NCBI GenBank assembly: GCA_903821695.1
Contig: CAIJLX010000051.1
Span: forward strand, 18,963 to 82,962
Length of the DNA stretch: 64,000 bases
Origin: an uncultured Alphaproteobacteria bacterium
GTDB taxonomy: Bacteria > Pseudomonadota > Alphaproteobacteria > Rickettsiales > CAIJLX01
Reading direction: 5' to 3'
Part shown: positions 1-64,000 of the stretch, in pieces
How the letters are laid out: every line of letters begins with the position of its first letter
Numbering within the stretch: position 1 is the first letter of the stretch
Notes under the pieces: model-generated
Told to the model about the DNA's origin: nothing
What the model saw: only the letters and a program-made list of their open reading frames with translations
The model's database searches: none
Position numbers and translations under genes: made by a program

Positions 1-2
1 CA

Positions 3-3304
<3,302 letters not shown>

Positions 3305-3314
3305 CTTTGATATT

Positions 3315-3384
3315 CGTCATTTCGACCACTTGGGAGAAATCTGTGAACTAGCGCTTCAGATTTCTCACTACGTTCGAAATGACG
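3315..3384. repeat. Imperfect inverted repeat, possible terminator between convergent genes; REP-like dispersed element
   Basis: CGTCATTTCGAccacttggGAGAAATCTG ... CAGATTTCTCactacgtTCGAAATGACG; related half copy at 42417-42442. Confidence 0.75.
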
Positions 3385-3397
3385 GAAGTTTATTATT

Positions 3398-3988
3398 CTA
3401 CGCGTGACCTACTACATCAGAAATACGATATGGATCTACACCCAACAATTTATTCGAGAGCAGCCATTTATCGGTTGGGTTATCGCCGAATAATAAATCT
3501 TCCGTCGCAGGAACGGTGATCCAGCTATTGGCTTGGAGTTCTTGTTCCAATTGACCTGCTGTCCAACCTGCATGGCCGAGCACTAATAATTTTTGTGCTG
3601 GCCCTTTGCCGAGTGTTGTATCTCGTAAAATATCCAAGCTTGAAGTCACGGATACTGCGCTATTAAGCGAAGTGGTGCCATCACCGCTATATTCGGCAGA
3701 GTGCAAAACATAGCCGCGTGCAGTATCAATTGGGCCACCGAAATGTACGGGTTGATCAACCATGCCTTCTTCTATCGGCAATTTAAAATGCTCCAGCACA
3801 CCGTGCAGCGAAATATGCTGCATTGGTTGGTTGATGATAAAACCCATCGCGCCTTCTGCATTATGCGTGGCGAGATAGATCACCGAACGGTGGAAACATG
3901 AAAATTGGATCTGCGGTGTCGCTACCAGCAATTGTCCAGTAAGGTAACCGTCAGTGGTGGTTGGAAGGTAGATGTCTTTGTTGGCCAT
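3398..3988 (-). CDS. YqgE/AlgH family protein
   Basis: LTGQLLVATPQI...FHRSVIYLATHNAEGAMGFIINQP, LLVLGHAGWTAGQLEQELQANSWI typical of UPF0301. Confidence 0.92.
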   Translation of the reverse strand: MANKDIYLPTTTDGYLTGQLLVATPQIQFSCFHRSVIYLATHNAEGAMGFIINQPMQHISLHGVLEHFKLPIEEGMVDQPVHFGGPIDTARGYVLHSAEYSGDGTTSLNSAVSVTSSLDILRDTTLGKGPAQKLLVLGHAGWTAGQLEQELQANSWITVPATEDLLFGDNPTDKWLLSNKLLGVDPYRISDVVGHA

Positions 3989-3989
3989 A

Positions 3990-4874
3990 CTAGAAATATA
4001 GTACGGATTCAGCCCGAATCAAGGAGACTAGTTTTTCTATTAACAGCTTGCGTGGAAAATGGCTGCGCGTGCAAAGCATGATCTTCCGCTTAAATGGTTG
4101 ATTTTGAAACGGAATATACACAATGTCCGCATGCTCTTTACCAATCGCCAGTTGTGGCATCAGCGTCACCGCCACACCGCTTGCCACCATCTGCCGTAGC
4201 GTTTCGAGACTCGTCGCGCGGAAATTGTCCGTTTCCTTCGCCCCCACCCGCTGACAAAGTGCCAAAGCCTGATCCCGCAAACAATGCCCCTCATCCAGCA
4301 ACAAGATAGGTTGTGCCGCAATATCTTCAGCCGTTACCGTTTTCTTTTCCGCCAGCGCATGCCTACGTGGAACGGCCAATAAAAATGCTTCCGAAAAAAG
4401 TGATTTAGCGGCGATACCAGATTCCTCTACAGGCGCCGCGATAAATGCCGCATCCAGTTTTCCTTCTTTCAATTGACTCAGCAAAACATTGGTTTTTTCC
4501 TCTACCAGCAGTAATTTTAGCTTTGGAAACGCCGCGTTTATTTTGGGCACTACCAGCGGAAATAAATAAGGCGCCAATGTCGGAAATGCCCCCAGCCTCA
4601 ACTCCCCCGCCAGCGGATCATTGCTTTCCTTGGCATAGGCAATGAGCTGATCCGTCTGCGCTAATATTTCCCGGGCTTTGGCGGCGATTTCATGGCCAGC
4701 CTCCGTCAACATTACTTGCTTTCCCCGTTCGATTAAGGTGACGCCGAGGGTCTCCTCCAGCTTTTTGAGCTGCATCGAAAGTGTCGGCTGGCTGACAAAA
4801 CATGCCTCCGCCGCCCGTCCGAAATGGCGCAAATCTGCGACGGCAACGAGATATTTAAGATCGCGGAGGTTCAT
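3990..4874 (-). CDS. oxyR: LysR-family peroxide-sensing regulator OxyR
   Basis: LysR HTH (MNLRDLKYLVAVADLRHFGRAAEACFVSQPTLSMQLKKLEETLG); DEGHCLRDQALALC has the paired redox cysteines of OxyR; divergent from ahpC. Confidence 0.92.
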   Translation of the reverse strand: MNLRDLKYLVAVADLRHFGRAAEACFVSQPTLSMQLKKLEETLGVTLIERGKQVMLTEAGHEIAAKAREILAQTDQLIAYAKESNDPLAGELRLGAFPTLAPYLFPLVVPKINAAFPKLKLLLVEEKTNVLLSQLKEGKLDAAFIAAPVEESGIAAKSLFSEAFLLAVPRRHALAEKKTVTAEDIAAQPILLLDEGHCLRDQALALCQRVGAKETDNFRATSLETLRQMVASGVAVTLMPQLAIGKEHADIVYIPFQNQPFKRKIMLCTRSHFPRKLLIEKLVSLIRAESVLYF

Positions 4875-4876
4875 TG

Positions 4877-4913
4877 ATAGATTATATCTATCGTTATTAT
4901 AAAATCAATCGAT
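4877..4913. promoter_or_regulatory. Predicted OxyR operator
   Basis: ATAG-ATTATAT-CTAT-CGTTATT-ATAA-AATCAAT-CGAT; 14/16 specified positions match ATAG-N7-CTAT-N7-ATAG-N7-CTAT, located between oxyR and ahpC. Confidence 0.72.
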
Positions 4914-4984
4914 TATACTTATAGAACTTCTCGGCATATAAACACTCTCAGAACCCACAACCAACCAACTAAAGGAGTTTTACT

Positions 4985-5524
4985 ATGTTAGGCATCGGCG
5001 CAAAGTTTCCAGAATTTAATCTGAAAGCAGCAGTTTCAAACGATATCACCACCGCATTCAAAGATATCACCAACAAAAGCTATAAAGGCAAATGGCTAGT
5101 CGTATTCTTCTGGCCAAAAGATTTCACCTTTGTGTGCCCTACCGAAATTGCGGAATTCGGCAAACTGAACAAAGATTTCGCCGATCGCGATGCGCAAGTA
5201 TTGGGCGCAAGTATCGATAGTGAATTCGTGCACCTCGCATGGCGCCAGAACCACAAAGATCTAAATAATCTGCCCTTCCCAATGCTGGCTGATGTGAAGC
5301 GTGAGCTTTCTACCGCACTTGGCATTCTCGATCCCGCGGAAGGTGTCGCACAACGCGCAACCTATATCGTCGATCCGGAAGGCATCGTGCGCTTCGTGAT
5401 GGTGACCGATTTAAATGTCGGCCGCAACGTGAAGGAAGTCATCCGCGTGCTGGATGCATTGCAGACCGATGAACTCTGCCCATGCAACTGGGAAAAAGGC
5501 AAAGACACGCTGAAGGTGGCCTAA
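4985..5524 (+). CDS. ahpC: Alkyl hydroperoxide reductase/peroxiredoxin AhpC
   Basis: FFWPKDFTFVCPTEI peroxidatic Cys motif; resolving Cys in DELCPCNWEKG. Confidence 0.94.
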   Translation: MLGIGAKFPEFNLKAAVSNDITTAFKDITNKSYKGKWLVVFFWPKDFTFVCPTEIAEFGKLNKDFADRDAQVLGASIDSEFVHLAWRQNHKDLNNLPFPMLADVKRELSTALGILDPAEGVAQRATYIVDPEGIVRFVMVTDLNVGRNVKEVIRVLDALQTDELCPCNWEKGKDTLKVA

Positions 5525-5529
5525 AGGCC

Positions 5530-5578
5530 GATGAGGGATGAATGGATGAGTGATAAGCTAATCCGTTCATCCCTCATC
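5530..5578. repeat. Intergenic hairpin between ahpC and ahpD
   Basis: GATGAGGGATGAATGGAT ... ATCCGTTCATCCCTCATC inverted repeat (one mismatch). Confidence 0.7.
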
Positions 5579-5610
5579 CAATCATCTTTCATCACATTTT
5601 GGAGAAACCT

Positions 5611-6135
5611 ATGTCGCTCGAACAACTCAAAGATCAATTACCCGATTATGCCAAAGATATACGCCTTAATCTAAGCAGTGTCTTAACTGCCGAAGGCGCA
5701 ACAGATTTGAGCATCAACCAAATTCACGGCGTTGCACTTTCTTCCGCCTATGCCACACGGAATCAGACAGTGATTGCGGCAATCAAAGCCGAAGTGTCAC
5801 TCTCCGATGCCGAACATGAGGCAGCTAAAGCCGCCGCAACCATTATGGGCATGAACAATATTTATTACCGCTTCGTGCATTTAGTGGGCGATGAAGAATA
5901 CAAAAAAATGCCCGCCAAACTCCGCATGAACGTGATCGGGGCCCCCGGCATTCCAAAAGTGGATTTTGAGCTTTATTCACTCGCCGTTTCCGCCATCAAC
6001 GGCTGCGGCATGTGCATCGAAGCGCATAACCATGAAGTGTTAAAAGCCGGTGTAACGAAATTAGGCATCCAATCCGCCATCCGGATTGCAGCGGTAATTA
6101 ACGCGACGGCCCAGGGGCTGGCGATTGCTGATTAA
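5611..6135 (+). CDS. ahpD: Alkylhydroperoxidase AhpD
   Basis: GCGMCIEAHNHEV CxxC-type motif; follows ahpC; RBS ggag before ATG 5611. Confidence 0.92.
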   Translation: MSLEQLKDQLPDYAKDIRLNLSSVLTAEGATDLSINQIHGVALSSAYATRNQTVIAAIKAEVSLSDAEHEAAKAAATIMGMNNIYYRFVHLVGDEEYKKMPAKLRMNVIGAPGIPKVDFELYSLAVSAINGCGMCIEAHNHEVLKAGVTKLGIQSAIRIAAVINATAQGLAIAD

Positions 6136-7165
6136 CAAGGATAAGGTTTGCAGGATAAAGCTTGTTTAAATCTAAAGATGTGCCTGGTGGAAAGCGATAC
6201 ACAATAAATTTATCCTGTGAGAATCTTGCCTCACCGAGCCCATTCCCGAAAGTATATTGACGTTTGGCTGGAAATATATCTTTAAACATTTCAGGTGCGG
6301 ATTCGGTATTTAGTACCGCATAGACATTTCCAGCACCGATTACCTTTCCAATACCATTTTTATTTACAGATAGTGAGGTGTAGGTATCAACCCCTACTCC
6401 GGTAAGCTCTGGGTGTTTTTCGATCATAGTGAGCAGCCGGCCTAGCCGCTCAAACTCGCCCAGATGCATGTCATAAATAGTATGAGGAAAAATGGCCAAG
6501 CCAGGATTCATTCTTGCTCGTACTTTTTCTGGCTCGTGTGAACGACCACCAGTAGGCATTATCTTTCCGATAAGCGCTGTTGAGGCGGAATTGGTGCCAA
6601 TGACACAATTTCCTTCTTGTGCCGCTTTCATAAATGCTTCCAGTGTAAGTTTGCCAGCTTGCAGCGCATCCCACAGATCGTCCTGATCACCACCTGGCAA
6701 AAGGATTAAATCTGCGCGGGAAATTAAGGTCGCATTATCTTTATCGTTATAGTCACCTATGTGACCGATATAATTCACCTTACTGGTTGGAGAAAGATAA
6801 TTGATGATGCTTATATAGCGTGCACCCGTCTCATCTGCTTTCTGGCCAGATGCACCTGTAATAACAACAGTCGTAGGAGATTCTTTACCCGTTTGACGAA
6901 AACACTCCGCAAAATATCCATGTGCATCGACCGTTTCTTTAGAGAAAATACTAATCGGCGCATCACAGCGCACCACATCTGAATTTGGTGCAAATACCTC
7001 ATCACCAACTGTGCCGCCACCGGCAATAATAAAATGACTATGTTTTACTTTTGTTTGCGTCTGACGCTCCGCGCCAATTTCCTGCCCTATATTATTGCGA
7101 GCAGTTTCCGCACATAATGCCAAAGAGTTCAAAGATAAACCCAATAATCTCCGCCAGCCAATCAT
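6098..7165 (-). CDS. Cyanophycinase-like peptidase S51 family protein
   Basis: FIIAGGGTVGDEVF, VVITGASG, LLPGGDQDDLW, CVIGTNSAST (nucleophile elbow); 38-bp convergent overlap with ahpD. Confidence 0.75.
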   Translation of the reverse strand: MIGWRRLLGLSLNSLALCAETARNNIGQEIGAERQTQTKVKHSHFIIAGGGTVGDEVFAPNSDVVRCDAPISIFSKETVDAHGYFAECFRQTGKESPTTVVITGASGQKADETGARYISIINYLSPTSKVNYIGHIGDYNDKDNATLISRADLILLPGGDQDDLWDALQAGKLTLEAFMKAAQEGNCVIGTNSASTALIGKIMPTGGRSHEPEKVRARMNPGLAIFPHTIYDMHLGEFERLGRLLTMIEKHPELTGVGVDTYTSLSVNKNGIGKVIGAGNVYAVLNTESAPEMFKDIFPAKRQYTFGNGLGEARFSQDKFIVYRFPPGTSLDLNKLYPANLILVNQQSPAPGPSR

Positions 7166-7247
7166 GGATAAAGGCTCCTTTACTCATGTGACTATAATCC
7201 CAATTTGGTAAATAAATCGTTAAGCAAAACAGAAAGTTGGACTGAAT

Positions 7248-7610
7248 TTACTTTCTGCGCCAAAACACCAGAAAACCGGCAAAAAGTAGCCCAAATGGCC
7301 CGAACCATAGCAATAATGTGCCTATTTCCAGCGGCGGAGTAGTGGCAATTTCCGCGCCATAGCGGGTTTCTAGGTAGGCGATTATTTGGGCATCGGTGGC
7401 GCCAGCCGTGATTTTTTCGCGGATGAGTTTGCGCATGTCTTGGGCGATGGCGGCGTCGGATTCGCTTAAAGGCTGACCCTGGCAAACGACGCATTTGAGT
7501 TCGCGGAAGAGGGTTTGGGCGCGCGCTTCCTGGGCAGCATCAGGCAGGGTTTGGTCGATGGTGAAGGCGGAGAGGATGAGGATTAAACTGATGGCCAGAA
7601 GTTTGCTCAT
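7248..7610 (-). CDS. ccmH: Cytochrome c biogenesis protein CcmH
   Basis: ELKCVVCQGQPLSESDAAIAQDMRKLIREKI LRCxxC-type motif and C-terminal TM. Confidence 0.93.
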   Translation of the reverse strand: MSKLLAISLILILSAFTIDQTLPDAAQEARAQTLFRELKCVVCQGQPLSESDAAIAQDMRKLIREKITAGATDAQIIAYLETRYGAEIATTPPLEIGTLLLWFGPFGLLFAGFLVFWRRK

Positions 7611-8101
7611 TTTAACCTGTCCAAAATATCATGCTCAATTTGGTCTTCGGTCAGTGGCCCTTTGAAATGGGCGATGATGCGGCGGTCTTTGGAAATTAAA
7701 AAACTTTCCGGTGTACCGCTGATGCCTAATTCAAGCCCAAGCATACCATCGTCATAACCAATTTTTTGATAGGGGCTGCCCGCTTGCTTTAGCCAGGTCT
7801 GAAGCGCTTCCGGTTTATCTTTCCAGGCAACGCCATAAATCGGAATTTTTTTGGCGAGTTTGACCAATAACGGGTGCTCGATTTTACATGCCGCACACCA
7901 AGAGGCGGTGATATGAAGTAGCGATGCGCCCTTGATATCGTTATTGCTAAGCCCATTGATGGCAAAGCTTGGCAAGGCCCGATCGACCACAACCGAAGGC
8001 GGCTGCGTAACCATTTTTAAGTTTTGCTGAAGCAAGGAATAGAGCATCGCCGCGAGTGCGATTAATAGGATGAGCGGAAGAAAATACACCCAACGTTTCA
8101 T
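7607..8101 (-). CDS. ccmG: Thiol:disulfide interchange protein CcmG/DsbE
   Basis: TASWCAACKIEHPLL thioredoxin-like CxxC; GISGTPESFLI; ATG at 8101 overlaps ccmF stop. Confidence 0.93.
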   Translation of the reverse strand: MKRWVYFLPLILLIALAAMLYSLLQQNLKMVTQPPSVVVDRALPSFAINGLSNNDIKGASLLHITASWCAACKIEHPLLVKLAKKIPIYGVAWKDKPEALQTWLKQAGSPYQKIGYDDGMLGLELGISGTPESFLISKDRRIIAHFKGPLTEDQIEHDILDRLK

Positions 8102-9927
8102 CGCTTCCTCCGAAGCGCAACGCCCAACGCGCCGCCAAGAGCCATCAACGCCGCGCCACCCCAAATGCCAAACATCATCGGCCGCCAATAAATGCGAACG
8201 GCGAAGCTATTATGTTTTAAATCGCGATCGCCGATCACCAGATAGAGATCACCATTCCAACGTCTGGCTAATGCAGTCTCATTTGTCTTTTGCCCTTCCA
8301 CAGGGAAATAGCGGGTTTGTGGATAGAGGTCGGAAAGGCGGCTGCCATATTGCGCGATGAAATGACCCTCGCGCGCAATGTAATTATCGCCATCGACCGC
8401 TTTTACTTCCTGTAATTTTATTTCGTAACCAGCGAACTTCGTGGTGTCGCCGATTTTCATATTGAGTTCTTGCTGCGTGCCTAAGGCAAAATGGATAACA
8501 ATAGAAAGTGCGACGATAGCAACGCCCACATGCGCAAGCCACATCGGCCAAATGTTTTTTTGGCGTGGAATATTGAGCGCCATGCTGATCACAAGCCATA
8601 AAGCACCCCATAGGCTTAAAAATGGAATGACTTCGTGAATAAAAATGAGGCAGATACCAAGCGCGATGATCGGCGGCAAGAGCATTTTCTGTTTCGGCTT
8701 ATCCTTGCGCCAAGCAATTCCGCTGCCAATGGCGCAGAGTGCTAATGTAAGGCCTGCGATAGGATTAAAGGTTGTATTGAAATACGGTGTGCCGACAGAA
8801 ATAGAACCGAGATTGAAGGCATGCATGAATAATGGATAGAGCGTGCCGATTAAAACGGTGACGCATAATGTCATCAGCAATAAATTATTGAGTAGCAAAA
8901 AACCTTCGCGGGAGAAGAGGCCGTAATTTTCGGTTGGCTTGATGCGTGCACCGTTCATCGCAAACAATACAAATGCGCTACCGATAAAAATCGTCAGCAA
9001 TAATAAAATGCCTAATCCGCGGCCGGGATCTAACGCGAAACTATGCACCGAACTGAGCACACCGGAACGCACAAGAAAAAACCCGATGAGACCTAATGCA
9101 AACGTCAGAACCGCTAGCATAATAGACCAACGAATTTGTGCGCCCTGCACTTCAACGACGCGCAAACTATGAATAAGTGCGGTACCGGCAAGCCATGGAA
9201 GCAGCGATGCGTTTTCGACCGGATCCCAGAACCAGAAACCGCCCCACCCTAATTCGCGATACGCCCACCAACTGCCGAGTGTGATGCCTATAGTGAGCAA
9301 CACCCACGCAATTTGCATGTAGGGGCGCAATTCTTTTGCCCAGCGTTTCGCATCTTTGGGCAACATCAAAACGGCAACAGCGTGGCTGAAGGCAAGCGAG
9401 AAAAAAACATAACCCGCATACAGCATCGGCGGATGCATCGCGAGGCCGATATCCTGCAAAATAGGGTTAAGACCGTTGCCTTCAAAAGGCGTTGGGAATA
9501 AACGAACGAAGGGATTGGAGGTGAAGATGGTGAAGGCTGAAAAACCGGCAATCAGCGCACCTTGGCTGCCCAATACGCGCAACATGAAAGGGCTTTTTTG
9601 ACGGAAGGCGAAGAAAAGATAAAGACAGCTAAGTGCGGCTAGAAACCAGGTGAATAAAAGGATTGAGCCTTCGTGATTCGCCCATGTGCCCGAAATTTTA
9701 TAGATAAGTGGTTTGCTGCTGTGGGAATGTTCCGCCACCAACTCCACCGAAAAATCAGAGATAGCGAAAGAATAGACCAATGCGCCGAAGGCAAGGCTTG
9801 CTAAAATGCCCGAAACAATTGTCGCAGCGCAGACATATTCTTTGTATTTCCCGAACAGGCCAAAGGTCTGCACCAATCCCATCAATAGCAATAATTGCAA
9901 ACAAGTTGCGCCGATAAGCGGTATCAT
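8098..9927 (-). CDS. ccmF: Heme lyase subunit CcmF
   Basis: Multi-TM protein with WGGFWFWDPVENASLLPWL (WWD motif). Confidence 0.96.
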   Translation of the reverse strand: MIPLIGATCLQLLLLMGLVQTFGLFGKYKEYVCAATIVSGILASLAFGALVYSFAISDFSVELVAEHSHSSKPLIYKISGTWANHEGSILLFTWFLAALSCLYLFFAFRQKSPFMLRVLGSQGALIAGFSAFTIFTSNPFVRLFPTPFEGNGLNPILQDIGLAMHPPMLYAGYVFFSLAFSHAVAVLMLPKDAKRWAKELRPYMQIAWVLLTIGITLGSWWAYRELGWGGFWFWDPVENASLLPWLAGTALIHSLRVVEVQGAQIRWSIMLAVLTFALGLIGFFLVRSGVLSSVHSFALDPGRGLGILLLLTIFIGSAFVLFAMNGARIKPTENYGLFSREGFLLLNNLLLMTLCVTVLIGTLYPLFMHAFNLGSISVGTPYFNTTFNPIAGLTLALCAIGSGIAWRKDKPKQKMLLPPIIALGICLIFIHEVIPFLSLWGALWLVISMALNIPRQKNIWPMWLAHVGVAIVALSIVIHFALGTQQELNMKIGDTTKFAGYEIKLQEVKAVDGDNYIAREGHFIAQYGSRLSDLYPQTRYFPVEGQKTNETALARRWNGDLYLVIGDRDLKHNSFAVRIYWRPMMFGIWGGAALMALGGALGVALRRKR

Positions 9928-10376
9928 GGTTTGATGCCTTTAGTTTGCACTTGCTGTTTCCAGTGTCCGGACTTTTTAATCGCCGCAGCAACTTCCGGCG
10001 GCATATAATTTTCATCATGCTTTGCCAGCAAATTAGTGGCGATAAATTGTCCGTTTATGAAATTACCTTCGGCCACAATCCCCTGCCCTTCGCGGAACAA
10101 ACCGGGCGTGATGCCCTGATAGGTGATGTGGATTGTGTGTGCGGTATCAGTGACCTCAAACTCAATTTTATCTTTTTCTTTTTTGACCGATTTTTCGACT
10201 ACTAATCCGCCAATGCGGATGCGCTGTTCGGGCCCCGGCTTTTTTACGAGTAGTTCAGAAGGACTATAGAAAAACACGATATTTTCTTTGAGCGCCGAGA
10301 GAATCAACATCACGCCGATGCTCACAGAAATGAGCGCAATCAATAGGTAAATGAAGCGTTTATATTTTGGTTTCAT
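9924..10376 (-). CDS. ccmE: Heme chaperone CcmE
   Basis: MKPKYKRFIYLLIALISVSIGVMLILSALKENIVFFYSPSEL; VAEGNFINGQFIATNLLAKHDENYMPPEV (heme-binding His). Start set at 10376 rather than the track's 10445. Confidence 0.95.
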   Translation of the reverse strand: MKPKYKRFIYLLIALISVSIGVMLILSALKENIVFFYSPSELLVKKPGPEQRIRIGGLVVEKSVKKEKDKIEFEVTDTAHTIHITYQGITPGLFREGQGIVAEGNFINGQFIATNLLAKHDENYMPPEVAAAIKKSGHWKQQVQTKGIKP

Positions 10377-10488
10377 TGCGGGCTTTTTTATACGCACGCG
10401 CGACAGCAAATACAAGCCCAGCCAAAGCAATAATGGCAAGCGCATAAGCGGCGATTACAAAATCAACATGAGGAGCGTTTAAGTCCAT
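10360..10488 (-). CDS. ccmD: CcmD small membrane protein (42 aa, absent from ORF track)
   Basis: Manual translation MDLNAPHVDFVIAAYALAIIALAGLVFAVARAYKKARNETKI*; overlaps ccmE start by 17 nt; single TM and basic tail as in CcmD. Confidence 0.88.
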   Translation of the reverse strand: MDLNAPHVDFVIAAYALAIIALAGLVFAVARAYKKARNETKI

Positions 10489-10503
10489 GCCGTATTTATA
10501 GCG

Positions 10504-11229
10504 TTACTGAATGCATTGTACATTGATAATATAACGCTGCCCTGCCTCGAATTTTTGCTCATCCGTCATAGGCTGAAAATTGAGCATGTTGCTGTAACTG
10601 ACAAAATTGGCCTGCAGAAAACGGGTCACGACCGGCAGGTTAATCGCGATATCGGAGGATTGCTCCGCCGTGCGACTTAATTCCTGCTGTGTGCCATCTC
10701 TTAGCTCTCTATATTTTACCTGCACGAAACTCACTCTGCCGCGCACAACGCCAATGACGTTGCCGAATTGATCGAGCAACGGACCGCCGCTATTTCCATG
10801 TTGCAATGCTTGCGTAAATTGTAGCCAGCCTGTTTGCCCGGAAGGACCTTTGGTGTCGATAATTTGGGCGGTACGCATGCGATATTGATCGGCTCGTCCA
10901 TTTTCTGCCGGAAAACCGATGACGGTCACTTCATCTCCCGGTTTCAAATTCTGCTCATAACGCATCGTCGCAATATAACCCGGCTTTTTATTGGCCTCGA
11001 GCAACGCAAGATCATTCTCTTCATCGACCGCCTTTAGCACCGCATCCACCGTTTCATCGGCTGATCTAACGCGGATCGATTTACAGTTTTGCACTACGTG
11101 ATTATTGGTAATCACATGTCCATCGGGGCTTACATAAAATCCGGTGCCACTTGAAATGGTGATCATCTCTGCATCTGCTGAAAAGCAGAATAAAACCACT
11201 AATGCCGCGAGATAAAATCTATTTACCAT
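10504..11229 (-). CDS. Secreted trypsin-like serine protease (S1C type)
   Basis: Signal peptide; GTGFYVSPDGHVITNNHVV (His), DLALLE (Asp), GNSGGPLLD (Ser). Confidence 0.85.
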   Translation of the reverse strand: MVNRFYLAALVVLFCFSADAEMITISSGTGFYVSPDGHVITNNHVVQNCKSIRVRSADETVDAVLKAVDEENDLALLEANKKPGYIATMRYEQNLKPGDEVTVIGFPAENGRADQYRMRTAQIIDTKGPSGQTGWLQFTQALQHGNSGGPLLDQFGNVIGVVRGRVSFVQVKYRELRDGTQQELSRTAEQSSDIAINLPVVTRFLQANFVSYSNMLNFQPMTDEQKFEAGQRYIINVQCIQ

Positions 11230-13849
11230 CCGCGATTTCTTTCAATTGGTAAATCAAATCCAATGCATCACGTGGCGAAAGCGAATCCGCATTTACCGAT
11301 TCCAACATGCTATCCAGTTTGCTTTTTTGCACCGGAGGTTGCGCAGTAAACAGGGGCAGATCTCCCGAAAGTTGGTTTAATTTTTGATGGTTTTTATCTG
11401 TCTCCAACAACGCCAATACTTCCGATGCTCGTTTAATCACCGGCTTTGGCAAACCAGCCAGTTTCGCGACATGCACGCCATAGGAACGATCCGCATTGCC
11501 CTTCACAACTTCATATAAAAACACGACATCACCATTCCATTCTTTCACACGCACGGTGTGGCAGGAAAGTGCAGGTAGCGATGCGGCGAGTGCGGTGAGT
11601 TCGTGGTAATGCGTTGCAAATAATCCCCGGCATTTGTTGGTGTGGTGCAGATGTTCAAGTACGGCCCAGGCGATCGATAATCCATCATAAGTCGAAGTGC
11701 CGCGACCTATTTCATCGAGGATGACTAAGGAATGTGGTGTGGCTTGATGCAAGATTGCAGCGGTTTCAAACATTTCGACCATGAAGGTAGAGCGGCCACG
11801 CGCCAAATCATCCGCTGCACCCACACGGCTGAATACCCGATCTACGACACCGATATGAGCGGATTCGGCAGGAACGAAACTGCCCATTTGCGCGAGGATG
11901 ACGATCAATGCGTTTTGGCGGAGGAACGTACTTTTACCCGCCATATTGGGACCAGTCATCAGCCAGAGGCGCTGCTGGCCCGATAAATCACAATCATTGG
12001 CGACGAAATTATTTTGGGTGAAGGCTTCGACCACCGGGTGCCGCGCATTAATAATATTAAACGCAGTCGAGTGATCGATTTTTGGGCGGCAATAATTTTT
12101 CTCGGCAGCAAGCGCTGCGAGACTGCTTGATACATCTAATGTCGCGAGTGCTTGTGCGCTTAGGCGAATGGTTTCGGCTTGTTTGATGGCATTTACAATC
12201 AGCTCTTCGAATAATTGGAGTTCGAGAGAGAGCGAAAATTCTTTGGCTTGGATGAGGCGCTGTTCGAGCTCCTTCATTTCTGGCGTGCTATAACGCACCG
12301 CGCCAGCCATGGTTTGACGGTGGACGAATGGGGCAGACATTTTGTCGATATGTTGGGCGCTCACTTCGACATACATGCCGATCACATTATTTTCGCTGAG
12401 CTTTAAATTATTAATGCCGGTTTCTTTGCGATAACGATCACGGAGTTTTAGTTTTGCTTCTTCACTATGGTCACGCGCCTCGCGATACTGATCGAGTGTT
12501 GGGTTATAACCTGCACGGATAAAATTGCCTTCACGGGCGTGATATGGCACTTGATCCGCCATTGCCGATTCTAGCAAAAATAACAGTTCACTGTGATTGC
12601 CCAATTGCTCGATTAATCCTGAAATTGCTGGCGGTGCATCGCTGCCATTTACCGCGAACACACCCGCAATCAACATGGCCTGCTTCAAGCCAAAGCGAAT
12701 GGAGAGCATATCTTTTGGCGTGCCACGGCTCATCATTAGACGCGATAATGCGCGCTCCATATCCGGCAGACCTTGCAGATGTTGGCGCACTGCATCGCGT
12801 ATTGGAGATTGCTCGACAAAGTAAGCCACACGATTCAGCCGTGCATCAATCGCGCCGGCATCCAGCAACGGTGCATAAAGATGTTGCCGCAATAAGCGTG
12901 TGCCTGCGGCGGTAACGGTTTTATCGATCACCGAAAGCAGACTGCCGATCGCTTGACCAGAAGTTGTCATGCCTAGTTCAAGATTACGGCGAGTGGCGGC
13001 ATCCATACCCATGAAACGTTCGCGTTCGAAACGTTGTGGCAGATTAAGCGAAGGCAAATTATCGCGCTGGGTAATTTGTATATATTCCAATATCGCACCA
13101 CACGCCGCAATCTCTGGCGGTGTCACTGCATGGCGTAAAGATTCGGCGAGTGCACCATAAAATTGCTCCAGTGAGCGTTCGGCTTTGGCGGCCGCGAAGA
13201 AACTAATCACTTGTGGCGAGAGCGCTTGTTTATATTCTTTCAGCACTTGCCAGATCGCATCATCCTTCATCAAATTTTCAGGAAATAATAATTCCTTGGG
13301 GCTGATGCGTGAGAGATCGGATGACAGTGATTCCGGCGTAGTGGTCGACATATAAAATTCGCCGGTAGTAATATCGGTATATGCCAATGCCCAACCGGAT
13401 TTATCTTTTACCAGCGCGGCGAGATATTGCGATGCTTTCGCTTCGACCATCGTTTCTTCGGTCAATGTGCCGGGTGTTAAAATACGCACCACTTCACGGC
13501 GGACGACGGCTTTATAGCCCCGTTTCTTTGCTTCTTTCGGATCTTCCATCTGCTCACAGAGCGCAAGCTTAAACCCCTGGCGCATGAGTTTTTCGATATA
13601 GGCATCGGCGGCATGATGCGGCACCCCGCACATCGGAATATCAGCCCCCGCTTGTTTGCCACGACGGGTTAGCGCGATGTCCAGTGCCTTACTTGCTGCA
13701 ATCGCATCATCAAAAAATATTTCGAAAAAATCACCCATTTGAAACAACACCAAGCAATCCGGATGCTGCGCTTTTACCGCGAGATATTGCTGCATCGCGG
13801 GGGTCACATCTTCAGGCTGTGGCATGGGAAGGGCGGTCATTATGTTCAT
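11219..13849 (-). CDS. mutS: DNA mismatch repair protein MutS
   Basis: QMGDFFEIFFDDA, TGPNMAGKSTFLRQ Walker A, DEIGRGTSTYDG, FATHYHEL. Confidence 0.98.
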   Translation of the reverse strand: MNIMTALPMPQPEDVTPAMQQYLAVKAQHPDCLVLFQMGDFFEIFFDDAIAASKALDIALTRRGKQAGADIPMCGVPHHAADAYIEKLMRQGFKLALCEQMEDPKEAKKRGYKAVVRREVVRILTPGTLTEETMVEAKASQYLAALVKDKSGWALAYTDITTGEFYMSTTTPESLSSDLSRISPKELLFPENLMKDDAIWQVLKEYKQALSPQVISFFAAAKAERSLEQFYGALAESLRHAVTPPEIAACGAILEYIQITQRDNLPSLNLPQRFERERFMGMDAATRRNLELGMTTSGQAIGSLLSVIDKTVTAAGTRLLRQHLYAPLLDAGAIDARLNRVAYFVEQSPIRDAVRQHLQGLPDMERALSRLMMSRGTPKDMLSIRFGLKQAMLIAGVFAVNGSDAPPAISGLIEQLGNHSELLFLLESAMADQVPYHAREGNFIRAGYNPTLDQYREARDHSEEAKLKLRDRYRKETGINNLKLSENNVIGMYVEVSAQHIDKMSAPFVHRQTMAGAVRYSTPEMKELEQRLIQAKEFSLSLELQLFEELIVNAIKQAETIRLSAQALATLDVSSSLAALAAEKNYCRPKIDHSTAFNIINARHPVVEAFTQNNFVANDCDLSGQQRLWLMTGPNMAGKSTFLRQNALIVILAQMGSFVPAESAHIGVVDRVFSRVGAADDLARGRSTFMVEMFETAAILHQATPHSLVILDEIGRGTSTYDGLSIAWAVLEHLHHTNKCRGLFATHYHELTALAASLPALSCHTVRVKEWNGDVVFLYEVVKGNADRSYGVHVAKLAGLPKPVIKRASEVLALLETDKNHQKLNQLSGDLPLFTAQPPVQKSKLDSMLESVNADSLSPRDALDLIYQLKEIADGK

Positions 13850-13894
13850 TATAGAAAGTCACGTTTGAGATGCAACCCTGGGCGCCGGCGCTTG

Positions 13895-13907
13895 TGCAGT
13901 GCAGCAT
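13895..13907 (-). promoter_or_regulatory. Candidate operator upstream of maeB (matches pdhA operators)
   Basis: Minus strand ATGCTGCACTGCA; compare ATGCTGCAATGCA at 23795 and ATGTTGCAGTGCA at 23818. Confidence 0.45.
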
Positions 13908-13937
13908 AATAACTAGGGTTTTCAAGGGTTTTAACGT

Positions 13938-13966
13938 TTGACAAGGGGGGTAAATTTGTTACTTAT
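13938..13966 (+). promoter_or_regulatory. Possible sigma70-type promoter of maeB
   Basis: TTGACA - 17 bp - ACTTAT; the -10 is weak. Confidence 0.35.
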
Positions 13967-14003
13967 CTTGCTCCTCACATAATTTTATATAAGCGAAGAG
14001 ACA

Positions 14004-16304
14004 ATGGCCAAGAAAACCACGAGCACTAAAAAAACATCTGTCACCAAAGAAGAAGCTCTCGAATTCCATCGGGAAGGGAAGCCGGGTAAAATTTCCATCG
14101 CGCCGCATAAGCCGCTGATGACCCAACGCGACCTCTCGCTCGCTTATTCGCCAGGTGTGGCGTATCCGTGCCTCGAGATCCAGAAGGATCCGGAAACGTC
14201 GTATGAATATACCTCACGCGGCAACATGGTCGCCATTATTTCCAACGGTACGGCGGTATTAGGTCTCGGCAATTTAGGTGCACTTGCTTCAAAACCAGTG
14301 ATGGAAGGCAAAGCTGCCCTGTTCAAACGTTTTGCTGATATTGATGGGATCGACCTTGAAGTTGATACTGAAGATGCAGACACCTTCATCAACGTTGTGC
14401 GTTATTTGGGCCCAACCTGGGGCGGCATTAACCTCGAAGATATCAAAGCGCCTGAATGCTTTATCATCGAACAAAAACTCAAAGAATTGATGGATATCCC
14501 GGTATTCCATGATGACCAACACGGCACCGCGATTATCTCGCTCGCCGGGATGATCAACGCGGCGGATATTACGGGCCGTCGCTTTAAAGATATGCGTGTT
14601 GTGGTAAATGGTGCGGGCGCTGCAGGCATTGCATGCCTCGAGTTGCTGAAAGCAATGGGCTTGCCAGATGACCATGCGATTTTATGCGACACTAAAGGTG
14701 TTATTTATAAAGGCCGTACCGATGGTATGAACCAATGGAAATCCGCACATGCTGCTGAAACAAAGGCACGCACATTGGCTGAAGCACTCAAAGGTGCGGA
14801 TGTATTCCTCGGCCTTTCCGTAAAAGGTGCCGTAACGCCTGAGATGGTGAAATCCATGGCGAAAAACCCGATCATTTTTGCAATGGCGAACCCAGACCCA
14901 GAAATTACACCCGATCAGGTAAAAGAAGTGCGTGATGATGCAATCGTTGCAACAGGCCGCTCGGATTATCCGAACCAGGTGAACAACGTAATGGGCTTCC
15001 CTTTCATTTTCCGTGGCGCGTTGGATGTTCAGGCCTCAACCATTAACGATGACATGAAAATTGCGGCAGCAAAAGCGCTCGCGCAATTGGCGCGTGAACA
15101 TGTGGCAGATGAAGTGGCAGCGGCTTATTCCGGTCGTAAAATGAAATATGGCCCAGAATATATTATCCCAACCCCGTTTGATCCACGTTTGATCGCAACT
15201 GTTTCTCCAGCTGTTGCGCAAGCCGCAATGGATTCTGGCGTGGCGAAAAAACCAATCAAAAACATGGCGGAATATAAGGCTCAATTGAACGCACGCTTGA
15301 ACCCAGCTGCGAACACCATGAACCTTATTTTCGAGCGCGTGCGTGAAAACCCAACCACCATCGTGTTTGCAGAGGGTGAAGAAGAGCAGGCAATCCGCGC
15401 CGCAATAAGCTGGCAGGAAAATGAATATGGTAAAGCGATCATCGTCGGCCGCCAAAAAACCATCGATAACCAACTCAAGAAAATGGGCATTAAAGACTTG
15501 AAGGGTGTAGAAGTCGCAAACTCGGTTAATTCGCCAAATGTCAGCCAATATGTTGATCTGGTTTATAAAAAGTTGCAGCGCAAAGGCTATCTACACCGCG
15601 ACGTCGTGCGCATCGTGAAAAACGATCGTAACACCTTCGCCGCAGCCATGGTGCTTGCTGGCCATGCTGAGGGTATGGTGACTGGCCTCACCCGTAATTA
15701 TTATGTAGGCCTCAAGGAAGTATCGCGCTTGATTGAGCCAGAGAAAAACCGCCTGATCATGGGTTATTCGTTAGTGCTCACCAAAACCGGCAAAACCGTG
15801 TTCCTCGCAGATACCACCGTGCATGAACTGCCAACACCGGAAGAACTCGCGCAAATCGCCATCCAAACCGCGCACAAAGCCCGCGAATGGGGTTATGAGC
15901 CACGCGTGGCATTCCTCTCCTTCTCAAATTTTGGTAACCCAATGGGCGAAAAAGCGGAGCGCGTGCGCAAGGCTGTCGAATTGCTCGATACGATGAAAGT
16001 AGATTTCGAATATGACGGCGAAATGGCGCCTGATGTGGCCTTGAACCCAGAATTGCTGAAACTCTATCCATTCAGCCGCCTGACCAAGCCTGCAAACGTT
16101 CTGATCATGCCAGCACTCCATACTTCCAGCATCACTTCCAAAATGCTCAAAGAAGTAGGTGGCAGCACGGTAATTGGCCCAATCCTCTCCGGCTTCGAAC
16201 ACGCCGTACAAATCGTGCCGCTCAATGCGACGGTTTCAGACATATTGAACTATGCGGCATTGGCCTCAATCAGCGCGATCAAGGACCGTAAGCCTAAAAA
16301 ATAG
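14004..16304 (+). CDS. maeB: NADP-dependent malic enzyme (malic domain plus phosphotransacetylase-like C-terminus)
   Basis: [55 protein letters not shown]-terminal PTA-like domain. Confidence 0.96.
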
Positions 16305-16359
16305 CCTTAGGTTTAACTGTGGAAGTCAAAAAGTGGCCTAAATCCTAGTGTTAGATGTC

Positions 16360-16388
16360 TTGAATTATGCCGTCTAGACAGGTATAAT
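16360..16388 (+). promoter_or_regulatory. Strong sigma70-type promoter
   Basis: TTGAAT - 17 bp - TATAAT, 35 bp upstream of the ORF at 16424. Confidence 0.7.
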
Positions 16389-16423
16389 AGACGCCTAACC
16401 CTCAGAAGTAAGGATCTTTTTCC

Positions 16424-16723
16424 ATGACAACGCATAGCGATATTATCACCAGAGCGAGCCAAATCAGCGAAAACCTGTTTGATTTCAAAGTGAAGGGCGA
16501 AGTGTTCATTTATCACATGAAAATCCTTAATGCTGTGTTGTTGCTGCGTCTGCCTAATTTCTCGTTGGGCGTGCCATTCTTTCCTGGCTTAAACGAACTT
16601 ATCTCCCGTTTATCAGAGGCTTACTTGAATGATCGCCGTGTCACCAACGTTGATGCGGCCATTAAGCAGGCAAAAACGGACGCGACCAACATCCAAAAAG
16701 CAGTTTCAGAAATCCTGGTCTAA
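16424..16723 (+). CDS. Hypothetical protein (99 aa)
   Basis: ORF with consensus promoter upstream; no recognisable family. Confidence 0.7.
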   Translation: MTTHSDIITRASQISENLFDFKVKGEVFIYHMKILNAVLLLRLPNFSLGVPFFPGLNELISRLSEAYLNDRRVTNVDAAIKQAKTDATNIQKAVSEILV

Positions 16724-16737
16724 TCCATAAACGACCG

Positions 16738-16766
16738 TTGACTTCACTCTTTTTTGCTACTATAAG
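16738..16766 (+). promoter_or_regulatory. Promoter of rpsT
   Basis: TTGACT - 17 bp - TATAAG, ~30 bp upstream of the rpsT ATG. Confidence 0.72.
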
Positions 16767-16795
16767 GCGTCCTCTAATTTCAAAAAGGGTGAATC

Positions 16796-17062
16796 ATGGC
16801 AAACGTAAAAGCCTCTAAAAAAGCCGTCCGTCAGACAATCGTTCGTACTGAGCGTAACCGCGCGCGCAAAAGCCGCGTACGCACGTTCTTGAAGAAAGTG
16901 GACGATGCAATCCTCGCCGGCAAAAAGGCTGACGCAATGGCGGCATTACGCGAAGCTGAATCCCAATACATGAAAGTGGTGAGCACCGGCGTCCTCAAAA
17001 GAGAAACCGCCAGCCGCAAAATCAGCCGCCTCTCCGCAAAAATCAAAGCGCTCGCTGCTTAA
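16796..17062 (+). CDS. rpsT: 30S ribosomal protein S20
   Basis: MANVKASKKAVRQTIVRTERNRARKSRVRTFLKKVDDAI...KRETASRKISRLSAKIKAL. Confidence 0.97.
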   Translation: MANVKASKKAVRQTIVRTERNRARKSRVRTFLKKVDDAILAGKKADAMAALREAESQYMKVVSTGVLKRETASRKISRLSAKIKALAA

Positions 17063-17937
17063 TTACCTTTGCCGATATGTTGCGCGGCTTCCTTAAGCGC
17101 AACACGCATTTCCTTTGGGTAATCGGTAATAATTGTAATCTCATCTTCCACAATGCGCCTAATATCAGGTGCAATCTTATGGCTCTGCCAGTTTGGAAGC
17201 TTTTCTTTATAAGTCCACGCCACCGGTTGGTATCCTGCTTTACGGATTTTTTCTGCAATCTTGTGCGTTGAGTAATATTCAATAGGCAGATTGATTGTGC
17301 CAGCACCTATTTTTTCCATTTCCTTGAAGGCACGGTCTAATAAGCCATACACTTTACGATAGCCCAGTCGTTCGCCCAAATTTTGGGTATAAAGCGCGCC
17401 GATTTCAATGCTTGGCAATTGCTCGCGAATAATATGCAAGCGATCTAATTTAAAACCGGAAATATGGAAATTTTTCTCGCTCCATTTCCCGCTCGCCAAC
17501 CGCCGTTTGACTTCTTCGGCTACCGCATGCGGCGCTTCCTTACCTTTGATTTCGATATTCACCTTAAAATGGCGGCCATCCTGCGCGCCACAATAAGTGC
17601 TAAGATGCGGCTCAATCTTATCCAATACCTCCGTTAATGTGGGGATAATCGGATCGTGATGCGAAACAGCCTTCTCTGTTTTATTAAAAACATTCAATTG
17701 GCGAAGATCTTCAAATTTAGTATGGCGTACTCGGCCCTTTCCCTCTGTCCAATCATTTAAATCGCGATCGTGGAACACAACGGCAACATCATCCGCCGTT
17801 AGCCTTACATCAAACTCCACTCCATCGACTTCTTGGCGAATGGCTTCACGTAGTGCTGGTATGGTGTTTTCCGGCGGGTTGCCCCGTGTACCGCGGCAGA
17901 AACGATGACCCCAAATATTAAATTTAGAATCCGACAA
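17059..17937 (-). CDS. Glycerophosphodiester phosphodiesterase family protein
   Basis: GHRFCRGTRGNPPENTIPALREAI, GVEFDVRLTADDVAVVFHD. Confidence 0.87.
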   Translation of the reverse strand: MSDSKFNIWGHRFCRGTRGNPPENTIPALREAIRQEVDGVEFDVRLTADDVAVVFHDRDLNDWTEGKGRVRHTKFEDLRQLNVFNKTEKAVSHHDPIIPTLTEVLDKIEPHLSTYCGAQDGRHFKVNIEIKGKEAPHAVAEEVKRRLASGKWSEKNFHISGFKLDRLHIIREQLPSIEIGALYTQNLGERLGYRKVYGLLDRAFKEMEKIGAGTINLPIEYYSTHKIAEKIRKAGYQPVAWTYKEKLPNWQSHKIAPDIRRIVEDEITIITDYPKEMRVALKEAAQHIGKGN

Positions 17938-18112
17938 GATTCCTCACTGTCCTAAACGCACCGCTCACACCATCATAAATGTCGGCACCTGCTTCGTTGG
18001 CAGTATGGCTTACCTCATTGCTGGCTGTAGAAGCCGCGTTATTCCAGTTCACTGCCATCAAAAATTGATAGAGGAAAAAAGCAACCACCGCAAAGAACAG
18101 AAACTTCAACAT
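17924..18112 (-). CDS. Small membrane/exported hypothetical protein
   Basis: N-terminal TM MLKFLFFAVVAFFLYQFLMAV; overlaps GDPD start. Confidence 0.55.
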   Translation of the reverse strand: MLKFLFFAVVAFFLYQFLMAVNWNNAASTASNEVSHTANEAGADIYDGVSGAFRTVRNLVGF

Positions 18113-18177
18113 GGGGTGATTATACCAAATTATTTGGGGGAGCGCCAGCGAAGGGGACGCTTGGCAAAACCCAATAA

Positions 18178-19575
18178 TTACATATGAATCACGCGACCGT
18201 ATGCATCCAATACCGACTCATGCATTGCTTCCGAGATAGTCGGATGCGGGAAGATGGTGTGCATGAAATCTGCTTCGGTGGCTTCCATCGTTTTGCCGAT
18301 GACGTAACCTTGAATCATTTCGGTCACTTCCGCACCAAGCAAATGTGCGCCTAACAGCTCGCCGGTTTTCTCATCGAAAATGGTTTTAACAATGCCGTCT
18401 GGCTCACCCAGCGCAATCGCCTTGCCATTGCCGATAAAGCTGAAGCGGCCGACTTTTACTTTATAGCCCTTTTCTTTTGCGGCTTTCTCGGTAAGGCCGA
18501 CGCTTGCAACTTGTGGGTGCGAATAGGTACAGCCTGGGATGTTAAGCTTCTTCATTGGGTGCACATCTTTGACGCCTGCGATTTTTTCGACACAGATCAC
18601 GCCTTCATGGCTCGCTTTATGCGCCAACCATGGGGCACCCGTAATGTCGCCAATTGCGTAGATACCTTTCTCCGCTGTTTCGCACCATTCATTGACCACG
18701 ACATGGCCTTTTTCTGTTTTGACTTTGGTGGTCTCTAAGCCGAGATTTTCGGTATTTGGCGAAATGCCGACCGCCATGATGACGCGATCAAAAGTTTGGT
18801 CCGTTGCTTTGCCGCCTTGCTCGATGGTCGCGGTGACATTGTTTTTGCCTTTTTTGAGCGCTTTGGTGACTGCCCCGGTCAAAATTTTGATACCGTGTTT
18901 TTCGAATTGCTTCTGTGCGAGTTTGGAAATTTCTTCATCTTCCACGGGCAGCACGCGGTCTTGCACTTCCACCACCGTCACTTCTGCGCCGAGTGCATTA
19001 TAAAAGCTCGCAAACTCAATCCCGATTGCGCCCGAACCCACCACGAGCAATGTTTTCGGCATCACATCCGGCACCATCGCTTCCTTATAGGTCCACACCA
19101 ACTTCCCATCCGGCTCCAGGCCCGGCAATTGACGTGCACGTGCACCAGTCGCGAGGATGATGTGTTTGGCAACGATATCCGCCACTAGTTTGCCATCTTT
19201 CTCGACTTTAATTTTGCCAGCGCCATTTAATTTGCCTTGGCCATCAAACACGGTGACTTTATTTTTCTTCATCAGGCCTTTGATACCGCCCGAAAGCTGA
19301 CCCGCCACTTTACGCGAACGCTCCACCACTTTCGCCAAATCAAAACTGATTTTTTCCGCCTTCAACCCAAACATTTCTGCATGTTTCATGTTGGTATAAA
19401 TTTCGGCCGTACGCAACAGCGCCTTGGTCGGAATGCATCCCCAATTCAAGCAAATGCCACCCAAATGCTCGCGCTCAATAATCGCCGTTTTCATCCCCAA
19501 CTGCGCCGCCCGAATCGCCGCCACATACCCACCAGGCCCCGCGCCAATAATTACGATATCAAATTGTTCTGTCAT
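18178..19575 (-). CDS. lpd: Dihydrolipoyl dehydrogenase
   Basis: FDIVIIGAGPGGYVAAIRAAQLG, GGICLNWGCIPTKALL, C-terminal HAHPT-type motif (HTIFPHPTISEAMHE). Start placed at MTEQFD. Confidence 0.97.
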   Translation of the reverse strand: MTEQFDIVIIGAGPGGYVAAIRAAQLGMKTAIIEREHLGGICLNWGCIPTKALLRTAEIYTNMKHAEMFGLKAEKISFDLAKVVERSRKVAGQLSGGIKGLMKKNKVTVFDGQGKLNGAGKIKVEKDGKLVADIVAKHIILATGARARQLPGLEPDGKLVWTYKEAMVPDVMPKTLLVVGSGAIGIEFASFYNALGAEVTVVEVQDRVLPVEDEEISKLAQKQFEKHGIKILTGAVTKALKKGKNNVTATIEQGGKATDQTFDRVIMAVGISPNTENLGLETTKVKTEKGHVVVNEWCETAEKGIYAIGDITGAPWLAHKASHEGVICVEKIAGVKDVHPMKKLNIPGCTYSHPQVASVGLTEKAAKEKGYKVKVGRFSFIGNGKAIALGEPDGIVKTIFDEKTGELLGAHLLGAEVTEMIQGYVIGKTMEATEADFMHTIFPHPTISEAMHESVLDAYGRVIHM

Positions 19576-19627
19576 ATGAGTTCCTTTTGTTGGGGCGAAT
19601 ATGGTGATTTGGAAATGTTTCGTCAAG

Positions 19628-20218
19628 TTATCCGGTAACTAGTGGACCCACACCAGGGCGATGAACAGCTGCAACTTCTGCCAGTCCCTTTTTTTGATGA
19701 ATGGGGGAAGAAAGGATGTACATTCTGGGATTCAATTCTCCCAGTAATTTATCTTTTGATGCGTCTCTTTCTGCGCTCTCGAATTGGCCAAAGAAAGGCC
19801 TAAGTTCATCATGGCGGCTTGTATTAAAACGCCCTGCAAGTAATGCAGAACCTTCGGGCTTCAGTATCTCCGCAATACCCCTTGGATACGTTTCTTCCGA
19901 AATTATATTTTGATAAGCAAATATCGTTGCAAAATCAAATGTGTGTATTTGATCGCGCGGCATGTTTTCAACACCCCTGCGATGGCCTGTTATTCTCGCT
20001 GTTTCCAACTCGAAATCCGAAATTTTAAGCCGTGGATCTACCACATGTACTTCCTTAGCACCCATTTCATAGGCAACTACTGCTAAGGGAATGGTAATCA
20101 TTCCATCATAGCCACCAATATCTATCACTTTCTTTCCATTAAGATCGATATTATTGGCTTGGAATACACTTTTTATATCTTGCACCAAAATCTCTTCGTG
20201 GGATTCCAGCTCTCGCAT
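19628..20218 (-). CDS. Methyltransferase-like (Rossmann) hypothetical protein
   Basis: KVIDIGGYDGMITIPLAVVAYEMGAKEVHVVDPR resembles SAM-MTase motif I/II; located between pdhC and lpd. Confidence 0.55.
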   Translation of the reverse strand: MRELESHEEILVQDIKSVFQANNIDLNGKKVIDIGGYDGMITIPLAVVAYEMGAKEVHVVDPRLKISDFELETARITGHRRGVENMPRDQIHTFDFATIFAYQNIISEETYPRGIAEILKPEGSALLAGRFNTSRHDELRPFFGQFESAERDASKDKLLGELNPRMYILSSPIHQKKGLAEVAAVHRPGVGPLVTG

Positions 20219-20221
20219 TCA

Positions 20222-21475
20222 CTACACCATCATCATGATTGGGTCTTCGATATAGCGCTTGAAGGCCGCCAAGAATTCAGCACCCACTGCGCCATCCACA
20301 CTGCGGTGATCCACCGAGAGGGTGACATTCATGATGGTGGCGATTTCGATTTTACCGCCTTTGACTACGGGGCGTTCTTCGGAGCTACCGACTGCTAGGA
20401 TGCAGCTTTGTGGTGGGTTCACGATGGCGCTGAAGCTTTTCACGCCATACATACCTAGGTTTGAAATCGAGAAGCCGCCGCCCTGGAATTCTTCTGGTTT
20501 CAACGTGCCTTTGCGCGCGCGGCCAGCGAGATCTTTTACTTCGCCAGAAATTGCCGCGAGCGATTTTTGATCTGCATTTTTTACGATTGGGGTGATCAAG
20601 CCGCCATCGATTGCAACGGCGACTGAAATATCGATATTGTTATATTGCAAAATCGCTACGTCGGTCCAGGTTGCGTTGGCGGCTGGCACGGTTTTCAAAG
20701 CTTGCGCGGTTGCTTTGATGACCATATCGTTCACGGAAATTTTGTAGGCCGGTTTGCCTTCTTTATCTTTCGGTGCAGCATCGTTAATGCGTTCGCGAGC
20801 GGCGAGCAGATTGTTGATATCGCAATCGACTGACAAATAGAAGTGCGGCACTGTTTGCTTGGATTCCAGCAAACGTTTTGCGATCACTTTACGCATCATG
20901 CCATTTGGAATTTCCGTAGTTTCAACTGGGTTGCGGCCATAGGAAACGGCAGCAGCGGTGCGACCACCAGCAGCCGGTGAAGATTTCGCTTCTTCCACAT
21001 CCGCTCTGATAATACGGCCATGCGGGCCGGTGCCTTGAATGCCGGAAAGGTTTACACCTTTTTGTTCGGCAATGCGTTTAGCAAGTGGGCTTGCTTTTGC
21101 GGTGCCGGATGCAGCAACAGGTGCTGGTGCAGGAGCGGCGGCAGGTGCAGCTGTTGTTGGCACAGGTGCTGCGGCTGCCTTGTTTTCATTCGCGCTACTG
21201 GCTTTGAAATTTTCCAATGCTTTTTTGTCTTCGCCTTCTTCAAGCAATACGGCGATGAGCGCGTTTACTTTGACGGATTCGGTGCCGGCAGGGACGATGA
21301 TTTTGCCCATGATGCCACCATCGACAGCTTCGACTTCCATCGTCGCTTTATCGGTTTCGATTTCGGCAATCACATCGCCTGGCTTAATTTTATCGCCTTC
21401 TTTTTTGGTCCATTTAGCAAGATTGCCTTCGGTCATGGTAGGGGAAAGCGCGGGCATTAAAATTTCGATCGGCAT
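20222..21475 (-). CDS. pdhC: Pyruvate dehydrogenase E2 (dihydrolipoamide acetyltransferase)
   Basis: Lipoyl domain ([17 protein letters not shown]), Ala/Pro linker, E3-binding domain, catalytic [14 protein letters not shown]. Confidence 0.96.
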
Positions 21476-21485
21476 AGTGAAATCC

Positions 21486-21602
21486 TTATCTTGCAGTTCT
21501 TTCGATGGAGTTTCCTAAATGCTGCAAATCTTGGCCGAAACCAGCGAAGGTGTTGCAGGCAGAAAGGGAAAGTATAGTGAGGGTGAGTAATAATATACGC
21601 AT
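21486..21602 (-). CDS. Entericidin A/B family small lipoprotein (38 aa, absent from track)
   Basis: Manual translation [38 protein letters not shown]; lipobox LSAC and entericidin CNT..G.G.D....G..I signature. Confidence 0.85.
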
Positions 21603-21605
21603 AAA

Positions 21606-21722
21606 TTATCTTCCTGTATTGGCCATGGTTTTGTCACCGGTGCAGCCTGGTTTTGGGTGCGGATAAGGGCCCCAACAGCCCATCAACGCCAACACGCCCA
21701 AGATTGCAACCGCACGCTTCAT
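21606..21722 (-). CDS. Small lipoprotein (38 aa, absent from track)
   Basis: Manual translation MKRAVAILGVLALMGCWGPYPHPKPGCTGDKTMANTGR*; lipobox LMGC; begins directly after pdhB stop. Confidence 0.65.
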   Translation of the reverse strand: MKRAVAILGVLALMGCWGPYPHPKPGCTGDKTMANTGR

Positions 21723-22715
21723 CTATTTAGAGCGATAGCACACCTTGCGTGCCGCTTCCAAAATATTTTCAACCTGCGGCAACGCCAATTTTTCAAGGTT
21801 CGCCGCATAAGGCAATGGCACATCGACACCCGCCACGCGCACAACCGGCGCATCGAGATAATCAAATGCCTCTTCCATCACGAGTGCCGCCAGTTCCGAA
21901 CCAATGCCTGCAAAAGGCCAGCCTTCTTCCACAGAAACCACACGACTCGTTTTTTTAACAGATTCAATAACTGTTGCCGTATCAAGCGGGCGGATCGTAC
22001 GCAAATCAATCACCTCCGCGCTAATGCCTTCGCCAGCCAAAATTTCAGCCGCCTCTAGCGCATGTTTCACCGGCAGCGAGAATGCAACGATGGTGACATC
22101 CGTCCCCTCGCGTAGTACTTCTGCTTTGCCAATTTCGAGTACGTAATCATCATTAATATTATCCGGCACATCATAGCTGTTGCCGTAAAGCATTTCGTTC
22201 TCGAGGAAGATCACTGGATTCGGATCACGTATCGCCGCTTTGAGCAAACCCTTCGCCGAAGCCGCATCGTACGGCGCAATTACTTTCAAACCAGGCACAT
22301 GTGCATACCAGCTCGCGTAACATTGCGAGTGCTGTGCACCTACGCGCGAAGCCGCACCATTGGGACCACGGAACACGATCGGGCAACGCACCTGACCGCC
22401 GCTCATATAGTTGGTTTTCGCCGCAGAGTTGATGATTTGATCCATCGCCTGCATCGCAAAGTTAAACGTCATGAATTCCACAATCGGCTTCAGCCCCGTC
22501 ATCGCCGCACCAACAGCAAGCCCTGCAAAACCATGTTCCGTAATCGGCGTATCAATCACTCGTTTCGCGCCAAATTCCGCGAGCAACCCTTCGGTAATTT
22601 TATATGCACCCTGATATTCTGCGACTTCTTCGCCCATCACGAACACATCTTTATCGAGGCGCATTTCTTCCGCCATTGCATCACGAAGCGCTACGCGTAC
22701 TGTTTGTTTTGCCAT
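21723..22715 (-). CDS. pdhB: Pyruvate dehydrogenase E1 beta subunit (no N-terminal lipoyl domain)
   Basis: [66 protein letters not shown]. Confidence 0.96.
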
Positions 22716-22724
22716 ATTGATTTC

Positions 22725-23741
22725 CTATACGTTGTAAACGTCTGTCCAGAGTTCTGAAGCATCTGGCTCTGGGCTGTTCTTCGAGAATTCGGCGGCTTCG
22801 TTGACGATATCTTTGATTTCTTTTTCGATCTTCTCGAAATCAGCTTCTTTCGCCTGTTTATCCGCGATCATGCGGGCTTTCAATTTTTCGATTGGGTCGC
22901 GGTTTTCTTTGTAATCTTGTACTTCTTCCTTCGTACGATATTTCGCAGGGTCAGACATGGAATGGCCGCGGTAACGATAGGTTTTCATCTCAAGGATGAT
23001 CGGCCCTTTGCCGCTGCGGCAATGTTCGACTGCTTTCACACCAGCCTCATACACATCGGTCACGCTCATGCCATTTACCTGCACGCCCGGAATACCAAAC
23101 GATGCGCCACGCTGATAAAGTTCCGTCGTTGAAGAACTACGTTTCACCGAAGTACCCATCGCGTATTCGTTATTTTCGATGATATAAATGCATGGCAGTT
23201 TCCATAATTTCGCCATGTTGAAACTTTCATATACCTGACCTTGGTTCGCCGAACCATCGCCGAAATAGGTGAGGCTCACGCGATCTGTACCGCGATATTG
23301 ATTAGCGAATGCGAGGCCAGTGCCGAGCGAGACTTGCGCGCCAACGATGCCGTGACCACCATAGAAATGGTTGGCGGTATCAAACATATGCATCGAGCCG
23401 CCTTTGCCCTTTGAACAGCCATCAATGCGGCCAAGCAACTCAGCAAAAATAATTTTTGGATCGGAACCTTGGGCAAGCATCAAGCCGTGGTCGCGGTAGC
23501 TGGTGATAACGGAATCACCTTTGCCGATTGCGTGCTGCATGCCGATAGCGACTGCTTCTTGCCCGATATATAAATGGCAGAAACCACCGATCAAACCCAT
23601 GCCGTATAACTGGCCGGCTTTTTCTTCAAAACGGCGGATTAATAACATCTCGCGGAAGCATTTTAACAGCTCCGTTGCGGAAAGACCTTGAGGGGTCGCG
23701 GAAGGTGCAATCGTCTTTTTCTTCATAACAGCCTGGTTCAT
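22725..23741 (-). CDS. pdhA: Pyruvate dehydrogenase E1 alpha subunit
   Basis: RRFEEKAGQLYGMGLIGGFCHLYIGQEAV; TPP motif GDGSANQGQVYESFNMAKLWKLPCIYIIENN; YRYRGHSMSDPAKYR. Confidence 0.97.
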   Translation of the reverse strand: MNQAVMKKKTIAPSATPQGLSATELLKCFREMLLIRRFEEKAGQLYGMGLIGGFCHLYIGQEAVAIGMQHAIGKGDSVITSYRDHGLMLAQGSDPKIIFAELLGRIDGCSKGKGGSMHMFDTANHFYGGHGIVGAQVSLGTGLAFANQYRGTDRVSLTYFGDGSANQGQVYESFNMAKLWKLPCIYIIENNEYAMGTSVKRSSSTTELYQRGASFGIPGVQVNGMSVTDVYEAGVKAVEHCRSGKGPIILEMKTYRYRGHSMSDPAKYRTKEEVQDYKENRDPIEKLKARMIADKQAKEADFEKIEKEIKDIVNEAAEFSKNSPEPDASELWTDVYNV

Positions 23742-23794
23742 GATTTAGAGGCTCCCAATATAGCCAAAACTTGGCGCGGAACCTAATAATAACC

Positions 23795-23832
23795 ATGCTG
23801 CAATGCAACCAAAATCCATGTTGCAGTGCAAC
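23795..23832. promoter_or_regulatory. Tandem pseudo-palindromic operator upstream of pdhA
   Basis: ATGCTGCAATGCAAC (23795-23809) and ATGTTGCAGTGCAAC (23818-23832), 23-bp period, core TGCA-N-TGCA. Confidence 0.6.
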
Positions 23833-23842
23833 AGAGCATACT

Positions 23843-24244
23843 TTACTTTTTGCTCTCTAAATAGGCCCGGATAACCGCCCGAATACGTTTAGTATTGAAG
23901 GGTTTTACGACATAATCGGCCGCGCCAAGGCTTAGCGCTTGTTTTATATCTGCCTCAACCCGGCTTGCTGTTACCATCACCACCCAGCAATTAGGGTCTT
24001 GCTCTTTGAAATTTTTGAGCAGCGCAAAACCATCCCCATCCGGCAGGCCAATATCGACCAATGCAATTTGTGGCCTGGAGGTTTTAAAAGCCATTAAACC
24101 CTCTTTTTGGCTGCCTGCCATGTATCGCTCTATTTTATAATCACGTATGCCTTTTAAAGCCTCGCTTACAATAGCACGCGCGAAAGGATCATCTTCCACG
24201 ATTAGGATGCTCATTTTCTGTTTACTGCTGATTTCTGGTTTCAT
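23843..24244 (-). CDS. Single-domain response regulator (CheY-like)
   Basis: ILIVEDDPFARAIV, LVDIGLPDGDGFALL, VTAS, VVKPFN: complete REC active site. Confidence 0.92.
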   Translation of the reverse strand: MKPEISSKQKMSILIVEDDPFARAIVSEALKGIRDYKIERYMAGSQKEGLMAFKTSRPQIALVDIGLPDGDGFALLKNFKEQDPNCWVVMVTASRVEADIKQALSLGAADYVVKPFNTKRIRAVIRAYLESKK

Positions 24245-24275
24245 TGGCTAAAGATTTAGCGAAAAAAACCTGAAA

Positions 24276-25298
24276 TTACAAAGCATTCTTCGAAAAAAGC
24301 CCCGGCAAACCAGCTGCGTCGCATATCCCGCGCTCCGTAATAAACCCCGTTACCAACCTGGCGGGGGTAATATCAAAGGCAGGGTTGGCAGCTTTTGTGC
24401 CAGCGGCATAGATGGCGCCCAGCACCTCATCCTGCCCACGCTCCTCAATTTCGATGTGAGAAGCATCCGCCAAATCCCAGTCAATGGTCGTATAAGGCAG
24501 CGCCACATAAAATGGCACATGGTTATCTTTGGCTGCCAGCGCCTTCAAATAAGTGCCAATTTTATTACACACATCACCATTTCGAAGTGTCCGATCGGTG
24601 CCCACAATACAGAGATCAATCACCCCCTGTTGCATGAGTAACCCACCCGCATTATCGACAATCACCGTATTAGGCACCCCCGCCTGGCTCAATTCAAACG
24701 ACGTCAGCGCACCTTGATTGCGTGGCCGCGTTTCATCAACCCACACATGCACCGGAATGCCCTTCTCATGCACCTTATAAATCGGCGCTAACGCTGTTCC
24801 CCAATCCACACAAGCAAGCCACCCGGCATTGCAATGGGTTAGGATATTGAGTCGCTTTTTCTCAGCATAAATTTTTTCAAAAAGCTTCAAACCATGCGTG
24901 CCAATCGCCTCATGAATCGCCGCATCTTCATCGCAAAGTTCTTGCGCTTTTGCATATGCGGCTTCAATGCGCTGTTCAGGCTTTAATGGAGCCAACACTT
25001 CCATCATTTGATCCAGCGACCATTTCAAATTAATCGCCGTCGGCCGTGTTGCGAGCAATGTTTTATAGGCCGCTTGCAGGTCGATATTTTTCTCCAGCGC
25101 AAAGCATAAACCATATGCCGCCGTTGCCCCAATCAGCGGTGCCCCACGCACCCACATTTCTTTAATGGCGATGGCAACTTCCTCCATCGTTTTGAGCGTG
25201 ACGAGCTTAATTTCACGCGGCAAAACACGCTGATCGAGAATCTCAATGCCGCCCTTCACCCGCTCAATCGAACGGCGATATTGTCCGTTGAGTTTCAT
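24276..25298 (-). CDS. mtnA: S-methyl-5-thioribose-1-phosphate isomerase
   Basis: ILDQRVLPREIKLV, RGAPLIGATAAYGL, THCNAGWLA, DETRPRNQGALTSFEL, VGTDRTLRNGDVCNKIGTY. Confidence 0.96.
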   Translation of the reverse strand: MKLNGQYRRSIERVKGGIEILDQRVLPREIKLVTLKTMEEVAIAIKEMWVRGAPLIGATAAYGLCFALEKNIDLQAAYKTLLATRPTAINLKWSLDQMMEVLAPLKPEQRIEAAYAKAQELCDEDAAIHEAIGTHGLKLFEKIYAEKKRLNILTHCNAGWLACVDWGTALAPIYKVHEKGIPVHVWVDETRPRNQGALTSFELSQAGVPNTVIVDNAGGLLMQQGVIDLCIVGTDRTLRNGDVCNKIGTYLKALAAKDNHVPFYVALPYTTIDWDLADASHIEIEERGQDEVLGAIYAAGTKAANPAFDITPARLVTGFITERGICDAAGLPGLFSKNAL

Positions 25299-27106
25299 AA
25301 TACGGAGGCAATATCATGAATAGTATTGCGCCCCAAAATTAACTTCCGCGCAAACGCAATCGCCGCATTCTCTTTGGTGCCACGCTCCGCAGCATCCGCT
25401 ATCGATTCCAAATCTTCCACATGCGCAAGACCTACGATACGGCGGATAATTTCTACGCCACAATAACCCAACGTATCCTGCCAGATCGTCGCCAATATTT
25501 TTTCCAATGCTTGTTTATTAATGTTAAGCGCGAGCGAAAAACTATCGCCGCTTTTACGCGCGAGGAATAATGCTGAAAATTCTTCTGCGAAAATATTCCA
25601 GGTATCCTTCACTTGCGCCAACAACCATTTTTTATATTCAGCATCCGAGTGCGAAAAATAACTGAGCAGTAAATTCGCGAGATACATGCCCACATCAAAG
25701 CCAATCGGCGCGAAGAAACCAAATTCTGGATCAATCACCCGTGTTTCCTTTTCCGTCACCATGATCGAACCACTATGCAAATCCCCATGCGCTAATGCTT
25801 CTGCACGAGTAAGGAATGCATGTTTCAATTCCTGCGCGGCCAATTTAAGTGGCACATCCGTTGCCAAAGATTCCATGGTTTTATCAAGTGCTGGCGAATT
25901 CCATTTGTTCATTGGTGCATTGAAATAAGGCTCGCTGAACACCAAATCTTCGGTGATTTTGCACATCGCCGTATTGCCCGCAAACTGCACCATTTTATTT
26001 TTCTTCTCAGCAGCAGAGAGATAAAAATCCGAGGTATAAAACAAATTCCGCGCCATGAATTGGCCGATATGTTTTGCGAGGTTCGGATAACGCGTTTTAG
26101 CAATCAATCCTTTGCGCAAAATAATATGCGGCGACAGACATTCCATCACCGTCAATGCCAATTCCGCATCATGCAAATAAAGTGCCGGAACCAACTCCGG
26201 CGTATTCTTATTTTGCTCGACTAACGCCAGGTATTCATAATGCGCACGCGACAACGGCAATGGCCAGCTTTCGCCTACCAAGCGCACATAAGGCAGGGCT
26301 TGTTTTACGCAGAGTGATTGCTTTGTGCCCTTCACGATAAATACGAGGTTTAAATTGCCATCACCCACTTCGCGGATATTCCATTCTTTAGGATTTCCGC
26401 CCAAAAACTCCGCCAATTTTTTATGCTCGGCAAGATAGGCCGGAAGTGTATCCACATCCATTGCGCGGTAAGCAAGATAGGTAATCTCTGCAAAGGTTTT
26501 GGCTTCAGTATGCGGCGGTTTCGCAGTGCTGCTGTAACGGTTCAGCCACACGGTTTTCCAACCTGCTTTTTTGGCAGCATCTAATTCCGCAACGGAATCA
26601 GAGAGGAATAAAATTTCCTGTGGCGCATAGCCGATTTGCTTTTGAATTTTTTGATACGAATCCGCTTCGAGTTTTCCGCCGATCGTCGTATCGAAATAGC
26701 CGGAGAATAGGTTATTCACGTCACCAGCCGCAGTATTCCCGAATAATAATTTCTGTGCAGCGATGGAGCCTGAGGAATAGACATACAACGTAAAACCAGT
26801 GGCTTTCCATTCTTTCAATTTGGCAAGCGCATCGGGATAAATATCGGCGACCAATTCACCACTTTTATAGCCTTCCGCCCATACGATACCTTGCAGGGTT
26901 TTGAGCGCGGTTTCTTTTTTATCCTCGCGCATCCATTGCTCAAGTTTTTCGATGGGGTTTTCGCCAACAGCTTTAACTTCCGGGCTGTTTGCATGCTTGC
27001 GCACATAATCCGGCAGATGTTTCTCGGCATAGGGAAACAGCACCTCTTTCACGAATGAAAGCGAGCTGGTGGTTCCTTCGATATCGGTAACAATGGCTTT
27101 AATCAT
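25295..27106 (-). CDS. Fused enolase-phosphatase E1 (MtnC) / methylthioribose kinase (MtnK)
   Basis: N-term DIEGTTSSLSFVKEVLFPYA ... LYVYSSGSIAAQKLLFG ... FLSDSVAELDAAKKAGW = MtnC; after ~residue 215, NIREVGDGNLNLVFIVKG ... LVPALYLHDAELALTVMECLSPHIILRKGL ... ALAHGDLHSGSIMVTEKETRVIDPEFGFFAPIGFDVG = MtnK. Confidence 0.92.
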   Translation of the reverse strand: MIKAIVTDIEGTTSSLSFVKEVLFPYAEKHLPDYVRKHANSPEVKAVGENPIEKLEQWMREDKKETALKTLQGIVWAEGYKSGELVADIYPDALAKLKEWKATGFTLYVYSSGSIAAQKLLFGNTAAGDVNNLFSGYFDTTIGGKLEADSYQKIQKQIGYAPQEILFLSDSVAELDAAKKAGWKTVWLNRYSSTAKPPHTEAKTFAEITYLAYRAMDVDTLPAYLAEHKKLAEFLGGNPKEWNIREVGDGNLNLVFIVKGTKQSLCVKQALPYVRLVGESWPLPLSRAHYEYLALVEQNKNTPELVPALYLHDAELALTVMECLSPHIILRKGLIAKTRYPNLAKHIGQFMARNLFYTSDFYLSAAEKKNKMVQFAGNTAMCKITEDLVFSEPYFNAPMNKWNSPALDKTMESLATDVPLKLAAQELKHAFLTRAEALAHGDLHSGSIMVTEKETRVIDPEFGFFAPIGFDVGMYLANLLLSYFSHSDAEYKKWLLAQVKDTWNIFAEEFSALFLARKSGDSFSLALNINKQALEKILATIWQDTLGYCGVEIIRRIVGLAHVEDLESIADAAERGTKENAAIAFARKLILGRNTIHDIASVL

Positions 27107-27115
27107 GGCCGCTTT

Positions 27116-27691
27116 TTACGCAGCTTTTTGGCCAGATGCCAGCTTAAATTGCTCATAGGTCGGAAAGCGGGCAGAGATTGATTCGCCGGTGAAGTTCGCA
27201 ACCCAACCTTCGGGGTTGGTGAACAGGCGAATGGCGCAGAATTGCGGGTTTTCACCCATATCAAACCAATGCGGCGTGTTATCCGGCACCGAAATCAAAT
27301 CCCCGCGCTCACACAAGGTGGCATAGACCTTGCCGCCAACATGCAAATAAAACAGCCCCTCGCCTTCGACAAAGAAGCGCACTTCATCTTCGCTATGGCG
27401 ATGTTCGTTGAGAAATTTCTGGCGAAGCTCAGCCTTTTTTGGATTATCGGCTTTGAGACGAATCACATCCACCGCCTGATAGCCTTTTTCAGCTTTAAGG
27501 CGTTCTATATCCTTACTATAGGCCGCAATCACTTCTTCTTGCCCGGCCTCTGCATCTAATTGAACGGCAGCTTGCCATTGCTCGAAGCGCACGCCCAGTT
27601 TTTGCAGGATTGCCGCAATCTGCTTCGCATCACGTGTTTCTACTTCGGGCGTTTGAGGCGCCGCATCGGGATATACTTTTAGCCAGCTCAT
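27116..27691 (-). CDS. mtnD: Acireductone dioxygenase
   Basis: EHRHSEDEVRFFVEGEGLFYLHV (HxH...E), PDNTPHWFDMGENPQFCAIRLF. Start placed at MSWLKVYP. Confidence 0.95.
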   Translation of the reverse strand: MSWLKVYPDAAPQTPEVETRDAKQIAAILQKLGVRFEQWQAAVQLDAEAGQEEVIAAYSKDIERLKAEKGYQAVDVIRLKADNPKKAELRQKFLNEHRHSEDEVRFFVEGEGLFYLHVGGKVYATLCERGDLISVPDNTPHWFDMGENPQFCAIRLFTNPEGWVANFTGESISARFPTYEQFKLASGQKAA

Positions 27692-27692
27692 G

Positions 27693-28334
27693 TTATTTCC
27701 GTAAACCCAGCTCGCAAGCGAAGAGGAATTCAAGGGCTTCAACAGCTTTTTGCGCTTCATGCACATCCGCACCCCAGCTATAGAGGCCGTGGCCACGGAC
27801 TAAAAAGCCCGGAACATCGCTGCGGCCTTCGAGTTTTTCTTTCACTTCTTCCGCGAGCGACACCATATCCTGCGTGTTTTTGAAGATTGGCACGATCACT
27901 TCCGTTTCATGTGTCTCAACACCACCAAAGGCTTTGAGGATTTCATAGCCGCTGAATTTCAGTTTTTTACGATAATCCGGCAATTGGGTGATGACTACAG
28001 CGTTTACCGAATGGGTATGCAACACCGAACCGATTTTATCGTTCAGTTTATAAAGCATCGTGTGCAGCGGCGTTTCGGCCGAAGGCTTGCGGCCATCCTG
28101 GCTATTGCCTTCCATATCGATGGTGAGGATTTGTTCCGGGGTTAGGCTGCCTTTTGCAGCGCCGGAGAGGCTGATGGCGGCATATTCCGCATCCAGACGG
28201 GCAGAGTAATTGCCGCTGGTGGCGGGGGCCCAGCCTTTGCTGTCAAAAAACTTGCCAACTTTTACTAATGATTGAGCTGCATCGCTGATAATGCTCTTGT
28301 CAAAACTCGGTTTACGTAAGGCTTGAACGCTCAT
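27693..28334 (-). CDS. mtnB: Methylthioribulose-1-phosphate dehydratase
   Basis: SKGWAPATSGNYSARL, PSAETPLHTMLY, VLHTHSVNAVVIT, LVRGHGLYSWGADVHEAQKAVEALEFLFACEL. Confidence 0.95.
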   Translation of the reverse strand: MSVQALRKPSFDKSIISDAAQSLVKVGKFFDSKGWAPATSGNYSARLDAEYAAISLSGAAKGSLTPEQILTIDMEGNSQDGRKPSAETPLHTMLYKLNDKIGSVLHTHSVNAVVITQLPDYRKKLKFSGYEILKAFGGVETHETEVIVPIFKNTQDMVSLAEEVKEKLEGRSDVPGFLVRGHGLYSWGADVHEAQKAVEALEFLFACELGLRK

Positions 28335-28446
28335 AGTTACCTCCCCTGTTTGGATGCCAAAATTGGCAGAAAACCAGGCCAAGTCAAGGTGTTTGGTAAC
28401 CCATTGAGTCTAGGCCCTTTTTAAGGACCGAAATTTTCAATTCACG

Positions 28447-28461
28447 TTAACCTTTCGTTAA
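28447..28461. promoter_or_regulatory. Candidate CtrA box (TTAA-N7-TTAA)
   Basis: TTAACCTTTCGTTAA, 56 bp upstream of ORF 28517. Confidence 0.4.
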
Positions 28462-28516
28462 ACATTCTTTGGTACTCTAGGAAATATAAGGAATAACGCT
28501 TTAGGAGACGCTCTAA

Positions 28517-28843
28517 ATGGCACACCAACGACAAGGCATCCCCCAATCCGCACAACGCCTGTTCCCCGAACGCAGCGAACAGCCGTTTGATGTGTTTTTG
28601 GTATGCGATAATATCAGCCAGTTTGATCAGAAATATGTTCAGGATTTGACAGGCTACAACTGCAACTTGTTTCAGGTTGCCCCAGAAGCTGCAAAAGACA
28701 TCAAAAAAACGCGCAAACTTCGAGCCATTATTAGCGTACCGGAACTGAAAGAGGGCAATGGGTTTGAGCTATTGAATAGTCTGCGTGAAGTCGTGGGCAA
28801 AAATACCCCCCTGATGGTATTTTCTACAGCAGAAGCCGCATAA
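28517..28843 (+). CDS. Degenerate/truncated receiver-like protein
   Basis: FDVFLVCDN...; RAIISVPELKEGNGFELLNSLREVVGKNTPLMVFSTAE resembles REC beta3-beta4, with Val where the phosphoacceptor Asp would align; ends after beta4. Confidence 0.6.
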   Translation: MAHQRQGIPQSAQRLFPERSEQPFDVFLVCDNISQFDQKYVQDLTGYNCNLFQVAPEAAKDIKKTRKLRAIISVPELKEGNGFELLNSLREVVGKNTPLMVFSTAEAA

Positions 28844-28854
28844 GGAGTGAATGT

Positions 28855-29049
28855 ATGGATGCTAAAACAGAAAAAGATATTGCTATACTTAACATGACAC
28901 CGCTTGTTAGGAGTGCCAAAGAAACAGCGGCTTTATCTGGCATGAGCTTAGAAGTAAAACAATCCAGCCTTGGGGGCACCATGAAACATGCCAAACTTGG
29001 TAGAGGTATAGCAGATCAGGCACCAGCCGGCCAAAATAGTCGTTTCTAA
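28855..29049 (+). CDS. Hypothetical protein (64 aa)
   Basis: ORF 11 bp after 28843, gagtga RBS-like sequence. Confidence 0.5.
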   Translation: MDAKTEKDIAILNMTPLVRSAKETAALSGMSLEVKQSSLGGTMKHAKLGRGIADQAPAGQNSRF

Positions 29050-29987
29050 GCTTGCTTCAACACCTTCCCCAGTACTTCCGGCGGGAGTTTGAATTTTACG
29101 TTTTCTTCGATGCCTTTTAGGATTTCAACTTTTGCGCCGTGTTTATCGGTGAAATAATCCACCACTTGTTGCACAAGAATTTCAGGTGCTGAGGCACCGG
29201 CCGTCAGGCCTACCACTTTTGCATCCTTGCACCATTCTGGCTGAATCGAGGACACATCGTTGATGAGATAGGCGCGTGTACCCATTTCCTCGCCCAAATC
29301 TCGCAGGCGGTTCGAATTCGAGCTATTGGCGGCCCCTACTACCAGAATCACATCGCATTGCTCGGCCAGTTCCCGCACGGCGTTTTGGCGGTTTTGGGTG
29401 GCGTAGCAAATATCGCGCAAATCGGGCCCCTTGATTTCGGGGAAACGGGCTTTGAGGGCATCAATGATCGAGCGTGTGTCGTCGACGCTTAATGTTGTCT
29501 GTGTCACATAGGCCAGGCGGCTAGGGTCTGCGACAAGCAAATCTGCGACGTCTTCCGCCTTCTGCACCAATAACACCGGGTTTTTGACTCGGCCAGCCGT
29601 GCCTTCCACTTCCGGGTGGCCCTCATGGCCGATCAGCACAATCTGGCGCTCTTCCTGCTCATAACGCTGCGCCTCATTATGCACTTTGGTTACCAACGGG
29701 CAGGTCGCATCAATCACTGGCAGGCCACGCAGGCGGGCCATGTCTTCCACTTTTTCGGCCACGCCGTGGGCGCTAAATACCGTAATCGCACCATCGGGAA
29801 TTTGGGACAATTCCTCAACGAAAATAGCCCCCTTCGCCCGCAAATCTTCCACCACAAATTTATTATGCACAATTTCATGTCGCACATAAATCGGCGGCCC
29901 ATAAAGCTTCAGGGCCTGCTCGACAATCTCAATGGCGCGATCAACGCCAGCGCAAAATCCACGCGGTTGGGCTAAAATGACTTTCAT
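29046..29987 (-). CDS. ispH: 4-hydroxy-3-methylbut-2-enyl diphosphate reductase
   Basis: QPRGFCAGVDRAIEIVEQAL, VFSAHGVAEKV, IDATCPLVTKVH, DICYATQNRQ, VGAANSSNSNRL. Confidence 0.97.
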   Translation of the reverse strand: MKVILAQPRGFCAGVDRAIEIVEQALKLYGPPIYVRHEIVHNKFVVEDLRAKGAIFVEELSQIPDGAITVFSAHGVAEKVEDMARLRGLPVIDATCPLVTKVHNEAQRYEQEERQIVLIGHEGHPEVEGTAGRVKNPVLLVQKAEDVADLLVADPSRLAYVTQTTLSVDDTRSIIDALKARFPEIKGPDLRDICYATQNRQNAVRELAEQCDVILVVGAANSSNSNRLRDLGEEMGTRAYLINDVSSIQPEWCKDAKVVGLTAGASAPEILVQQVVDYFTDKHGAKVEILKGIEENVKFKLPPEVLGKVLKQA

Positions 29988-29991
29988 GGGG

Positions 29992-30333
29992 TTACCATTC
30001 CTTGAAAATCACAAAAACCGCAAGCACGATTAAGGCAAAGCCTAATAAATGGTTCCATTTGAGTGATTCGCCGAGATAGAAAATGGAAAAGGCAGCAAAT
30101 ACCGTCAGCGTAATCACTTCCTGGATCGTTTTGAGCTGTACGCCGGAAAATTGGCTGGAGCCGATGCGGTTGGCAGGGACTTGCAAACAATATTCAAAAA
30201 ACGCGATGCCCCAGCTGACCAGGATCACCTGCCAAATTGGATATTCCTTGAACTTCAAATGGCCATACCAGGCGAAGGTCATGAATAAGTTGGATAGAAA
30301 CAGCAATCCGATGGTGGTGAGCGAAACGGGCAT
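29992..30333 (-). CDS. DMT family protein (DUF486)
   Basis: LFLSNLFMTFAWYGHLKFK, LVSWGIAFFEYCLQVPANRIG, LKTIQEVITLTVFAAFSIFYLGE. Confidence 0.88.
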   Translation of the reverse strand: MPVSLTTIGLLFLSNLFMTFAWYGHLKFKEYPIWQVILVSWGIAFFEYCLQVPANRIGSSQFSGVQLKTIQEVITLTVFAAFSIFYLGESLKWNHLLGFALIVLAVFVIFKEW

Positions 30334-30336
30334 AGT

Positions 30337-30870
30337 TTAGCGACCAAAAGAGGGTTTTACAGGAGGTTCGATTTTCTGTGCTGCTTTGACAATATCAGCA
30401 GCAAGCTCTGATGGTTTTTCATAAATTCTAGTAATCGGGTGACCTAGATGAACTTCACTCCGAAGCTCGCCGGCCTTTTGGTAATATTTTTTTTCTACTG
30501 GGAAAAGTCCAATTGCTGGTTCAACTGATGCGGGGCCATTAGCAAGCACTTTATCAGTAGCTCGTTCCGTCATGACAATTACAAATTCTGTTGCCGTTTG
30601 TGGAATAGATTCCCTTTGTACATTCCCTAAGTCGATAAACTTCCCGCCCTCTTGGTAGCCGAGCATAAGTTTACGTCCGTGAGAATATTTTTGAAGGTGA
30701 TCTTGCGCTTCGGATGGCACAAATAAACAAAGTGATTCTTGCTAATCCATTTCACCATGCCCAGAATTGCCGCTCATGTTTAAGCGCCTTGTCCATTTAG
30801 GCTTTCCCGGTTCTGCAGCATCGATTACGTAGATGCTTCCATGAGACGTTTGAAACCCTAAAACCGGCAT
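30337..30870 (-). pseudogene. Hypothetical gene interrupted by one in-frame TAG (30742-30744)
   Basis: Frame reads MPVLGFQTSHGSIYVIDAAEPGKPKWTRRLNMSGNSGHGEMD*QESLCLFVPSEAQDHLQKYSHGRK...KPSFGR*; same frame on both sides of the stop. The track lists only the downstream part from an internal GTG. Confidence 0.65.
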
Positions 30871-30923
30871 TCATTTACCTATTTGCTGTATTATCGCATC
30901 ATAGCAATAAGTAGCATTGATAT

Positions 30924-32312
30924 CTAGAGCGAACGGCGAATTGCCCGGCCGGTTGTCACAAACGCATGGAATGGCAGTTTATCTAAATAGCGCAGCAGCA
31001 GGATGGAGGCGAAGAAGAACGTCACCAGTGTCGAGATAAAATAGCCGTAGCCATAAAATTCCAGACCTGCGCGCATCGAGATTAAGGTGAAGAGGCCGTT
31101 GGTGACCATGAACATGCATTGAATCCACATCGCTTGGCGGCGGCTATCGAAATAATTGAACATGATGGTGATGAACAGCATCAACACGTGGAAGAACGCG
31201 CCTAGTACACCGAAACGATACATCGCGATATGGATAAAGCGAATGCCCATCAGTTCTAGTATTTTATGCGCCAGCACGATGGATACGAAGCAGATAATGC
31301 CTTGCAGCACGATGATGTTGCGGGCACCCGACAGCACGCTTTCTTTGATCGCGCGTTGGTTTTCCAGAATGCGTTTAAACGGCGCGTGGTTCAAAATTTC
31401 ATTATAGAAACGGTGGTATTTCTCGAAGAAATCCGTCTCCACGCTTAAAATAAACACGGCCATGGCGGGAATAATGGTGAGGTAGGCGAGGAACATCGCA
31501 TTGCCATATTCGAAATACATCACCATTTTACTTTGCAGAGTCGTCGCTTCCGGCGCAAAGCACATCACGAGTTTGTCGATCCAGATACCGACCGCATAAA
31601 ACAAACCACCGAGCGCTACGTCCCAATAACGGTGGAAATATTTGATTACGTCGAAGGGTTCGACCACACGGTAGTTATATTCCGAGAACACTTGTGCGAG
31701 CAGAATGAAGAAAGTGATGCCAACGCCAACGTTAAAGCCAAGCAACATCCCTGCATCGCGGTAATCGCCTTTGAGCCAGATCGCGACGATAACGCCTACG
31801 GTCATGCCAATGGCGAAGGCACGGGTGATCATCCGGTAATCTTTGAGTGCTGTTAAGAAGGCGCTGATCATCCAGATGGCGCCGACTAAGAAATAGTTCG
31901 AGAAGGCGAGCAATTTGAGCGACAGCGGCAGCTGCACATAACCAAAATAATACCAGGCAACGAGCGGCAGCTGGATAATCATCAGCATCACATAGCTTGA
32001 AATCATCATACCGATCGAGCCGGTCACGTTTTTGCGGAAAATCGCATCGGCCAGATGTCGGGTCGCCACCATACTGAAGGGCGAGGCGAAAATGAGCGAG
32101 AAGGCGAAGTTATAAATCAGGATCACGTGGAAATCGAGGAAGTAGCGGAACGTATGGGTGCTTGAGCCATAAATCGAGATCGCGCCGATCGCGAGAATGG
32201 TGATCAGCCATGGGCCGGCAGTGACCATCGCGGAATGCAGGTGCGCTTGCACCAACCCCATCAAATCGTCTTTATCCATTAATCGCTTAAGCGTAAATCC
32301 AATGCCTGCCAT
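30924..32312 (-). CDS. pelG: Pel exopolysaccharide membrane protein PelG
   Basis: MAGIGFTLKRLMDKDDLMGLVQAHLHSAMVTAGPWLITILAIGAI; ~12 TM helices. Confidence 0.92.
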   Translation of the reverse strand: MAGIGFTLKRLMDKDDLMGLVQAHLHSAMVTAGPWLITILAIGAISIYGSSTHTFRYFLDFHVILIYNFAFSLIFASPFSMVATRHLADAIFRKNVTGSIGMMISSYVMLMIIQLPLVAWYYFGYVQLPLSLKLLAFSNYFLVGAIWMISAFLTALKDYRMITRAFAIGMTVGVIVAIWLKGDYRDAGMLLGFNVGVGITFFILLAQVFSEYNYRVVEPFDVIKYFHRYWDVALGGLFYAVGIWIDKLVMCFAPEATTLQSKMVMYFEYGNAMFLAYLTIIPAMAVFILSVETDFFEKYHRFYNEILNHAPFKRILENQRAIKESVLSGARNIIVLQGIICFVSIVLAHKILELMGIRFIHIAMYRFGVLGAFFHVLMLFITIMFNYFDSRRQAMWIQCMFMVTNGLFTLISMRAGLEFYGYGYFISTLVTFFFASILLLRYLDKLPFHAFVTTGRAIRRSL

Positions 32313-32316
32313 GATG

Positions 32317-33831
32317 TTATCCCATTACCTTTGCGCCGATGAGTGATTGATAGAGATAGTGGTACGTGCGGTTATGCAGATTACGGTCATAATAACGGTG
32401 CACCCGTTCTTTGATCGCTTGTGAATAACGTTGGTGCTTCTCTTTATCGATCAGCAATTCGTAAATTTCTTCCGCCATTTCTTGCGGGTTTGAAATGCCG
32501 ACAATCTCGCCGCCCTGCCCTAACATTGGCTCTTCAAGCTCCGTGCCACAAATCAATTCGCGGCAGTTTCCAACATCGGTCGCAACACATGGAATGCCCG
32601 CAGCTCCGGCTTCCAGAATCACCAAGGGCTGTGCTTCCGAAATGCTCGAAAGCGCCACAACATCAATCTCTGGCAAGAATTCATCGACCTTCACGCTGCC
32701 TTTAAATTGTACAGTGCTTTCGAGGCCTAATATTTTGACCAATTCCTGGCACTCTTCCGCATAATCCGTGTCTTCATCAAGCGGGCCCATAATCCATGCA
32801 CGCGCATTTGGCAGCATTTTTTTGAGCTCTGCACAGGAACGGATAAAGGTTTTGGTATCTTTAATCTGCACCACACGCCCAATAAGCGCCACTGTTGGCG
32901 GGTGGATAGTGTTGCTGTGGCGAATTGCACCGAAACGGTTCAGGTTAATACCATTGGCGATGATCTGCATTTTTGCAGGGTCTGCACCATCTTCAATTTG
33001 CAAGGTTTGGTTTTCTTTGAACAATGTGATGATGCGGCTTGAGGCCTCATAGCATACGCGGGAATAGCTGATGAACATACCCAGCCAAAGTTCACGCAGA
33101 CCACGATCAATCTTATCAATCGTCAAATGTTGCGAGAGAATATTTTGGCTTTCCAACCAATCGACCGATGCAATTTCAATGCGGCGTTCGTTGGTGTAAA
33201 TGCCGTGTTCGGAAACAATCAGCGGATTGCCGGTTTGTAAACGCGCACGGGCGCCGAGTAGCCCCGCAAAACCAGTGCAAGTCGCGTGATATAATTTTGC
33301 TTTTGGCAATGGCGCAGAAAGAACGGAATAAAAACCGGTGATCAACGAACGGAACGACCAGAAATAATCGATGAAGGAATTACCTGGCAGTAACTCGTTA
33401 TACACATTCACCATCGCGCTCCAGCCTTCCTGCGTATCGAGGAATTCGCGGATGTCGAAATTCTTATCTTCGCGATCAATGAAATCGATGATTTTTTTCA
33501 AATCAAACAATGTCGCGTTTTCCTGGCTGAAGATTTTAATCTGTTCCGCCACTTTTTCGGCGATGGCTTTGCTGCCATGCTCGGAAACGTCTTTCTCGAT
33601 TGGGCTATTGCGCAGGATCACCGTTTCGACATGCTTCAGATTCGCAGGGTATGTGTAACGCTGTTTATACTCTTCCTGCTCGGGCATGATGGAGACGATG
33701 CTGAAGGTAAAATCCTTCTGCGATTCGATCAAATCATGCACCCAGGTGGAAACACCGCCCATCACGTATGGGTAGCTACCTTCTACGATAATGCAGATAT
33801 CAGTTTCGACTTTGCTAAATTTACGGCTCAT
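32317..33831 (-). CDS. pelF: Pel exopolysaccharide glycosyltransferase PelF
   Basis: DICIIVEGSYPYVMGGVSTWVHDLI, IVSEHGIYTNERRIEI, GRVVQIKDTKTFIRS, SSISEAQPLVILEAGAAGIPCVATDVGNCRELI. Confidence 0.95.
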   Translation of the reverse strand: MSRKFSKVETDICIIVEGSYPYVMGGVSTWVHDLIESQKDFTFSIVSIMPEQEEYKQRYTYPANLKHVETVILRNSPIEKDVSEHGSKAIAEKVAEQIKIFSQENATLFDLKKIIDFIDREDKNFDIREFLDTQEGWSAMVNVYNELLPGNSFIDYFWSFRSLITGFYSVLSAPLPKAKLYHATCTGFAGLLGARARLQTGNPLIVSEHGIYTNERRIEIASVDWLESQNILSQHLTIDKIDRGLRELWLGMFISYSRVCYEASSRIITLFKENQTLQIEDGADPAKMQIIANGINLNRFGAIRHSNTIHPPTVALIGRVVQIKDTKTFIRSCAELKKMLPNARAWIMGPLDEDTDYAEECQELVKILGLESTVQFKGSVKVDEFLPEIDVVALSSISEAQPLVILEAGAAGIPCVATDVGNCRELICGTELEEPMLGQGGEIVGISNPQEMAEEIYELLIDKEKHQRYSQAIKERVHRYYDRNLHNRTYHYLYQSLIGAKVMG

Positions 33832-34958
33832 GCTGCCACCTTTTCTACTGGACCACGGCCGGACCACAGCAAAATGCTTTCGCAAATCACATCCGGATAT
33901 TTGCGCGATTGTAATACTTGCTCACAATTCATTCGGGCCTGACGACGCAAATCGCTATAACGTTTGAGGTGGAATAAGCACTCCGCATACAGCACCCAGA
34001 TATCGAGTTTCAGCGTTTCGGAAGTGATAGCACTTTCAAACCAACGCACCGCCTCTTCGTATTTTTCTTGGCGCATTAGCAAGCGGCCAATCAAATAGAA
34101 AATGCGTTTGTCGTTCGGTTTAAAGCTTAAATAATCACGATAGAATTTCATTGCAAGCAGGCGCGCTTCGCTTTCTTGCTCAGGTTCCAAAATGGTTGAG
34201 AACGCAAGGTCATCATAGACCGATGCAATCGCCAATAACACTTCATAACGATCCGGATATTTCTGGCGCAACTTCTCGAGCTTCAACAATTGTGCGAAGA
34301 AATTGTTTTTGATTTTCGTAATTGCGGTTGCCGCCTGTACGCGCACCACGTTGCTCGTATCTTCACGCAGTGCCATTTTGATTACCGAACCGAAATCCGG
34401 GTGGAAGAACTGTGTCATTTTCAGAATCGCCTCGCGCTTTTGCATTTCTGTCCCGCGCTTGATCACATCGACAAACGGGATAATGCTATAATTCATCCAG
34501 CTTTTATCGCGGCCATATTGCAGCGCTTCGGCGATTTCCTGCGGCTGGCTTTTCTTTTGTTCTGGGAAAATCGAATAATACCACTCTGTAAAGCTGGTGG
34601 CGTGGCCTTTGGAAATTTTGAATACAATCAGCAGTAACATCATACCCGCTGCTGCGAAGGGCCCGAGCACCGTGAGGAAGATCGAGAAGATAATACCGAA
34701 ACGTGCCCCGATTTTGAGGCGTACCGTCGCAATCGTATAGATATATGCCGCTAAGCAGCAGGCGATGTGGATAATGAGTGCCGCAAAGCCTGAATCTTCA
34801 AGCAATAACGATACGGAGAAAATTTCTGCGTATAAAATCAGTGCCGCTAAAATGAACAGCGTAACCCGGCCAGCAGGCGACGCACGGAACCGCCGATGAA
34901 TCTCATCGGCATCCATTAATCCTTCCGTGAGGGCGAGATTGCGCTTTAAAAAGTTCAT
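33828..34958 (-). CDS. pelE: PelE (TM plus TPR)
   Basis: Two N-terminal TM segments followed by TPR-like helices; located between PelD and PelF. Confidence 0.82.
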   Translation of the reverse strand: MNFLKRNLALTEGLMDADEIHRRFRASPAGRVTLFILAALILYAEIFSVSLLLEDSGFAALIIHIACCLAAYIYTIATVRLKIGARFGIIFSIFLTVLGPFAAAGMMLLLIVFKISKGHATSFTEWYYSIFPEQKKSQPQEIAEALQYGRDKSWMNYSIIPFVDVIKRGTEMQKREAILKMTQFFHPDFGSVIKMALREDTSNVVRVQAATAITKIKNNFFAQLLKLEKLRQKYPDRYEVLLAIASVYDDLAFSTILEPEQESEARLLAMKFYRDYLSFKPNDKRIFYLIGRLLMRQEKYEEAVRWFESAITSETLKLDIWVLYAECLFHLKRYSDLRRQARMNCEQVLQSRKYPDVICESILLWSGRGPVEKVAA

Positions 34959-36379
34959 GCTGCCGCCTGACCTTGGAAGAGTGATTGAATGTTGAATTGC
35001 AGTTCAACACCAGCCAGCGCAGGCTCATTGTTTAAATTGATCTGACGCTGAATTTTCTGCACCACGATACTTGCATTATTAAGCGCTGTGTTTGGCAGAA
35101 TCACCGTAAACACTGAGTGCGGCAATGCATTTTGCTCGGTCAGGCTTTCCTCAAACAACTGGTCAATTTTGCGTGTATGGCCAGAAATAATTTTACCAAG
35201 CGCACGTGCTGCTTCACGACGTGCCGGCTCCGCAATTTTTGAAGCGCCCACCATACGAATGCTAATGAGCGATGCATCAAAGCCCACGCGTTTCGCAAGT
35301 TCCGGCAGATATGCCGCCTGCTGGCGCAAGAAGCTGCCCGAAAGCACATTGCTATCAGGATTCAGCATGCTGTCGCGTTTCGCAATTTGATAACCAAGTG
35401 CACGTGCATAAGCCGCACCGACCCATTCGCAAAGCACTTTAAAGCTCTCAATGGTCGAGAAATTGAGCACCGAAAAGCCCATCGATTCGATTTTAAGCAT
35501 ACCGAATACGCGACCGCTCACGACATCATAGAGGCTTCCCGCCAATACGCCGTGGCCATCCAATTTGCGTTCATCTTCTTCATTTACTAAATTCAATACA
35601 CGCCCTTTGGTCAACACTTCGCGGTATAATGTGCTGCTGCTATCATATTCGCGTGGATAGGTAGCATCTGCCGGCCAACCGAAACTGTTTTGCAATTCCA
35701 GGCGATCATTTTTAAACAGGAAAATCGAATAACGTTCTGCATTCAGCAACACGCTCACCAGATTTTCTACACCATCCAATACGCCATTCGGATCGCGCAC
35801 TTCGATTGCACGCGCTGCATCATAAGCCGAAAATGCGGTGCGCAATTGACCAGCCACACGGAATTCCAAATTTTCTTTGATCAGACGAATATCATTATAT
35901 TTTTCAGCAATGGTTTCTTCACGAACGCGGCTTTCGTATAATTCTTCTGTCAGCCGTTGTTGGCGACGTACATGGCGCTGGCGCATTTCGCCCAGAATCA
36001 ATGCTGCCATCAGCCACATAACGGGATTGATGCAAAGCTCATATAAATGGCTGAAGGAATCAAGGCCTTCGGTTGCATGTACCGGAATATGTGGGTTGCC
36101 GAGCAGCAACACGACTGAAGCAACGATTGCACTTAAAAAGCCTTCTTTCACGCCATATTGCACCGAAGTGAGGAGTACAATAATCCAGAATGGATGCGGG
36201 CTTACGCTCCAGAAACGGTCACCTTTAAAGACGAGGTCGATGAGAATCGCGACCACAAAAAAGATCCCGATCTCAAGCACCGCCGAAGGGCGGATGAGCC
36301 ATGGGCGTTTCGGCTTATTGACCACTTGTAACTGTGTGGTTTCTGCCGAACGCGGTGTGGTGGTGGTGACTGCTAACAT
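34955..36379 (-). CDS. pelD: PelD c-di-GMP receptor (TM-GAF-degenerate GGDEF)
   Basis: RPSAVLEIGIFFVVAILIDLVF...SPHPFWIIVLLTSVQYGVKEGFLSAI; RxxD (RKID) in the degenerate GGDEF region. Confidence 0.9.
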   Translation of the reverse strand: MLAVTTTTPRSAETTQLQVVNKPKRPWLIRPSAVLEIGIFFVVAILIDLVFKGDRFWSVSPHPFWIIVLLTSVQYGVKEGFLSAIVASVVLLLGNPHIPVHATEGLDSFSHLYELCINPVMWLMAALILGEMRQRHVRRQQRLTEELYESRVREETIAEKYNDIRLIKENLEFRVAGQLRTAFSAYDAARAIEVRDPNGVLDGVENLVSVLLNAERYSIFLFKNDRLELQNSFGWPADATYPREYDSSSTLYREVLTKGRVLNLVNEEDERKLDGHGVLAGSLYDVVSGRVFGMLKIESMGFSVLNFSTIESFKVLCEWVGAAYARALGYQIAKRDSMLNPDSNVLSGSFLRQQAAYLPELAKRVGFDASLISIRMVGASKIAEPARREAARALGKIISGHTRKIDQLFEESLTEQNALPHSVFTVILPNTALNNASIVVQKIQRQINLNNEPALAGVELQFNIQSLFQGQAAA

Positions 36380-36388
36380 ATTAAGCCC

Positions 36389-39300
36389 CTATAACTTCCA
36401 TTTGAAATAACCGCCAACACGGGTTGAATCTGCGTCGGATTGTTTAAACCCGATACTATGACTGAACCGTAATTGGAATTCTTTATTTAAGCCGACTTGC
36501 TGGATCCAGCGTCCACCGAGATATGGCCCGTTGCCGCCGAATCGATCATATGCATAACCACCGAACGCTTCCCAATAGGATGCTTCGATCAAATCGGTCG
36601 GGATTTCCTGGCGCCAACCGACCGTACCATAATGTACTTCGCGGGTAACGAGCGGGTAATAGCGATAATCCTGGCCGGATGGATCGGTGTTATGTTGGAC
36701 ATCCATCGGATATTCCGCATCCAACCCATATTCTGCAAACAGACGTGGATCAATACGGCTGCCAACATAATAGAGTGGCAAGCGCATTGTGGCACCAACC
36801 GTTACTGAGCGATCAACATCTTCAACATCTTCCAAATTATAGCGGTTATAGCCAACTGTAACTGACGGCGCGATATCTGGGCGAATGCGGAAGTTTTGCG
36901 AATAAGCGATACGGTCGCGGTTCACATAATCGAGCACACCTTCAACGAAATCCCAGTTCGAGCGGTGATATTCAGCATTCACCGTAATATCGCCACGCAT
37001 ATAACGTTTGAGATATTCGATGCCCGCACCTACGGTTTTCATATTAAAGAAGCCAGACGCCTTCAGCTGATCACCATTATCCAATTCATGACGCAGATAA
37101 ACTTCCTGACGTACACGGAGCTCATTGGTATCTTCAACAGCACCCGTTTCACCGCGGCGCACACCTTCGGCCATCACATAGTTATGATCCGCTACAATGC
37201 CCATCACGTTATTCTGATTCGCACGAACTTCACCGCTAAGCTGGCCGAGAATCTGCGTGTCATCATCAAGCAGCTGAATCTCGCCATCAACCTTCATAAA
37301 GCCACGGCGTGATTCTTGAATGCGATTGCGCAGACGTGCTGCATCTTCATTGGTTGGAGCAAGCACTAACACTTCGTTTACATGCCCCAGTGCTTGCGGT
37401 GTATTGCCCATATACCACTCTACGCTTGAAAGCGCGGCAAGCACCTGCGGATTATTTGGATAACGCGCATTGATAGCCTGCAGGCGATCGCGTGAGCGGG
37501 CTTGGTGACCGGTTTCGAGATCCAATTGTGCATGTAGCAATTCCAGGCGAATTTCACCCTCTTGGCTCACCTGTTCAATGGTTTGCACCGGTATTTGTTT
37601 TTCTTCCGGAAGCACAGCCGTAATGGTGAAGGTTTTGTCTTTGCTCTCCGCGAAATTATTGCTCAAGCGCATACCGCGATCCGCCACCAGCACGATCGAG
37701 TCATAGCTGGTCGAGGTCAGCTGTATCCAAGCTGGCATTTCTTTGCCGAGCGTACGCAGCAATGGTTGTTTTGAAGCTTCGCCCGTAAATTGAATCACCA
37801 TTTCGTTTGGCAATTGGGTGCCACGCACTTTGAGCACATGCTGGCGCGGTAATGTGAAGCTGCTCATCTCTGCCGCCATCGGAGTGATCGTCATTTTCTG
37901 CACCGTGCGCACATTGTTCTGCGCGATGGTATGGAAGAATTCACGCGCAGCGTCATATTGCTTGTTGGTCAGCAACAACAACACATAATCGGCCTGCAAA
38001 TTCTTATCGTCCGGATTTTTTTCAATCACTTTTGCCATCATCGCTTGTGCTTCCGGATAACTGCCCAAATGGAACAAGGATTTGGCGGTAATCAATTCCG
38101 CATCTCTGGTTTGTGGCGTCACCATTTTCGCGCCAACCAATGCACGTTGGTAATAAGGGGTCGCATCCGTTTTGTGGCCCTGACGGGTCAAAATATCCGC
38201 CATATCATAGAAAGTGCGGAAATCATTGCCGCCTTTGGCGTGATATTTTTTAAACACTTCTGCTGCTTGCGTATAATTCGCACGGTTATAGAGCATAATG
38301 CCATAATCACGCAGCAAATTGGCATCATCCGGGCGCAGGCTAACTAATTTCTCGAGCACTTTATCGCCCAATGCCGGGTAATTATTACCAAGCGCCACAT
38401 TGCGCAAGGTTTCAAGACGTTTTGGATCCTGCGTGTTGTTAAACATACGGGTTAAATCCGCTTCCGTCGCTGCATTGCCAAGCACGGAAAGAGTTTCGAG
38501 ATAAATCTCATCTTCCGCCTGGCCACGTTTATCGGCCGGAATATTCTCGATCAGGCGCAGAATCTGGTGATAGCCACCGCTCGCATAAAGCAGTTTCATC
38601 CATTCAATACGCTCTTGTGCTGGTGCATTGACTGCACGGCGAGCCATCCAATCCAATTTATCTTCTTCCGGACGAGTGCCCCAGAGATACATTAATTGCT
38701 CGAGATCTTTATTGCCTGGGTGCGCGGTGTTCGAAAGCTCAACGAATAATGCTGCCGCATCTTTTTTGTCGCCTGCGGCCAAAGAATCATATGCAAAGCG
38801 GCGTTTCTCGGAATTTGGAGCGCCTGGTCGTGTCGCTTGTGCTTTTTCGAATGCGCGCAGTTCAGCCATTTTACCCTGTTTACGCAGCATGGCGGTATAG
38901 AAATAGCTCCATTTGCTGGTCGGGTTCGCAAGCGCTTTTTCTTTAATCATCGGCGTATAATCATCCGCTGCATTATAGGTTACCAATTGCTGGATAACCG
39001 CAATTTGGCGCTCTTCGGGCACATTTGGCTGAGCCAATTCTGCTTTGAGCAGCACAATCATTTCCGGCCAATATTTGGGTTCATTCGGCGCTACCGCATA
39101 GAGCAGCGAGCTATACAGCTGCGGATCCATCGCGAAGCCGTTGTCTTTCAACTCTTTGATATGCTCAAATGCTTCCACTTGCTGGCCATTATTAATCAGC
39201 GCCGTCGCATAAAGGAATTGGTCATCATCCTTCGCCGTGCGCCAATAGAGACGTTTTGCAGCATAAGCCGCAATCGCAGGGTGTTTATAATCATTCGAGA

Positions 39301-40813
39301 TATAGTAAACATCGCGCAATAACGCAGGCGATACAACATCATCCGCATGCATATTAAGCCACTGAATAACTTCCTTATCTTTACCCGCAGCCGATGCCAT
39401 TTTGAGCCATGCAATATCCACCATCAACGATGGACGAGTAACACGGAAACCTTCGAATATTTTGAGGCCTTCTTCGGTCACTTTATGTTGCAACATCAAC
39501 CATGTCAGCGCGCCGAGATCGTTATCTTCCACTTGTGTATAAGGGCGCAGGCTAAACAAGAAATCGCGTGATAAATCGACCATACCCGCACGCATCGTTG
39601 CCTTGCTCAGGGCCACCGTTTCAAATACTTGAATCTTTGGTGTTTTATTCAATTGGCTTTGTGCTTTTGCTTGCGCATCTGACTCACGCAATGCGAGCGC
39701 AAAAATAGCATCAAGTGCTGGCCATTGCGCCAATTTGGTTGGCCCAACTGCCGTGCGCAATGCTTTAATTGGATCGGTTTGCTGCTCATCTTGATAGAAT
39801 TCAGTCAACTGGATGAAGCGGAATTCCGGCAATTTATCGACATCGCCAGGACCAGTTAGCGCCTGAATCAGCGGAATATTACGCTGACGGATTGCGACAT
39901 CCAGGAACAGTTCCTGCAGGCTCTCTGGCAAACGTGATGCATTATATAAATTCACCATCCGCTCATAGGCCCTACGCTCCTGCCCGCTCGCAATTTCGGC
40001 ACGAACGAGAGCAATGGTAATGTCCGGATCTGTCGTGAAATCACGATAAGGCGCAAGCAGCGCGAGGCTTAAATCTGGGCGACGGCTGGAGTAGAAAATA
40101 TTGGACAAATGCAACACGGTCTGGCGTCTTACTTTTTCGTTTTGACCTGCAAGCCACGTGCTCGCAATCGCAAATGCATCATCCTGGCGGCCTAATTGTG
40201 AAAGCGCGATCACCCAGCTTTCCATCGCTTCCTGGTTCATTGCCTTTGGATTGCGCTGGAACAAAGTTTTCATCACATTCGCCGCATCTTCATTGCGGTT
40301 CATTTGGCGATAAATAAACGCAAGCTGCGTATAGTTTTCCGTTTTATCAGGCTCTGATTGCAGCAATTTTTCCAGCACCGCGATCTGCTTGTTATAATCT
40401 TGGTTATAGTTATAAATATCCGAAAGTTTTTTGAGCTTTTCTGGGTCTGCGCGCAGCGTGTTCATTTTTTCGAGCACCCGTGCATAATCCGCCTGACGAC
40501 CGGCATATTGATAGAGTGTTGAAATTCGGTCCAGCGCACGAATATCGTCCGGATTTTTTTGCAAATACGCTTCGAGTAGTGAGATCGCGCGGTTTAACTC
40601 ATTGTTCTCAAGATAAATGCGCACCAATGGGAATACGATTTCCGGCGAAAGATTACCCACCGTCAGCTGGGTTTCATAATCGGCGCGCGATTCGATAAGA
40701 CCCGAACCGTCGACTTTCATCATCGCGATGCCGGTTTTGGTCGGCAGCAAATAACTGGCGGATAAAATACCCGCAACAATCAACCCCAAGATAATAATGT
40801 ACGTGAGACGCAT
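36389..40813 (-). CDS. pelB: PelB-like TPR plus outer-membrane beta-barrel protein (1474 aa)
   Basis: N-terminal TM, many TPRs (e.g. NPDDIRALDRISTLYQYAGRQADYARVLEKM), C-terminal barrel with YxxYxx strands ending FKWKL*. Confidence 0.82.
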   Translation of the reverse strand: MRLTYIIILGLIVAGILSASYLLPTKTGIAMMKVDGSGLIESRADYETQLTVGNLSPEIVFPLVRIYLENNELNRAISLLEAYLQKNPDDIRALDRISTLYQYAGRQADYARVLEKMNTLRADPEKLKKLSDIYNYNQDYNKQIAVLEKLLQSEPDKTENYTQLAFIYRQMNRNEDAANVMKTLFQRNPKAMNQEAMESWVIALSQLGRQDDAFAIASTWLAGQNEKVRRQTVLHLSNIFYSSRRPDLSLALLAPYRDFTTDPDITIALVRAEIASGQERRAYERMVNLYNASRLPESLQELFLDVAIRQRNIPLIQALTGPGDVDKLPEFRFIQLTEFYQDEQQTDPIKALRTAVGPTKLAQWPALDAIFALALRESDAQAKAQSQLNKTPKIQVFETVALSKATMRAGMVDLSRDFLFSLRPYTQVEDNDLGALTWLMLQHKVTEEGLKIFEGFRVTRPSLMVDIAWLKMASAAGKDKEVIQWLNMHADDVVSPALLRDVYYISNDYKHPAIAAYAAKRLYWRTAKDDDQFLYATALINNGQQVEAFEHIKELKDNGFAMDPQLYSSLLYAVAPNEPKYWPEMIVLLKAELAQPNVPEERQIAVIQQLVTYNAADDYTPMIKEKALANPTSKWSYFYTAMLRKQGKMAELRAFEKAQATRPGAPNSEKRRFAYDSLAAGDKKDAAALFVELSNTAHPGNKDLEQLMYLWGTRPEEDKLDWMARRAVNAPAQERIEWMKLLYASGGYHQILRLIENIPADKRGQAEDEIYLETLSVLGNAATEADLTRMFNNTQDPKRLETLRNVALGNNYPALGDKVLEKLVSLRPDDANLLRDYGIMLYNRANYTQAAEVFKKYHAKGGNDFRTFYDMADILTRQGHKTDATPYYQRALVGAKMVTPQTRDAELITAKSLFHLGSYPEAQAMMAKVIEKNPDDKNLQADYVLLLLTNKQYDAAREFFHTIAQNNVRTVQKMTITPMAAEMSSFTLPRQHVLKVRGTQLPNEMVIQFTGEASKQPLLRTLGKEMPAWIQLTSTSYDSIVLVADRGMRLSNNFAESKDKTFTITAVLPEEKQIPVQTIEQVSQEGEIRLELLHAQLDLETGHQARSRDRLQAINARYPNNPQVLAALSSVEWYMGNTPQALGHVNEVLVLAPTNEDAARLRNRIQESRRGFMKVDGEIQLLDDDTQILGQLSGEVRANQNNVMGIVADHNYVMAEGVRRGETGAVEDTNELRVRQEVYLRHELDNGDQLKASGFFNMKTVGAGIEYLKRYMRGDITVNAEYHRSNWDFVEGVLDYVNRDRIAYSQNFRIRPDIAPSVTVGYNRYNLEDVEDVDRSVTVGATMRLPLYYVGSRIDPRLFAEYGLDAEYPMDVQHNTDPSGQDYRYYPLVTREVHYGTVGWRQEIPTDLIEASYWEAFGGYAYDRFGGNGPYLGGRWIQQVGLNKEFQLRFSHSIGFKQSDADSTRVGGYFKWKL

Positions 40814-40939
40814 TTAAATACTAAAAATCCGATAGTTAAAAAATTAACATCAATCGTTAATGAAAAACAAATAGTGCTGTGGATAATTGATAAATGTTTA
40901 GAGGTTTTTTAACCTTTTTGCAAGTATTTAACTGCTTTG

Positions 40940-41755
40940 TTACCTCACATGCACCAAGGTTCTGTTGGAAATGTAGGGCAACATGTTGTTCTCAAACATT
41001 TTTTTAGTTAACATTTCTTCTGTCTTTACATCCGTCAGATCCCAATATTCCAGACCCAATACACCCACTGCTGGCGCTTTTGCCTTCGCTTTATATAAAT
41101 AATTGAGGGCATAATCCTGCTCCTCCTTACTTCTTAATATATGTTTTTGCTGGGCTGGATCGAAGTTAGTAAACGTACTTTCGGCCAATACATAGTTTAG
41201 CATCGGCGCGGTTTCTTCTAACACATGGTAGCCTCGGTTCTGGATAAGAAGCAAATGCGGGTATGCTTCCCGAATGGCCTTTACCAGCTGCACCGCTGCT
41301 TTTTCCATGCCTGGCTTTTGCTCTTCCAGAGCCACCGGGCTATCTAACGTATCAAACATTAATCCTGCAAAACCTCGTTGTATCAACGGTGGAATTACTT
41401 CTTCTAATAACATTTTCTGCCAAAGCGGGTTGCGGATATCAACCACATAACTGCCCGGCCAATGTGGGTTTTCCTGTAGCAGTAGCCCTTCTGCTTTTGC
41501 ATGCTGATACCACGGGTCGTTCACTGTAATTTCGCCCAAGCTCACATAACCCACCACCTGCGTATCGTTTTTGATCAGTCTTTTCAGGCTAAAGGGATAT
41601 AGCCGGTCTAGCACCACCAACTTATAGGATGTAAAAACCTTCGGTTTTGCGGTATCACCATAATACACCGCCCAGCCAGTCGGTTTTTGGCAGGACGTTG
41701 TAAAAACCAGCAGGACGGCCCACAATAACCCATTGATATATAAACGAAAGTTCAT
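40940..41755 (-). CDS. GH114-like (endo-alpha-1,4-polygalactosaminidase / PelA hydrolase-domain-like) lipoprotein
   Basis: Lipobox LVFTTSC; YYGDTAKPKVFTSYKLVVLD, VVGYVSLGEI, VVDIRNPLWQKML, GFAGLMFDTLDSP, LLLIQNRGYHVL. Confidence 0.82.
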   Translation of the reverse strand: MNFRLYINGLLWAVLLVFTTSCQKPTGWAVYYGDTAKPKVFTSYKLVVLDRLYPFSLKRLIKNDTQVVGYVSLGEITVNDPWYQHAKAEGLLLQENPHWPGSYVVDIRNPLWQKMLLEEVIPPLIQRGFAGLMFDTLDSPVALEEQKPGMEKAAVQLVKAIREAYPHLLLIQNRGYHVLEETAPMLNYVLAESTFTNFDPAQQKHILRSKEEQDYALNYLYKAKAKAPAVGVLGLEYWDLTDVKTEEMLTKKMFENNMLPYISNRTLVHVR

Positions 41756-41757
41756 CT

Positions 41758-42411
41758 ATGAAGCATATCATTACTTTCATCATTTTTACAGGGGTTTTAC
41801 TGTTCCTTTTGTGGCGCGCCTTCCCCGAGGTCGAAATCACGCAAAACGACATGGGCACCATCGTCCAATTGCTATTAGTCGGCAGCATGTTGAGCGGCTC
41901 GGTGCTGCTACTTTTCCGCCAAAACTTAGGCAAAGGCTTTCATTACGCCGTGATCTGGCTCACCTTGGGCTTCGCCTGCGTTGTCTTCTATAGCGGCAAA
42001 AACGTGATCCTCGCGAGCCTCCTTCCCGGTCATGCCACTCAAGGCGAAACCATTACCATCCGCGCCGCCACTGATGGCCATTTTTACCTGGTCGCCGAGG
42101 TCAACGGCAAACCCATCCGCTTCATGATTGATACCGGCGCCTCAACTCTCTTTATTCCCCTACGCACCGCGCAAAGACTGGGCGTTTCGCTCGAAGACCT
42201 CGCCTATACCCAAAGCTTCCAAACTGCCAACGGCCAAACCTATGGCGCGCCCACTACTTTGAGCACCGTCAAAATCGGCAGCCATGTATTCACTGATGTC
42301 CCGGCCTATATCAACCAAGGCGAATCCCTCACCCCACTCATGGGCATACGCTTCCTAGATAGAGCTAAGTCCTTGGAAATCAAAGGAGATGAGCTGATTA
42401 TACATTTTTAA
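41758..42411 (+). CDS. Membrane-anchored retropepsin-like aspartic protease (TIGR02281 type)
   Basis: HFYLVAEVNGKPIRFMIDTGASTLFIP...TANGQTYG...LMGIRFLDR. Confidence 0.88.
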   Translation: MKHIITFIIFTGVLLFLLWRAFPEVEITQNDMGTIVQLLLVGSMLSGSVLLLFRQNLGKGFHYAVIWLTLGFACVVFYSGKNVILASLLPGHATQGETITIRAATDGHFYLVAEVNGKPIRFMIDTGASTLFIPLRTAQRLGVSLEDLAYTQSFQTANGQTYGAPTTLSTVKIGSHVFTDVPAYINQGESLTPLMGIRFLDRAKSLEIKGDELIIHF

Positions 42412-42416
42412 CCTCC

Positions 42417-42442
42417 GATTTCTCACTTGCGCTCGGAATGAC
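42417..42442 (+). repeat. Half copy of the dispersed GATTTCTCAC...AATGAC repeat
   Basis: GATTTCTCACTTGCGCTCGGAATGAC vs GATTTCTCACTACGTTCGAAATGAC at ~3358-3383. Confidence 0.6.
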
Positions 42443-42465
42443 AAATTATAAAATACCGCACTTAT

Positions 42466-44063
<1,598 letters not shown>

Positions 44064-44097
44064 TGAAAATTATACCATCCTCCTGTATTATTAGGGA

Positions 44098-44790
44098 ATG
44101 GTAAGGATCACTTCAGATAAAGCGGCTGAGTTACTTTTTGCTGGAATACCCCATTTTGATTTTAAAAAAGGGATCGGTCCTACTGGAGATCCTGAACTTA
44201 GCGCGAATTTAGGCAAAGAAGGAACTCTGCTTGGCACAGTATGTTATGGACTAGGCCGTCCGGTAGAGCACGGCAAGCTACACATGTATGCAGAAATTTT
44301 TATTAAAGAAACTGTGCAAGGTTTGGGTCTGGGAAGAGAGTTATTGTGTAATCTTATTGATTATACTCAGGCTCGTGCTGCAGATAAGCTCGAATTTTAC
44401 GCTTTGGAGGCTGGAACTTATGCGTGGTTGCGAATGGGATTTTTGCCAACAAGAGAAGATTTTGGTTTTTTAAAAGAACACCTTAACGAACAAAAGCAAA
44501 TACTCGATCTAACACCCGCCGAAACAGAAATCGTAGACGCCATCTGTCTTAGTAAGAAACCAGAAGCAGTACGTATGCTGTTTGGACTAACATCCTCGGA
44601 CAACACAACAAGTATTGCTTGGCAATTGTTATGGGATACCGAATATTATTTGCAGCTCAATCTTAAAAATCCTGAATCGATGCGGATATTCAGTGAATAT
44701 ACAGGCTGGAAAGATCGGGAGCGGAATATAATATCACAGCGTTGGGTAGATGCTATCAGCAAAATTCAGCAAGAAGGGAGACAAAAATGA
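44098..44790 (+). CDS. GNAT-like N-acetyltransferase domain protein
   Basis: AEIFIKETVQGLGLGRELLCNLIDYTQARAADKLEFYALEAGTYAWLRMGFLPT resembles GNAT motif A/B. Confidence 0.55.
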   Translation: MVRITSDKAAELLFAGIPHFDFKKGIGPTGDPELSANLGKEGTLLGTVCYGLGRPVEHGKLHMYAEIFIKETVQGLGLGRELLCNLIDYTQARAADKLEFYALEAGTYAWLRMGFLPTREDFGFLKEHLNEQKQILDLTPAETEIVDAICLSKKPEAVRMLFGLTSSDNTTSIAWQLLWDTEYYLQLNLKNPESMRIFSEYTGWKDRERNIISQRWVDAISKIQQEGRQK

Positions 44791-44966
44791 AGCGGCTAGA
44801 ACAAGCATTAGTCGAAGAAGCCGAGCGGATGCAGGCAAAATTGCCAGAGCTGCATTACCAGGCTATTCTTCCTGCGATTTACGAAGCACAAAAACATTAT
44901 ATTGCAGATAAAATAATCGAATCTGCATTCGGCATTACATTAAAACCCGAAGATAGACGCAGTTAA
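44787..44966 (+). CDS. Small hypothetical protein (59 aa)
   Basis: MKRLEQALVEEAERMQAKLPELHYQAILPAIYEAQKHYIADKIIESAFGITLKPEDRRS; ATGA overlap with 44098 gene. Confidence 0.55.
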   Translation: MKRLEQALVEEAERMQAKLPELHYQAILPAIYEAQKHYIADKIIESAFGITLKPEDRRS

Positions 44967-44969
44967 CTA

Positions 44970-47900
44970 TTAAAGCGGCAGCAGACTTTCCACGCGTCTG
45001 CTAGCAACCATCAAGATTGCCGTATCAATATATTCCAGCCCTCGCAGATCCTGAATAAACGTATCATGCTGCGCGATTTTAGCAGCGTGGGTTTCGAGCC
45101 ATTGTTCCAGCGTGCCCACTTTTAGCACAGCTTGCGTCAGGCGCATTTGCTGGTCGTAAAAACCATCTAAGAAATTGCGCTGCGCCAAACGCTGCCAATA
45201 AGAATCCGCCTGCATACGGCGCGCTGCGGTGCGTAAGAAACCAAGGGCCAAACGGTTGCCAAGCGCATAATAGGTTTCAGCAATGGTTTTCAGTTTCACT
45301 TTTGGCGAATATTTTTGAATGTTTAAAATTTCGCAAGCGGAAGAGAGTGTTTCCAGTGCCGCAAATTTCCTCGCGATTGCACTAGGAATATTGATCTCAA
45401 GGAAATGCTCCAGCTTACGCTCATAGGTTTTGCGCGCAGCAGGCGCCATCACTTGTTCAAGGTATGAGCCAACCTCTTCCACACCTGGTTTGAAATAATT
45501 TACCACTTCCGCAACATTCAATGGCTGTGGCAAATTGCGCAAGAACCACAAGGTCACGCGTTCCACCAGCGCCGTTATTTCGAGGAATAATTCATGCTGC
45601 GAGCTGGCAGGCACCACGCCATCGAGCGTTTCGATTTCTGCCCACAGCGGACGCAAACCAAACGCATCACGTGCGATTGCATAAGCGCGCGCAACTTCAG
45701 CTGGGTTTTGGCCGGTATCTTCCACGATCTGGTGGAAGAAGGTGATGCCCATACGGTTGACCATACTGTTGGTCGCGAAGGTCGCGATAATCTCGCGGCG
45801 CAGCGGATGTTTTTTGATATCGTCGGCGTATTTTTTCACCATCGTCTGCGGGAAATAAATCATCAGATCTTCATTGAAATACGGATCATCCGGCAGATTG
45901 GTCGCGATCAACGTATTGAAAATCGACATTTTGCTATAGGCCAATAACACCGCAAGTTCTGGCCGTGTGAAGCCAATCTTCTCGGCATAACGACGGCCCA
46001 TTTCTTCCGCATCCGGCAGTAATTCAATTGCGCGATCCAGCAGACCTTCACGCTCCAATTTGCGCATCAAATGCTCACCTGCATCCAAGCCTTTCACGCC
46101 GAGCGAATTTGCAATCGAAATCGCCGCCGTTTGCAGCACGTTATCGCGCAACACCAGGCCTTCAACTTCATTCGTCATCGAAGCAAGCAAAGTATTGCGC
46201 GCCGCTTCTTTTAGCTTGCCGCTCTTGATCGGAATATCGAGCGCGATTTTGATATTCACTTCATGGTCAGAGCAATCCACACCTGCGGAATTATCAATTG
46301 CATCGGTATTAATTCTTCCACCGGTGAGTGCATATTCAATACGTCCGCGCTGGGTAAAGCCGAGGTTTCCACCTTCACCAATCACCTTCGCACGAATTTC
46401 TGAACCATTGACGCGCAACGCATCATTGGTGCGATCGCCGACTTGGTCATTCGATTCCTCGGAAGATTTGACATAGGTGCCAATGCCACCATTCCATAAC
46501 AGATCAACCTTCGCGCAAAGCAATACGCGAATGAGTTCATCCGGCGTGATGTTTTCTGCTTTGATCTCAAATAATTTGCGTACTTCTTTTGAGAGCTTTA
46601 GTGTTTTCGATTTGCGCTCAAATATGCCACCACCAGCGGAAATTAAATCGGCCTTATAATCGGTCCAACTAGAACGTGGCAGTGCAAATAGGCGCGCGCG
46701 TTCCGCGTAGCTTTTTGCAGTATCTGGTGTTGGATCGAGGAAAATATGTTGATGATTAAACGCCGCGAGCACTTGCATATTTTTCGACAGCAGCATGCCG
46801 TTACCAAATACGTCGCCGGACATATCGCCAATGCCGATGGCGGTGAAATTTTCTTTTGTGATGTCTTTGCCAAGTTCGCGGAAATGGCGGTCAACCGATA
46901 CCCACGCGCCTTTTGCGGTGATGCCCATTTTCTTATGGTCATAACCGACGGAGCCGCCGGACGCGAATGCATCGCCTAACCAGAAACCATATTCCGCAGA
47001 GAGGCTGTTTGCGATATCTGAGAAGGTCGCAGTGCCTTTATCTGCCGCAACCACCAAATAAGGATCATCGCCATCATGCCGCACCACTTGTTTAGGCGGC
47101 ACGATTTTTCCATCAACGATGTTATCGGTGATATCGAGCAAGCCTTTTAAGAATGTTTTATAGCACGCGATACCGGCTTCGAGTTGCGCTTCGCGGCTGC
47201 CATCTTTCGGTGGATGTTTGACAACGAAGCCACCTTTGGAACCAACCGGTACAATCACCGCGTTTTTCACCATCTGCGCTTTCATCAAGCCTAATACTTC
47301 AGTGCGGAAATCTTCGCGGCGATCGGACCAACGCAAGCCACCACGCGCCACTTTTCCGCCACGTAAGTGAATGCCTTCTACAGCATTACTGTAGACAAAA
47401 ATTTCCGCATACGGCTTTGGCTTTGGTAATTCTGGAACAGCCGCAGAATTGAGTTTGAAAGAGATATATTCTTTGTCTTGGAAGAAGTTTGTGCGCCAGG
47501 TGGCCATGATAGTATCAACAAAACGGCGGATGATTTTATCTTCCGCGACGTTAGACACTTCCATCAATTTGGTATCGATTTCTTTAAGAATCGCGGCGAT
47601 AGCGTTATCGCGGTCTTTTACTTTTAAACTGAAGCGGGCATAGAAAAGTGCAACGATTTTTTGGGCCAGTTCAGGTTGGCGCGAAAGTGCCTTCGCTATA
47701 AAATCGTGGCTAAATGCGAACACCGCTTGGCGCAAATATTTTGAATAGGCACGCAGCAAAATGATATCTCGCACCGACATACCGGCGCGCAATACCAATG
47801 CACCCAGTGCATCATTTTCCATTTCCTTATGCCAAATCGCGGTAAGGGCTTTTTCAAATTCGGCTTTCACTTCGCCCAAAGGTGGAAGTGGCGTTTCGGT

Positions 47901-49694
47901 TTTCTTAAGCGCCAAACGGAAATGGTGCGTCCACAGGCCGGTTTTATGGTGAATGGGCGTGATTTGGAACGTCAGCGAATCGAGCACTTTAAAGCCCATA
48001 TATTCGAGCGTTGGCAGAATTTCAGAGAGCGTAATTTGGCGGCCCGGGTGGAAAATTTTAAGCTGCAAACTTTCTTCCGCGTCGCCTTCCAGGCGATATA
48101 AATCGAGCGCCAAATCAAAACCAATATCTTTTTCCGACAATGCTTTTTCGAGCTTTAAAATATCGCGCACCGTGCCGCTGTAATGATAACGGCTCATGAA
48201 GGAAGCGGGGAACGCATCCCAATATAAATGGAACAGGCGCTCGCCTTCTTTCTCGCCGAGCAACACCACAGCGCGCTCACGCAACCCTTCGGCCCAACTG
48301 CTGGTTACTTCTTCAATTTTGCGCTCCAAAGCTTTGGCGTTTAAATTGAGCGATACATCCGGATCAATCCGCACGATGAGGTGCAGGCGCGCCAATGGCG
48401 AATCCGTAATTTGCGCATAATGATCGGTTACGCTGCCACCGGTTGCCTGCTCGAGAATTTTCTGAATCTGCTCACGAGAGCGAGTGTTGTAACGCTCGCG
48501 CGGAACATAGACCAACGCGCTTAAAAACCGGCGATAGGGGTCTTCACGCAGGAACAGGCCGACGCGTGGGCGTTTTTCAAGATCGATAATACCCATGCAG
48601 AAATGATAAAGTTCTTCGACCGAAATTTGCAGCAACTCATCGCGCGGATAATTTTCCAAAATCGCGACTAACGATTTCGCATTGTGGCTGCGCGGCACAA
48701 AATTCGCGCGCGCAATCACGGCATCTACTTTTTTGCGGATGAGCGGAATGAGGCGTGCGCTTTGATGGTATACAGATGAAGTGAACAGGCCCAAGAAACG
48801 CTGCTCACCAACTATAACACCGTTTTTATTATAAATTTTGAAGCCGAGGTAATCCATCGGCACTGGACGATGCACGACAGATTTGCGCACGGATTTGGTA
48901 ATCTGCACCAATTGTTTTTCGGACGAAGAAACCGTCATGGATTCAAGCTCGACCGTGTTTGCTTCTTCGCGTTCCACTTTAAATAAACCAAGTTCGGATT
49001 TTGGAATGGCGGTATACGAAACCATGCCATCTTTGCCGACGACTTGATATTCGCGGCTGCCCATCAACACGAAATGATCATTATAAAGCCAATCGATAAA
49101 TTCTTTAACTTCGGCCACTTCGTCTTTTGGCTTTTCCGGTAATGTATCACGCACGGCGTTCAGTTTTTTGCGCATCGCCTGCCAATCAGCCACACATGCC
49201 GCCACACGCACCAACACCCGCTCCATTTCTTCTTCGAGTTTTTTGGCAGCAGGCTCGCCGATATAATTCATCTCAATATGAATCAGCGATTCGGCGACAT
49301 ATTTTTTCTGGCCCTCAAAATCACCTACCGCCACTACTGCGCCCTTGGCATTGCGCTCTACGAACAAAATTGGGTGAATCACTTGGCGGATGCGGTGACC
49401 TTGGCGGCCTAGTTCCGCAATAATCGAATCGAGCAAGAAGGGTGAATCGATGCTTGCCACCTCCAGCACCGAACGCTCCATCGCGCCGATGCGGGCATGG
49501 AACACGCGGATGGCGCGCGGTGAATTTGGCGAACGGGTGGCAAAAAATTTCCAGGTATGTTCGGCGGAATCAAGCCAGCGTTGATCGGGCTCGGATTGCA
49601 ATGTCTCTTCCGAAACGCCAGCAAAATAACGCTCCAAGAAGGCTTGGAACAGCGCCGGAAGCTTTTTCTTTTTCGCGAGAGCAAAAACTGTCAT
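44970..49694 (-). CDS. gdhB: NAD-specific glutamate dehydrogenase, large (180-kDa) class
   Basis: ~1574 aa; KNAVIVPVGSKGGFVVK, GIGDMSGDVFGNGMLLS, KVIGEGGNLGFTQRGRIEYAL, DNSAGVDCSDHEVNIKI. Start placed at MTVFALAKKK. Confidence 0.96.
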   Translation of the reverse strand: MTVFALAKKKKLPALFQAFLERYFAGVSEETLQSEPDQRWLDSAEHTWKFFATRSPNSPRAIRVFHARIGAMERSVLEVASIDSPFLLDSIIAELGRQGHRIRQVIHPILFVERNAKGAVVAVGDFEGQKKYVAESLIHIEMNYIGEPAAKKLEEEMERVLVRVAACVADWQAMRKKLNAVRDTLPEKPKDEVAEVKEFIDWLYNDHFVLMGSREYQVVGKDGMVSYTAIPKSELGLFKVEREEANTVELESMTVSSSEKQLVQITKSVRKSVVHRPVPMDYLGFKIYNKNGVIVGEQRFLGLFTSSVYHQSARLIPLIRKKVDAVIARANFVPRSHNAKSLVAILENYPRDELLQISVEELYHFCMGIIDLEKRPRVGLFLREDPYRRFLSALVYVPRERYNTRSREQIQKILEQATGGSVTDHYAQITDSPLARLHLIVRIDPDVSLNLNAKALERKIEEVTSSWAEGLRERAVVLLGEKEGERLFHLYWDAFPASFMSRYHYSGTVRDILKLEKALSEKDIGFDLALDLYRLEGDAEESLQLKIFHPGRQITLSEILPTLEYMGFKVLDSLTFQITPIHHKTGLWTHHFRLALKKTETPLPPLGEVKAEFEKALTAIWHKEMENDALGALVLRAGMSVRDIILLRAYSKYLRQAVFAFSHDFIAKALSRQPELAQKIVALFYARFSLKVKDRDNAIAAILKEIDTKLMEVSNVAEDKIIRRFVDTIMATWRTNFFQDKEYISFKLNSAAVPELPKPKPYAEIFVYSNAVEGIHLRGGKVARGGLRWSDRREDFRTEVLGLMKAQMVKNAVIVPVGSKGGFVVKHPPKDGSREAQLEAGIACYKTFLKGLLDITDNIVDGKIVPPKQVVRHDGDDPYLVVAADKGTATFSDIANSLSAEYGFWLGDAFASGGSVGYDHKKMGITAKGAWVSVDRHFRELGKDITKENFTAIGIGDMSGDVFGNGMLLSKNMQVLAAFNHQHIFLDPTPDTAKSYAERARLFALPRSSWTDYKADLISAGGGIFERKSKTLKLSKEVRKLFEIKAENITPDELIRVLLCAKVDLLWNGGIGTYVKSSEESNDQVGDRTNDALRVNGSEIRAKVIGEGGNLGFTQRGRIEYALTGGRINTDAIDNSAGVDCSDHEVNIKIALDIPIKSGKLKEAARNTLLASMTNEVEGLVLRDNVLQTAAISIANSLGVKGLDAGEHLMRKLEREGLLDRAIELLPDAEEMGRRYAEKIGFTRPELAVLLAYSKMSIFNTLIATNLPDDPYFNEDLMIYFPQTMVKKYADDIKKHPLRREIIATFATNSMVNRMGITFFHQIVEDTGQNPAEVARAYAIARDAFGLRPLWAEIETLDGVVPASSQHELFLEITALVERVTLWFLRNLPQPLNVAEVVNYFKPGVEEVGSYLEQVMAPAARKTYERKLEHFLEINIPSAIARKFAALETLSSACEILNIQKYSPKVKLKTIAETYYALGNRLALGFLRTAARRMQADSYWQRLAQRNFLDGFYDQQMRLTQAVLKVGTLEQWLETHAAKIAQHDTFIQDLRGLEYIDTAILMVASRRVESLLPL

Positions 49695-49743
49695 TCTGGT
49701 TGCGTTTTCTACTTCTAACCCTATATGGTTACAAGCGTTTTCT

Positions 49744-50508
49744 ATGATTTTCTCTCCCGCAGTGCAGCAAGAACTCGTAAACACCGCCAAACAAGCGGCT
49801 GCCCTGCTGTTGCGCTATTATAAAACCGACCTGGTCATTGAGCGCAAAGAAGATAAATCCCCCGTCACCGAGGCCGATCACGACGCCAATGCCCTAATTA
49901 TGGCCGCTCTCACCCGGCTTACCCCCGAAATTCCGATAATCGCCGAAGAATCAGCCGAAACGCATGTAATGGATGTTTCGCAAGCGGAGATGTTCTGGTT
50001 AGTAGATCCACTCGATGGCACTAAAAGTTTTATCAAACATACGGATGAATTTACGGTCAATATGGGCCTCATTAAACATGGCATCCCAAGTTGGGGGATT
50101 ATTGCGATTCCAGCGCAGGATTTAGTCTATTGGACAGAAAATAACAGAGTGTTGCGCCAGCAGGGGAATAATACACCAGAAGTAATCTCCGTGCGCACAC
50201 CGCCGAAAGATGGGATTACGGTGGTCGCGAGCCAATCACATTATTCAGATAAGACCGATGTGTTTTTGAAGGAACATAAAGTAGCGCAATTTATCCAGGC
50301 CAATAGCTCACTCAAATTTTGCCGAGTGGCAGAAGGTAAGGCTGATTTATACCCACGCTTTGGGACGACGATGGAGTGGGATACCGCGGCCGGGGATGCA
50401 CTCGTGCGTGCAGCAGGTGGCCGAGTGGAGCATCCGGATGGAAAAGTGTTTACGTATGGTAAGCCGGGTTTTGAGAACGGCAATTTTGTTGCTTATGGTT
50501 GGAAATGA
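49744..50508 (+). CDS. cysQ: 3'(2'),5'-bisphosphate nucleotidase CysQ
   Basis: KEDKSPVTEADHDAN, IIAEESAE, WLVDPLDGTKSFIK, EWDTAAGDALVRAAGGRV. Confidence 0.94.
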   Translation: MIFSPAVQQELVNTAKQAAALLLRYYKTDLVIERKEDKSPVTEADHDANALIMAALTRLTPEIPIIAEESAETHVMDVSQAEMFWLVDPLDGTKSFIKHTDEFTVNMGLIKHGIPSWGIIAIPAQDLVYWTENNRVLRQQGNNTPEVISVRTPPKDGITVVASQSHYSDKTDVFLKEHKVAQFIQANSSLKFCRVAEGKADLYPRFGTTMEWDTAAGDALVRAAGGRVEHPDGKVFTYGKPGFENGNFVAYGWK

Positions 50509-50991
50509 CTATTCAGGTTTTCGAGGCGGAGATTGTTGCAGATAGGGCTTAAAATGATAATCTGGACTTCCTGGCCAATATAATGCTTTAGGTAGTCGAA
50601 TTAAATCATCTAAAAACTCGGCTTTTCCTTCAAGTAACATGTCTTTCAGCCAATATGTGTTGAGAAGTTGCAACCTTTTCGAATCTATAGATTCGCATTC
50701 TTTTTGATTAAAAATTTTCTGCCAATCTGCTTCGCCTTTCTTATCTTTTAGATCCTGACGTTCTTGGATCAACATCGATAGGTTCCAGCATTCGAGTGTT
50801 AGATCTATCATTTGTGCGATATCTTCTGGCGCCTGTAAATAGCGCTGACAATCTGCTGTTTGCTTATCCAATGGGATGTCTTTTTTACAATAATCTTGCG
50901 CAATCGTATAAGGCGGATTTTTGCCGTCATAGCCAAATGCATGGGCGGATACGCTGAGAAAGGATAGGGTGAGAATAACAATATATTTCAT
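50509..50991 (-). CDS. Secreted cysteine-containing hypothetical protein
   Basis: Signal peptide MKYIVILTLSFLSVSAHA; downstream of cysA. Confidence 0.6.
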   Translation of the reverse strand: MKYIVILTLSFLSVSAHAFGYDGKNPPYTIAQDYCKKDIPLDKQTADCQRYLQAPEDIAQMIDLTLECWNLSMLIQERQDLKDKKGEADWQKIFNQKECESIDSKRLQLLNTYWLKDMLLEGKAEFLDDLIRLPKALYWPGSPDYHFKPYLQQSPPRKPE

Positions 50992-51010
50992 CAGCCTACC
51001 TTCAAAATAA

Positions 51011-52201
51011 TTAGCCAAACACCTTCATCGTTTTTGGTCGCACCAATAATTCTTCGCCTTTTTTGACTGCCAATTGATCGACCACGTTTTTTTGGATTTC
51101 GGCTTGGATGACTTTACCGTTATTGCGTTCGATATCGACTTTTACTAATGCGCCGGCTGGGTTGATGTGCACGACTTTGCCTTTGATATATTCTTCGCCA
51201 TCGAGTGCTTTGCGGGCGATATACATTTCGTGTGGGCGGGCGTAAATTTTGACTGGCACGCCTTCTTCGGGGCGCACTTTGGATTGTTTGCGTTTATAGG
51301 TGGTGGAGGATGTTTCCTGCACTACGCCCGGTACGATTTTGTTTAAAAAGCCGGTGATTTCTGGATAACGCGAGAGAATACCGCCGGGTTTGTATACTTC
51401 CGTGACCGTTGTTTCGATCACGTCATGTTCGGCGAGGTGGATATTGCCGTCGCCATCCTTGAATCCATCGAACTCATTATAATTGCCGAGGAAGTCATAA
51501 ACGAAACTATTCGCCGGTGCGTGATAGACTTCTTCCGGTGTGCCAACTTGTTCGATGCGTCCATTGCTCATGACGACCACGCGGTCGGACACTTCCATCG
51601 CTTCTTCCTGGTCATGCGTTACGAAAATGCTGGTGACGTGGATTTCATCATGCAGACGGCGCATCCAGCGGCGGAGTTCTTTGCGTACTTTTGCATCGAG
51701 TGCTCCGAATGGTTCATCGAGCAATAATACTTTTGGTTCTACTGCAAGTGCGCGAGCAAGTGCGACACGCTGGCGCTGACCGCCAGAAAGTTGGTGCGGA
51801 TAACGGGTATGGAAATTTTCCAAGTGTACGAGTTCTAGCAGCATCATTACTTTGCGACGAATTTCGGCTTCGGTCGGGCGGGTTTCGCGGGGACGAACAC
51901 GCAAGCCGAAGGCCACGTTATCGAATACGCTCATATGTTTAAACAGAGCGTAATGCTGGAAGACGAAGCCGACATGGCGCTCTTTAATATGCTTATTATG
52001 GGCTTCTTCGCCGTCTAAAATGATGCTGCCGGAATCGGCTTGTTCTAGGCCGGCGATGATGCGCAGCAATGTGGTTTTGCCGGAACCGGAAGGGCCAAGC
52101 AATGCGATCAGCTCACCGGATTTGACTTCCAGGCTCACATTATTGAGCGCGGTAAAATCGCGGCTGAAACCTTTAGTGATGTTTTTAACGTGAATGCCCA
52201 T
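51011..52201 (-). CDS. cysA: Sulfate/thiosulfate ABC transporter ATP-binding protein
   Basis: [53 protein letters not shown]; adjacent cysW/T. Confidence 0.95.
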
Positions 52202-53015
52202 ACCGACTCTCAATAAACTGCTTTAGCACCAATGTCACCAGCGCCAGCAAGGTTAAAATGGAAGCAACGGCAAACGCCGCCACGAAATTATACTCGTTAT
52301 ACAAAATCTCTACATGTAGCGGGATCGTATTGGTTTCGCCCTTAATATGGCCCGACACCACCGATACCGCCCCAAACTCGCCCATCGCCCGCGCATTGCA
52401 GAGCAGCACCCCATAGAGCAAGCCCCATTTGATATTGGGCAACGTTACATGCCAGAACGTATACAAACCGCTCGCACCCATCATCACGGAGGCTTCCTCT
52501 TGCTCCGTGCCCTGCTCTTCCATCAACGGAATCAACTCACGTGCGACGAAGGGGAATGTGACGAAGATCGTGGCGATCACCAAGCCCGGCACTGCAAAAA
52601 TAATCTGGATATTATGTTCAGATAACCATGCACCTAAATAAGAATTTGCACCGAATAATAGCACATAAATCAAACCTGAAATGACGGGCGAAACCGAGAA
52701 GGGCAAATCAATCAGCGTGGTTAAAAATTGTTTGCCGTGGAAATCGAATTTCGCGATCGCCCAGCTTGCCGCCAAACCAAATACCAGATTGAGCGGAACA
52801 GCGATTGCAGCAACTAATAAGGTGAGTTTAATCGCGGCGACTGCATTTTCTTCCTTAAGACTATCCAGATAGGCTTCGGTACCTTTACGGAAAGCTTCGG
52901 CGAACACGCTGGCTAGCGGCAGACCCACCAATAACAGCAAAAACCCGACTGCCAGCGTGATCAATAGCACGCGCATCCAGATGGGTTCATTAATATGATT
53001 GGAGCGTTTGCGCAT
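52185..53015 (-). CDS. cysW: Sulfate ABC transporter permease CysW
   Basis: Six-TM permease, [52 protein letters not shown]. Confidence 0.94.
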
Positions 53016-53851
53016 TAATATCTCTTACGGCTACCTGCCGCCCAGCGTTGCAATAAATTGATGAACAACAACATGAAGAACGAAATAATGAGCATCACGC
53101 ATGCAATGGCGGTTGCACCCGTATAATCATATTGCTCGAGCTTAATGATAACGATGAGCGGCACGATTTCCGAAATCATCGGCATATTGCCAGCGATAAA
53201 AATAACCGAACCATATTCCCCCAGCGCACGTGCAAACGCCATCGCAAAGCCAGTAAGCAAAGGCGGGAACAAATGCGGGAACATAATTTTGCAGAACACC
53301 GTCAAACGCGATGCGCCGAGGCTTGATGCCGCTTCTTCAATCTCCGGTTCAAAATCTTCTAGCACCGGCTGCACCGTGCGCACAACAAATGGCAGCCCAA
53401 CAAATATCAGGGCAATGGTGATACCGATTGGAGTGAATGCGATGTTGATACCGAGTGGTTCGATTATTTTGCCGATCCAACCATTGGGCGCATACAGTGC
53501 TGTAAGCGCGATGCCGGCTACTGCGGTTGGTAAGGCAAACGGAAGATCGACCATCGCATCTAACATTTTACGGCCGTAAAAATCATAGCGCACCAATACC
53601 CATGCAAGTAGCAAACCGAACACGACATTGACGCTGGCGGCGATGAATGAGCAGATAAAGGTGATGCGATAGGCTGCCATTACGCGGGGAGAAGAAATGG
53701 ATTCTATGATATGCGCCCAATCGCTGGTCGCGGTTTTAAAAAACAGACCAGAAAGCGGGACGAGAACGATCACGGCCAAGTATAAAACCGTAAAGCCCAG
53801 CGCAAGGCTGAACCCGGGAATGACCGTGTGTGATTTTAATAATGCGCGCAT
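53015..53851 (-). CDS. cysT: Sulfate ABC transporter permease CysT/CysU
   Basis: VDLPFALPTAVAGIALTALYAPNGWIG, EEAASSLGASRLTVFCKIMFPHLFPPLLTGFAMAFARALGEYGSVIFIAGN. Confidence 0.95.
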   Translation of the reverse strand: MRALLKSHTVIPGFSLALGFTVLYLAVIVLVPLSGLFFKTATSDWAHIIESISSPRVMAAYRITFICSFIAASVNVVFGLLLAWVLVRYDFYGRKMLDAMVDLPFALPTAVAGIALTALYAPNGWIGKIIEPLGINIAFTPIGITIALIFVGLPFVVRTVQPVLEDFEPEIEEAASSLGASRLTVFCKIMFPHLFPPLLTGFAMAFARALGEYGSVIFIAGNMPMISEIVPLIVIIKLEQYDYTGATAIACVMLIISFFMLLFINLLQRWAAGSRKRY

Positions 53852-53930
53852 AGTGAAAATGGATAAATAACGTCCCTAAAGAAGAGGCCATGCCTAGCAT
53901 ATTCCAGAAGCTTCCGCCAGTTTTGTGAGG

Positions 53931-56543
53931 TTAAAGGTTAGGGGATATCGTTTTTTCTGCCAACCCTTTGATTTGTTTGAGGTTATCAGGGTGTACAATG
54001 AGTCCTGTAGGCTTAGGATGTGGAATACGCTCTCCCGGCTCAATCGTCACTGTTTTAGGCGGCGCATTGGCATCCAGTCCGGTTACCACTTTATAGCCCT
54101 CAATTCTATCGCCGGCCACTTCACCCCCGATATTAAAGCGATTGCGCACGGAAACATAAGGACCATCTTGTGTTTCCAGTTCATTTTCATAGCCCTTCTT
54201 AGAAGCTTCAACTATTGGTCCGTGGAATCTGAAAGTGTCATATGTATGTGCAGTAATGGCTATTTTCACTTGATAATCTTTAGGAAGTGGCTGGCCTCTT
54301 TGCGGGAGACCGCCAGCTGCAGGGTTGGAAAGCTTATGTGTATCTTCAGTAGTGCCGCTTTCGTTTTTTACATCAGGGCCAACCACGCCGATATCACCTT
54401 CATTGCGTAAAGTGGTGACGGTAGGCACGCGCCTGCCGCTTCCTTCTTTAGGGGCAAACAATGTGTTAGCGATGTTTCCTTCCATATCGGCAGAAGCGCA
54501 AGGGCCTTTGTGACCATGCACGACTGTTTCCTGACCCGGACCGAAGACAAAAATCTGCTCCACAAATCCAAATTCCTCATCTCGAAAAATTTCAACCTTG
54601 CGGTAGCCGCCGGGCTTATAAGGGTCCGAAGGAAATTTTTCTTCTTCTAATAATAAATTTGGAAATTTTTTCAGCAATAAAGGCTTCACGCGCTCAACCT
54701 CGCGCATAGGCTCTGCGCGCAAATCAATCAAATCCTGACGTAACCCTTCCGCCTCTGCTTTCAGCTTTATTTCCTGCTCACCCGTAAGTGCGTTGGCCAA
54801 TTGTTCTAATATTGCAGCCCTTTCAGTTTCAATATTTTGAAATAGAGATTGGTAAGGTCGGTATATTTTTTGAATCTCTGCCTTCAAGCCTGCGCGATCT
54901 CTAGCAACCTCTTCACTTGCACCTTTTTGTCGTTGTTGCTCGATTTCATCCTGTAATTTTTGATGTTCTTGATTTATTTCACTACCAACATATTCGCCGC
55001 AACGTTCGTTGTGCGTACGCCCTTCTTGCCAACCATTATTTTCGATTCCGCCAACGCGAGCAATGGAAACTGGAACCATGTCCGGGGAGCCTTCGGCGTG
55101 AGGTTTATCTTTTGCAAGTTTGATTGCTCTGTTTTTAAGACGAAGTGTGTAAACCCCTTGGTCTATTAAACTTGCGACGAGTGGATCTTTGGTTAGATCG
55201 CGTTCTGGGCCGGTACAGTTAACGACAGTGCCGACGCGTCGAATAGTTTTTTCTTCACTTTTAAAAGGCCCGCTGGTTTCCGGCGCATGATCGGTAGCGA
55301 CCGGTTTGGTAGTATGACAAACAACAGAAACGGAGCCATCATCTTCAATCCGCACATAATCCAGGCGGCCATTGCGTGCCTTGATGTTCTGCCGCTTCAT
55401 TTCTTCCTGTATGGCTTCGAAAATATCAGGGTCAATACGATTGCGGAGTGAGCTATACCATGAACCCCAATTGCTTAAAAATTTATCGACTTCTTCTTCC
55501 GGCATTCGGGCTTCAATATCCGGCATCTTAGAGCGCAAAGCCGTCATCACGTTTTGCCAGCCCTCTTTTAGCCTGCCACTTTTTCTATCCAGTATGACCG
55601 ACATTAAACGGTCAACCAACTCTTGTGCCTTAATGGTATCTTGTGCAAGGAGCGAATCCAGGAAATCCGTTTTATAAGAAACAGGAAGGCGGATATGCGG
55701 TGCAGGAATAAGAGATTTTGGCGAAAGCCACTGCAATGTATTTCCGTCAACAGTACCGGCATCTATTTGTGCCTTCACGTGGTCGACAGCACTCGGACCA
55801 CTTCCTACTACAACGATTGGCAATTCGGTTGGCACATTCGGCACCCATGGATTTTGGATAACGCTTGAGTGTTCTTTAAGTTCGTTGCCCTTCGAATCGA
55901 CTATCTTCAAATGTTTTGGTTTTGGGTTGCCACTATCATCAAGTACAAATCGGAAATGCTCGACTTTTTCTCCACTCGTTGTTTCCAACCATCGATTACC
56001 AACATCACCACCGACAGCATTTACACGAGACGCGATAAACTCAAGTTGTACCCCTTTTTCTTGGACCTTCTGCAAAACGAGTGGCTTGACACCGAATTCA
56101 ATATAAAGGCCAAAAAGTTGGCGGCGGTTATAAGTGTTATCGGTGAATTTTTCACTATCACGCGCAAGCGTTTGTATGAGCTCAAGCTTTTGCTTTAAAT
56201 GATTTCGCTCTTCTTCATTCGTGCTTTTTTCTAATTGTCCCCGCACTGTTGCTTCGACAGTGGCAAAACCATCTTTGGCCTGAAGCCATTTGAGAAATCC
56301 ATCTGGGCGCAACCAAACGTGCGCTTCTTTATCATTGGTAAAACCCATTCGTTCTGTGGCTACGTTTAGTGCGCCAATAGAAGTATAAGCTGGTCCTTTA
56401 AACTCATTATCAGTGCCATATGAAGGCCCAAAGGCAGTAATTTTTGTGCCGAGCGCCGCTTCAGGAGTAAGTTTTTTGACGGTATTATAGATAGAGGCGA
56501 GTGCGCCCAATCCATCCCCAATAATCGCTATGTTTGCAGACAT
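53931..56543 (-). CDS. FAD/NAD(P)-binding protein fused to C-terminal cysteine-dioxygenase-like cupin
   Basis: N-term NIAIIGDGLGALASIYNTV plus PIVVVGSGPSAVDHVKAQI (two Rossmann motifs); C-term YRKVEIFRDEEFGFVEQIFVFGPGQETVVHGHKGPCASADMEG ... EDTHKLSNPA ... IAITAHTYDTFRFHG resembles the CDO H-x-H ... H pattern. Start at MSANIAI with GGGAG RBS. Confidence 0.7.
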   Translation of the reverse strand: MSANIAIIGDGLGALASIYNTVKKLTPEAALGTKITAFGPSYGTDNEFKGPAYTSIGALNVATERMGFTNDKEAHVWLRPDGFLKWLQAKDGFATVEATVRGQLEKSTNEEERNHLKQKLELIQTLARDSEKFTDNTYNRRQLFGLYIEFGVKPLVLQKVQEKGVQLEFIASRVNAVGGDVGNRWLETTSGEKVEHFRFVLDDSGNPKPKHLKIVDSKGNELKEHSSVIQNPWVPNVPTELPIVVVGSGPSAVDHVKAQIDAGTVDGNTLQWLSPKSLIPAPHIRLPVSYKTDFLDSLLAQDTIKAQELVDRLMSVILDRKSGRLKEGWQNVMTALRSKMPDIEARMPEEEVDKFLSNWGSWYSSLRNRIDPDIFEAIQEEMKRQNIKARNGRLDYVRIEDDGSVSVVCHTTKPVATDHAPETSGPFKSEEKTIRRVGTVVNCTGPERDLTKDPLVASLIDQGVYTLRLKNRAIKLAKDKPHAEGSPDMVPVSIARVGGIENNGWQEGRTHNERCGEYVGSEINQEHQKLQDEIEQQRQKGASEEVARDRAGLKAEIQKIYRPYQSLFQNIETERAAILEQLANALTGEQEIKLKAEAEGLRQDLIDLRAEPMREVERVKPLLLKKFPNLLLEEEKFPSDPYKPGGYRKVEIFRDEEFGFVEQIFVFGPGQETVVHGHKGPCASADMEGNIANTLFAPKEGSGRRVPTVTTLRNEGDIGVVGPDVKNESGTTEDTHKLSNPAAGGLPQRGQPLPKDYQVKIAITAHTYDTFRFHGPIVEASKKGYENELETQDGPYVSVRNRFNIGGEVAGDRIEGYKVVTGLDANAPPKTVTIEPGERIPHPKPTGLIVHPDNLKQIKGLAEKTISPNL

Positions 56544-56629
56544 TAAAATGGCTCCCAAATAATTACTATTTAGAAGCACATCTCATGTGAGGTAGCGCTC
56601 TGATTAACCTGAATATTACGCGCAAATCT

Positions 56630-56644
56630 TTAAGAAAACGTTAA
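56630..56644. promoter_or_regulatory. TTAA-N7-TTAA (CtrA-like) motif upstream of the FAD-cupin gene
   Basis: TTAAGAAAACGTTAA in the 103-bp gap between 56543 and 56647. Confidence 0.25.
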
Positions 56645-56646
56645 CG

Positions 56647-56925
56647 TTAAATGTTATATTCCGTATCAAGTGTTTGAAGGCGGGCTTTGGGAATACGGGT
56701 TTTTAAGAGGAGATAGAGTTTCTCTATAGAGCTGCTGGCCGTATGGGTGAAAAGAAAAGGGAAAATACCATGCAAAAGTAGAATGAATCCTACCCAGGTG
56801 AGTTTTAGGCTGGTCACCAGCGTAAAACCGAAATGTTGTAAATAAGTTTCGCCCGTTTGTTCGGGGTGGTGGGTGAAGAGTTGTTTGAGCCTGGCTTGCA
56901 ATAGCGTGAATTGCTCGCGGGTCAT
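56647..56925 (-). CDS. DUF6356-like small membrane protein
   Basis: RLKQLFTHHPEQTGETYLQHFGFTLVTSLKLTWVGFILLLHGIFPFLFTHTAS. Confidence 0.7.
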   Translation of the reverse strand: MTREQFTLLQARLKQLFTHHPEQTGETYLQHFGFTLVTSLKLTWVGFILLLHGIFPFLFTHTASSSIEKLYLLLKTRIPKARLQTLDTEYNI

Positions 56926-56933
56926 TTTATCTC

Positions 56934-57020
56934 CTATATCATATTTGCCAGGTTGCTTGCGGCATCGACAACGGTGCTAATGGCATAATAAGAAATCATG
57001 TAGAGGCCGCTAAAAATCAT
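56934..57020 (-). CDS. Possible 28-aa peptide
   Basis: Manual translation MIFSGLYMISYYAISTVVDAASNLANMI*; stop overlaps a TAGGAGATAAA-ATG RBS of the next gene. Confidence 0.4.
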   Translation of the reverse strand: MIFSGLYMISYYAISTVVDAASNLANMI

Positions 57021-57044
57021 GGTTTGTCATCCTTTAGAGTAAGT

Positions 57045-57074
57045 GGTGGAGAAAACCTTGCGGCTCTCTCCACC
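57045..57074 (-). terminator. Hairpin downstream of the sulfate-binding protein gene
   Basis: GGTGGAGA ... TCTCCACC inverted repeat directly after the stop at 57082 (minus strand); no clear U-tract. Confidence 0.45.
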
Positions 57075-57081
57075 GGTTTCG

Positions 57082-58074
57082 TTATTTTGCGCTGTAGATT
57101 TGGTCGAACACGCCGCCTTCGCTGAAGTGTTTTTCCTGGGCTACTTTCCAGCCACCGAAATCTTTGATGGTGAGCAGGTTGAGCGTTGGGAAAGTGCTTT
57201 TATATTTTGCAGCCACTTCCGGATCGGTCGGACGATAGTAATGGCGAGCGACCAGATCTTGTGCTTCTTTGCTGTAAAGATGCTCGAGATAAGCCTTCGC
57301 AACTTCCGTTGTTCCGTTACGCGCTGTATTCTTATCAACCACAGCAACGGGTGGCTCTGCTAAAATACTCAATGTTGGAATTACGATATCGAATTTATCT
57401 TTGCCGAGTTCTTTTTTAGCAAGGAATGCTTCGTTTTCCCATGCGAGCAACACATCACCGATACCGCGTTGGATAAAGGTAGTGGTGGAGCCACGCGCGC
57501 CGGTATCAAGCACTGGCACATTTGCAAATAATGCTTTGACGAATTCTTTCGCTTTCGCTTCGTCACCATTATTATGCTTCAATGCATAACCATACGCCGC
57601 GAGATAGTTCCAGCGTGCGCCGCCGGAAGTTTTCGGATTTGGCGTGATGACCGAAACACCAGGTTTCACCAAATCATTCCAATCTTTGATATGTTTTGGA
57701 TTCCCCTTTTTCACCAAGAACACAATGGTTGAGGTGTAAGGCGCGCTGTTATTTGGCAGTTTCTCCTGCCAATCAAGCGTGAGCAGTTTTGCTTTATCTG
57801 CGATTGCATCAATATCATATGCAAGCGCGAGGGTGACGACATCGGCTTTGAGGCCATCAATCACCGCACGTGCTTGTTTGCCGGAACCACCATGCGATTG
57901 ACGAACTTTGACATCATCACCGGTTTTGGTTTTCCAGAATTTGGCGAACTGATCGTTATATTCCTCATAGAGTTCCCGCGTTGGGTCATAAGAAACATTC
58001 AGTATTTCCACCTCTTTGGCGGCGAGCGATGTTGTAAACAGCAGAGCTGTCAGCGTTAAAATAATTTTGTTCAT
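57082..58074 (-). CDS. sbp: Sulfate ABC transporter substrate-binding protein
   Basis: [79 protein letters not shown]. Confidence 0.96.
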
Positions 58075-58090
58075 GATAATCCTCTTCTAA

Positions 58091-59428
58091 TTAAAATCTG
58101 AATTGTAAGCGGTTGATAATAGCTTGTTCGTTTTGACGGTCACCGCGTGTCGCACCACCATCAAATGAAGTGTAGGCATAGTTGGCATTCCATTTCAGGT
58201 TATTGTTTAAATACCAATTGAGGCCTGCCACATATTCACGTGCTTCTTTGACGGATTTGGTTGGGTCAGCATAAATCGGGAACGCTTTGTCATCAATATT
58301 AAGCTGGCTTACCCGGCCCAAAACTTCCCACGCACCCCATTGTCCGCTTTGCAAATCGAAATCGTTTTTCACTTTTACACCTTCGAAGCTTGCATCTTCA
58401 CCGGTCAACACATAGCTCGCGAGCAATGTCCATGCATCGTTGCTGAGCGTTGTTTTTCGGCTGCCGTTGCGCACATTGCCATCCGCTTTCACATATTCAC
58501 CCAAGAAGCCGAATGGACCGCCATAGTAATAGACTTGCGGGTTGATGCGCCATTCATTGCCATCGGCGATGGATCCGGTGGAATACGTAAACACTCTCGC
58601 TTGCGCATTTGAGCGATAACCATCGGTTAGCCCCGTGTTAGTCGTAGTACCATTGCGGTTACCAAGGCTACCGGCAACACCAACGCCAAGACCTTGCAAC
58701 ACTGCTGTTTCCGAATTGCGGAAGGGGTGTGCGAATACACGCGCGGTTACGTCTTTTGCGTTATCCGTATCACTATTGGAGTCACCATAATCTGCCGTAC
58801 CATTGGTGAAGGCTACTTGGTATTCGAGTGTTTGTGGAATGAATTCACCATAGAACTGCACCCCAATATCGCGGAATGGAACAAGGTTTGTCGCAAGGCC
58901 GCGTTCCGCAAACGGCAATTCTTGCTCGCTCTGCCAGCGCTCTAAACCAATCGGCGATTTGAATTTACCAACGCGAATGTTAAATAATTTTTGCGGTTTG
59001 TAATCGGCATAAGCATCTACCACCCGTGTTTGGTTGCCACCGAAATCAAGCATCAGGCGACCTGAAAAATCATCTTTAATTTTTGCTTCGAAAATAGGCC
59101 GCGCTGTACGCACCAAGAACTGGTTCGTATTGCTTGAGTTATCATTATTTAGATAAGTGCGATTATCGATTTGTGCATAACCACGTACACGGAATTCATA
59201 ATCTTTATTCGGCGAGGTCACCACAAACCCACGTTTATCATCTAGCTGCACCGTCGCGCTTTTTTCGGATTGTGCTTTTTGAACTTCCTCTTTTACTTCT
59301 TGCTTCCGTTTCAGGATCGCAATTTCTTGTTCCAGCGCTTTGAGGCGTTCGCTAATATCCTCCGCATGACCAAAACTCGGCAGCAAAACGGTGAGCGCTG
59401 TGGTGGCAGCGAGTAGATGCTTCTTCAT
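58091..59428 (-). CDS. Phosphate/sulfate-type OprP/OprO-like porin
   Basis: Signal peptide, short coiled coil, then barrel with FRVRGYAQIDNRTYLNN, KIKDDFSGRLMLDFGG, C-terminal ...NRLQFRF*. Confidence 0.88.
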   Translation of the reverse strand: MKKHLLAATTALTVLLPSFGHAEDISERLKALEQEIAILKRKQEVKEEVQKAQSEKSATVQLDDKRGFVVTSPNKDYEFRVRGYAQIDNRTYLNNDNSSNTNQFLVRTARPIFEAKIKDDFSGRLMLDFGGNQTRVVDAYADYKPQKLFNIRVGKFKSPIGLERWQSEQELPFAERGLATNLVPFRDIGVQFYGEFIPQTLEYQVAFTNGTADYGDSNSDTDNAKDVTARVFAHPFRNSETAVLQGLGVGVAGSLGNRNGTTTNTGLTDGYRSNAQARVFTYSTGSIADGNEWRINPQVYYYGGPFGFLGEYVKADGNVRNGSRKTTLSNDAWTLLASYVLTGEDASFEGVKVKNDFDLQSGQWGAWEVLGRVSQLNIDDKAFPIYADPTKSVKEAREYVAGLNWYLNNNLKWNANYAYTSFDGGATRGDRQNEQAIINRLQFRF

Positions 59429-59466
59429 AACAATGTCCTTTCGTAAGGTTGTTAGGCTTAAAAAAA

Positions 59467-59625
59467 TTAGTATCCGTATAAATCAATATTCGATTGTTTC
59501 GTCGAAGCAGATTCCTGGGTTTCTTTGCTTATTTCCTGTGCATCTGCTTCTGTTGCAAATGACCAGATGAGTAATGTTGCCAAAGCAAGGTTACGTAGTG
59601 TTTTTGTCGTCAGATGTGCGTTCAT
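59467..59625 (-). CDS. Small exported protein (52 aa, absent from track)
   Basis: Manual translation MNAHLTTKTLRNLALATLLIWSFATEADAQEISKETQESASTKQSNIDLYGY*; signal peptide; AGGAG upstream. Confidence 0.65.
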   Translation of the reverse strand: MNAHLTTKTLRNLALATLLIWSFATEADAQEISKETQESASTKQSNIDLYGY

Positions 59626-59697
59626 AGTTTTCTCCTATTAGAAACTATGCTTGCTGCCTAACGCTCAAAAAGAACCTCGGTGACTTGCAATGATTGG

Positions 59698-59871
59698 TTA
59701 TTTTACGAGTAGTAATTTGTCGTTACTGGTTTTGATGAGTCGGTAAATCTGGTCGCCATGCTCGATGAGCAATTCACGGCCGGATTTTAATAGATCGATG
59801 CTTTTCATTCGCCGAGTGGATAACTCAAGGGACGGCGTATAATGCGTCAATGTTTGTTCTTCGATATGCAT
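59698..59871 (-). CDS. HemP-like small protein
   Basis: RRMKSIDLLKSGRELLIEHGDQIYRLIKTSNDKLLLVK* resembles the hemin uptake protein HemP C-terminal pattern; start MHIEEQ with AGGAG. Confidence 0.72.
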   Translation of the reverse strand: MHIEEQTLTHYTPSLELSTRRMKSIDLLKSGRELLIEHGDQIYRLIKTSNDKLLLVK

Positions 59872-59881
59872 ATTCTCCTCC

Positions 59882-60025
59882 TTATTTATCAAAACGGCGT
59901 TTAACAGATTTCTCAACTTGGACGACCCGCGAATCATGAATGGTGATTTCGACCGAGCCATAATCAATCCCTTTGAGTGACTCCAAAATAAAAGCTTCCA
60001 CATTTGCGTTTTCTTTTTCGCTCAT
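59882..60025 (-). CDS. DUF2292 (YezD/OscA-like) small protein (47 aa, absent from track)
   Basis: Manual translation MSEKENANVEAFILESLKGIDYGSVEITIHDSRVVQVEKSVKRRFDK*; DUF2292 pattern GSV.I..HD..VVQ.; 4-nt overlap with rrf2 stop. Confidence 0.85.
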   Translation of the reverse strand: MSEKENANVEAFILESLKGIDYGSVEITIHDSRVVQVEKSVKRRFDK

Positions 60026-60444
60026 ATTGCTCCTCCTTGATTCACTAATTCTTTCAACGTCATACCATCCAGCACGCCCGCAATTGCATTGCGCACTTTG
60101 AGCATCACCCGACGTACATCACAGCTATTTTCATCCACACAATCATCGCAGCGGCGATAGGCGGTGGTGCTGGCGCAGGGAATCGGCGCCAATGGGCCAT
60201 CGACCATCCGAATCACATCGCCAATGCGGATATCGCGTGCGGGCCGAGAAAGAAAATAGCCACCAAAAATCCCACGCTTGCTATCCAAGATTCCGTGCCT
60301 TTTCAAATCGAGCAAAATAGCCTCCAAAAACTTGGGCGGCACATCCGCTTCCTGGGCAATCGCTTTTATAGGCAACATCTTCTTCTCCTGCTTCGCCATT
60401 ACAACCAAACTCTTCAGTGCGTATTTTGCTTTCATGGATAGCAT
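60022..60444 (-). CDS. Rrf2 family transcriptional regulator
   Basis: MKAKYALKSLVVMAK...IAQEADVPPKFLEAILLDLKRHGILDSKRGIFGGYFLSRPA; Cys-rich PCASTTAYRRCDDCVDENSC. Confidence 0.93.
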   Translation of the reverse strand: MLSMKAKYALKSLVVMAKQEKKMLPIKAIAQEADVPPKFLEAILLDLKRHGILDSKRGIFGGYFLSRPARDIRIGDVIRMVDGPLAPIPCASTTAYRRCDDCVDENSCDVRRVMLKVRNAIAGVLDGMTLKELVNQGGAI

Positions 60445-60471
60445 CGGTAGCCTCTCCTATACTCTTTAATT

Positions 60472-60488
60472 CCTATAAACATAATAGG
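60472..60488. promoter_or_regulatory. Dyad in the divergent rrf2/60500 intergenic region, possible Rrf2 operator
   Basis: CCTATaaacataATAGG, followed by TATAGGG at 60492-60498. Confidence 0.4.
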
Positions 60489-60499
60489 GATTATAGGGT

Positions 60500-61954
60500 A
60501 TGTCAACACACAATCTGTTTTTTTCTCAAAATAGCCTGTTACTTAAGGTTTTATTAACTGGAATCGTGGATAATTTGCTGATGGCGTTACCACCAGATGG
60601 CATCCGTAGGTTGTTAGATGAGCTTTTCTTGAGTTCTGATAGCGAGCTATTAAAAGATAAGTTAAAAACACTGCGGATTGGCGAGCTTTTACGTTTTCGC
60701 GCGATTGAAGACGGAATGATGTTTAGTGTTAAATATGAGGTGGAAAACATCCTACAGCTGCGTGCGACGGAAAATGAAATAATCCGAGTATTCCAAGATC
60801 TCGATATACCATTTCGAATGAGCAAAAAAAGCACCCGTTGGTTTGGCCTAATAGATGAAGGCAAACCACGTTTTTATGGTGTTTTAGATGATGGCCTAAT
60901 GAAAGCAGTTCATTCTCACACTACAGCAAAAGCATTACATGATAAGATGGTTTTGGCTGGCGAGATCAAATATCTTACCAAACAGACATATCCAGATGAC
61001 CCCATTTCGGAAGACATGATGGCATGGGCAATGGCCCTAAAGGGAACCACTTCTCTACTAGGCCCTTATTTTCCTACATCTGCATTAAAAAATCTGAGTG
61101 ATTCTTCGAGTCTTCTCTATGAAGTAAAATTTACTTTAACAAAGCATAAGCTAGGCCATACCTTCCATGAGAATCCATCATTACTTGATTCTACCCTTGC
61201 TGCCATTGAAGAATTCGGATTCCGCCGCCTATCTTTTTGCGGCAGAGGAAGTAGTAGCTTTGCCTTCAAAGGCGTGAGGGACAAAGAAGATAATCCGCAA
61301 TTAGTCCTAATTACGCCAGGCAATCAGGAGCGCGTTCCGCATCCTTGTATATTGCCTGCCATTGAGCAAAAAATTATCGGCAATAAAGAAATACTCGTGC
61401 GTATTATGCCGGGCCTAGACACGGATACCGAAATAACCGAACACCATATGGACCAATTAAAAAGTCTCATGAATGCCAGTGGTTTGTATACAAGCTTAAC
61501 CGCAGGCAATCTATCCGAAATCAGGCCCGGTAATGTTGGCTTATATACGTTTATAAATGAGGCTGGCGAAACAAAAACTGTGCCGATGATTCTTGATTGG
61601 GGTGCCATTTCTTGGAATGCACCTGACAAACCAATGCCAACGATAGAACAACAACAGGCTATGCGAGAGCGCTGGGAAAAAACACCCGAACTGCAAGATT
61701 GGCTCGAAGCAGAACGTAGTATCGCCAAACAAGCACAAAACGTTTATCGCGGGGAGCAATTGGATGCGTTGCCGCAGGAAGGAACTGTCGCAAAATCCCT
61801 GCATAAAGGGCTTTATCCACCAGAAGTCGGCGTGCTATCGCAGATGGCAATCAATGAAGCTCTACAGGGAACCAGGGCCTATCATGAAGTGATGCGCGAA
61901 TTAGTAGAGTCGCAAGATCTATCTCTCTCACCAAGCGTTTTGATTTACCGCTAG
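60500..61954 (+). CDS. Hypothetical protein with a kinase-like fold signature
   Basis: 484-aa ORF; GRGSSSFAFKG (P-loop-like), IRPGNVGLY ... MILDWGAISW (catalytic loop/metal-binding-like). Confidence 0.6.
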   Translation: MSTHNLFFSQNSLLLKVLLTGIVDNLLMALPPDGIRRLLDELFLSSDSELLKDKLKTLRIGELLRFRAIEDGMMFSVKYEVENILQLRATENEIIRVFQDLDIPFRMSKKSTRWFGLIDEGKPRFYGVLDDGLMKAVHSHTTAKALHDKMVLAGEIKYLTKQTYPDDPISEDMMAWAMALKGTTSLLGPYFPTSALKNLSDSSSLLYEVKFTLTKHKLGHTFHENPSLLDSTLAAIEEFGFRRLSFCGRGSSSFAFKGVRDKEDNPQLVLITPGNQERVPHPCILPAIEQKIIGNKEILVRIMPGLDTDTEITEHHMDQLKSLMNASGLYTSLTAGNLSEIRPGNVGLYTFINEAGETKTVPMILDWGAISWNAPDKPMPTIEQQQAMRERWEKTPELQDWLEAERSIAKQAQNVYRGEQLDALPQEGTVAKSLHKGLYPPEVGVLSQMAINEALQGTRAYHEVMRELVESQDLSLSPSVLIYR

Positions 61955-62000
61955 AAATAACTTCCCTTATGAGCCTTAGCGCTATAAGAATAGCCGCATC

Positions 62001-63029
62001 ATGCATCAGAGCTTTTGGCAGAAATTTCAGCACAATAGACGTGCTTTTTGGTGTCTTTACATCTTCCTCGGGATATTCGGCATCTCGCTATTTTCAAACT
62101 TCCTGGCCAACGATAAGCCGATTTTTGTCTATGTGCCGGGCGATGCCATTTATCTGCCCACTTTCATCACTTACCCCGAAACCAGCTTTAAAGGCGGCGT
62201 ATTCGAAACTGAAACCGTCTATCAAGATCCCTACTGGCTAAAACTAATGCTCGACCAAAAGGCGTTCATCCTTTGGCCGCTGCTCGAATTCAGCTACAAC
62301 ACCAATAATTACTCCCTCGAATCCCCCGCCCCTTCCCCGCCCAGCAGCAAAAACTGGCTCGGCACCGATGACCAAGGCCGTGATGTGCTCGCCCGCACGC
62401 TCTATGGCCTGCGCCTCTCGATTTTATTCGGCCTAGGCCTCACCATTTTAAGTGCTGTCATAGGCATTACAGCGGGTGCGGTGCAGGGTTATTTCGGCGG
62501 CTGGGTTGATTTATTGTTCCAACGCTTCATCGAAATCTGGAGCGGTCTGCCATTGCTTTATGTCCTCATCATCCTCACCAGCTTCATCGCCCCTAACGTC
62601 TGGTGGCTGATGATGATTCTGCTGCTGTTCAGCTGGACCTCATTAGTCGGCGTTGTACGAGCCGAATTCCTCAAAGGCCGCAATATGGAATATGTCCGTG
62701 CCGCAAAAGCGCTCGGCGTGCGCGAACGCATCATCATTCTGCGACATATTTTGCCGAACTGCTTGGTCGCCTCCGTCACCATCCTGCCTTTTATGCTCTC
62801 TGGCTCCGTCACCATCCTCACTGAGCTTGATTTCTTAGGCCTCGGCCTGCCACCTGGTTCGCCTTCGCTGGGTGAATTATTGGCGCAGGGGAAAACGAAT
62901 TTACATGCGCCATGGCTTGGTATCACTGGGTTTTTTATGGTCGGATTATTGCTTTCGCTGCTGGTATTTATCGGCGAAGGCGTGCGCGATGCATTGAACC
63001 CGCGCAAACTCACCCTAAAATCCGCTTGA
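62001..63029 (+). CDS. yejE: Peptide ABC transporter permease YejE-like
   Basis: NWLGTDDQGRDVLARTLYGLRLSILFGLGLT, YVRAAKALGVRERIIILRHILPNCLVASVTILPF, LDFLGLGLPPGSPSLGELLAQGK. Confidence 0.92.
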   Translation: MHQSFWQKFQHNRRAFWCLYIFLGIFGISLFSNFLANDKPIFVYVPGDAIYLPTFITYPETSFKGGVFETETVYQDPYWLKLMLDQKAFILWPLLEFSYNTNNYSLESPAPSPPSSKNWLGTDDQGRDVLARTLYGLRLSILFGLGLTILSAVIGITAGAVQGYFGGWVDLLFQRFIEIWSGLPLLYVLIILTSFIAPNVWWLMMILLLFSWTSLVGVVRAEFLKGRNMEYVRAAKALGVRERIIILRHILPNCLVASVTILPFMLSGSVTILTELDFLGLGLPPGSPSLGELLAQGKTNLHAPWLGITGFFMVGLLLSLLVFIGEGVRDALNPRKLTLKSA

Positions 63030-63076
63030 CTTTTAAGCCCCCGGCCCGCAAAAAGACCGCTCCTTCAAAGGAATGT

Positions 63077-63151
63077 TCCGTGGTAGCTCAGCGGTAGAGC
63101 AATCGGCTGTTAACCGATCGGTCGTAGGTTCGATCCCTACCCACGGAGCCA
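63077..63151 (+). tRNA. tRNA-Asn (anticodon GTT)
   Basis: TCCGTGG/CCACGGA acceptor, loop CTGTTAA, GGTTCGATCCC T-arm, encoded CCA. Confidence 0.96.
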
Positions 63152-63259
63152 ACCTCCCTCAAAAGGTTAAGCTCTTAGAATTCATAGCGAATGGAAAAAG
63201 ACCAAAGGAATAGCTAGCTTTTTGTAGATTCGACCAAAAGTATGTGCTTTTTTAGAAGC

Positions 63260-63865
63260 ATGATTGAGCTTTTTTCAAAACGACAGGCAAAACTCACGGC
63301 ACAACCTGGAGAAGTGTACGTCTACGACACTGTCCCTGAGGCCTTACGTAATAAAATTATCTATATTTTAGATGATGCCCTAGGGGATGCAGATGCATAC
63401 GGCTATTACAATCAGTACAATGGCTATAGTGGTCATGAGAGAGTTCGTGAAGCTTATGCATTCATATGGGATACTTTCCGGCGCGAGCATGGCCTAAGAA
63501 AAGAAGAGCAAAAAAATTATAGAAAATCCTTTATCGACTTCTTTTCCGAATGCACCGATTTGTATGCACTAGATTTAATTGAATTGTCGTTTCGAGTAAT
63601 CGATAGAATTACTCGAAAGTATGAGTATAAGAATTCGAGACGCGCTGACGAAGTTGCCCAAAATGCCCTCGATGAAATAAATCGTCGATTCCAAGAGCAC
63701 AACATTGGCTATAAATTCGAAAGTGGCCAATTGATCCGAGTTGACTCGGAATTTCTTCACCAGGAAGTCATTAAACCAGCACTATTTTTACTTACAGAAA
63801 AGGTTTTTGCTGGTGCTAACGATGAATTCTTAAAGGCGCACGAAGATTATCGTAGGGGTGACTAG
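63260..63865 (+). pseudogene. AbiJ-N/HEPN-type abortive-infection-like protein, probably 3'-truncated by IS insertion
   Basis: MIELFSKRQAKLTAQPGEVYVYDTVPEALRNKIIYILDDALGD...IDRITRKYEY...EVIKPALFLLTEKVFAGANDEFLKAHEDYRRGD*; stop codon lies at the IS junction. Confidence 0.6.
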
Positions 63866-64000
63866 GCACTGTTAACAAACCTCAAGTTTGATAAAGGCAA
63901 GGGCAAGGAATGCCATGAAAGTGGAATCGAGTTTGTCGACCCTCAGTGCAAGCCGTCTATTTTCCTTGATTTTCTGGAACATATTTTCAATGCGTCTTCG
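63865..64000 (-). mobile_element. IS5-like insertion sequence, partial (runs off window)
   Basis: GGCACTGTTAACAAAC end sequence; minus strand 64000-63872 encodes RRRIENMFQKIKENRRLALRVDKLDSTFMAFLALAFIKLEVC*, an IS5-family DDE transposase C-terminus. Confidence 0.85.

Follow-up and report, generated by a model that had tools for sequence, protein, structure and literature searches.

A flavoprotein module joined to a cysteine dioxygenase-type cupin in a sulfate-uptake gene cluster of an uncultured alphaproteobacterium

Introduction

Thiol dioxygenases of the cysteine dioxygenase (CDO) family (PF05995), among them Pa3MDO (4tlf), Av3MDO (6xb9) and rat CDO, share a cupin core with three His ligands. 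The small-molecule thiol dioxygenases carry an SHY motif, which N-terminal cysteine oxidases lack; in about 15% of the small-molecule enzymes Thr stands for Ser (PMC10966181). In Arg-type enzymes Arg60 holds the carboxylate of the substrate, and Gln-type enzymes have Gln at this position (PMC8050391). A CDO homologue from Variovorax paradoxus B4, mercaptosuccinate dioxygenase, uses a thiol other than cysteine (PMC8050391).

The other family of interest here is PF13454 (NAD_binding_9), an FAD/NAD(P)-binding module. For PF13454 proteins of the group described below we know of no substrate, product or activity, and the accession does not occur in the non-subscription literature searched. In the window, which is the whole 64,000-nucleotide stretch of contig DNA analysed, a single gene within a sulfate-transport cluster encodes a PF13454-type module followed by a CDO-type cupin. 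Each domain is of a known kind; their single-chain flavoprotein–CDO order was not seen elsewhere in the collections searched.

Results and discussion

The fusion gene and its cluster

The first-pass annotation, made from the letters of the window, had described one open reading frame of about 870 codons. The frame is intact on the minus strand (870 residues, zero internal stops, zero N; Table 1) and its start codon is preceded by GGGAGC, a plausible ribosome-binding site. The protein consists of the flavin module, a charged and probably helical linker, the cupin domain, and a C-terminal extension that falls in a gap of all aligned CDOs. The linker is the Glu/Lys/Gln-rich stretch recognised earlier: 48% of its residues are E, K, Q, R or D, and P and G together make up 6%. 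Domain searches found no membrane or DNA-binding domain in the protein, and there is no Rfam match. The third-position GC content of the gene (0.29–0.42) is below that of its neighbours (0.46–0.58), so the gene may be of different origin.

Table 1. Features of the fusion gene and the surrounding cluster (positions in the window)
Feature	Position	Strand	Basis or remark
cysA, sulfate ABC transporter ATPase	51011..52213	-	NCBIfam TIGR00968, above cut-off
cysW, sulfate permease	52185..53015	-	NCBIfam TIGR02140, above cut-off
cysT, sulfate permease	53015..53851	-	NCBIfam TIGR02139, above cut-off
Flavoprotein/CDO fusion gene	53931..56543	-	ATG 56543, stop 53933-53931, intact 870-aa ORF
Residues 776-870, C-terminal extension without recognised relative	53934..54218	-	Gap in aligned CDOs; pLDDT mostly <50
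Residues 606-775 (start approximate), CDO-type cupin	54219..54728	-	Profile, alignments, model and Foldseek
Residues 521-605, charged linker, probably helical	54729..54983	-	Composition
Residues 468-520, C-terminal part of flavin module	54984..55142	-	Alignment; conserved E501 aligned
Residues 3-467, PF13454 (NAD_binding_9) FAD/NAD(P)-binding module, two GxGxxA motifs	55143..56537	-	Pfam and 70-sequence profile
DUF6356 small protein, 92 aa	56647..56925	-	Pfam PF19883, 4.4e-21
sbp, sulfate-binding protein	57082..58074	-	NCBIfam NF008022, 4e-163
Outer-membrane porin, O/P family	58091..59428	-	Pfam PF07396, 1.8e-33
ORF with hemP domain	59698..60003	-	Pfam PF10636, 1.8e-11; true start probably internal
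DUF2292 small protein	59882..60025	-	Pfam PF10055, 1.5e-14; start overlaps rrf2 stop
rrf2, Rrf2-family regulator	60022..60444	-	Pfam 9e-36; best named NCBIfam model CymR, below its cut-off
Inverted repeat CCTATAA-N12-TTATAGG upstream of rrf2	60472..60497	.	Over a promoter-like site

The cluster reads, on one strand, rrf2-DUF2292-hemP-porin-sbp-DUF6356-fusion-cysT-cysW-cysA. The gene had been placed earlier between cysT and the sulfate-binding protein gene. Both flanks agree with this description, with sbp upstream and cysT-cysW-cysA downstream on the same strand; the DUF6356 gene lies between sbp and the fusion gene. Gaps of about 160 bp on the upstream side of DUF6356, about 100 bp from it to the fusion gene, and 79 bp from the fusion stop codon to cysT are of a size that allows a single operon. 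The inverted repeat upstream of rrf2 is a possible operator for the cluster's Rrf2 regulator; its pattern occurs 0 times in 100 shuffles, a count to be read knowing that the pattern was written after the site had been seen.

Directly after sbp, an eight-base inverted repeat (GGTGGAGA/TCTCCACC, positions 57040-57075) was spotted by eye. Divergent from rrf2, a 484-aa open reading frame (60500-61954, plus strand) has no credible Pfam or NCBIfam family.

The flavin module

PF13454 is the sole Pfam family above cut-off in the protein, matching residues 6–198 with an E value of 4.7e-8 (33.6 bits against a cut-off of 21.8). A profile of 70 family members, built without the fusion protein, extends the match to residues 3–467 (1.2e-36). 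Both methods agree with the flavin module proposed at first, and its two Rossmann motifs are found within this region as G9/G11/A14 and G247/G249/A252, the GxGxxG/A signatures of dinucleotide binding.

The module departs from its relatives at several positions that are highly conserved among the 70 sampled sequences, though not known to define the family: SRRG is changed to SPKS, HRHR to LRNR, and the Trp at position 344 to Glu344. Since SRRG and HRHR are changed, the module is best described as a divergent PF13454 member, and with several family-conserved residues altered it may differ in activity or in the cofactor it prefers. The fusion protein is only about 22–24% identical to its best plasmid-borne PF13454 relatives. 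Other PF13454 proteins have matches to the flavin N-monooxygenase family Lys_Orn_oxgnase (PF13434) as well, and it is through these matches of relatives only that the module may be likened to class B flavin monooxygenases. The whole protein contains four cysteines (409, 443, 515 and 682), which form no CxxC or CxxxxC pair, and this argues against a role as a disulfide reductase.

The C-terminal domain resembles thiol dioxygenases

Neither the Pfam CDO model nor a genome-wide PF05995 search detected a CDO domain in the fusion protein, so the proposed CDO-like cupin called for an independent test. By sequence, the C-terminal part has its best PDB matches in 3-mercaptopropionate dioxygenases, at a weak E value of 0.008. 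A stronger link is provided by a standalone 182-aa protein from a different proteobacterium. It belongs clearly to CDO_I (3e-13) and matches the fusion protein at 1.2e-4 in the genome search and at 2e-11 in a pairwise BLASTP comparison. A profile of 28 CDOs, from which the fusion protein was left out, scores it at 42 bits, whereas 5,000 shuffles reach 5 bits at most; the E values are 2.1e-10 for the C-terminal part and, for the protein at full length (Z=40000), 1.6e-9. At the level of sequence, the likeness to CDO exceeds chance.

The residues that matter for catalysis are retained. The first-pass annotation had noted a resemblance to the ligand set of type I CDOs, an HxH pair plus a distal His, and these are H676, H678 and H736, all of which fall in invariant columns of CDO alignments of 9 and 34 sequences. 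Other invariant columns of both alignments, Tyr647, Gly-Gln 670-671, Asn740, His766 and Tyr768, are kept as well. Cys682, invariant in the 34-row alignment, stands where CDO has its cross-link residue Cys93. The stretch 'TAHTYDTF', also picked out at first, is the counterpart of the SHY motif, here Thr-His-Tyr (T764/H766/Y768). The three His ligands, the SHY motif, Tyr647, Gly-Gln 670-671, Asn740 and a predicted cupin core are shared with Pa3MDO, Av3MDO and rat CDO. Unlike these enzymes, the fusion protein carries its cupin behind a flavoprotein, has Lys649 at the Arg60 position, an insert of about 14 residues before the SHY motif and the C-terminal extension, and is missed by the Pfam model. 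With Lys649 at this position, neither the Arg-type nor the Gln-type subgroup can be claimed for it.

An AlphaFold2 model calculated from the 34-row alignment contains eight strands, mostly with pLDDT of about 80–88; block means are 69–88 over residues 641–740 and 58–85 over residues 741–770. The 42 best PDB matches of this model in Foldseek are all thiol dioxygenases, with Pa3MDO at 1.3e-9 for a model from a CDO-only alignment. The mercaptosuccinate dioxygenase structure 8vni ranks 47th, a weaker match than Pa3MDO; the Variovorax enzyme is a single domain, whereas the fusion protein is a flavoprotein plus a CDO-type domain. Prediction from the single sequence, without an alignment, gave a pLDDT of 32 and no usable model. 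Because the alignment consists of CDOs, the model and the sequence evidence are not independent of each other. The absence of a cupin barrel had been named as an outcome that would overturn the dioxygenase reading; the eight-stranded model does not point that way, though the CDO alignment biases it.

A divergent cupin of this kind could also be a sensor or regulator that reads a thiol or oxygen and modulates the sulfate transporter, with no metabolic role. The Lys at the Arg60 position, the inserts between H736 and H766 and the unique C-terminal extension do mark a divergent member, but no catalytic residue is lost, the SHY motif included, and the protein has no detected membrane or DNA-binding domain, so that we consider a sensor very unlikely and treat the domain as a putative thiol dioxygenase.

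Flavoprotein and CDO modules are paired in other genomes

Searches of GTDB contigs, viral contigs and phages returned no close relative of the whole fusion protein, and a plasmid search returned relatives of the N-terminal half only. Nor was a close relative found in the host order (344 genomes, C-terminal query) or class (385 genomes), and no paper on a flavoprotein–CDO fusion in either order was found in the literature searched, again exclusive of subscription papers.

The reverse order does occur. Searching 299 proteobacterial genomes with PF05995 yielded a 642-aa protein (L041, genome G887) in which CDO_I (1e-16) is followed by PF13454 (2e-38), and a relative with 58% identity (L067, G1134) is encoded in a second genome of that family. 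Both genomes are alphaproteobacterial, and in both proteins the two Pfam domains are above cut-off. They share with the fusion protein the presence of both domains in one polypeptide and differ from it in the opposite order, the lack of a long charged linker and the lack of sulfur genes among the scanned neighbours; the CDO domain of L041 has the canonical Arg where the fusion protein has Lys649.

Adjacent genes form a second kind of pairing. In Streptantibioticus cattleyicolor a CDO gene is followed by a flavoprotein gene with a 4-bp overlap, in genome G912 the same order has a 25-bp gap, and in G1127 the flavoprotein gene precedes the CDO gene by 60 bp, each pair on one strand. All three CDOs are confirmed by Pfam, as are the Streptantibioticus and G912 flavoproteins; the G1127 flavoprotein is cut by the contig end and was identified by the local profile only.

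Most CDOs found are standalone. In two samples chosen by CDO alone, a flavoprotein is fused or lies within 1.5 kb at 2 of 42 CDO loci, against a chance expectation of about 0.05 loci, a rough estimate that assumes 1–2 flavoprotein genes per 5 Mb. The pairing cases outside these 42 loci were found with the fusion protein as query and so give no unbiased count. A pattern scan of the genome collection with a two-member CDO alignment (the nine-member alignment was too diverse for this purpose) found 38 CDO loci, of which 0 adjoin a flavoprotein gene. Fusions in both orders and adjacent genes in unrelated bacteria suggest linked function and are independent evidence that the two modules belong together; the fusions in both orders give strong hints that flavoenzyme and thiol dioxygenase would act in one path.

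Several candidates were rejected. A Sinorhizobium meliloti match that seemed to span both domains resolves into two different tandem PF13454 genes on a megaplasmid (L087:5607-8653), with no CDO. Long frames at flavoprotein loci L026 and L037 and at CDO loci L167 and L172 are upstream-frame read-through or lack a flavin module. Separately, a 410-aa alphaproteobacterial protein (L061:676-1908) matches CDO_I weakly in the C-terminal half, and its N-terminal domain has no assignment.

That no second fusion in the flavoprotein–CDO order was found would be expected if the frame were a chimera created by mis-assembly of two genes. Against this explanation, which we rate as improbable in the extreme, are the single open frame without N, the similar codon composition of the flavin and CDO domains, the reverse-order fusion in two genomes, and a sulfate-cluster setting similar to the one in which PF13454 genes occur elsewhere.

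PF13454 genes recur near sulfur genes

In a convenience sample of neighbourhoods from annotated plasmids, a setting much like that of the fusion gene is on a Shinella plasmid, where a PF13454 gene adjoins an Rrf2 gene and sbp-cysT-cysW-cysA. At this locus (L101) two PF13454 genes flank the Rrf2 gene, and the one nearer sbp is confirmed. Further PF13454 genes are found near sbp-cysTWA and msuE (Hartmannibacter plasmid), after cysC-cysD-GTPase-sulfonate transporter genes (Streptomyces plasmid), near cysQND and next to Rrf2 (Acidisoma plasmid), and near TauD and an ABC transporter (Azospirillum oryzae plasmid). In Nostoc edaphicum the gene adjoins a sulfonate-binding protein gene, and in Nostoc sp. 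UHCC 0302 it sits in an ssu operon. Other scanned neighbourhoods had no clear sulfur link, except for a sulfatase gene in one, so the association of PF13454 with sulfur genes is common and not universal.

In both Nostoc strains (L093:6019-8304 and L095:5971-8280) the flavoprotein is fused to a metallo-beta-lactamase (MBL)-fold domain, which in UHCC 0302 matches glyoxalase II and sulfur-dioxygenase models, both below their cut-offs. The PF13454 proteins of Shinella, Hartmannibacter, Streptomyces and Nostoc belong to the family of the N-terminal 467 residues of the fusion protein and share its sulfur setting. They are, however, standalone or MBL-fused, whereas the fusion protein is joined to a CDO-type domain.

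Proposed function

The first-pass annotation had seen here a self-contained enzyme for thiol or sulfonate oxidation. The domain assignments, the iron-ligand and SHY residues, the sulfate-operon setting and the pairing in other genomes favour this proposal, of which the function itself stays a prediction. Our best explanation, on evenly balanced chances, is that the fusion protein is a bifunctional soluble enzyme that would oxidise small organic thiols, be made together with the sulfate transporter and feed sulfur assimilation. The points in its favour are the domain identities, the conserved catalytic residues, the cofactor motifs, the gene order and the recurrence of the pairing. Points against it are the altered family residues of the flavin module, the lack of sulfur genes among the scanned neighbours of the reverse-order fusions, the 38 CDO loci of which 0 adjoin a flavoprotein gene, and the reliance of the structure model on CDO sequences.

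The C-terminal domain, taken as an Fe(II)-dependent thiol dioxygenase in the CDO/3-mercaptopropionate dioxygenase family, would convert R-SH and O2 to the sulfinate R-SO2H. Judging from its cofactor motifs, the N-terminal domain probably binds both FAD and a nicotinamide cofactor. By analogy with two-Rossmann flavin monooxygenases, it might contribute a second oxidation to this path, driven by NAD(P)H. This step would either make the thiol from a thioether or oxidise the sulfinate further with release of sulfite or sulfonate, and the sulfite could be reduced by the host's CysI. The enzyme would presumably be used under sulfur limitation.

On another contig of the host genome (G000 contig C98, L154), a cysI-like gene, a siroheme-like gene, cysH, cysD and cysNC are clustered; this sulfate-reduction cluster looks complete and would enable the host to use sulfite, in keeping with the proposal. 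A CysJ-type flavoprotein was not found in the host genome by PF00667, despite the cysI-like gene.

L-cysteine is an unlikely main substrate, because the Arg60 position is Lys, the pocket is changed and burning cysteine would be self-defeating under sulfur limitation. Such waste means that the best explanation has to assume a different thiol. A carboxylated one, for instance 3-mercaptopropionate or mercaptosuccinate, is a reasonable guess and no more.

The flavin module could instead be an accessory to a CDO domain that is the enzyme by itself, acting as a reductase that draws on NAD(P)H to hold the iron in the ferrous state or to provide the thiol from an oxidised form. Ferric CDO is inactive, and the module combines both cofactor motifs with several changed family residues. 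CDO-family enzymes need no dedicated reductase for turnover, however, and most of those found are standalone; the module has no redox-active Cys pair, and PF13454 flavoproteins occur in sulfur clusters without any CDO. We regard an accessory reductase as unlikely. Similarly low is the probability we give to two independent scavenging activities joined for co-expression only, a sulfite-releasing flavin monooxygenase and a thiol dioxygenase acting on another compound. Flavoprotein genes do stand alone in sulfate and sulfonate clusters, as CDO genes do elsewhere, but the fusions in both orders and the adjacency in other genomes point to a linked function.

A broader idea, which we put forward tentatively and consider somewhat less likely than not, concerns the family as a whole. 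PF13454 flavoproteins may be the flavin half of undescribed two-step sulfur oxygenation enzymes for sulfur scavenging, the other half being a mononuclear non-heme dioxygenase, of CDO type in proteobacteria and actinobacteria and of MBL type in cyanobacteria, with the fusion protein as a single-chain form in a sulfate-uptake operon. The fusion protein itself makes PF13454, a widespread and little-studied family that recurs in sulfate and sulfonate clusters, accessible to genetic work and suggests a hypothesis to work with. If flavoenzyme and thiol dioxygenase do act in one path, bacteria would have a new way of obtaining sulfur from organic thiols.
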